Source: Arabidopsis thaliana | Taxonomy: Eukaryota; Streptophyta; Magnoliopsida; Brassicales; Brassicaceae | Assembly: GCF_000001735.4 (NCBI RefSeq) | Contig: NC_003071.7 | Span: 18,947,443 to 19,011,442, forward strand | DNA: 64,000 nucleotides | Reading direction: 5' to 3' | Translations under genes and position numbers: made by a program | Shown here: piece after piece, positions 1 through 64,000 of the stretch | Layout of the letters: each line of letters opens with the position of its first letter | How positions within the stretch are numbered: the stretch's first letter is position 1 | Notes under the pieces: model-generated | Seen by the model: the letters and a program-made list of their open reading frames with translations, nothing else | Databases searched by the model: none | Told to the model about the DNA's origin: nothing

Positions 1-328
1 TCGATGATGTTATCAAAAGCATTACCGATCTTCTTAATAGCCACTTTCTCTCCAGTCACTGAGTTCACCGCAGCACTGAAATTCAAGAATCAAGAGCCTG
101 TGAACATTCAATAGAAGGAACGCTTTCATAATTTATCAGACAAAGAATCAAAAGAACTTACCAGACAATACCGCAAGCGCCTCTACCAATGGGACGAATA
201 GGAGGGACATACTTTCTGGAAACTTCAAAGAGTTGTCCATAAACGTTGTACTGAACATAGCGGCCACCGTGTGTCGGTACAACTTTGATGCAATGTTCGG
301 TAGAACCAGAGCTTGATTCTCCAGACAT
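1..328 (-). CDS. MPK12: MAP kinase MPK12, 5' part only (runs off the window)
   Basis: Two coding exons are visible: 162-328 (start codon at 326-328) and 1-75, joined by a GT-AG intron at 76-161. The joined reading gives the N-terminus of a group B plant MAPK. The glycine-rich loop IGRGACGIV is at residues 47-55, and the ATP-anchoring lysine lies in VAIKK at residues 68-72. The rest of the kinase (HRD, DFG, TEY loop) lies to the left of the window. MPK12 acts in guard cells downstream of ABA, ROS and CO2 signals and influences water-use efficiency. Residue 53 here is Gly, the common allele; an Arg at this site is the known Cvi variant. An in-frame ATG also exists at 428-430, which would add 34 residues. 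I chose 328 because the family protein starts [10 protein letters not shown]. Confidence 0.93.
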
Positions 329-874
329 GATGATGCAATGATCAGACCGAGAACGAGAGAAACCAAGAAGAAGGGCTTTTGTTGAAGTTGAAGGATCTCC
401 TAAAGTATCTCTTGAAGACACTAAATCCATGTGAAGAGAGAAGCTTTTTTCAACTGTAAAAGATCTCTCAAGGGACCCGTGAATCTAAAGATCATGAAAG
501 ATTACATACGTGTATGGTAACAAGAAGCAGAGTCACTCGATATTAGCTCAATATTGCATTTTTCATTTGTTACTACTAATTGCACTTAACTATAGATCAA
601 AGCCTCTGATTTGTTCCTTTGATTGAAACAGGTTTAGAAAGATTGGATCACTACAAAGAGAGCAGTGATTTTTTCAAGCCAAACAGATGTATTCTATATT
701 TATATTTTATTGCAGAATTGATTTCATACAGTCACACATACAAGACCAACACACCTAAACGGAAGAGACAAGCTCGACAGATGGACTCAAAACAAAGAAA
801 AAAGAGAAAACACTATTTATAGAACCTAAAGCTGCCTTTTGTAAGGGTTAAACTTGTTTGTTTACCTCACTATT
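329..874. promoter_or_regulatory. MPK12 5' flank and BPS2 3' end
   Basis: This stretch holds the leader and promoter of the leftward MPK12 gene and the 3' untranslated region of the BYPASS-like gene, which is also leftward. The DNA is AT-rich and contains no convincing second gene. A minus-strand AATAAA-type signal near 700-710 is a plausible polyadenylation signal for the BYPASS-like transcript. Confidence 0.5.
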
Positions 875-1918
875 TTAGTCTACATCTTCTCCAACTGCAT
901 TGCCAGAGATTGAGTCACTTGACCTAAGATTACAGAGCAACACATCGCGCCCTCTCAAAGTCAGTTTAAAGAAACTATCAACTTCCTCCAGTAACTGATC
1001 CAACCCTTGAGACAATTTCTCAGCTTGTGTCCCCAATTCCATAACATTATCTTTGAAGAATTCAACTTCGACAGGATCAACGCCATCTTGGATCATCGGG
1101 TATAGCTTCTCGACACTAGCATCAACGCTCTCCAGCTCTTTGAGAATCGTGGTTCTACCGGAAGACAACATGTCTCTGATCTCAGCATTTACAACACTCT
1201 GCATATCAGTAAAGACCTTTGCCCATAATGGTTTTTCAGAGACAGGTAAATCGAAAAGATCCTTGGTGGAATCAGACCAGGCTGCGGTAAATACACTGCA
1301 GATATAAACTGTTTGAACCTTCACACCATAAAAAGCTCGCATCAGAACCTTTCCTTTAGGCGAGTTCTTGACTTTAGGCAGACTCAGAGATTTAACAAGA
1401 CTGTCTAGAACCGCACGGCAGTTTTCAATTCTAGGGTTGTTTGTATTAACATGTTGCCTCCAGCTATCAAGCGAAGATCGAGCCTGGAGATACTTCTCCC
1501 CAGAATCCGATTGTAAATTGTGCAGAACACACTTGAGGAAGAGATCTCCCTGGTTGAGACGTGTGAGCTCAGAGCTAAAGGCATTACAGAGATCTAGTAA
1601 CCTAACGCTTATGTTGAGGTAAACATCAACCCATTTCTCTTCCCAATCAGAGACAGGAAGCTGGAGATCAGTAATGAGAGTGTTAATGTTCTTATGAGTC
1701 TCGCAGAGTGACTCCATAGCTAGCTTCATCCAGGATAAAGTGAGGATGTCATCTTTGTTCTTAGGCATAAGTTTCTTCAGTCTCTCTTCCAAACGTAGCT
1801 CAAAGCCGTTCAATAGAGAAAGTAGCCATGGCGATAAATCTGATCCCTTTGATGATAACATCCGAAAGGGATTTCCAAATGGGAAGAAACCTCGGGGTGG
1901 ATCTTGTGGTCGGCTCAT
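875..1918 (-). CDS. BPS2: BYPASS1-like protein (BPS family)
   Basis: This is a single coding exon of 347 codons starting at the ATG at 1916-1918, with first residues MSRPQDPPRGFFPFGNPF. That start is the hallmark of the plant-specific BPS1/DUF793 family. The frame stays open a few codons upstream, but only with a GTG, and the DNA just before it is a splice acceptor, so 1918 is the start. A leader intron runs from 1931 to 2450 (donor GTAAGT, acceptor CAG), leaving a noncoding first exon upstream of 2451. BPS proteins limit production of a root-derived mobile signal that arrests shoot growth. The biochemical activity is unknown. I see no catalytic motif and one moderately hydrophobic stretch (VQTVYICSVFTAAW). 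Naming it BPS2 rather than another paralog is from memory. Confidence 0.85.
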   Translation of the reverse strand: MSRPQDPPRGFFPFGNPFRMLSSKGSDLSPWLLSLLNGFELRLEERLKKLMPKNKDDILTLSWMKLAMESLCETHKNINTLITDLQLPVSDWEEKWVDVYLNISVRLLDLCNAFSSELTRLNQGDLFLKCVLHNLQSDSGEKYLQARSSLDSWRQHVNTNNPRIENCRAVLDSLVKSLSLPKVKNSPKGKVLMRAFYGVKVQTVYICSVFTAAWSDSTKDLFDLPVSEKPLWAKVFTDMQSVVNAEIRDMLSSGRTTILKELESVDASVEKLYPMIQDGVDPVEVEFFKDNVMELGTQAEKLSQGLDQLLEEVDSFFKLTLRGRDVLLCNLRSSDSISGNAVGEDVD

Positions 1919-1930
1919 TTTGCTAGACAC

Positions 1931-3476
1931 CTGAAAATGAAAAGAGAAATATTGTTAGAATAATGATAATGATTAATCATACAAACCGATTTGCTGTGAA
2001 CTCAATGTATCTTCTGTGTTGTTGCCACACATAGAAGGACTAATCGAGGAACAATACAATCCCAAGTCCCAACCTTAAGAGTCCCAAAAAGCTGACAACT
2101 TTTGAGATCTTGAAAAAAAAGAAGTTACCACCTTTATTGAAATGATGTAAAATCAAAATTTGAAGATGAAAACAAACACATAATCAATTGTTCTAAGCCA
2201 TAATCTACACTTGAAGATGTCCAGAACCAAGGAATTAGGATAAAAGTTTCAATCTTTCCAAAATTAGAAGAACCCTAGGAGTTAATTATCTACACGGAAG
2301 TTTTGAACACAGAAGTTCGGTACAAACTCTTCATCGAACAGTAAAATCTATCTTAGAACTAAACACACAAACTTCGATTTACAGAAGAACACACACAATA
2401 AAAGGAGAATTATAGATAACAAAAAAAAACTCAATTTCCACGAAACTTACCGTTTTAAGTCGCCGGAAATGAAGAAATCACAGGGAAAATCGTGTGGAAA
2501 TGATTCTTCTAATGCTTCATTGAATTTTCTGAGTCGATCGGCTGAGAAAAATGTCTGGCGGAGGTCGAGTTTGATAAAGCTACGGCCCGTCACATAAAAA
2601 CTAGTTACAACCTTACAAGTATACCATTAGTGAATGGCTGTTACGTTTTAATTGGTCACAGCCTTGTGTGTAGTTAAATTCTTAGCGGAAAGTGGACGGC
2701 TATAAAATAATTAAAAGTTTTATCGAAGGGCCAAAAATGAGACGATTTCGTGGGATTATAAAATAAGTCATTGGTCGATTGGCGTAGTCTTTGTTTATTT
2801 TAATTATTATAACCAAATCTAACGGCTAACTAATACATACCACGTCCTACAGACTCCTGTTATTACTTTTAAAAATAAAAACTGAGAAGATTTAATCGAA
2901 AATTAATTTTGACGATTCATTATTATTTTTGGTAGTACTTTGCTTTTTAAAAAATTGTAAAATCCTCATCAAAAAAATTTCAGCAACTGTGAATATTTTT
3001 TAAAAGGCATAACAACTTTATTTGTTTTACGTAACGAATTCCTTGGATTTGCGTAAAACATGGGCCTCAAAGCCCAAATGACAGCTGTCAAGGAACAAAT
3101 CGGTCGACAAAAGTATGGACCCCACTTTTAATTTACATCCGGACAAAGACTAAAGAGCTGTCTTTATCTCAATCGTTTTTCTTGTTTCTTTAAGCCCATT
3201 AGGTATAGCTACCTCAATTTATGGGCCATCAGGTCCAAAGGGCATTTTTCCCAAAAGATTCCTAATCGAATTACGTCGATATTGAATACCTTATTGACTT
3301 TGAGACAACTCCACCATTGTGCTAGATAAAATAGGCCTTTTTAAAACTTTGAAGATAAAAAACGGCCCATAAACGTTGTGAAAAAGCCTCTCGCTGAAAC
3401 AGAAGGTCTCTGTAAGTGTCTAATCGCGCGATGAACTTGATAACGGCGATGACCGGAGCTAAATTGCGGCCATACA
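1931..3476. promoter_or_regulatory. BPS2 leader intron, divergent promoter region and LCBK2 leader
   Basis: The left part (1931-2450) is the spliced leader intron of the BYPASS-like gene. The remainder is a roughly 900-bp divergent intergenic region serving the leftward BPS gene and the rightward LCBK2. Several GGCCCA/TGGGCC (site II-like) elements occur near 3060, 3190, 3222 and 3363, the last few upstream of LCBK2. I see no other gene. Confidence 0.5.
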
Positions 3477-3541
3477 ATGCTACGATCCACTTGCTGCACT
3501 CCACTTTGCCCTTTCACGGCGAAACAACCTTCTTTCCTTAG
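3431..3541 (+). other. Overlapping upstream ORF at the LCBK2 start
   Basis: An ATG at 3431 opens a 36-codon frame that terminates at 3539-3541, 65 bases inside the LCBK2 coding region and out of frame with it. If the transcript begins upstream of 3431, ribosomes would have to leaky-scan past it, and past a second in-frame ATG at 3449, to reach the LCBK2 start at 3477. Whether it is transcribed is unknown. Confidence 0.4.
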
Positions 3542-5637
3542 GAAACAGCAACGTATTACCTCTGATCGCTTCACCTTTCGCGGTGGTGGTGGTGGCGATG
3601 CCGCCGCCGTCGTCTCCTCCTCCGGCCTCCGTGATCTCGTTTTCGTCGTAAACCCTCAAGGTGTGTTTGCCCTTTTACTCACTGGATGAAAAAAAACTGA
3701 GATTCGAAATTCATTGGATTTAAAAATGATGTTTTTAATATGAGAATCAATCTCGATGTGGAATTGAGGTTTAGTATTATCGTCTCTTGATTCTTTTCAA
3801 TGTCTTTTATATGAGTCTAGGTGCTAATGGTAGAACAGCTAAAGAATGGAAGAAGTTGCTTCCTCACCTTCGATCTCGTCTTGGTAAAGACTGTAATGTG
3901 AGTTTTTGATTCACTTGCCTTTTTGTGCCCCTGTGTTAGTGATGCCATCTCCTTTCGCTTTCTTCAGTTCCTTCAACTGAGTTTACGTGTCTTCTTGTTT
4001 GTTTCTCCAGGTAAGTGAATTATTAACATCGGGTCCTTCTCATGCCATTGACATTACAAGAGAGGTAAGGAGTAGTGAAAGTAATATACTACTTTGCTGG
4101 GTACAGTATTCTCTGTCTTGTCGATTTGGTTTTATGATGATCCTCTGTTGCTTCTAATTATCCTCTCAGGCTATAAGGGATGGTGCAGATGCTGTCATTG
4201 CGGTTGGAGGTGATGGAACACTTCATGAGGTAGGAATTGCCATTTTTGGTTGCTAGAACTGCGCTCTGGAGATTCTTAGCTCCACTCATTCTGTCCTTTT
4301 TTTTTTTATCTACAGGTTGTTAATGGTTTCTTTTGGGAGGGGAAACCTGTCGGTTATCTCAGTGGGGAAGCTAGTCGATCGACTGCACTTGGTGTGAGTA
4401 GCTTGAGTTGACTTTTTGACTTGTTTTTGTGTATATCTCTTGTGGAGTTACAACATACAATCTTAGTCCATCCTTTTTATTTTGCAGCTGATTCCCTTAG
4501 GTACTGGCTCAGATTTTGCTAGAACATTTGGTTGGTTAGTTTTTGCAACTTCTGTTTGTTGTGTTTTTTTGAAACTTATGTTGAGCCATATGTTAAGTGT
4601 ATCCTGCATTCTTTAGGAACAATGATCCTTGTGAAGCAGTGGAGCGCATTGCTAGAGGTATGTCACTGAATTCATTTGAGGAGTTAGGACTTAGTTACTA
4701 CTGAACTGTCTATCTATGTCTCATATATCACATAACCAGCATTTTCTCAGGGATGCGATCACGGATTGATGTTGGTGTTATCGACAAGGAAGGAAAGGAT
4801 TTGCATTACTTCATCAATGTAGCTGATGTTCATTTGTAAGCATATCGTGGAAATTTTCATCTGTGATTGATCCCTAATGATGCAAGGTTGTAAATCTGTC
4901 CTTTTGTTGCTCATTACTTGCAGGAGCGCAAAGGCAGGATTTTACGCTTCAAAATACAAGAAATTTGGAAACTTGTGCTACGTAATTGGTGCCCTACAAG
5001 CGTTCATGGGCCATCATAACCAAGATATGAGAATCAGAGTAAGCAAATTTTTTTCTGCGAAATCCCTTCTGCACCGTAGCAAGTAACTTAAAAGCATTCT
5101 GTTATTTTCTCAGGTCAATGGAGGCGAATGGGAAATATATCCCCAGGTCACTGCTCTCTGCGTTGGAAACGCAAAATACTTTGGTGGTGGAATGAAAATC
5201 ACACCCAACGCCATCCCTGGAAATGGAAATCTTGAGGTGCAACTATTCGTTTTCTTCAATCTCAAATCCTATGTTGGGAATATGGTAGCTCTTGAGTCTT
5301 GACTTCTTCCCTGTAGGTTGTGGTTCTTCAAAACTTCAAATGGTATGATTTCGTACTTAAACTTCATAAGCTGTACAACGGGACTCATCTTTCGGTTAAC
5401 AATGTGACTTCAAGAAGGTAATATTTTTCTTTGGCTTCTTCTCATTTTGTCCTTTAAACGACCTTAGCACTAGAAAAGTCACCACCTTTATGCTACCTCT
5501 CTTGTAGTGTACAAAGCATCGAAGTTGAAGAGATTACAGACAGTGGAAGTATCTATGTGCAGTCAGATGGAGAACATCTTGGATTCCTACCTAGAAAGTT
5601 TCAGGTGTTACCCGGTGCCATAGACATAATCAGCTGA
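3477..5637 (+). CDS. LCBK2: Sphingoid long-chain base kinase LCBK2 (DAGK-catalytic family)
   Basis: Twelve exons join into 364 codons: 3477-3660, 3821-3897, 4011-4064, 4170-4229, 4316-4393, 4488-4534, 4617-4657, 4751-4835, 4924-5038, 5114-5236, 5317-5417 and 5508-5637. The protein has the diacylglycerol-kinase-type catalytic domain, with the nucleotide-binding signature [13 protein letters not shown] near residues 117-129 and the downstream [10 protein letters not shown] motif. This enzyme class phosphorylates sphingoid bases to signalling long-chain base phosphates. The first 50 or so residues are basic and hydroxylated, which suits an organelle-targeting presequence. A 36-codon upstream frame (3431-3541) overlaps the start out of frame. 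Family membership is clear. Substrate preference follows the known Arabidopsis gene and cannot be read from sequence. Confidence 0.92.
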
Positions 5638-5883
5638 TCAAAACCGCAGATTTCTTAGGATAAACTTGTCAAGTAAAGTGTAGAATACTTCAACTTTATA
5701 TTCTTCCTGTAATATGATTCATTGTTTAGCGAATCAGATTTATGCTCGTGTTACTTGTGTAACTCGTTACTATCACTATTTATTGTGTGGTCTCTGTTAA
5801 CCACAAATAGATACTTTAAAACATTTTAAAGCAAAAAGTCGCATCTCCTAAATCAATCAATCACACAAAATTGAATCCTAAAA

Positions 5884-7025
5884 ATGGTAGCTTCTCTTTC
5901 CTTTCATTCCATCGCCACCGTTAATCCAATCTTCTCCGGCGATGGTGGTCGTTCAATCTTCCGGACTAATCGCCGATTCGAAGCAACTGGAGTGAGTTGC
6001 CGAGGACAGAATCCTACTGACGAGCCACAGACAAGTAAAGGACCCGAGCCGGATAATGTTCTACTCAAAATCGCTTGGTACGGATCTGAGCTACTCGGAA
6101 TAGCTGCTTCTGTTTTCCGATCTCCGGAGACTTCTCCGATTGTGACAGGCTTTGAGGTTCCTGTTGATTGTTCTGGTCGAGCCGTTCGTGTAGCTGTCGT
6201 GGACTCGATTAAACAAGACTTTAAACGATCCTACTTCGTCACAGGTCAGTGTAAAATCATCCAATCTGAATTCTGTTTCTTTTGTCTAAATCGAAATCTC
6301 TGAGTTTTCAGGTAATTTGACGCCGGAGGTTTATGAGGAGAAGTGTGAATTCGCTGATCCGGCTGGATCCTTCAAGGGTCTTGCTCGTTTCAAAAGGAAT
6401 TGCACTAATTTCGGAAGCCTTATCGAGAAATCCAATATGAAGCTCATGAAATGGGAGAATTTTGAGGTACGGTCAACTACTAAAAGATGTCGGAGTAAAA
6501 GTTTCGTTTTTTGTTTCTCACCAGAGCTCCATCATGAGTTTTGCAGGATAAAGGAATTGGACATTGGAAATTTAGCTGTGTCATGTCGTTTCCATGGAAA
6601 CCCATTCTTTCAGGTATTTATTTTATCAAGGAAACCTTAAAAGTTTTCAGATTTTTGTAGCCTTTTTAGGATAAAGTTTGCAACTTTAATAGCTTCAATG
6701 ATTAGTAATGAAGACAAAAAGAACAAAACTTTTACTATGTCTTTTTATGGAAATCTGTTTTTACAGCAACTGGTTACACGGAGTATTATTTCGACACAGA
6801 ATCCGGGAAAATTTGCAGGTAAAAAGATTACTTATGAGCTCATTAATATAAACCCCACTAATCTCTTTTCAACTTTGAAATCTTTTGTGAAGAAGAAGAA
6901 GCTGGTTAAACATATTTTGATGAATGTTGGCTTGCAGGCACGTGGAGCATTGGAATGTCCCTAAGATTGCTCTGTTCAAACAACTTCTGAGACCCAGCCG
7001 TGGTTTAGTGGGGACACAAAACTAG
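5884..7025 (+). CDS. NTF2-like fold protein, probably plastid-targeted
   Basis: Five exons (5884-6244, 6312-6466, 6547-6613, 6767-6818, 6938-7025) join to 240 codons. The N-terminal 40 or so residues are rich in Ser, Arg and small residues and nearly free of acidic ones, like a chloroplast transit peptide. The C-terminal half carries the pattern YEEKCEFADPAGSFKGL...F, followed by alternating beta-strand sequence ending HVEHWNVPKIALFKQLL. This is the NTF2-like/DUF2358 plant group. Molecular function is not established. The fold is often a small-ligand or protein-binding cone, so annotation as a nuclear transport factor would be misleading. The DUF2358 gene at 32213-33115 in this window belongs to the same broad fold group. 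Confidence 0.85.
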
Positions 7026-7364
7026 CGCAGATGAAGAATGATGTCAATTTCAAATTAGATTTTTTTAACCGTAAATATATGAAACTTGCTTCTGAAACTA
7101 ATATGGGATACTCTGCTCTTAGAGATCTGTAATGAATCTATTCAAGATGACACATATAAACATACTATCACTGTCGCATTAAAACAAAGGTCCATTCTTC
7201 TCGGTTGGACAAGCAACAGAGAAACCATGCTTGAACCTCTTCAACCTTGCACCGTCTCAAGTTTTAACCGTACTCTATGAATTTGCATTCTCTTGAAAAA
7301 AATGATAATTCTCTAGTGTCTTAAGTACAATTGACAATATATCTCAAGCTTTTGGATACAATTG
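7026..7364. other. Convergent 3' flanks of the NTF2-like and KPHMT1 genes
   Basis: These 339 bases lie between two converging coding regions and should hold both 3' untranslated regions and polyadenylation signals. I see no RNA gene or repeat here. Confidence 0.5.
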
Positions 7365-8969
7365 TCACTTTGAAGGCTCCATGTTCTCAGCTGCTAAAGC
7401 TGCTGCAGAAGCAGCCTTGTCAAAACCAAGCTTCTGCAACTCGGTTAAGAACCCATCGAGCTCACTTGCTGTGATCTTGTAAGGACTGTGAGAAGGACCT
7501 GGAAACACTTTTTTAGAGACTTCTTCTTTGTATTCCATTAGGGCTTTGTTAATCACTTCTCCGACATTAGCGTACTGCTTGCAAAACTTTGGAGTAACCT
7601 GTGAAATATAAGAGCATGAAACAAGAAGCATGTTGATAACGAACGAACGAACAAGAGAATGCGTTTCGAAAACAATAATTGTGTCAGGATTTTACCTTGG
7701 CATGATGTGGATGTTGCATCATACCAAGAAGATCATGGTAAACTAGCACCTGCATTTCCAAGAAAACAATTAACAGGTATGAGAAATGCAAATTTGTCTC
7801 TTGGCTACACACAAAACCGGAAAGAACGAAACTTTTCAAATAAAACCTGTCCACTGCAGAAAGGTCCAGCCCCAATGCCAATGGTTGGTATCTTGAGGGC
7901 AGAAGTTGCAGCAGCAGCTACAGGAGGTGGAACGCATTCCAAAACAACCGAAAAACATCCAGCTTCTTGTAAAGCCATTGCAGTCTCAACAACTTTAACA
8001 GCACTAGCTATGTTTCTGCCTTGGGGTCTGAAACCACCAAGAACGCTAATCGCCTGAGGGGTTAGACCCACATGACCAATAACCGCAATTCCTGCTTCAA
8101 CTATAGCTTTTGCAGCAGTGATCCTAGAAGCTGATCCTCCTTCGAGCTTAATCGCATCCATTCCTCCTTCCTTCAAAACCCTAACCGCAGTATCAACCGC
8201 CTGAAGCCAACATTTAAACCCAAAATCAGGTCCCTAATTTGTTTCATTGACACAAAATCTTGTAAAGAATCTACTTTGCATAAGCAAGTACTAAAGCTAA
8301 ATCTGTGATTACACAGGCAATGACACATTGACACATAATGTATCATTTAAGACTTTTTTTATCAAGAATCCAATCACCTAAACATTTGATCAGGAAATGA
8401 ATTGAACATTGTAAGTCCCACTGAGTGTTGTGATTAATTCAGGTATTGAAATTGCAATCAAGAATCTAATTACCTACACAAAAATTAAGCAGAAGAACAT
8501 GCCTTATCAACAAATATGTTTAATTTAGGTATCTAGAAGAAAAAAAGATTCAATTTTATAACATTACCTGACTAGAGCTTGACTCGTAGGTACCAAATGG
8601 CAAGTCACCAACTAGGAGAGGTCGTTTAGCGCCTCGAGCAACGGCACGACAATGAACAAGCATCTCGTCTAAGGAGATAGGAAGTGTTGTGTCGTGACCA
8701 TGAACAACCATGGAAGCTGAGTCACCGACAAGACAAACATCGATACCAGCTGTGTCTAAATGAACGGCGGATGGGTAATCGTAGGCAGTTACGACGGTGA
8801 TCGGTTCTCCTCTCCGGTGTTTTTGTCTGAGATGCGTTAGCGTCACTCTTTGGTTTGGGTTTTGTGGCTTTGGTCCTCCGTAGACGGTGTTTTCCGGTAG
8901 GTTACTCATGAAACGGACAGAGATGGCTTTTGAGAAGCGAGAGCAATTCCTAGTGAGTGAGGACGCCAT
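7365..8969 (-). CDS. KPHMT1: Ketopantoate hydroxymethyltransferase (PanB), mitochondrial
   Basis: Four exons on the minus strand (8568-8969, 7847-8200, 7696-7749, 7365-7598) join without phase shifts to 347 codons. The enzyme transfers a hydroxymethyl group from 5,10-methylene-tetrahydrofolate to alpha-ketoisovalerate, making ketopantoate in pantothenate (vitamin B5) synthesis. PanB landmarks are visible: TAYDYPSA, the metal-binding [11 protein letters not shown] segment, [10 protein letters not shown], the DAIKLEGG motif, GHVGLTPQ and VLECVP. The N-terminus [21 protein letters not shown] is a typical mitochondrial presequence. The tail ending AAENMEPSK extends beyond bacterial PanB. It converges with the NTF2-like gene. 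Confidence 0.95.
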
Positions 8970-9198
8970 TGTTGTGAAGATGAAGAAACCCTCTTATCTG
9001 TGACTGTGTCTGTGTTTACAAGAACAAGGAATTTTACTTTTAAGAAGATTCAATTCCTAGTGAGTGAGGACGCTGTTTAGATTCTGGCAAGTGGCGATTC
9101 AGTTCTGGGTTTCACACACAAATCAAGCATAGCAATGACACTGTTAGGAATTGTGATAGCTTAACTATAAATTCAATATTTTAACGAAATCAACAAGA
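8970..9198. promoter_or_regulatory. KPHMT1 promoter and tRNA 5' flank
   Basis: This is the leader and promoter of the leftward KPHMT1 gene. A 21-bp stretch around 9050-9070 repeats sequence from the KPHMT1 start region (AATTCCTAGTGAGTGAGGACG, first seen near 8944), so a short local duplication spans the start codon. No other gene is present. Confidence 0.45.
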
Positions 9199-9270
9199 TC
9201 CGTTGTAGTCTAGCTGGTCAGGATACTCGGCTCTCACCCGAGAGACCCGGGTTCGAGTCCCGGCAACGGA
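9199..9270 (+). tRNA. tRNA-Glu (anticodon CTC)
   Basis: This 72-nt cloverleaf has a perfect acceptor stem (TCCGTTG with CAACGGA), the internal promoter A box in TAGTCTAGCTGG and B box in GGGTTCGAGTCCC, and the anticodon stem CTCGG/CCGAG. The seven-base anticodon loop presents CTC at 9233-9235, which reads GAG (Glu). There is no intron, CCA is not encoded as expected for a eukaryotic gene, and an oligo-T terminator follows from 9275. It is intact and probably functional. Confidence 0.97.
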
Positions 9271-9811
9271 GATAGTTTTAAAATATCTTTACTATATTAA
9301 ACCGGATTTTGGTTCAGTCTGGTTATGTTAACCCAGTCTCTGTTTCTCTCTAGGCTCTAGCCTAACCCAGTCTCTGTTTCGATCTTATTGAACTTCTGTT
9401 CCAAAGGCGATTCCTTTTTTATTTTTCCGTTTCTGGGTTTAGATAGAGAAATGTAGAGATTGAGATCGCGGTTACTAGTTGGAACTCTCTTGGAGTTGGA
9501 GAGCATCCGAGGGTTCTGCACGAGCTCCTTTAAGATCGTAGCTTCGGTTCTTTTTTATGAGATTGCGCATTGTGATACCAAAACCGGATTCTACTGTTTA
9601 CAGTTTCCAGGAGTTCAAGTAAAGACCAAACCATGTCTCTGTTTTTTAAGTCACACACGTGTGAGATGACGTGAAGGAATTTTTTGTTGTTGTTGGTCTG
9701 AAGTAGTTGAATGTAGTTGGCTTCTAAACCTTTTTATATATCTCTTCAATATAAATCACACGAAGAATTCTAACACACAATTCGTTGATTCATCATATCT
9801 CCTCTTCATTA
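9271..9811. promoter_or_regulatory. WRKY43 upstream region
   Basis: This is intergenic DNA between the tRNA and WRKY43. It contains an 18-bp direct repeat (TAACCCAGTCTCTGTTTC at 9329-9346 and 9363-9380) and a TATA-like TTTATATAT near 9732-9740, which would place the WRKY43 cap site near 9765. A short open frame around 9460-9669 lacks coding character. Confidence 0.45.
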
Positions 9812-10227
9812 ATGAATGGCCTCGTCGACTCTTCTCGAGATAAGAAGATGAAAAATCCGCGATTTTCGTTTCGCACAAAGAGTGATGCAGATATTCTCGA
9901 TGATGGTTATCGATGGAGAAAGTACGGTCAGAAATCCGTCAAGAACAGCTTGTATCCCAGGTAAACTTTTTAACATAAATAATCTGAAATTGTTTTTAAA
10001 AAGATTGTTTTTTTGTGTGTTTCTTCTCACTTATGATCATCAAAAGGAGCTATTATAGATGCACACAACACATGTGTAACGTGAAGAAGCAAGTTCAGAG
10101 GCTGTCGAAGGAGACGAGCATTGTGGAGACAACTTATGAAGGAATCCATAACCATCCTTGTGAGGAGCTCATGCAAACCCTAACTCCTCTTCTTCATCAA
10201 TTGCAGTTCCTCTCTAAGTTCACCTAA
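9812..10227 (+). CDS. WRKY43: WRKY43, small group IIc WRKY transcription factor
   Basis: Two exons (9812-9960 and 10047-10227) give a 109-residue protein that is little more than one WRKY domain. The WRKYGQK heptapeptide is at residues 35-41 and is followed by the zinc ligands C-x4-C (CTQHMC) and H-x-H (HNH). The intron splits an arginine codon (AG|G) in the position conserved in this WRKY class. The protein is expected to bind W-box DNA (TTGAC). With almost no flanking sequence it may act by competing with larger WRKYs or through partners. The acceptor (CAAAAG) is unusually purine-rich but gives the correct frame. A MITE begins 29 bases past the stop codon. Confidence 0.95.
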
Positions 10228-10253
10228 TTATGTTTGTATATATATTAACGTTC

Positions 10254-10501
10254 TAAGAGCATCTCCAATGGAAGTATCTCAATGAGATACCTAACAAAAG
10301 AAAAAAAATTAAAAAAAAAATATGAGAGAAGGGAGAAAAAGTAGGAGAGAAGGAGAGTTAAATTTCTCGGATGATTGGACAGGTGTAATCACACTATTAG
10401 TTCAACTATTAAATAATAATTAATGTATCTGTTTTGATTAAAATATTAATTAATATGTTTTTGAGAAACTTTCTTTATTTTTACTGGTGGAGATGGTCTA
10501 A
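10254..10501. mobile_element. Tourist-like MITE with TAA target duplication
   Basis: A 242-bp AT-rich element (10257-10498) has imperfect terminal inverted repeats: GAGCATCTCCAATGG at the left end, and GACCATCTCCACCAG read inward from the right. It is flanked on both sides by TAA (10254-10256 and 10499-10501). A three-base TWA target duplication with GAGCATC-type ends fits non-autonomous PIF/Harbinger (Tourist) elements. It has no coding capacity. It lies just past the WRKY43 stop, probably in its 3' untranslated region. Confidence 0.7.
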
Positions 10502-11720
10502 TGTTCCATGGTTCATATAACGGAGCAAATTAAAGCATTGTAATCATATATGTTTGCATGTTCATAGTTGCAATCTCGTTTTGATTATAAATCAGTTTTA
10601 AGCATATAACCAAAATAAAAAAACAAATCAATTGTAATATTCCGGTAAAACGATTACCACGTGATGATTATAGAGAGGCATAGAGCAATATCGTCTGGTA
10701 AACTGAATAAAACCGGATTTGGTTTCCATAGATTTTTCTCAAGCCAAATCAGTTTCCTTTCGTTTGAATAAACCTATTGGCTTATCGTGAGTGATTATTG
10801 TTTTGTTTATTTACACGATGAACAATGTCAATGAGACATGTCACATGTACGAAGTCAGTTCCGATATATTACATGAATTGCTTTCAAGTTTTGATCAGCA
10901 TCCTTAAATAGTCACCGAAAATAAGAAGCGAACAAGTCTTGGCGAAGTTGAAGCCACAAAGTGTACTAATAAATATGGATTGCCGAATTAAAAGAAGAAA
11001 CAAAAAAACTACATTTTCATATTTTTTTTCTTCTTCCATATATAAATCCACTTTTCAACTTAAGCAAATGCAATCAATGGGAAGGTAAGTATGTATACCT
11101 CTAAATCTCAAATAATCTTTAAAATTATAAAATATATATGTTTTGACTAATTTTAGGAAGATAAAATAATCTCTTATATTTTCATCTTCTTGGGATTATT
11201 TACCAAAAATTAATGTTTAGAAAGTAGTACTACTCAACATGTAGTTGTTAAATATCTTTAAAGTTTAAGTTTTGATAATGTTAAAATCTATTAAAAATAA
11301 TTGGTCATAATAGTAAAACAACTAATAATTAATTTTTTAGGATATTGCTTAAAAGTTAAAACATATTGCTAATTTAAAAGTCATAATATACAAAATATAA
11401 TTGTAGTATATTCTATAATAAACATGTTTCATCTTTTTTTCGGACGAGCAAAGAAGTAAGAACGCACGTTATGACCATGATGCTCTAAAAAAAGGATCTT
11501 ATTCCTTTTCTAATGATGGAAAAATTATTATATTATTCCTTTTCCAACAACCAAAGAAAAATCAAAAATGTCACGCTCCGGCAATTAAGGTATTTATCAT
11601 CCTTAAAAGAGGTACCAAAATATATAGAACCGACAGCGCCATAAACTTTAGAAAAGAGAGAGAGAGACAAAGAGAGATCTGATCCTTTGAAGAAACAACA
11701 CCAAAAAAAAAAAAAAAAGA
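10502..11720. promoter_or_regulatory. AT-rich upstream region of the LEA_2 gene
   Basis: No gene is recognised. The stretch is strongly AT-rich with many oligo-A/T runs. A CACGTGATG (G-box/ABRE-like) occurs near 10659. A purine-rich leader with a long oligo-A run (11704-11718) directly precedes the LEA_2 start codon. Confidence 0.4.
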
Positions 11721-12920
11721 ATGGCATCAGCGGATGAAAAGGTGGTGGAAGAGAAGGCTTCGGTGATTTCAAGCTTGTTGGACAAAGCCAAAGGTTTCTT
11801 TGCGGAGAAGCTGGCGAATATTCCGACGCCGGAAGCAACCGTGGACGACGTTGATTTCAAAGGCGTGACACGTGATGGAGTAGATTATCACGCCAAGGTC
11901 TCCGTCAAGAATCCTTACTCTCAATCCATCCCTATCTGCCAGATCTCTTACATCCTCAAGAGTGCCACAAGGTCATCTTCTCTTTTTTTTCTTCTTGTAC
12001 CGTCTGATCTACTCTAACACCGTATTGTGCACTTTTTATTACACACATATCATGATAGTATCCGTATTCCGGATCTAGCCTAAGATAAATAGAATTTGTG
12101 ACACATATTTTGATCATCTAAATTTTGAGAATATGAAAAATATATATGTGATATTTTTCGTTAAGTGTATCCGATCTTTGTACTAATGAATAGAAATGTG
12201 TATCAATTAGGTATATCCGATCTAATGTTTGACTATTTTTAATTGATAACAGTATTTAATATATATGTGTATGGATTTCGTTGGTAATTTGTCTGGTCTC
12301 ATCACCGAAATGGCTAGATCTCATTTTCTCACTAATTGTATTTTTATCGCATTGTGCCGCATTATATATACATACATATACTAATTTCATTATCCATGTG
12401 CATTGATGATATCTAGCATCTTATATCAATCCTAATGTATATATTTACACAAGTCTACTGTATACATAATATGACATTACTAATAACACGTGTTATCAAG
12501 GAAACAAAGGCACAAAGCTATATAGATGGTCTCAGCTTTTGTATTTTGAGGATTTAAGCTTAGATAACATTTTCATAACAGTACTTTTTATGTAACGTTA
12601 TGCACACGCCATGTATAGGTGTAACGTACATTCATCATGTGCTGATTAATAATGTTTGTGGCATGCGTAGGACGATCGCGTCAGGCACGATACCGGACCC
12701 GGGTTCGTTGGTTGGGAGCGGCACGACGGTTCTGGACGTACCGGTTAAGGTGGCTTATAGCATAGCGGTTAGTCTGATGAAGGATATGTGTACGGACTGG
12801 GACATTGACTATCAACTAGACATTGGGCTAACCTTCGACATTCCTGTTGTTGGTGATATCACCATTCCTGTCTCTACTCAGGGAGAGATCAAGCTCCCTT
12901 CCCTTCGCGACTTCTTTTAA
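11721..12920 (+). CDS. LEA14-type soluble LEA_2 protein
   Basis: Two exons (11721-11971 and 12671-12920, with a 699-bp intron) give 166 residues. The protein starts MASADEKVVEEKASVISSLL and has no membrane segment. It contains the LEA_2/WHy beta-sandwich signature: DVDFKGVTRDGVDYHAKVSVKNPYS, then ISYILKSATRTIASGTIPDPGSL. It belongs to the atypical, folded group-2 LEA proteins related to LEA14 and desiccation-associated proteins, which are thought to protect cells during water deficit. It is distinct from the membrane-anchored LEA_2 gene next door at 13982. The start follows an oligo-A leader and is the first ATG. Confidence 0.9.
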
Positions 12921-13981
12921 TTACCTTATTTCAAATATAGTTTTCTTAAATCATAATCTAATTTTCAATAATGTACGATCCATAAACATAGACGATCGGA
13001 GATTAATACATTTCTGGAATCCTTTTTTTATTTTGTTGATTTCAACAAGGATTTTATTGGTTATTAATTATGTATGTTTTTCAATTGTGTGTGTGATTTA
13101 TCTTTATTTACCTGCTATGCGTAGAAAAATCTGTTTCCTGAATGTCGAGAGATTTGAACCATATATTATCCCATATGAAAATGAATACACTCCACTACTA
13201 TTCCGCAAGTCAAATGTAAAAAAAAGTTTATAAACAAAAAAAAAAACTAATAAACATAAGTTTGTGTATGAAAAAAGATGGTTGTCTCCAGCTAAATATA
13301 ATTGCGAAAGATTATTTAGGAGCAAACTGGAATGTTGAACTAACTAAAACTAATGCATTTAGTGTTAAAAATCCAAATAATCTGTCAATATTCTTTCAAA
13401 TTATTGAACTAGAAAACAGCTGTTTAAATGATTGTGGAAGACTCAAACACAAAGTTGTGTCTTGTATACATTCAAAATACATTAAAACCAAAACAATGTA
13501 CATAAATTGATGAAATTGAACCCTATTTATCTAAAAATAGTTTCCAGGTGGGAACGATTCTATACGACGTTATACTTCCTTTTTCTTTTTATCTTTCTCG
13601 AAAGAATCCTCTGACGTTGACGCAAAAGTCAAATTTGTGTAATGAGCTGGCAAATTCTAATTGGCGCAAATCGGCATCCCCACCGATACGCAGCTTCTAC
13701 TTTTCTTCCACCTATATGACCGTTAAATTCAGACTCAATTTAATACCATTCCCATTTTTCCACTGCAATAATTGACCCCAGTTGTGTTAGTGGTTAGGAC
13801 AATTACATTAATTTTTCTTTTACTTTTTAAAATTTATTTTGGGTTTTCATTTAAAGAATTGATTGCACATGAAACACAGGCAGGACATATAAAATTCAAC
13901 ACTTTCCATCACTAAGTTTGGTTTATATAAATCACATAAACCAGAAGTAATTAATCAGATAAAGACCGAAAAAAAACCACC
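12921..13981. other. AT-rich intergenic region between two LEA_2 genes
   Basis: These 1.06 kb contain the 3' end of the upstream LEA_2 gene and the promoter of the next one. A GGTTTATATAAATC block at 13919-13932 provides a TATA box for the gene starting at 13982. No other gene or RNA is supported. Confidence 0.45.
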
Positions 13982-14647
13982 ATGGCAGATTCTGAACATG
14001 TACGGCCGCTAGCTCCGGCGACCATACTTCCGGTGAGCGATGAATCCGCCTCCAACATCAAGAACACACACCGTAGTAGAAACAGAATCAAATGCTCAAT
14101 CTGCGTCACTGCAACATCTCTAATTCTAACCACGATCGTGTTGACTTTAGTTTTCACGGTGTTCAGAGTCAAAGACCCGATCATAAAAATGAACGGCGTA
14201 ATGGTCAACGGCCTAGATTCAGTCACGGGGACTAATCAAGTCCAACTGTTGGGGACAAACATCTCGATGATCGTTGACGTATCGGTCAAGAATCCGAATA
14301 CGGCGTCGTTTAAGTACTCCAACACCACGACGGATATATACTACAAAGGAACGTTGGTGGGTGAAGCGCATGGGCTACCGGGGAAGGCGAGACCGCATCG
14401 GACTTCGAGGATGAACGTGACGGTTGATATTATGCTTGATCGGATATTATCGGATCCGGGTTTGGGTCGAGAAATAAGTAGGTCGGGTCTTGTGAACGTG
14501 TGGAGTTACACTAGGGTTGGTGGTAAGGTGAAGATTATGGGGATCGTGAAGAAGCACGTGACCGTTAAGATGAATTGCACGATGGCTGTGAACATTACGG
14601 GACAGGCGATTCAAGATGTTGACTGCAAGAAAAAAATCGATCTTTGA
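13982..14647 (+). CDS. Membrane-anchored LEA_2 / NHL-type protein
   Basis: A single exon encodes 221 residues. A basic, cytosolic N-terminus (HRSRNRIKC) precedes one membrane helix at about residues 38-61 (CSICVTATSLILTTIVLTLVF). The LEA_2 domain follows, with VDVSVKNPNTASFKYSN and several N-glycosylation sequons (NTT, NVT, NCT). The layout is that of NHL/HIN1-like proteins, with the domain outside the plasma membrane. These genes are commonly responsive to pathogens or abiotic stress. The specific role is unknown. It lies 1.1 kb from another LEA_2 gene of a different subtype, so this is not an obvious recent tandem duplicate. Confidence 0.9.
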   Translation: MADSEHVRPLAPATILPVSDESASNIKNTHRSRNRIKCSICVTATSLILTTIVLTLVFTVFRVKDPIIKMNGVMVNGLDSVTGTNQVQLLGTNISMIVDVSVKNPNTASFKYSNTTTDIYYKGTLVGEAHGLPGKARPHRTSRMNVTVDIMLDRILSDPGLGREISRSGLVNVWSYTRVGGKVKIMGIVKKHVTVKMNCTMAVNITGQAIQDVDCKKKIDL

Positions 14648-15666
14648 GGTATACGTCATACGATCGATCGATTAACGTTTTTTTTTTTTTAGACAACGTG
14701 AGATATGCGGATTAGAAACTTTCGTGACAAAACCAACAAAAAACACTATCTACTTGTTCTAGTTGTTTTTTAAAAAATTTGGGTCATTTGATTATCAGCA
14801 CGATGCAATAGATGTGTTTCTTTATGTTTTCTTCTTCTTGCAAAATTTGTTTTTGTACAGTTGATCAGATTTTGAATGGAGTGAACATAAAGTCTACGTT
14901 AAATAAATAATATCAACGTTCCAAAAATTGACCGATGACTAATCCATTAACGTATTAAAATCTTTGGATCATATGTACTAAACCGACTCGTTGTAGATTA
15001 GTTAGTACGCGTTGGCTAACTGGTCGATTTAACAATTTCATTCATACAATTTTGCTAGTTTAACCATAACCCATTGTTTGCTTTAGTTGTAATTTTGTAT
15101 GATCTAGATACAAGAAATACATCGTTTTCCTACGATCTTCGTGATTAGTTTACATACTCATTAATCGTGACCATTATCAGTTTTTCAAACCTCGGGTCCT
15201 TAGTTAGTACGAACCCCGAGCCAAGAGTGTTTAGTAAATTGTAGTGGGAAGCCTTGAATTACTCAAATGTAACCAAAACGAATATCAACGAAACATGACA
15301 ACGAATAAGTGTAAAATATTTTCAAAGAGGACCCATCAAACGAATATTGTTAAACAGTCAACGTTACATGGCTCGAACACATTTTATACAATAAACAAAA
15401 AAAATTACAAAGTAAAACAAGAAAATATATTATTCCTTGGGGTTGGGCCACTTAATTAATAAAAACCTAACTTACTAATAAATGCAAATTTCAGTTTCCA
15501 AACAATATTAAATGCATCAGCTGCAATTCCCACCCACCTCTTTTTCTCTTCCCCTAACTAAATTAATTAAAATTAAATTTTCAAAAAAATAAAAAAATAA
15601 AAATCTCTATCACTCTCTTCTCTCTCTCTCCCACATGGACCCAGTCTTCTTCTTCTTTACCATCAA
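14648..15666. other. Intergenic region upstream of the ATL gene
   Basis: This is AT-rich DNA without a recognisable gene. The last 70 bases are a CT-rich leader (TCTCTCTCTCTCCC) typical of plant 5' untranslated regions. Confidence 0.4.
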
Positions 15667-16311
15667 ATGTCAACACTCGCCTCCTCCGCCTCCGTCTTCC
15701 TAGTCCACCCTCCCCTTCCACCGTCGCCACCACAAGCAGGCAACCACTCTTACCTCACAACTCTAGGCTTTGGCTACTCCATAGCCATAGCTCTCGGTTT
15801 TCTCGTCCTTCTCTCGACCGTCCTTTTATCCTCATACATCTGTTGCCGTGACTCTCGCCGCCGCACAACCGCCGTGGAATCCACAGGCGATCGTGGCGGA
15901 AGTGTAATCCTCCCCCGCATAATCTTTGTCGCCGAGGAAGACAATGAAGATCTCGAAGCAGGTGATGTCGTGGTGGGACTTGATCAAGCCGTCATCAACT
16001 CATACCCTAAGTTCCACTTTTCCAAAGATACCTCCGCCGCGTCCTCAGATGGCTTTGGTGGCGGAGGAGACACAACGTGCTCGATCTGTTTATGTGAGTA
16101 TAAAGAAGCGGAGATGCTGAGGATGATGCCGGAGTGTAAACACTACTTCCATTTGTGTTGCCTTGATGCGTGGCTTAAACTCAACGGATCTTGTCCCGTT
16201 TGTCGGAACTCGCCGCTTCCAACGCCGACTTCAACGCCTCTGTCAACGCCTTTGTCAGAAGTTGTGCCTCTCTCCCAGTACGCGGCCGATCGGAGGAGAG
16301 CAAGAAGATGA
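15667..16311 (+). CDS. ATL67: ATL-family RING-H2 E3 ubiquitin ligase
   Basis: An intronless gene encodes 214 residues with the complete ATL architecture. A hydrophobic helix lies at about residues 33-57 (SIAIALGFLVLLSTVLLSSYI). The GLD motif (VGLDQAVINSYPKF) precedes the RING-H2 finger. The eight zinc ligands are all present, starting at Cys138: CSIC, C-K-H, H, C, CPVC (C3H2C3 order). The ATL-typical Trp three residues after the sixth ligand (CLDAW) is also there. ATL proteins are membrane E3 ligases that pair with E2 enzymes, often in defence or growth control. The substrate is unknown. The family call is certain; the ATL67 number is from memory. Confidence 0.93.
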   Translation: MSTLASSASVFLVHPPLPPSPPQAGNHSYLTTLGFGYSIAIALGFLVLLSTVLLSSYICCRDSRRRTTAVESTGDRGGSVILPRIIFVAEEDNEDLEAGDVVVGLDQAVINSYPKFHFSKDTSAASSDGFGGGGDTTCSICLCEYKEAEMLRMMPECKHYFHLCCLDAWLKLNGSCPVCRNSPLPTPTSTPLSTPLSEVVPLSQYAADRRRARR

Positions 16312-17967
16312 TATTATTATTACATAGATCCATTCGCCTAAATTAGGGTAATTCCTATTTATTATTTTTGCTCCGTTTCATTACAACTTTACTGATTTGT
16401 AATTAAAAAAAATCCGTCAAAAGTGGAGTTTGCCATTAATTTCATCGAAATGAAATCTAGTTTGAATCGTTTACTAACCTTACAAAATTTATCCTTTTCT
16501 ATTGGCGTTTTTGAACGTTTTTTTCCGTTTCCCCTATCAATATGAGCGGTTCAAAATAAAATACGCGTCCGTGTTGTGTAACTTAAATAAAAGAGTTTGA
16601 GTTTGAACAAGGCAACTTACTTTTAGTTTTTTGTTGTTTTTTGGTCAAGGGTCGGAAACTAAGTTTAGTTAAAATATTAGATTTGTTGAATGTCGGAAAT
16701 AGATGTTTCTAAAGTTGGGAACAAAAAGAGTTACGACTTAAGATAGTATAGTTTTTTTTATTGCATAGCGAGTACAGAAGATGAATTCAACGTCGTAAAC
16801 TCGTAGGTCCAAATGTTGGTCGAGTTAAAGTGTACTCTAGGACAACTTTTCTAAATGAAATTAACATTTTTATAGATAAAATGTTTTTGTTTATATATAT
16901 CACATGTGATTTTTGTTTCAAACTAACCGATCACAACATACCTATGTTTGAAGAAGCGTTGCCTTCAAGCAATTCTGCATTTCTTCTACGTGACCTGGAT
17001 GTTTCTGGTTCGATGATAGCCGAAAACTGTTATATTTTTCGTAAGGCGCACGTTAGTCACACGAATCCTAAGGAAGGTTGGTTGGTGTGAACACTTTATA
17101 TTAATACATTTGAAAATTATGGTTAGTCAATATATAGTCATAATGAAATGCGAATGTGTTATTTGACTTACACTAGTCCACAAATTCGCTTTTTCCTACA
17201 CGGCACTATCCTGTGGAGCGTAGTGGTAATATGTTTTTGTAATTAAGTAATTAACCTCGCTTTGATTTTGATTTATTCTCTTTCTAGCAACTTGTATATA
17301 GGATACATAATTAGATGTATATCACCTACGGAATGTAATAGAGTTTAGCATTATTACATTACATCTGAATAATAAAAAAAGCAGTAGTAGATTAATACAT
17401 GTTAAAACTTAAAATAACTCGACCTATCAAAGCCGCTTACTTAAAGAGAGAGTTACGTCGTGAGCTTGTATTTTTATTTTTTTGACGGCCCAGTAATATA
17501 TTAAAAGCCCAAAGGCAAACATTATAGAAGGCCCTCTTAAGGGGATACAAGCGAAATTACGTCGTGAGCTTTAATGCTTCATCATAATTAAGTTTGAGCC
17601 GTAAATTTCGCTATACGATATGGGACACGTGTCGTGAATCTACTCGTGGTATCGGTTACTTAATGAAAAGGCACCATTCAACGTTTTCTTCCTTATCGTT
17701 GCCTACACGTTTCAAGGCTCTGCTTCTCCGTCAATTAACGTCCGTTTTCGTCATCAAAATACTAACGCCGTTGATGACCTTATTTAAAAATTAACTCCGA
17801 ACCACGACGTTCGGGTTTTGGAACCTCAGGCTCGTGGTTATAAAAGTCTTGTGTGAAACCTATTATATTTGCCATTGCTTAATCCTCTCCTCTCCTTCAC
17901 GTTGAGATATTTTTGAGTTTTCTGTGTTGAATTTTGGGGAATCGAAGAAATTGAATTTCAAAAATCA
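16312..17967. other. Intergenic region between ATL67 and RTNLB5
   Basis: These 1.66 kb of AT-rich DNA contain a small retroposed insert at 17468-17556 (listed separately). A TATA box (GGTTATAAAAG) at 17836-17846 serves RTNLB5. Short open frames near 16830-17090 and 17594-17794 have no protein-like composition. No gene is supported. Confidence 0.45.
17453..17571 (-). mobile_element. Short retroposed insert with 15-bp target duplication
   Basis: An 89-bp segment (17468-17556) is bracketed by identical 15-bp copies of TTACGTCGTGAGCTT at 17453-17467 and 17557-17571. On the minus strand the insert ends in an A-rich tail (AAAAAAATAAAAA) directly before the target copy. This is the signature of target-primed reverse transcription by LINE machinery. 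The body (minus strand: GGGCTTTTAATATATTACTGGGCC) looks like the 3' end of a plant LINE. It is therefore probably a severely 5'-truncated LINE copy. A SINE is less likely, since I see no A or B box. Confidence 0.65.
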
Positions 17968-19498
17968 ATGGCGGAAGAAATTGAAAAATCTGTGCCGACA
18001 GAGGAATCTCTGATGGAGAAGATCTCCGAGAAGATTCACCATCACGATTCGTCGTCATCGTCTGAATCCGAGTACGAGAAACCTGATTCTCCTTCGGCTG
18101 TGAAGGCGAAGATCTATCGTATGTTTGGCAGAGAGAAGCCTGTTCACAAGGTTCTCGGTGGTGGAAAGCGTAAGGGTTTTATATATTCAGTGTCTCGTCT
18201 TTTCTTTTTCTATCATTTTTTTCTCTGGTTTGATCGATTTGGAACATGCGTTGATGCTTGATCTGCAATGTTAGGGTCTAGTTACACTCGTATAAGATCG
18301 CTTGGTGATGATTACATAATTGCATTTTCTTGAATCGATCCATTAAGATTTGGGCATCCAAAAGAAGACTTGAACTTTAGGGATAATGTTTTTGAATAGG
18401 GAGAGTTCTTAAGTTGGTTGATTAGATTGAAGACATTTACGTTTCTCTAATTTTGCAACTTGTGGAAATTTTGTTACACCAATTTTTGTATGAATGCAAT
18501 AAATTGGCTTTATTGGTTTATTATGTTATTGACTTCTGAGTTCTGAGGGATTCTGATTTTTCTGTTTCTCAATGACTCTTTGCAGCTGCTGATGTGTTCT
18601 TGTGGAGGGATAAAAAACTATCAGGTGCTGTTCTTGGTGTCGCGACTGCTATTTGGGTTCTGTTCGAGCTGGTTGAGTATCATTTGTTGAGTCTTTTGTG
18701 TCACATTTCGATACTCGCTCTTGGAGGCCTCTTTTTGTGGTCCAATGCTCACACACTTATCAACAAGTAAGATTCAAACCCTTGATCATGTTAACCCCGC
18801 CCTAGATGTTTGTTCTTTGTCTGGTTTAAATGGTCTTAAAACCTTCTTTTTTCATTTTTGCAGGACTTCACCACAAATTCCAGAAATCCATGTTCCCGAG
18901 GAGGCTTTCCTTGTGGTTGCTTCTTCTCTGAGAAACGAACTAAACCAAGCTTTTGTTATCCTACGAAGCATTGCTTTAGGAAGGGACCTAAAAAAATTCC
19001 TGATGGTATGCTCATTCTTTGTTGCTGACGTTTGCTGTGTTTAGTTAAACAGTTTAGGAAATGATTAAGTTTGTATCGGAAATTAGTTACATTTCAACCT
19101 TTCTCTGTTGAACCGTGAATGTATCACTTATACAAAACATAATATCGTAAGTATCTTCTAGCAACAGTGTGTCAAGTTACAGTATGTCATAGCCCATTAA
19201 GACCCTTCAAGTAAACTCATTGTCCTGAATCTGATGATGAGATTTGTTATGTCAGGTTGTTGTCGGTCTATGGATCATCTCGGTGGTGGGCAATTGGTTC
19301 AATTTCCTGACTTTGGTGTACATTTGCTTCGTGATATTGCACACAGTCCCAATGTTGTATGAGAAACACGAGGACAAGGTTGATCCATTGGCAGAGAAAG
19401 CAATGAAGGAGTTGCAGAAACAGTATGTGGTTTTCGATGAAAAGGTTCTCTCTAAGATTCCCATTGCTTCTCTCAAGGCAAAGGCAAAATTGGGTTAA
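17968..19498 (+). CDS. RTNLB5: Reticulon-like protein B5
   Basis: Four exons (17968-18169, 18586-18766, 18864-19005, 19256-19498) give 255 residues. The acidic, serine-rich N-terminus ([19 protein letters not shown]) is variable in the family. From about residue 68 ([14 protein letters not shown]) the reticulon homology domain begins, with two long hydrophobic hairpins ([22 protein letters not shown] and [21 protein letters not shown]). The protein ends KLG without a canonical dilysine signal. Reticulons wedge into the ER membrane, shape tubules and desmotubules, and associate with each other. The protein is expected to be in the tubular ER. Confidence 0.95.
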
Positions 19499-20039
19499 AA
19501 AGAGAGACAGACGTCTATGGTTTTCTTTTTGCATTTTTGATCATGTGAAATTGGTGGTCACTTGCAGGGTTTTGCCGCTAATGGCCCAACTGTCCTTTTT
19601 ATGATTTTATCACGTTTTGAGTACACTTGTTTTTTCTTTTCAAATACCATTTTTTCCAGCTTTTTATGGAGAATTCTTGAGCTCATGAAACGTGAGACAT
19701 TGTTTCGTTTTGAATATTCCACAAATATAGAAGATATAAATCACATATAAGGATTCTTAACAAAAATTTGTAACATTGTTGTAAGACAAGCATGAATCAT
19801 TCCACTGACGAAATGAATCAATTGCACTCATCAATTGTTCTAAGTAACTAATATACGTATTAATGATATAACGGAAAACATCACGGAAAAAAAAAGCTTC
19901 AGATTTTTTTTTCTTTGAATGATATAAGAAAAAGAATTAATAGAATATAGGTGTGAGAGAGATAATTACAACACAAGAAGCAAGAGTTTCGGATTTTAGA
20001 TTTCTACAAAACGTGTATAAATGTATATACCAAACCGAG
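19499..20039. other. Convergent 3' flanks of RTNLB5 and GC4
   Basis: This is AT-rich sequence between two converging genes, holding both 3' untranslated regions. I see no structured RNA or repeat of note. Confidence 0.45.
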
Positions 20040-23000
20040 TCAAGTGAGTAATCTAGAGAGCCTGTGATTACTATTCGATGATGTAAGAGGCACAGTTGAA
20101 AACTCCGAATCAGATTGTTCATACTTTGGTCTCTGCGTAGAAGAAACAGTAGCCTTCTCTTGCTCTTTGTTTGCTGCATCTTCTGCTTCTCTTCTCTCTC
20201 GCTCTTCCGCGTCTTTAAGTAGAAATTCGACCCACATGTCTGCAAAAGACTGAGCCAAACAAAAGAGGCAAGACAATCAATCAAATGTACTTTTTCAATC
20301 CTCAAGAGTTTTTTTTTGAGCTATTGATACCTGATTATCTGAAGCCATATTTGGATGAGAATCGGGTGAGCCACCGCCACCGCCTAAGATGCCACCGACT
20401 AAGCGACCCGGAAAACCCAATACACCTCTAACAACACCTTTACCTGCCGCTCCTTGTTGTGCCAATCCTATTCGCTGTTTTTCTTCCTCCGAGAATCCAA
20501 GCATTCGAACCATTAGGTCCAACACCTACTCAGAGACATTCAGATGAGAGAACGATAAGCTTAAGGCCATTTTGCATAAGCTTTATGTGCTAAAATTTAA
20601 TACAAAACGACTTCCTCTACAATTTTAGTGTTCTAATAAAAAACTAGATTCTGGAATTTTAATTCCACAAATCTTACCTCTCTGCTGTGATTCCTTTGGA
20701 AGTACGTAACCAGCAACTTGATAACAATACGCCTGAATAAAGGATATGTCAAGATGATCAGAATCTGAAGAAACATGGAACAACATGTAAATAAAAGTCA
20801 TTGGCCCACCTATCAACGAGAAAATCAGAGTCCATTGACATTCTATTGAGCCTAGTCATGCTCTGCTCAAGAACACGCCTTACTTTTGCATTGTCATCTT
20901 CAACCTTGCTTACTCTGTTTTTCCATTCTGCTGCAATATTTTCTGCGTGCAATACCTTCGATGTGATTTCCTCCTTTTCTTTCTTTGATGACTCTAACTG
21001 TTCATCAACATCCTTAAGAAACAGAAAAATAGCATAAACCGTAATCCATATGACGTATCAGATAGTTGACAAAGCAAAAGATTAGAGATTTTTACTTTCA
21101 AACGAGCTGAGAGTTTCATTGCATCTTCTTTAGCCACTGCAAGCTCTCGTTCAAAATGTTCCTACAACATTATAAGAACAGGAATACATAAATCAAGGTT
21201 ACACTAACAACTAAATGGGAAAAACAACTTTCACGACTAATACAAACCTTAGCTTCAATTTCAGCGTAGTACTGACCAAGAGCAGTTTGAAGATTCAAAA
21301 GCTCCACATTTTTGGAATCTATCGTTCTCAAACAATTCGCCAGCTTTTGATTTAAGTCTTCAATTATACCCTTGGACTTCCGGATTTCAAGGTCACTGCT
21401 CGACTTTATTTCCTCCTGATTAGCCATTGTCTGCCTAAGAGCTTTTTCTAAACCTAGTATCTGAGACCTTTGATATTCATTCGTCTGGCGGAGCTCGTCA
21501 ATCAATCTACTATCTTCATCCATTTTCTCAGACTCCTCGGTTTCCTGTTAGAATATAGCAAGAAAGATTTATAGACTTTTGTTCAAAGTTAGCAAGAAAA
21601 CATTGTCAAAAACTCAAAAGTAATTCACTACACATCTTAAAAGTTACAATTATAGGATTATCAATCAACTTTGCAAAATTATTGCAAATTATATTCAGGT
21701 AATATAAAATAAATAAAACTGAATATGAGTAGGATAAATAACCTTTTCTAACAGGTGTTGTTTGAGCCGCTTTAGTTCTTGCCGTGCCTTATCCTTTTCT
21801 CTTCGTGCTTCCTCCAACTCCTTTTCCAGCCTCTGCAAAGATTTTTCCATATCTTCTTTCCCAGGGAAGGTTCCGGCCTTCTCCTATTTATACATGAGAA
21901 ATAGCAGAAGGTACAGTAAATAAATGCTTGCCCCATACTTCAATTTCGCATATAAACAATGTTTCTTTTGGTTAAAGGGCTAACTGAATTAAAAGTTTGC
22001 ATTAAAGAACCTCGTCCAAACTACTAAGGTGTCTACTAAGATCCTCTGTGCTCTTTGGGAAGAGTTTCCTACTTGTTGACTTCTGGCTTGCTTCCAAAGC
22101 AGCCTCTAATTCACTTCGTTTCAACTACACAACATAACGAAATGTAGATCAGTTTCAGAGTCCGCAGCTCAGAGGAAAACCAAAAATGAAAAATTCCTTG
22201 CCAAGAAAATTAAAAGTTTGTATGACCTTAAGCTCATTATTTTCCTTCTCCAGAGCTTTGTTAACCTCTTTTAGATTTTCTCTGGAAATTCCAAAAGCAT
22301 GCTGCTCCCCACCATTCAACTTCATCTGCAATTGTCTGATTTCAGCCAATTTTGCATCCAATTCACGACGTACTTTGTTACTCTCCATGAGTGTCTGCAT
22401 ACAGTTGGAATAAATATCTTCTCATTAATCAGATGACAATACTGTAGTGTGAAATTGGTGATGCCTAAGTAACAAAAAAAAATAAAGTTCTTAAAGATTA
22501 AATACTTACTTTTTCCTTATCTAACCTCAGAGACTGGAGTTCCTCCTTGAAAGTCTCATTTTGTTTCCGCTCCTCTGATTAAAGCAAGGTGAATGAGAGA
22601 GAATAACAGATAAGATAGATAAAAAGAATCAGCCAAGCTAATTGTGTTACTCTATACCCTGTAGTAAAATCTGCAGATTTGCTGATTTTTCTCGCTCTTT
22701 CTCAAGTTCTCTAGCCTGAGCAGATGCCATTGATCTGGTTCTCTCTTCAAGCATCTCTGCAAACTCCTAAAAGGCATTCAGATTGTCGCTTAGAGTCCCG
22801 CGTTCAGTAAAAAGCACACACCAGAGTAATTTATTACACTCTCATTACAGAGAATAAGGTCATTTACCTAGTACCGGATATATCTAACTAAATTTTGAAG
22901 ATTTCATTCTGAAACTCTGATAAAACATAATACATGTTTTAAATTGGCACATTACACAAGAAAACTACCTTTTCTTTTTTATGCGACTCGGAATCATTCT

Positions 23001-23818
23001 CTGTCCCGTTTGGTTTCGAGGCAATGCCATTGTTCATTTGGTTTCGATTTTTCCAATTAGTTGGGGATCTTTGTGACCTGTTGGGTGAATGATCACCATT
23101 TCCCTACAAAAGACTATTAGTTAGTCTAATGTTTTAAATCGTCAGTTGCATCAAAAAACAATGTGTATATGGACATGATGCAAAGTATACAGCAGAAACA
23201 AGCAAAAAGCAGAATCTATCTACCTTGATAGCATTATTGTTCGATGCCCTCGAAAGATCCAATCTAGACTCTTTAAGAGCGGCATTAGTTGAAGTCAAAT
23301 TCTGTTTCAAGGAGCCATTCTCCTGGTTCAATCTGGAAATCTGATCCTGTAACCAAGTGGCTACTGTGTGAGATAAAAAAAGCACGAAACCGATGTATGA
23401 CAAAGTCTTGATAAAGCCATGAACAATTCTTTACCTCTTTCTCTTTTAGTAGAGCCGCATAATTTACTGAAAGAGCTTTGATTTCTGATTCTGATTTTTG
23501 AAGCTTGTTGATCTCTGCTTTATATCTCTCAATCTACAAAATTTGAGCATAAATAATTATCCAGTGAATCCAGTAACTGGAAGAAGAAGAAGAAGAAGAA
23601 GAAGAAGAAGAGAAATAGACCTCAGGATTAACAGGCGATTCGAAACCATTGGCCATTGGAGACCTCGAATACCTAAAGCCATTAGAATTCCTCCGATCAG
23701 TGCCGCCATTGGTGGACCCATAAATGGTGAGATCTTCATCATCATCTTCGTCGTCGTCATGCACATCGTGCGCAATCTTGTTCAAATTCTCCTTCAAATT
23801 GGCAACCGAACTCCACAT
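20040..23818 (-). CDS. GC4: Golgin candidate 4 (GC4), coiled-coil Golgi tether
   Basis: Fifteen minus-strand exons join to 725 codons: 23621-23818, 23435-23533, 23224-23346, 22969-23103, 22658-22766, 22510-22574, 22227-22394, 22011-22124, 21743-21883, 21248-21544, 21096-21161, 20810-21012, 20678-20732, 20331-20525 and 20040-20249. The N-terminus MWSSVANLKENLNKIAHDVHDDD is followed by several hundred residues of charged heptad sequence (long coiled coil). The C-terminus has the GRIP-related ARF-binding-like segment (RRIVIKLLVTYFQRNHSREVL...MLGFSEEEKQ). This matches plant golgins related to GMAP-210, with a coiled rod and an ARF-GTPase-binding end at cis-Golgi membranes. The first intron carries a (GAA)n microsatellite beginning just past its donor. 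Confidence 0.93.
23580..23612. repeat. (GAA)n microsatellite in GC4 intron 1
   Basis: About eleven GAA units lie a few bases inside GC4 intron 1. On the minus (transcribed) strand they form a TTC/CTT run near the donor GTCTATTTC. Length variation here is likely between accessions. Confidence 0.9.
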
Positions 23819-24356
23819 AGCTCAACTCGCCCGAAGGAGTCAGAGATTCCTCCTACTCCGAGAATTTATCAAAGAGACAAGAATCTTCCTCTGTAAGATT
23901 ATTATCGTAGATCGGAGTAACAACAACACCAATATGATTTTCATGATTTCAATTGTCGGGTCAACTTATCGGACGGGTCGGGTTACCTGTGGCTCTATTT
24001 TATAACTAAGGCCCAATCTCACTCACTGAGATTCATTGCACAAAGATGGGCCTTTAGTAAACGTCCAGATCAAACATATGGGCCTAGTCCGTATCCGTTG
24101 ATTTAGAATTCTAACGGCTATGATTACGTCTCATTAATGCATGCTCTATCTAAACTTCACGAAATGATACGTTAGCTTGGAGATCAAGTGATTGCAGCCC
24201 TAAAATCTTTTGTTTCCTTATGATAGAAATTCAACTTCAACACTATAAGTGATGACATGTTGGCTTGGAACTAAATAATCATAAGAATATAAATATTTAT
24301 TTGGAACTAAAAAACCTTAAAACTCCATTTTCGTAGAGAGAAATCAATCGCCGACC
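23819..24356. promoter_or_regulatory. GC4 leader and divergent promoter, including duplicated block copy A
   Basis: This is a divergent intergenic region between GC4 (leftward) and the p32-like gene (rightward). Positions 24007-24157 form copy A of a promoter block that recurs at 25670-25842. Shared parts include AGGCCCAAT, GAGATTCATTGCACAAAGAT, AAACGTCCAGATCA, TGGGCCTA and GTTGATTTAGAATTCTAACG. The TATA position reads CTATCTAAAC here but CTATATAAAC in the other copy. Confidence 0.75.
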
Positions 24357-25362
24357 ATGGTTTTCGCTTGGTGCAGGTCAGCATCTAAGCTTGCTTCCGT
24401 TTGTGGTCGATTCCTATCTATCTCCGCCGTTGTGAGTTTGGCTCCGCCGCGTCCCATGGTCTCTCGTGGCTTTCTTTCCTCGACGGCTATTGATGATCGC
24501 CAGAGCTCCAACCAAATGCTTCTCCGATTGATTTGACTCCGAGATCTATTCTGCTTTGCAACTCCATGATCTCGCTTTTGTAAATATTTCTGCATTTTGC
24601 TTTCCTTCCAAAACTAATAGTAATGGTTTAGGTTTCTTTATATGCTCTGCTCTGGCTTTATACCACCTAAAGTTGTTCATTCTATAATCATATATGTTAT
24701 TATTCCCACTAGCGTTGGACTCTGCTCCTTTCTTACATTGCAATAAAAGTATCTAAGTTTACTGATAATTAATATGCTTCCAGGATGATGAGCCGACTCC
24801 AGGAATAAACCCTTACACAATTGAAGATGATGGAGGTAAGACTGTGACATTGACTAGAGACTACCAAGAGGAATATATTGTAGTTGTAGCAGGTATGCCC
24901 TATGAAGAATATGATGGATTATGTTTTCCACTAACTGTGAATTTTACCAAGAAGATCAGTGGCCTCAGCCTCGAGTTTAGGTGCACGGCTTTTCCTCTTA
25001 ATGGTACTTCCATGAATGGTGTATCTGTGATTAGTCGGGGGAATTATTGGGAGGATCAACGGCCGTGTGATTTGTTGTCTAATTCCAAGTAAGCTTTGTG
25101 AATAAGAAAACACCATAATGTTTGTATATATAGTCAGATAGGCATGAGCACAGCAGAAATGTTATAATTAATCTTGTTTTCTTTCTTTCTTTCTTTCTTT
25201 CTTTCTTTCATGGCCTTTTGCAGAAACGTGGATTACAGACACAGTTATTTGCGTATGATATTTGATTATAGCCCAAAATTTGCCTTGTACAAGTACATGA
25301 CGACAGGCACGCGAAAGTACGTGGTATGGTTGAAACATCTTAAGAAGTTTTTGGAGGAATGA
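24357..25362 (+). pseudogene. p32 / mitochondrial glycoprotein (MAM33) family gene with a frame disruption
   Basis: Three exons are readable: 24357-24579, 24784-25088 and 25224-25362. Exon 1 starts [14 protein letters not shown], like a mitochondrial presequence. It runs into TGA at 24534-24536, inside what should read LLRLIDSEIYSALQL in family members. One extra T (ATTTGAC instead of ATTGAC) explains this: exon 1 is 223 nt, while exons 2 and 3 continue in frame only after 222. Exons 2 and 3 encode a good p32-type acidic core (PGINPYTIEDDGG, TLTRDYQEEYIVVV) and the C-terminal helix (YMTTGTRKYVVWLKHLKKFLEE). p32 proteins are doughnut-shaped matrix trimers that help mitochondrial translation. 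Here the gene looks recently inactivated. Start downstream or unusual splicing cannot be excluded. Confidence 0.65.
25172..25209. repeat. (TTTC)n microsatellite in intron 2
   Basis: About nine TTTC units fill the pyrimidine-rich end of the second intron of the p32-like gene, ending 13 bases before its acceptor AG. Confidence 0.9.
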
Positions 25363-25669
25363 AAGCTTAATTGATTTCGACGATACTTGAAGAGAATCAT
25401 AAAATCTTTCACATGTGTTTAAGCATTTTGCAGTGTCTTTTTGAGAATTTATATATATGGTAATGACTTTGGAGTTCAGATGCGAGTTTGGTATTATTCA
25501 CTTTTAGTTTCCCAAACTCAAATCCAAAAATAAAACGACGAGTGAAATAACCCATCACCAGAGGTACTAGTTAGTAACTAGTAGTCATGGCACTAACCTA
25601 TATATGATTTGTTACTTGTTGAAAAATGTTTAAAATCGATTGTGAATTCTCCATGACATTTTTTTACCA
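25363..25669. other. 3' flank of the p32-like gene
   Basis: This short intergenic stretch lies between the p32-like stop and the second copy of the duplicated promoter block. No gene or structured element is seen. Confidence 0.4.
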
Positions 25670-25884
25670 TTAAGGCCCAATATAGGCCTCACTCACACAA
25701 TGAGATTCATTGCACAAAGATAGGCTTTTTGAATAAACGTCCAGATCACAAAGATGGGCCTAATCCACATCCGTTGATTTAGAATTCTAACGGCTATGAT
25801 ACGTCGCATTAACCCTAAATAATAGATGCTCTATATAAACTTATCTAAATTTTCTATTACTTCCACAGCTCATCTAGGGTTTAT
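25670..25884 (+). promoter_or_regulatory. Duplicated promoter block copy B with TATA, site II and telo-box elements
   Basis: Positions 25670-25842 are a diverged copy of 24007-24157. This copy keeps AGGCCCAA (site II-like), ATGGGCC at 25754-25760 and a strong TATA box TATATAA at 25832-25838. It adds a telo-box AACCCTAAA at 25811-25819, and a reverse telo-box TAGGGTTT follows at 25875-25882. Site II plus telo-box is the known combination in Arabidopsis ribosomal-protein and snoRNA promoters. Transcription is predicted to start near 25865, into a noncoding region. Confidence 0.7.
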
Positions 25885-26469
25885 AGCTCATCTTCTTCCT
25901 CGCCGTTTCGGCAACTTTACTTAGCTTTCAAATACGTTTTTTTTTATAAATATCTTTGATTATCGAGCGATGCGATGAAGAGTTAATATCGGAAATAAAC
26001 AGATCGTGGGACAAATCTCGTCTCGCGAGTTGATGTCCGATAATATTATGGTTCGTATTCGCTGAGCATCGTATTCGTTGTAGCATGTTTAGAAATTAGG
26101 CAACGAAGGACCTATGGGTGAAACGCTTTAATCAATGCGTATTCAAGCCAAGTTTACCTTCGGAAATTCATAATCGGAGATTGGTGGATTTATCCGAGAT
26201 CTGTGTTTTCAATTCCGGATTTCGGTTTTTCATCCCTTATGGATTTGGTTTTCGATTAAATTCTTGTGATATGAGAATGTGATTAGAAGCAAAAGCGAAG
26301 GACCCAGCAGGGAAGCGAGTAAACTCATGAAATGAGGCTTCTCTAACAATTTATTTAACCTTCGTAGATTGAATCTCCAAGAGCTCTTTGATGATCTACG
26401 TTTTCGTGGGTTCTCTTGTGTTTTTTGGTGTATAGCTAGTTTCATATGAAGTTTCAGTGTTGGTTTTGT

Positions 26470-26613
26470 TTAAATGCAGAGATTGTGTGTATCGGCTTAG
26501 TGCGATGTAATGCGCTTTGTACGAAAGATTTCTCTGCGACATTAATTTGGGGCAGATGGGCAGTTGTGATTCAATGTCAATTGAATAGCTCAACAATCAT
26601 CTTCCCCACAATT
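26470..26613 (+). ncRNA. Candidate H/ACA box snoRNA, copy 1
   Basis: There are two hairpins separated by a hinge. The 5' hairpin is closed by GCAGAGA (26476-26482) with TCTCTGC (26531-26537). Its apical stem is AGTGC (26499-26503) with GCGCT (26512-26516). The hinge ACATTA at 26539-26544 fits the H box ANANNA. The 3' hairpin is closed by TGGGG (26548-26552) with CCCCA (26604-26608). ACA follows at 26608-26610, three bases before the inferred end. The upper stem of the 5' hairpin (TCG/CGA) ends exactly 14 nt before the H box, as needed for a pseudouridylation pocket. For the 3' hairpin the spacing is 13 nt. The target is not known. Confidence 0.55.
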
Positions 26614-26763
26614 CGTTTGATTCAACTTTACTCTAATTGTATTAGTTAGATTAGATATACATTTTGACGGGGAAATTTGTGAATTTAGCAATTGTTGCAA
26701 GTTATCTGTGATGTTTTGAACTTATAATGATCTACTTGAACTTCAACACCACTGTTGAAAATT

Positions 26764-26910
26764 CCAAAAGCAGAGATATGTGTGTATCGGCTTAGTGCGT
26801 TCAAATGCACTTTTCACGAAAGATTTCTTTGCAATATCCAATTTGGGGCAGATGGGCAGTTGTGATTCATCGTTCTATTGAATAGCTCAACAATCATCTT
26901 CCCCACAGCT
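26764..26910 (+). ncRNA. Candidate H/ACA box snoRNA, copy 2
   Basis: This is a diverged tandem copy, 294 bp downstream of copy 1, with the same two-hairpin plan. The basal stem GCAGAGA (26770-26776) pairs with TCTTTGC (26826-26832) through one G-U pair. The apical stem AGTGC (26794-26798) pairs with GCACT (26807-26811). The 3' hairpin TGGGG (26844-26848)/CCCCA (26901-26905) is followed by ACA at 26905-26907 plus three bases. Pocket sequences (GTGTGTA and AAGATTT) match copy 1, so both would guide the same site. The hinge (AATATCC) is a weaker H box than in copy 1. Confidence 0.5.
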
Positions 26911-26975
26911 GAATCACTTCACTTCTTTAAGATATGATATAGAAGAGAGGGCTTTCAAATAAACTCACCTCAAAA
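26906..26975. repeat. Duplicated fragment of U11/U12-59K intron 6
   Basis: About 70 bp starting CAGCTGAATCACTTC match 27648-27715. The source is intron 6 of the neighbouring 59K gene, including both splice junctions (ACTCACCTC and CAGCTGAATCA). The fragment begins immediately at the ACA end of RNA copy 2, so a duplication breakpoint coincides with that RNA. The copy here has a small insertion (CTTCACTTC) and is not part of any coding frame. Confidence 0.75.
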
Positions 26976-26990
26976 CAGGTTTAACTTATT

Positions 26991-27473
26991 TTCGGGGAAA
27001 TTTAATCTGCAAATAATTGATCAATTGTTAAATGTTATGGGACGACTTGAGGACGGTTTTAATGCTCTACAATTGACTATTTACCAGATGGTGTGTAAAG
27101 TTTGAAAAATTAACAAGGATCCAAAACTAAGTATATTGATGCTTAACTCATTGAAGGTTGAAATTCCAGTGACAAGTGACGTATTTAAAATGTGTACTTG
27201 AATATAAGTTGCCACTAATGTGAAACACGAATTCCAGTGGTAAGAATTGGTTCTACAATGACGTTGTCATCGAGGATTAAGATATCGCTAAAGACTTGTT
27301 CTGTTCTTGATTATTAAACTTGTGATCTGTTTCTGTTTCAAAACAGAGGCAAATGACCAAATCGCATAATCTTGAGTAAAGGGTGTTGCATGAAACCAGT
27401 ATCCTAGAATCCTAACAGCGACTAACTAAGATCTCTTTTGGGAGTATTAACAAGACAAGAAGCCCAAATCTCA
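26991..27473. other. 3' flank of the ncRNA region and of U11/U12-59K
   Basis: This AT-rich sequence contains the 3' untranslated region of the leftward 59K gene. A short repeated phrase (ATTCCAGTG near 27163 and 27231) is present. No gene is recognised. Confidence 0.4.
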
Positions 27474-29204
27474 TTAGCTGGTGGCGACGGCTGGACCCAG
27501 TGTCCAGGAATCCGGCTGTATATAGACATCAAAACATTTAGCAAAACATCAAAAGCGCTAAATTATGAAATATTGTTTTGGTAACTTACCTTCCTCCGGC
27601 ACTCAGATATGCATCCCATTCTCTTCTGATCTATATTACCAGAAACCAGCTGAATCACTTCTTTAAGATATGATATAGAAGAGATAGGGCTTTTACATAA
27701 AACTCACCTCAATAAGTCTACCCATGTCGATATTACTTCCGTAGTAGTAGTGATAGACCTCGACTGGTAAATTCGATATATTGTCGCAACCATTGTCAGG
27801 AGCTTTCATAGTCCTTTCACAAGAAGCTGCATTAGTATTGCTATCTTTATCTGTGTCGTTGTTGGTTTTGTTACTGGTAGTGAGAGTAGTGTTCTCCTCA
27901 GAGGCAATGACATGCTCTTCGGTCTCTGTGTTGATTAGGGACTGAGCTTGGTTTTCCTCTTGCTCCACTGCAGCACGAACACTCTCGAAAAACTTGTCAT
28001 CTTCTTCGGGAAGGAAATGTCCTGCATAGTGTACATATAACCCATTTACTTAAGTCAGTCTCTGGTATCAGAACGCATTGTACCACATCAGGTTATTGAC
28101 ATACCTTGCTTCTTTAGTTTTTCAATTCTTAGGGAACGTAACTCTTGCATTTCCTCAACAATCAGAGCTAGTTCAAGCTGAAACATTGAATCCATGAGAT
28201 GAATTGTAAAAGAATTTCTATGAAACCTTATTAGAGTTCCCATTAGATAATGTCTGAGATGGCTTTAGAAGTCTCACCTCGGGTTCTAGTCTCTTTCGCT
28301 CACGTTTTGCCTTGATCTTCTCAATTGCCTTCATCTCATCAACCTAAAAACATATAAGACCCCGTCAGATATCAAAACGAGGAACATGTGAATTCCACAC
28401 AGTGATGTTCATAACCTTTCTATTTGCCATGTCCTTGGCCATTTCCTTTTCCCTCCATTCATCTGCCTCTCGATCAGCTTGTTCAAATCTTTCAGGCTCC
28501 TGAAACCATTTAGACAGGATGATAGAGTTAATAACTCAACTACTGCGACACTGCAATATAAGCTAAACAGAGCAAACAAATCCACCTTAGCACGCATCTC
28601 TGCAGCACACCGTCTCTTTCGTTTCTTCCACAGTTTGTTCCTTATTGATTTCTTCATTTTGCAAGTCAATCTTACTGCTGCAGATTTCTCTTCCCATGGA
28701 CTATTCTCATCAACAACGAACCTAAAAGGCTCAAGCTGTGCTCTCAAGGTAGACATCAAGGAGTTAGCAGCATCCACTGAAAGCATTTCCTGCTGTCCCA
28801 AATCCATCTTTCTAGCCTCTAAATACTCTACTCCCGAATCTTGTACTGCATTTTCCACAGAACCTTTGGCGTCTTTGATCATCTTCAATGCTTCCAGTTC
28901 TTTCTCCCTAAATATACCCCAGCTTATAAGAATTCACCAACAATGAACTAGATTGTGATTCACTATCTATAACTATACCCAGAAATCGAAACTCCGATAC
29001 TCAATTGATTCATTAACACAACTATACAACTTCATGTGGCTTTACTTACATTGATTTAGCCAGGTTAAGCGTATCTTGAAGTTGTTTAAGCTGATCGGTT
29101 ATGTTCTTTGTATTCCAAAACATACCACAACGAGGCGGGTCTGGAGGTAACATCGGAGCCCAGTGGAACGGAGGATTTGGAGGCTGAAAATTCGCCGGAT
29201 TCAT
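27474..29204 (-). CDS. U11/U12 snRNP 59 kDa protein (minor spliceosome)
   Basis: Eight minus-strand exons (29050-29204, 28586-28907, 28416-28499, 28278-28343, 28105-28177, 27708-28021, 27590-27649, 27474-27515) join in phase to 371 codons. The protein starts MNPANFQPPNPPFHWAPMLPPDPP and contains NTKNITDQLKQLQDTLNLAKS. It continues through long basic and acidic helical stretches (KMKKSIRNKLWKKRKRR; EPERFEQADREADEWREKEMAK), then a low-complexity Asn/Thr/Asp region. It matches the plant 59K component of the U11/U12 di-snRNP, which helps recognise U12-type introns. The upstream frame is open but starts with no ATG before 29204. The last exon codes only 13 residues, so its choice is less certain than the rest. 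Confidence 0.85.
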
Positions 29205-30099
29205 CCTGGAGACCCTCTTACCAGAAAACCCCAAAATCCAGCGATTTCAGTTCCACAACCTAATGTGAGACTCAGCAACGAAAACAAAAAATATGGATAT
29301 ATGGAAGTTAGCTTATAGATTAAAAAATCACTACCAACATGGAAGTTGATAATCGTGAGACTAACTGAGACTTACAGATAGATAATTTCTACGGAGGAGA
29401 CTTTGCCGAGATCCGACGCCGGCAAAAGCAAAACAGAGCGCGCGAGGTTGAGAAGATGCTTATGAAATAATTGGGCTTTAAATTTATACACTTTGGCCCA
29501 TTAGGAAAAATATAAGCCCATTTAAAAGGTTTTGTATCCGCCACTAAAGTTCATTGAATCACAAAAATAGGATGCTAATTTTTAAAGTTTAGAACTAACA
29601 GTACTTTTCCACTTTTTCCTGCTTTTGTGATTTTATTCTGTTATTGACAACTTTAAAGTTGCTCTTGAGGATACTCTAGTTTTTCTGAGTCAACCACTAA
29701 AAGAAATTGATAGACCCACCCAAACTAATGACAAATTGACATATTAACATGTAAGACAACCTTGTCAAATGTCACTGGAGTTTTCCTCTAATCAACAATT
29801 CCATTTATAGAGTTAAAAGGTAATTAAAACCAGTGGATTTTTTATTGCTTAACCATTTAAAACGGTTCTAAAAATAAAACACAAGTGTCAAAGATTCGAA
29901 CATCGATTCCAAAACAGTAAACAAACAAAAAACACACACACAAATATAAGGAAGAGAAGGCGTAGAATCGATTCAGAATCTGTGAATTACGAATCCATAG
30001 AGAGAAAGGTTTTGCATTTGCAACCTTTCTCAAATTGGGTTCTGTGCATTTCCTTGCACTTTGGATAATAGGAACTAAATCTCTTTCTCTGGTTCATCA
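29205..30099. promoter_or_regulatory. Divergent promoter between U11/U12-59K and SLD2
   Basis: The left portion carries three GGGCTT/GGCCCA/AGCCCA site II-like elements (29470-29523), as in many RNA-processing genes, and would drive the leftward 59K gene. The right portion leads into SLD2, with an A-rich stretch near 29920-29945 and a leader of 100 or more bases. Confidence 0.5.
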
Positions 30100-31449
30100 A
30101 TGGCGGATCAAACGAAGAAGAGATACGTTACAAGCGAGGATTTGAAAAAACACAACAAACCTGGAGATTTATGGATTTCGATTCAAGGTAAAGTTTACGA
30201 CGTTTCCGATTGGGTTAAATCTCATCCCGGAGGCGAAGCAGCGATTCTCAATCTCGCCGGCCAAGACGTCACCGACGCGTTCATCGCTTACCATCCCGGA
30301 ACCGCATGGCACCACTTAGAAAAGCTTCACAATGGCTATCACGTGAGAGACCACCACGTGTCAGACGTCTCACGTGACTACCGTCGTTTAGCCGCCGAGT
30401 TCTCCAAACGCGGCCTCTTCGACAAAAAAGGTCACGTGACTCTTTACACACTCACGTGCGTCGGCGTCATGCTCGCGGCGGTTCTCTACGGCGTTTTGGC
30501 GTGTACCAGCATCTGGGCTCACCTCATCTCCGCCGTTTTACTCGGTCTCCTCTGGATCCAAAGCGCTTACGTCGGCCACGATTCCGGTCACTACACGGTG
30601 ACGTCAACCAAACCGTGTAACAAACTAATCCAGCTTCTCTCCGGTAACTGTCTCACCGGCATCTCAATCGCGTGGTGGAAATGGACGCACAACGCTCACC
30701 ACATCGCTTGTAACAGCCTTGACCACGATCCGGATCTACAACACATCCCGATCTTCGCCGTCTCTACAAAATTCTTCAATTCGATGACGTCACGTTTCTA
30801 TGGCAGGAAATTAACATTCGATCCTCTAGCTCGATTCTTAATCAGCTACCAACACTGGACATTTTACCCAGTAATGTGCGTCGGAAGAATCAACCTCTTC
30901 ATCCAAACATTCCTATTGCTATTCTCGAAACGCCACGTCCCAGATCGGGCCTTGAACATCGCCGGAATTTTAGTTTTCTGGACATGGTTCCCTCTCTTAG
31001 TCTCGTTCCTTCCGAATTGGCAAGAGAGATTCATCTTCGTCTTCGTGAGCTTCGCCGTCACGGCGATTCAACATGTTCAGTTCTGTTTAAACCATTTCGC
31101 AGCAGATGTGTATACCGGTCCACCAAACGGAAACGATTGGTTTGAGAAACAAACCGCCGGTACGCTTGATATATCGTGTAGATCGTTTATGGATTGGTTC
31201 TTTGGTGGATTGCAGTTTCAGTTAGAGCATCATTTGTTTCCTCGGCTTCCTCGTTGTCATCTCCGGACAGTATCGCCGGTGGTTAAGGAGCTTTGTAAGA
31301 AGCATAATCTACCGTATAGGAGTCTTTCGTGGTGGGAAGCTAATGTGTGGACGATTAGGACTTTGAAGAACGCGGCGATTCAAGCTAGAGATGCGACTAA
31401 TCCTGTGTTGAAGAACTTGCTTTGGGAAGCTGTGAACACGCATGGCTAA
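30100..31449 (+). CDS. SLD2: Sphingolipid delta-8 desaturase 2 (cytochrome b5 fusion)
   Basis: An intronless gene encodes 449 residues. An N-terminal cytochrome b5 domain has the heme-binding HPGG at residues 42-45. The membrane desaturase follows, with the three histidine boxes HDSGH (160-164), HNAHH (197-201) and QLEHH (374-378). In the third box Gln replaces the first His, as is diagnostic for b5-fusion front-end desaturases. Hydrophobic segments lie near 113-155 and 285-325. The enzyme sits in the ER and introduces the delta-8 double bond into long-chain bases of ceramides and glucosylceramides, influencing membrane behaviour and aluminium or cold tolerance. Full length and intact. It is the second sphingolipid enzyme in this window, with LCBK2. 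Confidence 0.95.
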   Translation: MADQTKKRYVTSEDLKKHNKPGDLWISIQGKVYDVSDWVKSHPGGEAAILNLAGQDVTDAFIAYHPGTAWHHLEKLHNGYHVRDHHVSDVSRDYRRLAAEFSKRGLFDKKGHVTLYTLTCVGVMLAAVLYGVLACTSIWAHLISAVLLGLLWIQSAYVGHDSGHYTVTSTKPCNKLIQLLSGNCLTGISIAWWKWTHNAHHIACNSLDHDPDLQHIPIFAVSTKFFNSMTSRFYGRKLTFDPLARFLISYQHWTFYPVMCVGRINLFIQTFLLLFSKRHVPDRALNIAGILVFWTWFPLLVSFLPNWQERFIFVFVSFAVTAIQHVQFCLNHFAADVYTGPPNGNDWFEKQTAGTLDISCRSFMDWFFGGLQFQLEHHLFPRLPRCHLRTVSPVVKELCKKHNLPYRSLSWWEANVWTIRTLKNAAIQARDATNPVLKNLLWEAVNTHG

Positions 31450-32212
31450 AAAGGTGTTTCGTTTGTCGAGTACTTTTTAATTAGATTGAACTGTTTTAGG
31501 TGTAACTCTACCGTGATAAAAAACTACATATTTATTTTGATTTTCTGCTGAGTTTATAATTTTCTAATCGCTAAGCCTAAGAATCTATTTTTGATAAACA
31601 AATTTGTCAGACATGCGTGCTTGTTCTACGTTTAAGACGGATCGTGCGGGTCTAATATACATGACAAAGTACTCCACCGAAAAACCCGAGCTTTTGAACC
31701 AAATTGTTTGAGTTCACGTCAATGTAAAGTTTTATCTGGAAGGGTTCATGCTTATTATACAACAAATGAAAGAACATTTTGCCAAATGAATTTGGAGTTT
31801 AGGAAGAAAACAAAAAACTAGTTGGGCCTCTTTGAAACCGTTTCATACACACAGATATAAGTGAGGCTTCCTATAATTATTTTTGTAATCAAATTATAAT
31901 AATGAATGGGCTTTACTTAAAGGTACGTGAAGCCCTAACCATAAATGGACCGTCATATAATTTCAATTTTGGGATAATCATCAGAACCTTCAACGAGTCA
32001 TTGTCGTTGAAGAATTGAAGATGACAAGTCCGAGAATCGTTATCCATGCGGACTTGAAAAATTATCCTTAGGAGATTTTTCCTGACCTATCCTCGCGTCG
32101 CGCCTTCTTGTCTTCTCTCTCAATCCAGCATATTCCTACGCAAATCCCTTATCGTTTTCATGTTTGTCCTGGTTTAAATCTTCAATCTCCTACCCGGTCT
32201 TTTCATCCTCCG
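31450..32212. promoter_or_regulatory. SLD2 3' flank and DUF2358 gene leader
   Basis: This intergenic DNA has a short upstream frame (ATG at 32160, stop at 32175-32177) ending 35 bases before the next gene's start. TGGGCC-type elements occur around 31823 and 31907. No other gene is seen. Confidence 0.4.
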
Positions 32213-33115
32213 ATGGCATTCCTTGTTCGTTCGCCGGAGATACCCACCGTCTCGGCGAGAATCTTCTCCGATGCGAATTCGAGTGTTATTAGTCATGTGT
32301 TTATGAGGAGGAAGGCTACGGTTTCGGCGATTGACGCCAGAGATTTGCCTGGTGTTAAGAATCCGAAATCGAGATTGTACTGGCAATTCTCAGCTCCGGT
32401 GAAAGAAGACTACAAGATTAGCAGAGAGGAGGAAGAAGAAGAAGAAGAAGATAAGCAGAGTTACTACGTGAATATGGGTCACGCCGTTCGTAGTATCAGA
32501 GAAGAGTTTCCTTTGTTGTTCTACAAAGAGCTTAATTTTGACATTTACAGGTTTGATGAAGATTCTCGATTTAAATTGAACTGCTCTTTGATTAGCTTTC
32601 TCAAAGAATCTTTTTGCTTCAGAGTCATGCTTATATCCCAAATTTGATCTGTTCTTGGTTAGGTTTCTTAGAGAATGATCTGTTTTATCAGTTGGTGATT
32701 AGCTCTTTCTCTTGTCTAATTTCGCAGGGATGATATTGTTTTCAAAGACCCTATGAACACTTTCATGGGAATTGATAACTACAAATCCATATTTGGGGCC
32801 TTACGTTTCCATGGAAGGATCTTCTTCAGAGCACTATGTGTGGACATTGTTAGTGTTTGGCAACCCACAGAGAACACTCTGATGATACGATGGACTGTTC
32901 ATGGAATTCCTCGTGGTCCGTGGGAGACTCGTGGTCGATTCGATGGTACTTCTGAGTATAAATTCGATAAGAATGGCAAGATTTATGAGCATAAAGTCGA
33001 TAACATAGCCATTAATTCGCCTCCAAAGTTTCAAATGCTCACTGTTCAAGAGCTTGTTGAAGCCATTAGCTGCCCTTCGACTCCCAAGCCGACCTACTTT
33101 GAGTTCGGAGATTGA
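32213..33115 (+). CDS. DUF2358 (NTF2-like) protein, probably plastid
   Basis: Two exons (32213-32550 and 32728-33115) give 241 residues. The first in-frame ATG is at 32213; the frame is open upstream but without an ATG. The N-terminus is rich in Ser, Arg and Val and nearly free of acidic residues, consistent with a transit peptide. An acidic run of eight Glu residues precedes the conserved domain. That domain opens with the pattern FPLLFYKELNFDIYRDDIVFKDPMNTF and continues through WTVHGIPRGPWETRGRFDGTSEY. DUF2358 proteins are widespread in plants and cyanobacteria. No enzymatic residue is evident and the function is unknown. Confidence 0.88.
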
Positions 33116-34670
33116 TTCATCATCATCGTCTGAAACATCATGCTGGTGTTATGTATACTAGTAGTCTTTTGTGTGGTTATAAATAGAGTGGTACTGTAAT
33201 ATAGATGAAGAAGGAACGATTTAAAATAAACCCAATAGCATGAATACATTACACGCTTTTTTTGCGTATAATAATCAATAAAACGCCTATATGTACATAA
33301 ATTTGTAAAATAACAGTATAGCATCATGATACATAAATATGTTGACTTTGATTACTATTATATTTTGATTCAAAAATATTGACAAGTCACTGCAACTCCA
33401 TGAGGCACCGAAACTAGTAAGCCTGGTTGTGGAACTTGGTCCACGAAGTCGTGTTGACGGTAGATGTCAAAAAGAGTTGACAAGGCAGTTAAGCAAGGTG
33501 TGAAGAAGTTGAATTTCAAGACTAAATGTAAGTACAACCATAGCTACTTTGAACATTTCTTGCCTTTACCGCAATCTCCTCAAGCGACTGAGCTACAGGC
33601 TTGAAATTAAATTCGAGCAACTCGTACATTTGTGTATATCCATACTTTGACAAAAGCTTTTTATTTATAGAATATGATTTATACAGCCTACATTTGTGTA
33701 TATCCATAATTTAATCTTAAAAAAAACGCATATTTTTCTAAATAGAAATTCGAATTATATAACATGAAGACAACATTGGCACAAACCAAAGAAAAAAACT
33801 TGTTTGGTCATTTACGGCTGTCTTTTAATTCACCTGAACAGAATCATTGAAAGCAAATGGCAAAAATGATTTGTAAGACTAAAGTTGGGGCCAATGATTT
33901 TTGCCCAGTAAAACCATGATGGACCCATGGGCCTTTGCACGTGCAGGTCCGTTTTGACAGCTAGTCCACACGTGTGGATCTCATGTGAATGAAGCTGGCT
34001 TAATGCTGACGTGTCCGCCAGCGTTACTTTTTCATGCAACTTGCCGGAGTCAATTATAAAATCCAGTTGACCGGTCCTTTTGGCAAGGCTAGTTCCGTCA
34101 TTTCAAATCCTATAGATCCACCTCCGTTTACTTTAAATGCTTGCATAGAATCTAACCACAAACACATAAATAATTTAATGTGTTATCAACAACCGCAATT
34201 AAAGCAGCATATACAAAGACATGTGATTTTTTTTACGGGAGTATTTTTAATGTATACTCGACAAAAATATTAAGTTAATGTCCTTTCAAATTATGCTGTA
34301 TTAATTTTGTAATTCAGAGGTATCTTATAGTATGATCAAATTATTAATTAATCTTGTTTTTTTATGTGTTCATAATAACTTATTTAAGAGAATTATATTC
34401 AAAAAAAAAAAAAACATAGTGCGTCTTTCCCAAAGTCGTTTTCTTCTATACACCTTTTTTAATAACTCTGGAAGCAAAAATGGCATAAGAGTCCTTTGGA
34501 TTTGGAATCGCTTCTACTTCACTCTCACCTTCCTCCTATTCTCTCTCTCTTTCTATGTCAAGTTAGCTTAGCCGTCTCACCAGAAAGCTAACCTTACCTC
34601 ACAAACATTGATTGTGTTACACTAATCTCTTAAATAGAGAGCCGTAATTTCTACACACTCTGATCGCTAG
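33116..34670. other. Intergenic region upstream of ABIL1
   Basis: These 1.55 kb contain no recognisable gene. A direct repeat (CATTTGTGTATATCCATA near 33628 and 33691) flanks a short AT-rich segment. G-box-like GCACGTGC and CACACGTGTGG occur near 33937 and 33967. The final part (34480-34670) is the CT-rich leader of ABIL1. Confidence 0.4.
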
Positions 34671-36632
34671 ATGGAAACGGAGATATCAGGAATGGATAAT
34701 CCAGCTATGACCTTGGACGAGGTTTCCATGGAACGCAACAAGAGCTTCGTTAAGGCATTGCAGGTTCCTTATTATCTATCTCTCTGTTACTAGTTCTTCC
34801 TTGTCCACATTTTTTTGTTGGTTCTGATCAGTTAGATTCTGTAGAAATTAAGAGCTATGATCACAATAAACTTGGTTTAGTTGAGGCAGATCCATGATCT
34901 CGTTGTAGGCTAGGCTAATATACATGTTGGTAAAAACTTTAAAAGTCTTGTTGGCTGTAAATTTTGTGGATTAAGTTTATTGATGGGACCAAGATGATGA
35001 TTGTCGGTTAGTGTGTTACTACTGTCTTCAAGATTTGAATCTGGTTCTCTTGGAATTATCAAGACAGACTATGGCATGACTTAGCTACCTAGAGACGACG
35101 ACTCAAGAATCTTCTGATTTGTTTGTTGGTTTTGTTTGGCTTATTACAAATGTTATTTTTACTTTGGCCTTTATTGTATGTAACAGGAGCTCAAGAACTT
35201 GAGGCCTCAACTTTATTCAGCTGCTGATTACTGTGAAAAGTCTTATCTTCATAGCGAGCAAAAGCAAATGTAAGTAACCTCCTTAATTTTACTCTACTAG
35301 TAGCTTTGAATGACATTTCTTCTCTTTACATTATTACCTTTCTGTTTAGGGTATTGGACAATTTGAAAGACTACACTGTGAAGGCTCTAGTTAATGCTGT
35401 TGATCACCTTGGAACTGTAGCTTCCAAGCTTACTGATCTTTTTGATCACCAAAATTCAGACATATCAACTATGGAAATGAGAGCTTCTTGTGTTAGCCAG
35501 GTAACTAAACTCTCTCACACACTTCTCTATTTATTTATCTTACCTTTTCTAGGCAATCTCCCTTAAGGTTTGTGTATGTTCTTTTCATCAGCAACTGCTT
35601 ACATGCCGGACATATATCGACAAAGAAGGTCTTAGACAGCAACAGCTATTAGCAGTTATCCCATTGCATCACAAGCATTACATTCTTCCCAGTAAGAGTT
35701 TTTCTTGTCCCTTGTTAAGATTCTGTTAGTTTACTAGTGAAATCTGATTTCTTTTTTCTCTCGACTGTTGTTAGATTCTGTTAACAAGCGGGTACACTTT
35801 AGTCCTCTCAGACGAACTGACACAAGACAGAATCATTACCAAGCTATATCCCGTCTTCAACCTTCAGGTGCAATGTCCTCATCTTTGAGCTTATTAGTTA
35901 ATAATACAAGCAGTCAAATATCAAACAGTTTAAGTAATATGCTTGGTTTGACTCACTTAGATGCCCCTGCATCGAAATCACTCTCCTGGCATTTAGGCTC
36001 AGAGACCAAGTCTACCCTCAAAGGAACATCCACAGTTGCACCAAGGTGAGTTCACAAAAAGCTTTAGTACTGCTTCTCACGTTCTTGATAACTAATACAT
36101 ATTTACTGTGCAGCTCCAAAGATTCAAAAGCTTTCTCAAAGACATCTGGAGTGTTCCATCTCTTAGGTACGAGAAACAGGGAGTCGGGGAAGTATCAAAC
36201 ATAGCATTTCTTCTTAGACAACTCTTGCCAAGAGATTGATGATATACATTGAAACTCATGCAGGTGATGATGAAAACATAGCAAACAAGAAGCCTTTGGC
36301 TGGTTCTCAGGTCTCAGGTGTTCCTGCTGCATCCACTGCCCATAAGGTAAAAAAATTTAGAACACATGAAACTAATCTTTCATGAATCGGGCAGTTCATG
36401 TAGAAAAATGCAACTGGATTAGTAAGCTGTGTATTTGTAATCATGGTTTTGATGAGACAAGTTTGTGATTCAACAGGATTTGGAGGTTCCGAAACTTCTA
36501 ACTGCACACAGGTCACTTGATAACAACCCGCGACGAGAGATCATTCAAGCTCCTGTCCGGACAAAGAGTGTTCTTTCTGCGTTCTTTGTTAAACAGAAAA
36601 CTCCAAAGCTCAAAGCTGGCTATGTCTCGTGA
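34671..36632 (+). CDS. ABIL1: ABI-1-like protein 1, SCAR/WAVE complex subunit
   Basis: Eight exons (34671-34763, 35187-35269, 35350-35500, 35592-35691, 35775-36045, 36114-36166, 36264-36346, 36477-36632) join to 329 codons. The first 150 residues form the conserved helical Abi region (LDEVSMERNKSFVKALQELKNLRPQLYSAADYCEKSY), which docks onto SCAR and NAP1. Unlike animal Abi there is no SH3 domain or long proline-rich tail; the C-terminal half is Ser-rich and low complexity. The complex activates ARP2/3 actin nucleation in trichomes and pavement cells. Exons 5-7 encode poorly conserved sequence, so shorter splice forms are plausible. Confidence 0.9.
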
Positions 36633-37016
36633 AAACACCAACTCTTTGTACTGAGAAGGAAATTTCAATCTCATACCACGTTTCTTTTACCTTATATAAT
36701 AACATGTTGATTTTCATGTAATTATCTTAATCACCACATCAACGTACGAAGTCCAGTAAGACATGATTTTGGTCTATCATTAACAAAACTGTGTAATAGA
36801 TTAAGAATGTGTTTTTAGAATGTAAAAGCTTAATAAAGATTTCTGTTGAGTTATTAATTAACATTGTATCAAATTAACAACAGAGAAACCAACATAGAGA
36901 ACAAAATGGCTCACAACATAGCCATTCCAACTCAGTTGATTCAGCGCGTAAACCGATACCAACTCAGGCTTGAGGCTTCAGGGCTTCATGGAATTCATAA
37001 GGTCTCTAATAAATTA
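36633..37016. other. Convergent 3' flanks of ABIL1 and FCF1
   Basis: These 384 AT-rich bases lie between converging genes. No additional feature is supported. Confidence 0.45.
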
Positions 37017-38408
37017 TCAGTACCTTGGAGCTGCACCAAAAAAAAACAGCCAAAGGTTACAAAAGCGAATTCACATAGTCTAATACCATAGTAGCAGTAG
37101 ATTCAGATGTCTCAGCCGGAAGATACATACCTCCACCAAGTGTAGCTTCAGGCAACTTCTCTATTGAGTACTTGCGATTAGTCACATACATGATGGGCAC
37201 ACCAGGAATCTGCAAACAAACATAGAAAAAAGTTGATAATATCCAAAGACTTCAGCCATGGATATAAACAAGAGCACTGATACAACAAACTATCTTTACC
37301 TTTCGAATCCTTCGCTTTAAGTCTCTATCACATGTAGCCACTATGAAGCATTTATGCTGTATATTATGAGAAATGAATATTACAGAAACATACAAAAGAT
37401 AAAATGTATACACCAAGAACCATGGGACCAGAGCATCGGTATATCATTTCAGAGTCTTGAATACAAAGTTCAACAAGCCGGGAACGATGTATTACCTGAG
37501 TAACTCTGTCAACGAGACAGTCATCAGCATATGTCCCTTTGTGTATACAAGGTAGTCTTTCGAAGTGAGGATCTTTCGCAATCCTACCAAATATTATAGT
37601 AAACCAATTACGAATCCACGAAACAAAACCATAAACAGAAAAGCCTTGTTCAAAAAGTCTAAAAGATTTACCTTAGAGCTACACGATACTTCTGACCTAA
37701 CTTCTCTAACTCAGCCATGACACAATCCGTGATACAAGGAGTGCCTTCAAACCAGAAACAATTACAGGTGGTTAACAAGAGAGAGAACCTATATAGACCT
37801 ATCAAAATCTTTAAGTAACTCACAATTTGCGTACAGACAGTCTCTCATTCCCTTCTCAAGATCGATCTATTAGATACACCAGAGCAAAATAAGTCAAAAA
37901 GGATTTCAAACAATGAGAGATTCCAATCAGGTTCACCAAGACTATAAACTCTACAAAGATCGATACACATTCTGATTATAGCTCTGTGATAGAGAAATGC
38001 AATTGAAGATGAACCGACCTTATTCTGGATAGAGAAGTTGATGAAGTTAGTATCCACCAAAACACGGTAAGGAGGAACCAATGTAGAGTTGTAAGAAAAG
38101 AAAAGCCCTGCAGGAACACTCGGTCTGATCCAAAAACAAATCAAACGAAACCCAAATAATTACAACTTGGCAACGAAAGCTAACAGTGGTAGGAAGCTTA
38201 CACGTTTCTCGGAAGTTCCGTGAGGTCCTTCTTGTTTGGATTCAGAACCTCTTCCTTGTAACTATATAAATAAAAACAAAACTAAGAATCTCTTTAAAAA
38301 AGGATCAAATTTGAAGGAAGACGAATCGTTTACTCACTGCTTCAAAGCTTTGTGGCTAATCATCTTCTTCACGACAGCAAACTTTTGAGGTTTCTTTGCC
38401 TTTCCCAT
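37017..38408 (-). CDS. FCF1/UTP24-type PIN-domain rRNA-processing nuclease
   Basis: Nine minus-strand exons (38338-38408, 38202-38261, 38019-38124, 37824-37866, 37672-37744, 37496-37583, 37300-37356, 37131-37209, 37017-37030) join to 196 codons. The basic start [16 protein letters not shown], then [54 protein letters not shown] and [19 protein letters not shown] match FCF1 closely. Acidic PIN-domain residues (D in LVDTN, E in AELE, DD in YADD, D in CDRD) are present, consistent with an active endonuclease of the small-subunit processome cutting pre-18S rRNA. The last exon codes only the end of GAPRY, the usual family C-terminus, from a 14-nt exon. That supports this splice choice over read-through at 37131. 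Confidence 0.92.
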
Positions 38409-39143
38409 CTTCGAAGCAAAGAGTAACAAAAACCCTAGAACGACGCAGAGAGAAAGACTGGGAAGCTGAATATGCGAGGTCTGAATCGGCGGAGGCTGAG
38501 AAGTGGTTTTCGAATTGGGTATCAGAGACGGAGACTAACGCTCAATATACAGCCTAATTATAAGCCCAATAATAAAATAAATGGGCCTAATTTATATGGC
38601 CCATAAGCGAAGCGAGTTTCTTAAATCACGTGTTAGTAAAGGTTAAGAAACGAAGAGAAAATTCCAGATTTTTCAAAGTGATGCGAGAATGATCTGGAGA
38701 GCAGAAGAAATATCTTTTCCCTCTGAACGTTGTTGTTCGTCTTTCTATAAATCAAGAAATGTCTTTGGATTGTTCACTACCCATAGAAAAAGCTGCAATC
38801 ATCTGAATCAGAAAGTAATTCGAAGAAGAAATCTGCTTTTTTTAATTGGTGGAGAGAGTGAGAGAGCTTCGCAGGAACTGAGTCATCGGAATTTACGGAT
38901 CGTTTCTGTTTCGTGTAAGCTCCGTCATTTTCCCTTCTTAGTTTAATGAATAGCTTTGAGAATCTTGAGTTCATTGCTCTTAGTTTAATGAAGATGCGAT
39001 TGATTTAGTTTGGCAGATTTTGGTGATTGTGGTAACGAAATAATTCTGAATGAACCAAATTCACATTGTATTTTTCTAATGATATATGGATTTGGGTATT
39101 TGCTGCAGTTTTACTGGAATTGGTTAAGTGATCTTGATTAAAG
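38409..39143. promoter_or_regulatory. Divergent FCF1/BAG6 promoter and BAG6 leader
   Basis: The left side (38560-38610) has three site II-like elements (AAGCCCAAT, ATGGGCC, TGGCCCAT) suited to the leftward FCF1. The right side has a heat-shock element (listed separately) and a TATA-like CTATAAATC at 38745-38753 for BAG6. A leader intron for BAG6 is likely at 38915-39108 (TCGTGTAAGC donor, CTGCAG acceptor). Confidence 0.6.
38657..38674 (+). promoter_or_regulatory. Heat-shock element upstream of BAG6
   Basis: GAAaaTTCcaGATttTTC is four alternating heat-shock-factor pentamer units in perfect five-base phase, with one mismatch in the third unit. It lies about 70 bases upstream of the TATA-like element at 38745. 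BAG6 is known to be strongly heat-induced through HsfA-type factors, so this site is a good candidate for the responsible element. Confidence 0.7.
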
Positions 39144-42100
39144 ATGATGCCTGTGTACATGGATCCATCACAACCATGTCAAATGAGACCACAGGAATAC
39201 TATTATCAAGGATTTGGTAATAACTCTCAGCATATGGCAATGGATGCTCCACCACCGTGTCATGGAAGCTGCGTTCACGGCAACTTTCCTGCTTACTGGC
39301 CTCCTTGTTATCCCCCACAAGTACCGTACCATCAATGCTGCATGAATCGTTCCGCTTTCCATCCTCCTCACGCGTCTTACGCTCCGTCTTGTTACGTTCA
39401 TCCACCATTTCCAGTTGGTTATCAACCTTGGTTTGATGTTGAGAAGGATGTGCCTGGGAAGCATCACTGCGGGAAATGTTCTTCCCAGATGTGTGATTTG
39501 AAGAAAGACAGAGGCGTTGTGATTGAAGAGCATGAGCCTGAGATTGAGAAAGGAGAAGCTGTACTTCCAGTTCGTTCTACTAACTGCCCTTACCCAATTA
39601 TATGGATTCCTCATGAGAATGCTAGGAATCAGGAATATAGAAGCTCTCTTGGGTTAGGGAAGCATAACCAGCCTCCTGCTGAAGTTAGAGCTCCTGACAA
39701 TATGACGATTCAGAAAAGTTTTCCTGAATCTTGGCGTGGTTGTTTTCCATTTGATGAGAGCAGCATGAAGTCGTTGGTACAGAATCAAGACAGTAAAAAG
39801 GCGCAGAATGGGAAAACCGTGGAAGCCCCGTTTGATATCAGCAAATTCAAATCCTTATTGCAAGGTCAAGACATGAAGGAAGCGCAAATCCAGAAGAACA
39901 AGGAAGAGCTGGGACAGCTTACGTATCCTACTTCTTGGGTTCCATCTCGTCGGAAACGAGATGATGTTGAAGCTTCTGAGAGTAGTAATGAAGACAGGAA
40001 AAAGATGCAGAATGGGAAAACGGTGGAATACCCGTTTGATATCAGCATGATAAAATCCTTAATCCAGGGTCAAGATGTGAAGGAAGCGCAGAACCAGAAG
40101 AACAAGGAAGAGCCTGGACAGGTTCCGTATCCTATTTTTTGGATACCATCTTATGGGAAACGGAAAGATGTTGAAGCTTCTGAGAGTAAGGAGAGTAGTA
40201 ATGAAGGGCGTAACTTGGAGTCTTGCCCCTCTGATCTCCACAGAAATGAAGGGCAGATAACTCAAGCAAAAGGCAAAGAAGGGAATTTTGAGTGCAATGT
40301 ACTTTCAGATGCGGAGGAGAAGAGCTCTGTAATAAATATCCCAGTGGCGAACCATCTACAGGAACCAAGAAATATTCCAGTGAAACTATCAGAAAACCAT
40401 CTGCCTAAACCAACGGAGCCAACCAAAAGGATTGCAAAGAATGAGCCAGTTAAGAGCACAAAAAAAGAGCAGTCTTCGTCATCATCAGAAGCATCCAAGT
40501 TGCCTCCGGTTTGTCTGCGTGTTGACCCATTACCGAAAGAGAGAAATGGTGGTTCCAAATCAGTAAGTCATCCTAAACGGATGGAAAAATCTAAGGAGAC
40601 TAAGATCGCGGCTCCACTGTCCTCCAAGAAGGCTGAATCAAGGACTGTTCCTGAGGCTTGTAATGTAAAATGTGAAGACGCAAACGCAGAAATGAAGATG
40701 GCTGAGGGAAGCCTAAACGCATTAAGAACAGAAAAAGGATCAGTTGAGAGCAATTCTAATCTTCAAGAAGAATCAAACGGTGAGATTATTAAACCTTGTG
40801 AAGCTAAGGAGAATAGAGAACAGCCTGCAAAGAAGAGCTTTACAGAAGAGGAAGCTGCTAGAATTATCCAATCTATGTACCGTGGATATGACGTGAGAAG
40901 ATGGGAGCCAATTAAGAAATTGAAGGAGATAGCCACTGTCCGTGAGCAGATGGGAGATGTTAAAAAGCGTATTGAGGCGCTAGAAGCTTCTACTGATCAG
41001 CACATTGAAGAGAAGGAGATTGTTGTTAATGGAGAACTGGTGATGAACCTTCTTTTGAAATTGGATGCTGTCGAGGTAATGCATGAAAGACTAATTTCAT
41101 TGGTTGGCCGAGATAGTTTATCTCAGTATGTACTGCTGTGTAGGATTTTTGCTGACAGTTTCCTATACTGATGTTTATCTTCCAGGGATTGCATCCTAGT
41201 ATAAGAGAGTTCAGGAAAGCTTTGGCCACAGAGCTCTCAAGCATTCAAGACAAGCTTGACTCCTTGAAAAATAGTTGCGCCAGTGCAGAGAAAGAGGCTG
41301 TAAAGGAACAAGTGGAAATTAAATCTCAGCCTAGTGACTCTCCAGTGAACTTGGAGCACTCCCAGCTCACAGAAGAGAACAAAATGGTATCTGACACGAA
41401 TTTAGAGAAGGTACTTCGTCTGTCTCCCGAGGAACATCCTATGAGCGTCTTGAATAGAACAGATGAAAAACAGGCTGAATCGGCTGCTGAAACAGAAGAG
41501 GGATATGGATTGTTTGAAACCCTGGCAACGGATTCTAAGCAAGCTACTGAAAATGCAGCGGCTGCTTCCTCGACAACAATTCCAGAGAAAATTGGAGAGG
41601 TTGAGACTGTTGTTCCGGGTAATCCACCGTCAGCTGATGGAAACGGAATGACAGTGACCAACGTAGAGGAAAACAAAGCCATGGTGGTGGAAAGTTTGGA
41701 GGAGCCAATAAACGAATTGCCGCAAATGGTGGAAGAGACTGAAACAAACTCCATACGGGACCCGGAGAATGCTAGTGAAGTCTCTGAAGCCGAAACCAAC
41801 TCATCAGAAAATGAAAACCGAAAAGGAGAAGATGATATTGTATTGCATTCAGAAAAAAATGTCGAGCTCTCAGAGCTACCTGTTGGAGTGATTGACGAGG
41901 AAACACAGCCTCTTTCGCAAGATCCATCGTCATCATATACTCGTGAAGGGAATATGACTGCAATGGACCCTAAAACAGCGAGCCAGGAGGAAACAGAAGT
42001 TGATCACTCACCCAACAACTCCAAAGGCATTGGCCAACAGACTTCTGAGCCACAAGATGAAAAAGAACAGTCTCCAGAGACCGAAGTCATTGTGAAAGAA

Positions 42101-42385
42101 CAGCCTCTAGAGACAGAAGTTATTTTGAACGAACAGGCTCCGGAACCGGAAATCACTGAACCTGGGATATCAAAAGAAACCAAAAAGCTGATGGAGGAGA
42201 ACCAGCGATTCAAGGAAACGATGGAGACGTTGGTTAAGGCAGGCAGAGAACAACTAGAAGTCATATCGAAATTAACCAGTCGGGTCAAAAGCCTTGAGAA
42301 GAAACTGTCACATAAGAAAAAGACACAGATCAGACGTCGTGCAAGCAAACCAATGTCCGTAAGTCCAACCGATGCCGTATTATGA
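39144..42385 (+). CDS. BAG6: BAG6, calmodulin-binding BAG-domain co-chaperone
   Basis: Two exons (39144-41075 and 41186-42385) give 1043 residues, starting MMPVYMDPSQP. An N-terminal Cys/His/Pro/Tyr-rich region is followed by two tandem repeats (around 220-345). A single IQ motif (AARIIQSMYRGYDVRR, about 571-586) binds calmodulin. The BAG domain (about 610-680) is interrupted by the intron (LLLKLDAVE|GLHPSIREFRKALATEL) and docks Hsp70. The long acidic C-terminus includes LATD at about 757-760, the reported protease cleavage site, and ends in a basic coiled segment. BAG6 is heat- and pathogen-induced. Cleavage triggers autophagy-linked basal immunity. Confidence 0.95.
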
Positions 42386-43943
42386 CCCCCATAAACATTG
42401 ATATGTCTCAATTCCTCATATATTGTATCCATCTCCATCCTATTGAGTACAGAAAAGAGAACGAGAACTCAAAAATTGTCTTAACGAAAATCCAAATATT
42501 TGCCTCTCTGTTTTCTTCGACGTTCATGGATAACCTCCTTAAACGACCCATTCGCTCTGACAGATTCGACTAAATTTTGTGTCAAGGCCCAATATATAAC
42601 TATATAAGGCCCATACAATGATCAACCCATTAGTTATTTCAAATGTTTTTATTATTTATTTCAAATTTTTGCTATAGGTGTAAATTTCATGTATTATTAC
42701 TTTAATTACATTTAAAATTTGTATCTTTCAAATTTGTTATGGGAGAAAGAAAGAGAATGATTGTGTGGTTTGTGCGGACATAGTGATCCTTTTCATGCCA
42801 TAACTCACTCTTCGTTTTCTTCTTTCTCATCGTCACGTTAGGTTGTCTCTGAGCCGCCAAATATTCATCTCTTGTGGTCCCGTTCACGTCCCAACGCCAT
42901 TTACACTCATCTCCGTAACCTCTCTCTTATGTGCTTTCTCATTACAAACAACTAAAATTCTCAAAGATTAACATGTGCAAGAGAAATAACAAGTAATGAT
43001 ATGATCTCATTCTCACCTAATCTATGGTTGAAAAAAAGGAAATGGTGTCAGTATTAGTCATAATAAAGCCTTGGAGTTGTAGACTATAGCATGAAAGGAC
43101 CAGGAATCTTCAAGCATGGTTATTTTCTGATACGAATGATTTATATTTTAATCGTTTATTAACACCCATTTAACCTCATAATGACTCTATTAGCCTACTC
43201 TCAATCCCCAAATTTACTAGCATAATTAACTAATTCAAGGGATTATCTTCACCCACTTGTGTGCATCCATCAAAAGTTAATTTCTTATCTTAGAAATACA
43301 TTTCATCTAAACCAAACAAATGATATACACTCTCATTTCTATTCATTAGTGTCATTTCTACAATTGTAGCAGTATGTTAACTACTGTAACTATTGTGATC
43401 CAAATATACAGTAAAAGGTTGCACCTCTACTGTAACTATTTTAACAAGTTCGCAAAATGTACATAGGAGAAATAGGTTGATTTCCATGGAGAAAAGAAAA
43501 TAGTAAAAGGTGAAAAAGGTTCACTCACACGCATCCTCTGTCTCTGAGAGATATATTTCCCCTTGCAGTAAATAAAAATCTATGGCTTTGTTGGGAAGAA
43601 GAAAAAGTCAGAGTAAACTCGTAATCTTTGTCGGGAGAGAGTAACAGGCTTTTGATGTTGTAACATTATACTACTATTGTTTTAAAAAGCAAAGAATTGT
43701 AGTAGTAAGAATTACAATCATACTTAACAACAAATCACGTTTTTCGGGTTTTTGTATAAATAAATGATAAAGCAAGATGGACAAATTTTAAGGATAAGCC
43801 ATTAATAAGTGATCTGTGAATTTTTAAGGAAAAGACGAAAGAAACAGAGAGAGTCGAGACACAACTGTCTCCAAGAAGACAACCTTCCACAGCTTAAGGG
43901 AAACAGAGGTGGAAACAGAGGTGAAAACAGAGCGAGTAAAGAG
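42386..43943. other. Intergenic region between BAG6 and the coiled-coil gene
   Basis: These 1.56 kb are mostly AT-rich. A short direct repeat (CTACTGTAACTATT near 43381 and 43427) is present. The last 130 bases form a GA-rich leader (AAACAGAGGTGGAAACAGAGG has two nearly identical units at 43908-43930). No gene is recognised. Confidence 0.4.
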
Positions 43944-45759
43944 ATGGAGAGAGAGTGTGAAGAAGGAGAAATGGAGAAAAAGCTGAGACGAAGTTTCATG
44001 GGCTATACTAGGAGAGCTGGTCCTTCCACTCCTCCACCCACCTGGCGGCTCGAGTTTTCGCCGCCACGAGTCGGAGCGACCAAGGAGTTTTTGGCGAATT
44101 CGGAGGACTCTGTCCGGAAATTGTGTGCTGATTTGTGGGAAACTGAACAATTCCGGCAAAGAATTGAGCTGCGACGGTGTCGACGAAGGGATTCAGATGT
44201 GGAATCGCATTCCCGTAGCCCGCTTCACGATCATGTAAACAATTTTGGCGCTTTTGATTTGCTTGAATGTTTTTGACGGGTTTATGTAGGGTTTTAGTCT
44301 TCTTGTTTTGATAGGTCGTAAAGTTGTGATCTTTACGGTGAGGTTAGAGTATATTCGACCGGAAAAAATCTCATTTTTGCGCAAATTCCACCGAGAAAAT
44401 CTCAAAGTATTGTTCTTTATGATGTGGTCTTTTGCTCGTCTATGCACAAATTTCATTGGACAAATCTCATGGTCGTAAAGTTGGCTCGTAAGTGTGTTTA
44501 GTATTTATATATGAGTTTTAATTTGCAGCCACCAAGCAGAGCTAGCTTGAGGAGGCAAATTGCAGCAACTGATGATTATAGAAATGGTGATCTGTTGCAA
44601 CCTATCTCTCCTGCAAGTTGCAGCAGCAGCAGCAGTTCATTGCAGGTGAAGAAAACAAAGTTTTTTGCTCTTTGTTCACTCTTAAATTTAACCAAGGAAT
44701 GCTTTTTAACAATCTTGTTTTGAGCTGGATTTGGTGTGTGTTGGCTTAATGTGCTTGTAGGTTGTGGTGCGTAAGCCAGCGTTTAGTCAGACAGGTTCTT
44801 CGGCGGTTAAGTCTGCAAGCTATGGTTTGGGTTCCTCTACAAAGCTTCTCAAGGTGCTAAACCGGATATGGAGTCTCGAAGAACAGAATACTGCTAATAT
44901 GTCTTTGGTTAGAGCTTTAAAGATGGAGTTGGATGAATGTAGAGCCGAGATTAAGGAGGTTCAGCAACGGAAGAAGCTAAGCGATAGGCCACTGAGGAAG
45001 AAAAAAGAAGAAGAAGAGGTAAAAGATGTGTTTCGATCCATAAAGAGGGAGTTAGATGATGAGAGAAAAGTTAGAAAGGAGTCAGAGACTTTGCACCGGA
45101 AGCTAACACGAGAGCTTTGTGAAGCGAAGCATTGTTTGTCCAAAGCTTTGAAAGACCTTGAAAAGGAGACACAGGAACGTGTTGTTGTGGAAAATCTCTG
45201 CGATGAGTTTGCAAAAGCGGTGAAAGATTATGAAGATAAGGTGAGAAGAATTGGCAAAAAGTCACCGGTGAGTGATAAAGTAATTGTGCAGATTGCAGAA
45301 GTGTGGAGTGACCAGAGATTACAAATGAAGCTAGAGGAAGATGATAAAACATTTCTTCTGCGAGCTAAGGAGAAGAGTAGATCACAGTCAAGTAAAGGAA
45401 GTGGCTTGAGAGCAAAACCAGATGATTCGGTATCTATGCATCAAAGGGTTTGCCTGAAGGAACTCGAAGAAGGGCTTGAAAAGCGAACAAGAAGAGATAA
45501 CAAACTGCAGCTTAAGAAGAGCTCAGGCCAAGTTCTTAATCTATCTATGTCTTCGGAAGGAGATAAGATTCATCCAGAGAGTAGTCCAAGGAACGTTGAT
45601 GATCATGAGAGTCAAGAAAAGTCTAGAACTTTCTCGAAGAATCATCCGAGAAATGTGAATGTGATGATCAGGGAAGATAATCATCGTACTCTCAAGGATA
45701 AGCTGATGGAAGCTCGTGTAGAAAGTCGACGTTTACGTTCTTCTTTGAAACCAGAGTGA
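43944..45759 (+). CDS. Plant-specific coiled-coil protein (intracellular-transport-like)
   Basis: Three exons (43944-44234, 44529-44645, 44761-45759) join to 468 residues. The N-terminus carries a conserved plant block (MGYTRRAGPSTPPPTWR, then LCADLWETEQ). A Ser-rich linker follows, then about 150 residues of strongly charged coiled coil (RIWSLEEQNTANMSLVRALKMEL; KKKEEEEVKDVFRSIKRELDDERK). The C-terminus is basic. It resembles proteins loosely named myosin-heavy-chain-related or USO1-like. It has no motor domain, so that name reflects coiled-coil similarity only. Function is unknown. A second in-frame ATG at 43971 could also be used. Confidence 0.85.
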
Positions 45760-47028
45760 TAATTCCGGTTCGAGCAAATAATTAACTCGTGTCTTCTCAT
45801 GTATGTTGGATTAATTATTTGGTTGTGGTTAATATTAATGCTCGTTAGTCGTTAAAAAAACTAAATATTTTAATTGTCCCAGTGACAGAAACCAATTTCA
45901 CATGAAAAAAGGAAAAAGCTAATTTTGTCAACAGTTCACATATATTGACATTGAACACAACTCCGGTTCGACAAAAAAAAAGAACACAACTCCGGTCAAC
46001 TATTTTTGGCAGTTGTAATTAAGAACAAAAAGATGTAACTTAAAGAAGAGACAATTTAACCGATTAGTTCAAATCTTTGGTCATCAAAAATTCCACAAGT
46101 TTTAAGAAGACTGATTGGTGATTAATAAACGTTAAAAAAAAAAAAAAAGCCAAGTCAAAGATGTGTCGGTAATAGCGATTGACCAAACTCTATCTGTTTT
46201 AGAGCATCATTAATGGTAGTTTCTTAGCATAATTTTAATATAGTTTTTATGAATATTTTTATAATTGATTTTGAAAATTCTGAAGTTAAAAACTTGGTTA
46301 AGAGATTGAAATTTAGGCAATATGCAATGGTGGAATCTTAACTTGGAGTTCTTAAAAAGAAAATTTGAAAAAAAAAATAGAAACATTATAATTTTAAAAA
46401 ACTTAATAGTTATTACAACTCATAAAATTTAAAACATACATGACATAAAATTTTAAACAAATATGACAAACAATTCTATTTAATACTTAAGTTATCTAAA
46501 AATTAAGATTAATTAAATTAAAATATTATATTTAAGACCTAATTTATCTAAGAATTAACTTAAAAAACATTAGATTTGGCTCTTATATAAGAGCTATTCT
46601 TAACCATTAATTGAATTATAACATTAAATTTAAGATCTACTTTATCTAAAAACTAACCTAAAAAACTATCAATAATGATGGTCTTACGAATGCCTAGATT
46701 CTCTTCAATATACAAAAAGTACGGTTTAGTTATTGTTTGGACATTTGAAATCTAACTAATTCTCTTTTTAGTCTTAATGCAATGGAATTGCAAATACTCC
46801 ATAAACCATAGTGTTGCACCCTAACCGTATCTCTCTCTAAAAGAGAATCTAGTCAACAAGATTATGTTTAATCTCTAATTAATGACAATAAGATTTACTG
46901 CCAAAATAAATAAATAAATAATAATAATAAGATTTACTGCCATTTATTCTTCTATATTTTTCAATTTTTTATTTACACTTGTTCCATAATCGTCCCAAGG
47001 AGTAGACTAGGGTTGATGCTCTTTCATC
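45760..47028. other. AT-rich intergenic region with a MITE
   Basis: This holds the 3' end of the coiled-coil gene, a 482-bp Tourist-like element (listed separately) and the MIR159C promoter. No protein-coding gene is supported. Confidence 0.45.
46199..46686. mobile_element. Tourist-like MITE with TTA target duplication
   Basis: A 482-bp AT-rich element (46202-46683) has roughly 26-bp terminal inverted repeats. The left end begins GAGCATCATTAATGGTAG, and the right end read inward begins GACCATCATTATTGATAG. It is flanked by TTA on both sides (46199-46201 and 46684-46686). An internal tandem pair (ATTTAAGACCTAATTTATC and ATTTAAGATCTACTTTATC) shows local duplication. There is no coding capacity. 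The TTA duplication and end sequence indicate a PIF/Harbinger-type non-autonomous element, related to but longer than the one at 10257. Confidence 0.75.
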
Positions 47029-47035
47029 TATAAAA
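47029..47035 (+). promoter_or_regulatory. TATA box of MIR159C
   Basis: TATAAAA in the context CATCTATAAAACG lies about 160 bases upstream of the miRNA hairpin, and predicts a cap site near 47060. Plant MIR genes are RNA polymerase II units with such TATA boxes. Confidence 0.6.
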
Positions 47036-47189
47036 CGACTTAACACAACATGTTCTTTCACATCATCATCATAAGCCTCAACAATCCATCACCATACATA
47101 TTAGATTCTCCCTCTTTCCATAGTTTATTTTTGGTTCGTTTTATTGTAAAAAGATATCAAACTCTTTTTGGGGGACATTCGTTCTTCAA

Positions 47190-47420
47190 GTGTAACAGAA
47201 GGAGCTCCCTTCCTCCAAAACGAAGAGGACAAGATTTGAGGAACTAAAATGCAGAATCTAAGAGTTCATGTCTTCCTCATAGAGAGTGCGCGGTGTTAAA
47301 AGCTTGAAGAAAGCACACTTTAAGGGGATTGCACGACCTCTTAGATTCTCCCTCTTTCTCTACATATCATTCTCTTCTCTTCGTTTGGATTGAAGGGAGC
47401 TCCTTTTCTTCTTCTCTTAA
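47190..47420 (+). ncRNA. MIR159C: miR159c precursor
   Basis: The mature miRNA (47384-47404, 21 nt, core GGATTGAAGGGAGCTCC) sits on the 3' arm of a long hairpin. Its star strand is near 47199-47222 (core GGAGCTCCCTTCCTCC). Further pairing inside the loop joins AGAATCTAAGAG (47252-47263) to CTCTTAGATTCT (47338-47349). This long stem is typical of the miR159/319 family, which is processed from the loop side downward. miR159 represses GAMYB-like MYB33 and MYB65. The 3'-terminal bases CCT mark the c member, which is reported to be the least expressed of the three Arabidopsis loci. Confidence 0.95.
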
Positions 47421-48668
47421 TTAGTCTCTGTTCTTCAAAACTTGGTTTCGATCTAACTTGTTTTCTTTTTCTCTAGTGCATTTTTTTTTTCAGGTTGTCA
47501 TGTTTATTTGCAGGTGTTTGTGGTTGATGCTTGCATGGAAGCAATATTAATGTTGTTTATTTACGAGAAGACGTTCGTGTGCCAATTTGAAAATATGATA
47601 TTAATGGAAATACAGATTAAAACTGACAAATGTATAAATATTTCTTGTTCCTTGTTTTAATTTTAACATTAGTCGTGTGTTTGTCGTAAATACGAAGGGG
47701 ACATTTCACCTAAAAAAAGAAAAAAATATATTCATCAAAACTGGTCTTGGATACGTTTTTAGTTAAAACAAGAACAATAATAAAGTTAGGTTTAACTTCG
47801 ATCAGATCGAAACAAGTACACTATAATTGTTTTGGTTTGAGAAAATATACCATCGATGGTTTCAAGAAATAATAGCAGCTGGGTTGCTTGTAGTCGATAC
47901 GTTAAGTCGTATCATCTCAAATGATCCCTAGTAGTACACAACATAGTCAACTGGTTTGTCATGTGTTGGCCTACGAAGAAATGTATACCGGCCGGATTTC
48001 AATTTATAAATTAGTCCTTTTTTTTTTGTCAAGTTATCATTGCATAGCCAAGTTTCACTCGGTCAAAATCTAATTAACAAAGTCTGTAAAACGTTGAAGT
48101 AATTGTATTTTATTAAAAGAAAACTCCAAATTAGACTTTGATTCCAACGAATATTTAACGACATAAAAGGCATTGCCGTTTGTTGAACGAGTTGTCTTCT
48201 TACCAAATTTGACGCTTTCCAACTAAATACACTCCTAATTTTGCCTATTACCTTTTTCCTCCTCTAATTAAGTAAATGCTAAATTTCCCCCAAATACTAA
48301 AAATCGAATCCGATAAGTCAAAATCAAAATCGTACCTACGCGATTTATGCAAAATACCGGAAAAAGAACCAAAGTGCTTATTACAATCAAAAGACCAAAC
48401 CGGTTAAACAATTAGTTAGGCTGGCATTAACGAACCTCTTTGTCTTTAATTAGCCTTTATCCGTCACCGCCCTGTTACCATAACCGTTCAACGTCGACCC
48501 GCTCTTTGTTTCAGAAAAAAAAAACAGAGAAAGACTTTTTTAGTGTTTCTTTGTCATTTTCGTTCCTCAAAAAAACCTTTTCGAATTTGACCCTTATTGT
48601 TATCCTGATTCTTCTGCTCGGTTCTCGCCGGAGAGAAGACACGGAGAAGAGGGTTTTCGAAAAGGAGG
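47421..48668. other. Intergenic region upstream of LRB1
   Basis: This is AT-rich DNA containing the remainder of the MIR159C unit and the promoter and leader of LRB1. A CT-rich and oligo-A leader segment lies near 48510-48660. No gene is recognised. Confidence 0.4.
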
Positions 48669-51021
48669 ATGAGAGGTTCCAATAACACCGATCTATTTGA
48701 CCCTAAGACGGAGATGGATTCCAATTTCTCTCGCCATGGTTCTTCCTCCGAAGGTGATTTTGGTTTCGCTTTCAATGACAGTAACTTCTCCGATCGTTTG
48801 CTCCGGATCGAGATCTTGGGTGGGCCTTCGGATTCTAGGTCTGATGCTGAAGGATGTACGAGTATTGCCGATTGGGCTCGTCATCGCAAGAGGAGAAGAG
48901 AGGACAACAAGAAGGACAATGGTGGTACGTTTGATTCCCTATCGGTTGGAATCTCAGATTTTGTTGTTGTTTTTATGAATTGTTCTTATGGTTGGTTTAG
49001 GGCTTTTGGGTTTAAATGTTTAAGAAACTTATACGTTTTGCATTTCCAGTTGCGATTTCAGACATTGTGGCATGTGCTGAAGAACAGATTTTAACCGATA
49101 ACAACCAACCTGATATGGATGATGCTCCTGGTGGTGATAATCTTGACGATGAAGGAGAGGCAATGGTTGAAGAGGCTTTATCAGGTACCGTTCTAAATTT
49201 CACATTGTCTCTCGAGTGACTGGGTTTGAATTTGTGATACTTAACAATTTTCAGAAGAGCGTTTTTTGTTGAAGTCATTTGTCTGAAACGTGATGGCTTT
49301 GTTTATTAATGGTTTTTGTAGGTGATGATGATGCATCTAGTGAGCCAAACTGGGGTATTGATTGTTCTACTGTTGTTAGAGTTAAAGAACTGCATATTAG
49401 TTCTCCTATCTTGGCCGCAAAAAGCCCCTTTTTCTACAAGGTATTAACCTTTTTTCTTCTTCTATGTTCTTATTGTTTGCTCTTGTTCATCTCGCATGTA
49501 ATGCTATCTTTTGCTTCTTGTTTTCCTTACCCTGTTGTAGCTGTTTTCTAATGGAATGAGGGAATCAGAACAAAGACATGTAACCCTTAGAATTAGTGCA
49601 CAAGGTACGACAATTTAAGTCAAGCTTTTAATTCATTTCTGCTATTCTCCAATCTCTTTATATTGGCTTCAATTCTCTACTAGCTCTCTGTTGGCTTCTT
49701 CTTGTTTTGGATTCTTTATGCCTCTTGTATTAACTCAGTTGCTGACTTTGATTTACATATGATATACGATATTAGCTTTAAGGGAGTCCACATTGTTGAT
49801 TTCTCATGCTCTACTTTTATGTGTATTGTAGAGGAAGGTGCTTTGATGGAGCTTTTAAACTTTATGTATAGCAACTCTCTAAGTGTCACAACAGCACCCG
49901 CTTTATTAGATGTTCTTATGGCTGCTGACAAGTTTGAGGTTGCTTCCTGTATGAGGTATTGTAGTAGACTACTGCGAAATATGCCCATGACCCCTGATTC
50001 TGCTTTGCTCTATCTTGAGCTGCCCTCTAGTGTTTTAATGGCTGAAGCAGTGCAACCTCTAACCGATGCAGCAAAGCAGTTCCTTGCCTCGCGCTACAAG
50101 GATATTACCAAGTAAGACTCTCCAGTGGTTTGAAATGCATTTACTCTAGTGTTGTATAATTCTTGTTCATGTGTTACCATCTTGTACAGGTTTCATGATG
50201 AGGTTATGGCCTTACCATTGGCTGGAATAGAGGCGATACTATCGAGCGATGATCTCCAAATTGCTTCTGAGGATGCTGTTTATGATTTTGTCTTGAAATG
50301 GGCAAGGGGACAGTATAGTTCATTGGAAGATCGTAGAGAGATTCTGGGTTCACGCCTTGCACTCTACATCCGCTTCCCATACATGACGTGTCGAAAGCTG
50401 AAAAAGGTACTAACGTGCAGTGATTTTGAGCATGAAGTAGCATCAAAGCAAGTATTAGAAGCGCTCTTCTTCAAAGCAGAAGCCCCACACAGGCAACGCA
50501 TCCTCGCAGCTGAAGGATCGGACTCCATGAACCGCCGTTTCATAGAGAGGGCTTACAAATACAGACCCGTAAAAGTGGTGGAGTTTGAGCTTCCTCGCCC
50601 GCAATGTGTAGTGTACCTGGACTTGAAGCGAGAGGAATGCGCAGGACTATTCCCTTCAGGAAGAGTCTATTCTCAGGCTTTCCACTTAGGAGGTCAAGGT
50701 TTCTTCCTCTCAGCACACTGCAACATGGACCAGCAAAGCTCGTTCCACTGCTTTGGGCTATTCCTCGGAATGCAAGAGAAAGGGGCTGTGAGTTTTGGTG
50801 TGGACTACGAATTTGCGGCAAGAGATAAAAGTACAAAGGAAGAATACGTAAGCAAATACAAAGGAAACTACACATTCACAGGGGGGAAAGCGGTTGGTTA
50901 CAGAAACCTTTTCGGGATTCCATGGACTTCGTTCATAGCCGAGGACAGTCAACATTTCATCAATGGCATTCTCCATCTCAGAGCCGAGCTCACCATTAAA
51001 CGTTCCTCAGACCTGCACTGA
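48669..51021 (+). CDS. LRB1: LRB1, BTB-BACK adaptor of CUL3 ubiquitin ligases
   Basis: Six exons (48669-48924, 49050-49184, 49322-49440, 49541-49604, 49832-50111, 50190-51021) join to 561 codons. An N-terminal region has a bipartite nuclear signal (RHRKRRRED) and an acidic stretch. The BTB domain (about 145-250) includes [24 protein letters not shown]. The BACK domain follows ([21 protein letters not shown]), and a C-terminal MATH-like beta region ends [14 protein letters not shown]1 and LRB2 recruit CUL3 to light-activated phyB and PIF3, so they damp red-light responses. Other names (POB1-like) exist for the family. The model has no missing phases. Confidence 0.95.
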
Positions 51022-53416
51022 CTGTTTTCTTCTCTCTCTCTCTCTATGTCGTCACATTTAAGTTGTATAATCTCGTTATGTAGCAGCTCTAACCACGAGT
51101 GTCCTTTGTACAATAATTGCCTAAGGAGCAAAAGTATGGCTTAAAGAGTACCTCATTCTGTAAATTCTTTGATTGGATTTTTTTACTTTTCTATATGGGT
51201 CTTTATAAATAGTCCAAGATAGAATTTGGGCCTAGCTTTTGAGGTTAGTCTTAAAATATGGGCTCAAGGCCTACTACGATGCGTAATGATGAAGCTAAAT
51301 TGCCTATAGTGTGAACATTAGGCTTTTATATTCAAAGTTCAAACAATGCGGCTATAGCAATGGTACATCGAGGAAATAGAATGAAGTGACAAGGATAATT
51401 TAGGAAATGAGGATAGAGGAATTGAGTCCTCGTCACATGGGGCCCACATAAATGCGTAAGTAAGACTATCCGCTTACCAGACGGACACGTCATTTTGTCG
51501 GGACACGTTTGAGCCGTTGGATGATTAATCTCCTTTTCTGACTTATCGACCCCACTTTTTTTTTCCACTACAAAATATTGATGGCCACGTCAGATGATTC
51601 GAAGTTATATAAAACACACGTTTTTATTGCAGCTTAACCGTCGATTTTTTTCTAATCGAGAAACCGAGATCAACGGTCTATATTCAAAGCTGATGTGGTC
51701 TGTACCTTTGCTTACGTCACCGAAAACCTAAGTTGAATAATACTAGTACTAGTATTATGCTCTCTGATTTCTTTCTACAGTACACAAAATAAAAATAAAC
51801 AAAAATAGAGAGCCCAGACAATATTTACTACATCACCCAATGGATAACCGACACGTAGATACATCCATGTGAGTCGCATTTTGTAATGTAGGGACCACTT
51901 CGTGGATAGAAGCTCTTTTACGCCAACGCAAAAAAAAAAAGCCTCGTTGGCCCTTTAGCCTCTAAATGCCAATAACTATCTACTGGCGTGGCTTAGTTTA
52001 TACCGTTGGATCATTTGTTTATCCCAGCCGTTGGATTCGAAGCAGTTGTCGGGCTTGTGGGCCTTTTCTTTATTGTTTTGTTTTCATAATAATGAAAGAA
52101 AATAAACTAAAAAAGTATTTTTTATTTTTCCTTTTATGGTGATTCCATGATGGCAAAAACGTGGCCATACACGTGGGTCGTCTCGTGGCACCTTTGGAAG
52201 ATACGAATCGGTAGTGAATAATGGACGGTTCGGATCTTTAGTTTTGTCGACAGAAGTGCTCTCCGCGTCGGAGATACTACTAGTCAAAGGTCTTTTCTTC
52301 CTTCGTATTTTACCATAATGTCCCTTCTTTCTAATCAAATTTTTATCATGTATCCAAATTATTCGAAGCAATATTCTATATAATAAACAAATATGCCCAT
52401 CGGTAAGTAGCAAAAGTTAAATTGTGTTTATTTTCATGCCATACAAAAATAATGATTCTGAAAATTCGTTGGAAAGATTGTTTAGTTTTCTTATTTTTAT
52501 GTTGCACATGACTTCACTGACGTGTGAATGTGATGACGGATTTTGAAGAGGATTATACACTATGGTAAATATCGACTATAAAAATAATCTAAACATGAGG
52601 GAAGCGTAGAGCGACTAGAAATCGAACACGTGTACGGTAGAGATGACATAAGAAATGGCTGGCACTAAACTCGATGAGCCAACTCATCAAACACCACCGT
52701 AGTTTACGCTGTTATATATTCTCATGACACGTGTCTGATGACGTGGTCATCGTCTTGGCGCTCCGTTTTTTTTCTCTCTCTCTCGCGTCTCCCTTCCCTC
52801 AAAAAAAAAAACTGAACTCTTTTTCGCTCTGGTTTTTTTAGAGAGAGAGAAAGATGAAAATGCGTTTAATTGCTGTTTAGGTTTCGAATTCGCGATTTAA
52901 ATTTCTGGGTTTCTCTCTGTTTAAGCTTCTTCTTCTTCATCTTCTGCTTACGTTTCTTCTTCAAGGAGCTTTCGGATTCTTGTAGGTATTGCGTAACTTA
53001 AATGGTTCAAATAGAGATTGTTTGGTCGAATAGTTTTGTGATTTGGTTTCTCTATCATTCATTGATCTTCTAAGTTTTGTGAAAATTTTGCCATTTTTGA
53101 TCGTTTGCTTTTGCATTTACTTGAATTGAATGAAAAATTATAAGTTTTGAATTTGAACAAAAACAGCTAAAGCGTAGAGAAGAACAGAGTTTCTTTTTTT
53201 GGGTGCATGTGATTGTTTCAGGGGTAGAATTGTCCAGTAGTGTCTACTTTGTTGATTCCTTTTGTCTTCCTGAAAGTTTTCTGAACATAGGATGTGAGAG
53301 AGAAATACTATTTTACCCTTCTCTGTCTCTATATTTCTCACACAACAACACCCATCCCCATGATTTTGCAGAAAGAGTCATTGTTCTCTTGAGTGGGAAA
53401 CCTTGAAACCATTCCT
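51022..53416. promoter_or_regulatory. GBF3 promoter and leader
   Basis: This 2.4-kb region contains LRB1's 3' end and a GBF3 promoter dense in ACGT motifs. CACGTG occurs at 52170-52175, 52627-52632 and 52728-52733 (the last within the palindrome GACACGTGTC), with ACGTGG at 52741. A TATATATT lies at 52713. The leader is CT-rich, contains a short upstream ORF (52854-52880), and likely has an intron ending at the AG at 53371-53372. No other gene is supported. Confidence 0.6.
52854..52880 (+). other. Short upstream ORF in the GBF3 leader
   Basis: An ATG at 52854 opens an eight-codon frame (MKMRLIAV) ending in TAG. It lies in the probable first leader exon, after the CT-rich and oligo-A stretch and before a likely leader intron. 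Its effect is unknown. Confidence 0.4.
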
Positions 53417-55459
53417 ATGGGAAATAGCAGCGAGGAACCAAAGCCTCCTACCAAATCAGATAAACCATCTTCACCCCCGGTGGTATGTTGAACAGTTTCA
53501 AACCATAATTCCAAAGTCAATTTAGTTTTTCTTAAATTCCTTATGCGTTGACTTGACTCTTGTTGATAGGATCAAACAAATGTTCATGTCTACCCTGATT
53601 GGGCAGCTATGCAGGTTAGTCTTTTTTTTATTACGCTCCAGTTATGTACTAGTAATACCATGATTAATAATGATTTTCATGATGTGTTGCTGCTAGGCAT
53701 ATTATGGTCCAAGAGTAGCAATGCCTCCTTATTACAATTCAGCTATGGCTGCATCTGGTCATCCTCCTCCTCCTTACATGTGGAATCCTCAGGTACTAAA
53801 CACAAACACGAATCATCTTGTGCTAATATGGTAAAGATTAGGAAGACGTTTCATTGGTGTTTTGTTGGTCTTAAATCCCTTTCAGCATATGATGTCACCA
53901 TATGGAGCACCCTATGCTGCTGTTTATCCTCATGGAGGAGGAGTTTACGCTCATCCCGGTATTCCCATGGTATATAGTAATTCTGTTCCTCAAACATCTC
54001 GTAGTTGAATCCTCCGTGATCGTTTATCTGACTTGGCTTTGAGTTTCTGTGGACAGGGATCACTGCCTCAAGGTCAAAAGGATCCACCTTTAACAACTGT
54101 AAGTTGTATACCTAGTTTGATACATCAAAGATTGAGAAATGGTTTTGTTCGCTGTTTAATGGATAGTTCTTCTTTATCGCAGCCGGGGACGCTTTTGAGC
54201 ATCGACACTCCTACTAAATCTACAGGGAACACAGACAATGGATTGATGAAGAAGCTGAAAGAGTTTGATGGGCTTGCTATGTCTCTAGGAAATGGGAATC
54301 CTGAAAATGGTGCAGATGAACATAAACGATCACGGAACAGCTCAGAAACTGATGGTTCTACTGATGGAAGTGATGGGAATACAACTGGGGTAATGTTTCT
54401 CTTCTCTTACTCTCAGCTATCTTTAGTTTTCATATGATTGTCTAAAGTCTAGAACCTCACTTATTGCATGTTTCCAGGCAGATGAACCGAAACTTAAAAG
54501 AAGTCGAGAGGGAACTCCAACAAAAGGTATATAGCCTTATTCATGTCCCAAAGAGTTAGAATCAGTGTAAATATTAGATATAATGGGAGTTTTAATTCGG
54601 TTTTTTTGGCAGATGGGAAACAATTGGTTCAAGCTAGCTCATTTCATTCTGTTTCTCCGTCAAGTGGTGATACCGGCGTAAAACTCATTCAAGGATCTGG
54701 AGCTATACTCTCTCCTGGTGTAAGTGCAAATTCCAACCCCTTCATGTCACAATCTTTAGCCATGGTTCCTCCTGAAACTTGGCTTCAGGTACCCTGTGAC
54801 TTATTCTCAACTTCCACTTGTTGGATTTTCGAGCTAATCTGATCCGTTTCCCTGACCAAGTATTAAATTTTGTCTTCAGAACGAGAGAGAACTGAAACGG
54901 GAGCGAAGGAAACAGTCTAATAGAGAATCTGCTAGAAGGTCAAGATTAAGGAAACAGGTTTGGTTACTGAAAGAATACACTGAAGCTCTTTAGAAATTCT
55001 TTCTCTTAGTGTGTAACTCTCACCAAAACATTTAATAAACTAACAAACTGTCTTTCCTTGTTTTGAAGGCCGAGACAGAAGAACTTGCTAGGAAAGTGGA
55101 AGCCTTGACAGCCGAAAACATGGCATTAAGATCTGAACTAAACCAACTTAATGAGAAATCTGATAAACTAAGAGGAGCAAATGCAACCTTGTTGGTAAGT
55201 AAGCTATCATTAACCAACAAATTATCTTTATGAAGGCGTGTCATTTTCTTGAACATGGCCGGTTCTTTTTGGGTTGCAGGACAAACTGAAATGCTCGGAA
55301 CCCGAAAAGAGAGTCCCCGCAAATATGTTGTCTAGAGTTAAGAACTCAGGAGCTGGAGATAAGAACAAGAACCAAGGAGACAATGATTCTAACTCTACAA
55401 GCAAATTGCATCAACTGCTCGATACGAAGCCTCGAGCTAAAGCAGTAGCTGCAGGCTGA
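53417..55459 (+). CDS. GBF3: G-box binding factor 3, bZIP transcription factor
   Basis: Eleven exons (53417-53482, 53570-53614, 53697-53792, 53886-53969, 54057-54098, 54183-54389, 54478-54526, 54613-54788, 54880-54957, 55069-55194, 55280-55459) join to 382 codons. The N-terminal proline-rich region (YPDWAAMQAYYGP, HPPPPYMWNPQHMMSPYG) is the GBF activation domain. A conserved SVSPSSGDTG-type mosaic region precedes the bZIP. Its basic region NRESARRSRLRKQ spans residues 269-281 and is followed by a leucine zipper (LARKVEALTAENMALRSELNQLNEK). The protein binds CACGTG G-boxes as a homodimer or with other GBFs, and is ABA- and drought-responsive. Confidence 0.96.
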
Positions 55460-56213
55460 TCGATGGTAATTCATGTCGATTTCTACTTAATTTGTCGACA
55501 TAAACAAAGAAAATAAGTGCTACTAATTTCAGAAAAACTTGATAGATAGTATAGTAGAGAGAGAGAGAGAGAGAGAGGTGTGATGATTATTGATCTATAA
55601 ATTTTCGGAGAGAGAGAGGGAGAAAGAGAAACTTTTCCTCCAGATGAAAATTTGGTGTTATGGTTTGTTACTGTTAATATAGAGAGGCTTTTCTTTTTTT
55701 ATAAAATGGCTTCCTTTGTTGCATTTCCTTGTTTTAGACCTGATGTAATTTTATGAAATCGGTGTTATTGCTTTGCGTAAGCTTTTGTTTCTTTTGTCAA
55801 GGTTTCATGCATAAAGGATCTTTCTTTTCAGGTTTCATACATCTCTCTCCGAAAATTTATAGATCCAATAATCATCACGAATATCACAAACATTATGAGT
55901 CTGTCTTTGGGTGATTTTCTTCGCTACTCTTGAGGACTGTCAATCACACAAGGCATTCTTTTCTACAACCGAGTTTATTTTATAAAAGCTGAATATTAAT
56001 GCTCGCTCACACATAGAGCAGGTTAATTAACTTGTACTGAGAACTCTGGAAATGAAAACTAAAGATTCTGTCAAAATTCAAAAGCTTTATCATCAAGGTA
56101 TTTGTATTGGTAGTAAATAAAAACATGAAAATGTTAAAAGAGAGAGAAAACAAAATCCGGAATGGGAGACTTTTTCAAAGATTCTAAAAGGTTGACGTTC
56201 AAGTAGTCGGAAT
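55460..56213. other. GBF3 3' flank with inverted repeat, and TIF3I1 3' flank
   Basis: This convergent region holds both 3' untranslated regions. It contains a (GA)n run at 55556-55577 and a 37-bp inverted repeat (listed separately). A short phrase (TTTCATGCATAAAGG / TTTCATACATC) is partly repeated near 55801-55845. No gene is recognised. Confidence 0.5.
55580..55878. repeat. 37-bp inverted repeat around a 220-bp spacer
   Basis: The left arm 55580-55618 (GTGATGATTATTGATCTAT... ending CGGAGAGAGAGA) is repeated in reverse complement at 55842-55878. The arms differ by a single inserted G. In RNA from either strand this would fold into a long stem with a loop of about 220 nt. No flanking target duplication is obvious. 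Confidence 0.8.
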
Positions 56214-57951
56214 CTAAATCTTGATGTTGAAGTAGTCGGAGTCAAAATGATGCAGCCTCACGTAACCGTCTTCACCTCCACTAGAGAAACTGAAATATAC
56301 ATTCCACAAACTCAGTGAGAGAGCCAAAACACACACTCAAAACCTCATCATGTGAGGATTGTGTCAATCAATCAAAATCCAAATGTTGTTAATTTACCTC
56401 TTCCCATCAGGATTGAATGCCAAAGCATTTATAGGTCCAAAATGACCTTTCACACCACCAATTTCCTCTTGCAGAATCTATATATTATACCAAACACAAT
56501 GATACACGGTTATTTAAATATGTGTATTTTCCAGGTTACATGTTTCCAAGTAAAACACTCTTATTATAAACACTAACCTTGTCGTAAAACTTAGCTTCAA
56601 ACTTTCCAGCACGATGATCAGTGGTAGTCACAGCTGATGCATCTTGACCACCTCCAAGTACAACCTAAAAGAGAGAGCAGAAACATTCACAAAGATAACA
56701 TCATGCCTTGCTGATTCTGGGATTCGAAATTGAATTTCATGAAGCATTAGTGCATACATGGTTGAGAAGTGGAGACAGGGAGACAGCATTTACGGGCACC
56801 ACAGTGGTGTAAGTCTTAAGAAGAGTCAGCGTTCTCATGTCCCAAAGCTGAAACAATCAACAAAAGAGAACACTCTATTAGATGATTTATATCTATATGT
56901 ATAGTGCAAAAATTTGAAACAAGATATACTGTACAAGTAAAAGAAAGAAGCACATGCCTTTGCAGTTTTGTCAAGTGAACCTGTAAGGAAGTGAGAGTCA
57001 TCAGCTGCTTTGCAGAGCGATGTAATGTCCTTCTTGTGACCCACTTCCTCATCTGATTGCTTGAGCAATTTTCCCGTCTAGTAACAATGGCAGTAGCACC
57101 ACATAAGGTTTAGTTCATAACCTTAAAAGAGAGAAATTAATACACAAGTAAGGCCTTAAGAAAAATTGAAATACCTCGGCATCCCAGATTCTGATAACTT
57201 TATCTTCACCACCACTAACAATAGTTTGGTTCAGGGGACCCCAAACAGCTCTATTGATCCTCTTCTTTCCATCAGGACAATGAAGGACAAGCACAGACTC
57301 AGCATCCTCTACACAATTGCATCAAACAAACAATTTCCTTTTAACACATACAAGAAGTTGGCTAAAACGTAAGTAGTAATTCAGCTAGGAATGTACAACT
57401 TACGTTCCTCAGGATCTTCCGCAATACGCTTCACATGAATAGCAGCGGTACGGTCCACGAAGTGATCAGTGGTAATCACTGCAAGACGATCTCCAACAGC
57501 GAAATCCACAGACCTCGTAGGGGCATTAAACTTGAAAGTGAACAATTCTTTTCCAGATTTTACATCCCACAGCTTTGCAGTCTGATCAGCACTACCAGTG
57601 ATCAATCTTGACGAGTCTCCTAAGAAATCACTAAACATTCAGCTTTGAAAGACTAAGACGACAGAATTCACTCGATACTATAAACCCTAAACAAGCTTGT
57701 AGCTAAGGGGAAACAATGAATCTAATCATCGACTCGATACTATTTGAAGAGAAATTGAGAAACTTACGGGAGACATCACAGCACCAAACAGCACCGTTGT
57801 GACCACGGTAAGTTCCAAGGCGCTCGCCGTTATCGGCAAACCAGAGGGTGGGTGTGTGGTCCTTGGCGCAGGAGAAAAGCAGATCTCCTTCTCTGTTGTA
57901 CCTCAGAAACGTCAATGGACGTTCATGTCCCTTCATCAGGATCGGCCTCAT
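56214..57951 (-). CDS. TIF3I1: eIF3 subunit i (TRIP-1), copy 1
   Basis: Eight minus-strand exons (57768-57951, 57404-57619, 57175-57308, 56958-57077, 56758-56847, 56578-56664, 56398-56477, 56214-56289) join to 328 codons. The protein is a seven-bladed WD40 propeller, starting [21 protein letters not shown]-type dipeptides include AKLWD, VIRIWD and the split AK|LWD. It is subunit i of translation initiation factor eIF3 and is reported to be a BRI1 kinase substrate. The intron after exon 4 begins with GC rather than GT (AAG|GCATGT). A near-identical tandem copy follows at 58468-60355. Confidence 0.95.
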
Positions 57952-58467
57952 CTTCAGTTTCTTAGGGTTTGATGCGAATCTTTGAAACAGATACGAAATC
58001 GAATCAATCAAAAGACAAGAAAAATAATTGAAGAAACGATTACGGAAAACGGCTTTCTTCTTCACCTGTTCACTTGAAGACGAGAGAGACGACGAGGAAG
58101 AAGTGCAAAAACCCTAGGAAATCAACTTTGTCCTCTCTTTTGACACTTTTACCCTTTTGTAATTTTTTAAATTACTCGAGATGCCACAGTTTAGCAAAGC
58201 TCAGTGGCTTCAGCGTTTTTAGCTTCTTCCCTATTTGATGAGTTCGAACCTCGCCCGTTGCGCCTATTTTGTTTTTTTCCTTTCTCAAAAGCAGTTTCAT
58301 ACGTTTTTTTTTTGTGGGTGCATATGTCTATTTGAAAAGACAAACAACAAGCTTTATCATCAAAGTAGTATATTGGTAATTTGGTAGTACATCAATTCTG
58401 AAAATGTTAAAAAGAGAGAAAATATTATGTGGAATGATGAAAAAATGGAAAGACATGTTCAAAGAAT
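57952..58467. other. TIF3I1 promoter and spacer between the eIF3i copies
   Basis: This short spacer must hold the leader and promoter of TIF3I1 and the 3' end of the upstream copy. A tRNA-like A box/B box pair (58196-58251) lies in it and is listed separately. Confidence 0.5.
58190..58330 (+). mobile_element. Possible tRNA-derived SINE fragment
   Basis: The segment has an A-box-like TTAGCAAAGCTCAGTGGC (58191-58208) and a clear B-box GAGTTCGAACC (58240-58250) about 30 bases later, the spacing of RNA polymerase III internal promoters. There is no cloverleaf, so it is not a tRNA gene. Runs of T follow (58269-58276, 58303-58312). It may be the head of a tRNA-related SINE or a decayed tRNA-like sequence. 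I could not find a target-site duplication. Confidence 0.4.
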
Positions 58468-60355
58468 CTAAATCTTGATGTTGAAGTAATTGGAGTCAAA
58501 ATGATGCAGTCTCACGTAGCCGTCTTCACCTCCACTAGAGAAACTGAAAATACATTCCAAAAAACACTCAGCAACAAAGCCTAAAAAACACTCTCATCAA
58601 CTGAGGATTGTATCAATCAATCAAAATCAAATTTTGTTAGTTTACCTCTTCCCATCAGGACTGAATGCCAAAGCATTAATAGGTCCAAAATGACCTTTCA
58701 CGCCACCAATTTCCTCTTGCAGAATCTATATATTATAAGACCAAATACACAGTTACATATCTCTTTCCAGGTTACAAGTTTTTAAATAAAACTGTTTTAC
58801 TGCAACACTAACCGTGTCGTAAAACTTAGCTTCAAACTTCCCAGCACGATGATCAGTGGTAGTCACAGCTGATGCATCTTGACCACCTCCAAGCACAACC
58901 TAAAAGAGCGAGAGCAGAAACATTCACAAAGATAACATCAAGACTTGTTGCTTTTGGGAACCGAATTTGAATTTCAAGAAGCATTAGTGCATACATGGTT
59001 GAGAAGTGGAGACATGGCGACAGCATTTACAGGCACCACAGTGGTGTAAGTCTTAATAAGAGTCAGCGTTCTCATGTCCCAAAGCTGAAAGAATCAACAA
59101 AAAGAACACTCTATTAGATGATTTATCTCTATATGTAATATGTATAGAGCATATTTTTGAAACAAGTAAAAGAAAGAAGCACATGCCTTTGCAGTTTTGT
59201 CATGTGAACCTGTAAGGAAGTGAGAGTCATCAGCTGCTTTGCAGAGGGATGTAATGGCCTCCTTGTGACCCACTTCCTCATCTGATTGCTTAAGCAATTT
59301 TCCAGTCTAGTAACAATGGCAGTAGCACCACATAAGGTTTAAGCTAATAAAAAAAAAAAGAGAGATATTGATAGACAAAAGAAAGGCCTTAAGAAAGTTG
59401 AAATACCTCTGCATCCCAGATTCTGATAGCAGCATCTTCACCACCACTAACAATGGTTTGGTTCAGGGGACCCCAAACAGCTCTATTGATCTTCTTCTTT
59501 CCATCAGGACTTTGAAGGACAAGCACAGAATCACCAACCTCTACATCAATTACATTAAATCAATTCCTTTTACCCATACAAAAAAGACATAGGCTAAAAA
59601 ACATAAGTAGATTTTAACTTAGAATTGACAACTTACGGTCTTCGGGATCTTCTGCAATGCGTTTGACATGAATAGCAGAGGAAGTTCCCACGAAGTGATC
59701 AGTGGTAATCACTGCAAGATGATCACCAACAGAGAAATCCACAGACCTTGCAGGGGCACCAAACTTGAAAGTGAACAATTCTTTGCCAGATTTCACATCC
59801 CACAGCTTTGCAGTCTGATCAGCACTACCAGTGATCAATCTAGACGAGTCTCCTAAGAAATCACAAACAAAACACTAATCGTTAAGCTATGAAAGACTAA
59901 AACAACAAAGACAACGACTTAAATCCTAAACTGAATCCATTCCATCCACTATATACTATTTGAATTTGAGAGGCTGAGACCACTTACTGGAGATATCACA
60001 GCACCAAACAGCACCACTGTGGCCACGGTAAGTGCCAAGACGCTCGCCGTTATCGGCAAACCAGACTGTGGGAGTGTGGTCTTTGGCGCAGGAGAAAAGC
60101 AGATCACCATTTCTGTTGTACCTCAGGAACGTCAATGGACGTTCATGTCCCTTCATCAAAATCGGCCTCATCCTCGTTTCTAGGGTTTGATGAGAGGAGC
60201 TTTTCATCTTGCAAACAGATACGAAATCAATTCAATAGAAAGAACAAAAGATAATACATTAATCGGAAACAAGTACATGACCAAACGGAGGAAGAGATAT
60301 GTGCACATACTTGGTTGAATCGAAGACCTTCGGGATTAACGCACTCAATTGTCAT
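58468..60355 (-). CDS. eIF3 subunit i, copy 2, with N-terminal extension
   Basis: Nine minus-strand exons (60311-60355, 59988-60207, 59637-59852, 59407-59540, 59187-59306, 58995-59084, 58813-58899, 58646-58725, 58468-58543) join to 355 codons. Residues 28-355 align end to end with the 328-residue copy downstream, with all shared introns in the same places, including the GC-AG one (AAG|GCATGT). An extra first exon adds [15 protein letters not shown], and exon 2 adds [12 protein letters not shown] before the usual [10 protein letters not shown]. The reading frame is intact throughout, so it is probably functional. A start at 60169-60171 (MRPIL) would give a normal-length eIF3i if transcription begins inside the first intron. 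Confidence 0.9.
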
Positions 60356-60949
60356 GACGGAGGAGGCGACGGTTGAAGGACGACGGATTTGATCAGCGAG
60401 CGTTCTCTGAGATTTTGAGGGCTTTAAGTGGTGAATCGTTAAACCGGTGAGCGTACCATTGGTAAATAACTCCGAATAGAGCCACGTGGCAGTAATGGGC
60501 TCGAAACAGAGTCCACCTGGCCTAAACATCTAATCTGTAGGCCCATGCCACTTTGGATGTATCAAACTCAATATGATTATCAGTTATAAATTAATCGACT
60601 AATCTAATAACTGAAATTTGAATATTTCAATGAATGTAGGAAGAAGAGAAAAAAGAGGGAACACGTCAGCAACAAAAACGGCGCGCGTGAGTCTCGGGCC
60701 TAAAACGAAATCCCTTCCTCACGTCTCAGCCTTCTTCCATTAACGAGAGAGAAGAGACAACGCAACACAAAAAAACATTCTCTTCTCTCTCTCTCTCTTC
60801 CAAAAACTCAAAATCTCTTAGAAACCAAGTTTGCCTGCAATCATCATCATCATAGCATCTCTCTCTCCATTTTGAAGATTTCGTTTTGATCTTCCTTGAT
60901 ACGATTTATCAGGAGATCGTCAGAGAGGTGAATAATTAAGAGAAAAAAG
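60356..60949. promoter_or_regulatory. Divergent promoter of eIF3i copy 2 and the LEA_2 gene
   Basis: This divergent region contains GGCCCATG near 60540, an ACACGTCAG near 60660, and a CT-rich leader (CTCTCTCTCTCTC near 60783-60800) for the rightward LEA_2 gene. No other gene is supported. Confidence 0.45.
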
Positions 60950-61805
60950 ATGGCAGATTATCAGATGAACCCGGTTCTTCAAAAGCCACCAGGTTACAGA
61001 GATCCAAACATGTCCTCTCCTCCTCCTCCTCCACCTCCCATTCAACAACAACCTATGAGAAAAGCCGTCCCTATGCCTACTTCTTACCGACCAAAGAAAA
61101 AACGTAGAAGCTGTTGTCGTTTCTGTTGCTGTTGCATCTGCATTACTCTTGTTCTCTTCATCTTCCTCCTCTTGGTCGGAACAGCTGTTTTCTACCTCTG
61201 GTTCGATCCTAAGCTTCCCACTTTCAGCCTCGCTTCCTTCCGTCTCGACGGCTTCAAACTCGCCGACGATCCCGACGGCGCGTCTCTCTCCGCCACCGCC
61301 GTTGCCCGCGTTGAGATGAAGAATCCGAACTCGAAACTCGTTTTTTACTACGGAAACACTGCCGTTGATTTGAGCGTTGGTTCGGGAAACGATGAGACCG
61401 GGATGGGAGAGACGACGATGAATGGATTCCGACAAGGTCCCAAAAACTCGACGAGCGTGAAAGTGGAGACGACGGTGAAGAATCAGCTCGTGGAGAGAGG
61501 ATTGGCTAAGAGACTCGCTGCGAAATTTCAGAGCAAAGATTTGGTCATTAACGTTGTTGCCAAGACTAAAGTTGGATTAGGTGTCGGCGGTATTAAGATC
61601 GGAATGCTCGCCGTTAATTTGAGATGCGGTGGCGTTAGCTTGAACAAGCTTGATACTGATTCACCTAAATGCATTCTCAATACACTCAAATGGTACAAAA
61701 TTATCAGTAATTAGGATTTTGGTTTTTGATGTTAATTACATCCAAAATTTCTAAACTTTTATATGAGATTATTAATTATTACGTTGCAGGGTAACTATAC
61801 AGTAA
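60950..61805 (+). CDS. Membrane-anchored LEA_2 / NHL-type hydroxyproline-rich protein
   Basis: The main exon (60950-61692) and a tiny last exon (61790-61805) give 252 residues ending LKWVTIQ. Without splicing the frame runs on to 61714 and ends LKWYKIISN, so both ends are possible. The N-terminus has a proline run (SPPPPPPPIQQQP) and a basic Cys-rich patch (KKKRRSCCRFCCCCICI). A membrane helix follows (TLVLFIFLLLVGTAVFYLWF, about residues 63-84). The LEA_2 domain follows (ARVEMKNPNSKLVFYYGN...VERGLAKRLAAKF). The Cys cluster beside the helix is a likely palmitoylation site. The domain should face the apoplast. Stress or defence roles are common in the family. Confidence 0.88.
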
Positions 61806-64000
61806 CAAGACGGAAGGATTCGAGGATTTGGAAAAACACGATGATCTAACATCTGTATACTTGTAACTTTACTGTAGATATGTTATCTTCTTTCTTTTGT
61901 AATTTTATTTTTTCGTGTTTTATACTCCACACATGTTATTAATTTTATTTTTGGGGTATTTGATCAAATTCACTGAGGGGGGCATATTTAGCGAGTGTTT
62001 GTTTTATTATTATTTTGTGTGAGATAGATTATTTTGTGTGTAATATTTTATGTGGGTTATTATTTGGGCAGTAAACATAATGTAATGTGGTGATTTTTAT
62101 GTTAAGAATATTTTCGACATGTTTGTGTAATGGTGGTGGGAAAATATTGTTCAGGTGGCGTATGAATCTTTAGACACTAATGGGCCCGTAAAGTATATGG
62201 GCTGAAATGTTTCGTAAACAAAAATATAGATATCGAAATGGTGTGCCATTTTTGGGGGCCTAAATTGGTAAAATGTCAAGTGGAAATGTGGAATTCGAAA
62301 AAAATGGCTTGTTTTTCAGAATTAGGATAAGAAGTCCAAAAATAACAAAATTCCATTATATCAGTTAATCTGTTTTTCCTCATGTGTATCACTACAGAGA
62401 GATAGCTGTATCTGTCATTCAATGTGATTTGTAAAAATGATAGATAATATTTTAGATGTACAGTCTAGTTGAGAATGTACTATTTTTGGTATTATCTATC
62501 GTACGACTGCAGGTTTCTGCAAAATTCTCGCTATACAGAAACGATTAGGATAAAAATGGATGTCTAGATCAAATGTCGGAGAAGAGAGTCGATCACTGTT
62601 TTTATCTTGTTTATTTATATGATGCATGAACTGCTTCAAATGTGAAGTAAATTGTTCACGATGTTTATTCCCTTCAACTAAATGCAATAATAAAACAGAG
62701 AGAAAAACATGTAGACGATAATACAAAGACCATCTCGTTTCCTACCTACACCAACTCATACCTCGTAGTATAACCAAAAAGCAAATAATAATTAGGTTAC
62801 AACAAATAAATCTCATGCCTCAACGTCCAACGCATATCGTGGCAATTTCTTTTGTTATCGCTTTGTCTTCAAGGTTGTTCATGTGGCCCTAATAAGATAA
62901 GTCCAATTTCTCTTTTGTTTCATATCTTTTGTTTCTTTCTATTAATAGATTAATGCATGTTAATGCACGCCACATACTATATAAATTAATTTTTGATTAT
63001 AGTATTCCTTATTTATTTCCCGCTACGAATCTCTTAATTATTTGAATTGATTATCTTCCGAAACTGCTTCGAAAGACTTGGTATATATTATGACCCCAGA
63101 TTCTTTTACAACAACTTACCAAAGAAAATGAATCCACCTAGATCCCCATAAAAATATACACAATAACCTGACCTGGTCAGAAATTCAGTAACAAATAAAG
63201 AGAAATTGAGTCTATATTATTTTTTTGTCTTTCTAGTTTATGACTTTTATTATATCAGATGATCCAATACCACTATAAATTTGTGGTAAATATTTTTTAT
63301 TTCTCATGATAAAGTGCCAAAACAAAAGATATTGAGAAAAATTATCCAAAATTTGTTTTTTTTTTCCTTTTTAGTGTCCAGTTTCAAAGCTGATTAATAT
63401 TAGTATAAGGAAACAAAATATATAATGTCTGCAATCACTTGATCTCCAAGCAAACAGATCATAATTTCCCAAAATAAAAACATTCTTAATTCAAATCAAG
63501 AGGAGATAAATAATAACAATCAATGATCTTTCACAAAAACTTTAAAAACATTCCGATTACATCATTACCATAAAATTCATAATTATCATAGTGGGTCAAA
63601 AGGAGTGAGTGACAGTACTGTGACCAGTCTCACGTGAGAGAAGGCCCGCCCATTTCTTCTCATTAGCGCGCATGACCTTCACGAACACATATAGGCGCGT
63701 GTCATGGTACAACAATAGTCAAAGTTACTTGTAAACCAAGCTATAGAGTGAACCAAAACCGAAGCTCTTGAATACCGAAATAATCCACGTGTCAAAAATC
63801 GGAGAAGCGGCTAGTCGTTTGAAGCGCCCACTAATCTCTCTCTTAATTGCCTTACTTAAATTTTCATTAACAGAAAACATAATTATGATACGGCTAAATC
63901 TCGGAAATTCCATAACGATAATTTCGAAAATCAAGAAGGAAAGTAAGAAAAAGCCAAAAACACAAAAGGAAATAATAATATTTTTGAAAAATGGGAAAAA
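61806..64000. other. AT-rich intergenic DNA at the right edge
   Basis: These 2.2 kb contain the 3' end of the LEA_2 gene and then no recognisable gene or RNA. A cluster near 63600-63720 (TCTCACGTGAGA, GGCGCGTGTCATGG, TCCACGTGTC near 63785) holds ACGT-core and CGCG-like elements. These may be promoter sequence for a gene beyond the window. Confidence 0.45.

Follow-up and report, generated by a model that had tools for sequence, protein, structure and literature searches.

The two tandem copies of the H/ACA snoRNA gene snoR135 in the Arabidopsis thaliana DNA analysed here (the window, a single stretch of 64,000 nucleotides) are predicted to encode the missing guide of the plant 18S rRNA pseudouridine Psi1630, and also the guide of the 25S rRNA site which corresponds to Psi2191 in yeast and Psi3674 in humans. 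On this reading, to which we assign a probability of roughly 0.65, the duplication preserves both guides, and the remainder of the RNA drifts. The family itself is known, and what is new is one predicted rRNA target per hairpin. In the literature passages searched, neither site was found assigned to snoR135, and an earlier assignment may exist.

The two genes are as follows.

26473..26613, + strand: snoR135 copy 1, H/ACA snoRNA gene (RF01431, 150.3 bits, E 8.9e-31; fold z -3.54, with 0 of 200 dinucleotide-preserving shuffles as stable)
26767..26910, + strand: snoR135 copy 2, H/ACA snoRNA gene (RF01431, 125.0 bits, E 9.9e-25; fold z -2.44, with 3 of 200 such shuffles as stable)

Both copies match the Rfam family snoR135 (RF01431) at gathering thresholds, each exceeding the gathering score of 45 bits and covering model positions 1-143 of 143. 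They are 141 nt (copy 1) and 144 nt (copy 2) in length, start 294 bp apart, and are identical in 125 of 144 aligned columns. A BLAST search of the window with copy 1 returned the two copies and five short matches of 11-20 bases, and nothing else. Across the window there were four Rfam matches at gathering thresholds: the two snoR135 copies, one snoR145, and one tRNA.

9199-9271: tRNA-Glu gene, anticodon CTC (Rfam tRNA match)

Membership of both copies in the snoR135 family is near certain. The first-pass annotation had correctly given the tandem arrangement, its place and the 294 bp spacing, as well as the H/ACA class, the strand and the approximate ends; it erred in calling the RNAs undescribed-looking and in recognizing no named snoRNA, since Rfam names both copies snoR135 over their full length. 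A new H/ACA snoRNA family, in favour of which there is nothing except the architecture, is ruled out by these full-length matches and receives practically no weight. The pair shares with snoR135 the whole-model match, the boxes, the fold, the length and the pocket sequences, which are common to both copies; no difference places it outside the family, its peculiarities being the tandem arrangement and the imperfect H box of copy 2. Both are ordinary members of a catalogued family, and the array is of a kind typical of plant snoRNAs. In upland cotton, too, snoR135 and snoR145 have been listed (PMC11222342, available text).

As folded by RNAfold each copy consists of two hairpins, a hinge and a 3' tail, which bears out the hairpin-hinge-hairpin-ACA architecture described earlier, and the fold gives the same pockets, GTGTGTA and AAGATTT, as had been read from the letters. 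The boxes are located at:

26539..26544, + strand: copy 1 H box ACATTA, which fits ANANNA
26834..26839, + strand: copy 2 hinge box ATATCC, an imperfect H box in which the final A of ANANNA is missing
26608..26610, + strand: copy 1 ACA box
26905..26907, + strand: copy 2 ACA box

With the Rfam end taken as the 3' end, three bases follow the ACA box in both copies, and the first pocket lies 14 nt from the hinge box by hand count; both distances had been anticipated. In H/ACA RNAs a spacing of 14-16 nt separates the pocket from its H or ACA box. For hairpin 2 of either copy the distance to the ACA box is 13 nt by hand count, which we have counted against the two-target reading.

The pair had also been said to show covariation. 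The quoted changes, U-G to U-A and G-C to G-U, are real. Of the 42 base pairs formed in copy 1, copy 2 leaves 36 unchanged, keeps three through a one-sided change and breaks three; "covariation" is too strong a term because no two-sided compensatory change was found (0 of 42). Strong covariation between the copies is thereby ruled out, and two sequences are insufficient to carry such an argument. Of the two, copy 1 is the better; the guides of copy 2 are the same, but its H box is imperfect.

The latter features raise the question of whether either copy, or both, is a duplicate in decay that yields hardly any stable RNA or none. In copy 2 the H box is replaced by ATATCC and three positions are unpaired relative to copy 1, and an A. 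thaliana RNA named snoR135 was of low abundance and went undetected on a northern blot (PMC7464842, available text). The same source places that RNA in the cytoplasm and nucleoplasm by FISH, assigned it by short similarities of low significance, and discusses it among the C/D snoRNAs; if it is the same RNA as the snoR135 described here, it speaks against strong expression. Against decay, copy 2 scores 125 bits versus a gathering score of 45 and keeps every guide position, and copy 1 has a complete box set. We consider decay improbable.

An H/ACA snoRNA is a stable RNA bound by CBF5, NOP10, GAR1 and NHP2, in which CBF5 isomerises the unpaired uridine at the top of each pocket. The guide sequences of the two copies, taken from the fold and target scan except where the alignment is named, are:

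26485..26491, + strand: copy 1 hairpin 1, 5' guide GUGUGUA, complementary to 18S UACACAC
26525..26527, + strand: copy 1 hairpin 1, 3' guide AAG, complementary to 18S CUU
26557..26562, + strand: copy 1 hairpin 2, 5' guide UGGGCA, complementary to 25S UGCCCA
26595..26600, + strand: copy 1 hairpin 2, 3' guide AAUCAU, complementary to 25S GUGAUU
26780..26786, + strand: copy 2 hairpin 1, 5' guide GUGUGUA
26820..26822, + strand: copy 2 hairpin 1, 3' guide AAG
26853..26858, + strand: copy 2 hairpin 2, 5' guide UGGGCA (alignment with copy 1)
26892..26897, + strand: copy 2 hairpin 2, 3' guide AAUCAU (alignment with copy 1)

Each pocket was compared with every uridine of an rRNA set, unbroken helices of at least 3 bp being required on both sides of the U-N gap. 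The set was drawn from public contigs and comprised three 18S, three large-subunit, two 5.8S and one partial 5S sequence, all eukaryotic, to which was added an A. thaliana 18S sequence entered by hand; it consisted of rRNA throughout, its large-subunit members being from eukaryotes other than plants. The shuffled-pocket control covered 1523 uridines and 1000 shuffles, and a second control used 600 shuffles with three geometries allowed. The scan, which the first-pass annotation had proposed, yielded one predicted site per hairpin (18S for hairpin 1, 25S for hairpin 2), and alternative pocket geometries, two for each hairpin, gave weaker sites only. Bipartite complementarity around an unpaired uridine in rRNA is strong for hairpin 2 and weak for hairpin 1. 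Viral contigs were searched for 25S and yielded none. As a side observation, eukaryotic rDNA is present in ten contigs (L002-L011) that are assigned to bacterial species genomes, and represents contamination of those assemblies.

Hairpin 2 pairs through UGGGCA and AAUCAU with the large-subunit rRNA sequence GUGAUU-U-CUGCCCAG, forming 6+6 bp. Of 1000 shuffled pockets, 2 reached as good a match; with three geometries permitted, the figure was 1 of 600. The scan located the site in two of the three large-subunit sequences (L004 and L006); it was absent from L007 both by scan and by a pattern search for its context, which was present in L004, L006 and L010. The target stretch also occurs in the Rfam eukaryotic large-subunit consensus. 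Human 28S rRNA carries Psi3674, Cm3680, Psi3694, Am3697, Am3703 and Psi3709 (PMC6182160, available text). When the third U of GAUUU in the consensus is set to 3674, the offsets +6, +20, +23, +29 and +35 fall by hand count on C, U, A, A and U; when the second U is chosen, offset +20 mismatches. The yeast modifications Psi2191 (guided by snR32), Cm2197 and Am2220 repeat the offsets +6 and +29 (PMC8307265, available text). Since A. thaliana Am2210 is equated with yeast Am2220 and human Am3703 (PMC8351944, available text), the plant position would be approximately U2181. The main text of the last source does not contain U2181, its single "2181" being part of a reference identifier. The hairpin 2 target would therefore be the uridine equivalent to yeast Psi2191 and human Psi3674, at about U2181 in A. 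thaliana numbering, and snoR135 hairpin 2 would resemble yeast snR32 in being directed at this nucleotide.

Hairpin 1 pairs through GUGUGUA and AAG with 18S CUU-U-GUACACAC, forming 7+3 bp, and this was the top match of the scan. The site is found in all four 18S sequences scanned, one of them the A. thaliana sequence entered by hand; the contigs had been fetched with a pattern containing the 18S target stretch, and finding it there is not an independent confirmation. The stretch is general in eukaryotes, since the Rfam eukaryotic small-subunit consensus carries it. The 3' guide forms only 3 bp, and the complementarity is by itself not significant: it was equalled by 108 of 1000 shuffles, and by 175 of 600 once three geometries were permitted. 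A count back from the assumed 3' ends places the target U at 1692 in human and at 1630 in an 1804-nt A. thaliana 18S. The human guide of 18S Psi1692, presumably SNORA70, would share this nucleotide with the prediction for snoR135 hairpin 1.

In human 18S rRNA Psi1692 is accompanied by Cm1703 at +11 and Am1678 at -14 (PMC6182160, available text), and by hand count on the consensus these two offsets jointly fit only the third U of CCCUUUG. Streit and Schleiff (2021; PMC8351944, available text) report the A. thaliana nucleotide U1630, in helix 28, as a pseudouridine site "targeted from an unknown snoRNA"; the same source gives the yeast site as unmodified, a point against the 18S target, and counts 28 confirmed pseudouridines in A. 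thaliana 18S. With 510 uridines in one fetched 18S sequence, a random U would be a confirmed pseudouridine about 1 time in 18. The case for hairpin 1 as a guide is built on its coincidence with a reported pseudouridine that has no guide, and not on complementarity.

It is possible, if unlikely, that snoR135 guides the 25S site only, through hairpin 2, and that the 18S match of hairpin 1 is due to chance, its true target lying elsewhere (for example in an snRNA) or not existing. The frequency with which shuffled hairpin 1 pockets reach the observed score favours this explanation, as does a scan set made up of rRNA. We also note that the U5 snRNA loop seemingly fits one side of the hairpin 1 pocket. 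Chance would, on the other hand, have had to select the exact U which is pseudouridine in human and a reported guide-less pseudouridine in A. thaliana, and the hairpin 1 guide is kept in both copies. Guide positions are identical between the copies in 22 of 22 cases, whereas the remaining columns agree in 103 of 122 (p 0.034 by a one-sided Fisher test). The positions were supplied by the target scan, but the copies had already been viewed side by side, and the comparison was therefore not blind. We retain the reading with one target on each subunit as the preferred one.

The snoR135 copies belong to an array with a third snoRNA gene and a promoter-like region upstream:

25674..25882, + strand: probable common promoter (pattern scan)
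25674-25679, - strand: site II element (pattern scan)
25755-25760, + strand: site II element (pattern scan)
25811-25817, + strand: telo box (pattern scan)
25832-25838: TATA box (pattern scan)
25875-25882, - strand: telo box (pattern scan)
26293..26437, + strand: snoR145, H/ACA snoRNA gene of the same array (RF02413, 132.2 bits)

The three Rfam-named snoRNA genes lie on the same strand within 620 bp. snoR145 does not fold better than its shuffles, of which 64 in 200 are as stable (z -0.46), and the call therefore stands on the Rfam score. Two trial pockets of snoR145 gave scattered matches in the target scan, the best (-19.3) in one 18S sequence only.

The combination of telo box, site II element and TATA box has been described for plant snoRNA gene clusters (PMC4660826, available text). 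Single elements are common: over both strands of the whole window there are 48 occurrences of the site II pattern and 15 of the 7-base telo pattern, and it is therefore the grouping that counts. Here a telo box and site II elements occur within 1 kb upstream, together with a TATA box, and at least two snoRNAs follow downstream on one strand. snoR145 and the two snoR135 copies probably share this one telo box/site II promoter and would form a common transcript. In this they are like the polycistronic snoRNA genes of PMC4660826, where the same elements stand upstream of clustered same-strand snoRNAs; the main text of that paper is without the terms snoR135, RF01431, U1630 and U2181, and the array is not named there in those terms.

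Several other features surround the array. The promoter stretch 25692-25850 is duplicated approximately 1.68 kb upstream, at 24018-24165, the two aligning in three ungapped pieces of 89%, 89% and 74% identity; site II elements are present in the upstream copy, a telo box is not. Between the two promoter copies, at 24359-25362, are ORF pieces which we take to resemble a p32/MAM33-type mitochondrial protein; Pfam, run on two flanking ORFs, gave no family, and there was no match for 24844-25092, the sole p32/MAM33-like piece examined. A C/D-box-like candidate lies between the promoter and snoR145 at 25972-26065 (+), with the C box GCGATGA, the D box CTGA, a 5-pair terminal stem and a fold z of -2.68; chance would be expected to produce about 0.07 such patterns in a stretch this long, and no Rfam match was found up to E 1. 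Its D-box guide seemed complementary to a putative plant 25S stretch; a pattern search did not find this stretch in the fetched rDNA, and the one fetched sequence and the Rfam consensus covering that region differ from it. The region 26101-26224 may contain an extra H/ACA-like hairpin and starts CGAAGGACC, like snoR145. Its match to snoR135 (20.8 bits), and that of 26703-26783 to SNORD35 (20.2 bits), are below gathering and were taken as chance.

The mechanism that we propose from these sequence comparisons begins with RNA polymerase II, which would transcribe snoR145 and both snoR135 copies from the one telo box/site II promoter. Each snoR135 copy would be processed from the array transcript and bind the CBF5 (dyskerin) complex, whereupon hairpin 1 would guide pseudouridylation of the 18S uridine equivalent to A. 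thaliana U1630 (helix 28, human Psi1692), and hairpin 2 that of the 25S uridine equivalent to yeast Psi2191 and human Psi3674. Taken as a whole, from array promoter through CBF5 binding to the two rRNA pseudouridylations, we judge this scheme to be probable. If the target reading is true, a single deletion would test the 18S and 25S sites together. The helix 28 pseudouridine of plants, listed without a guide in the 2021 review, would gain one, and one RNA would place a conserved pseudouridine on each ribosomal subunit.
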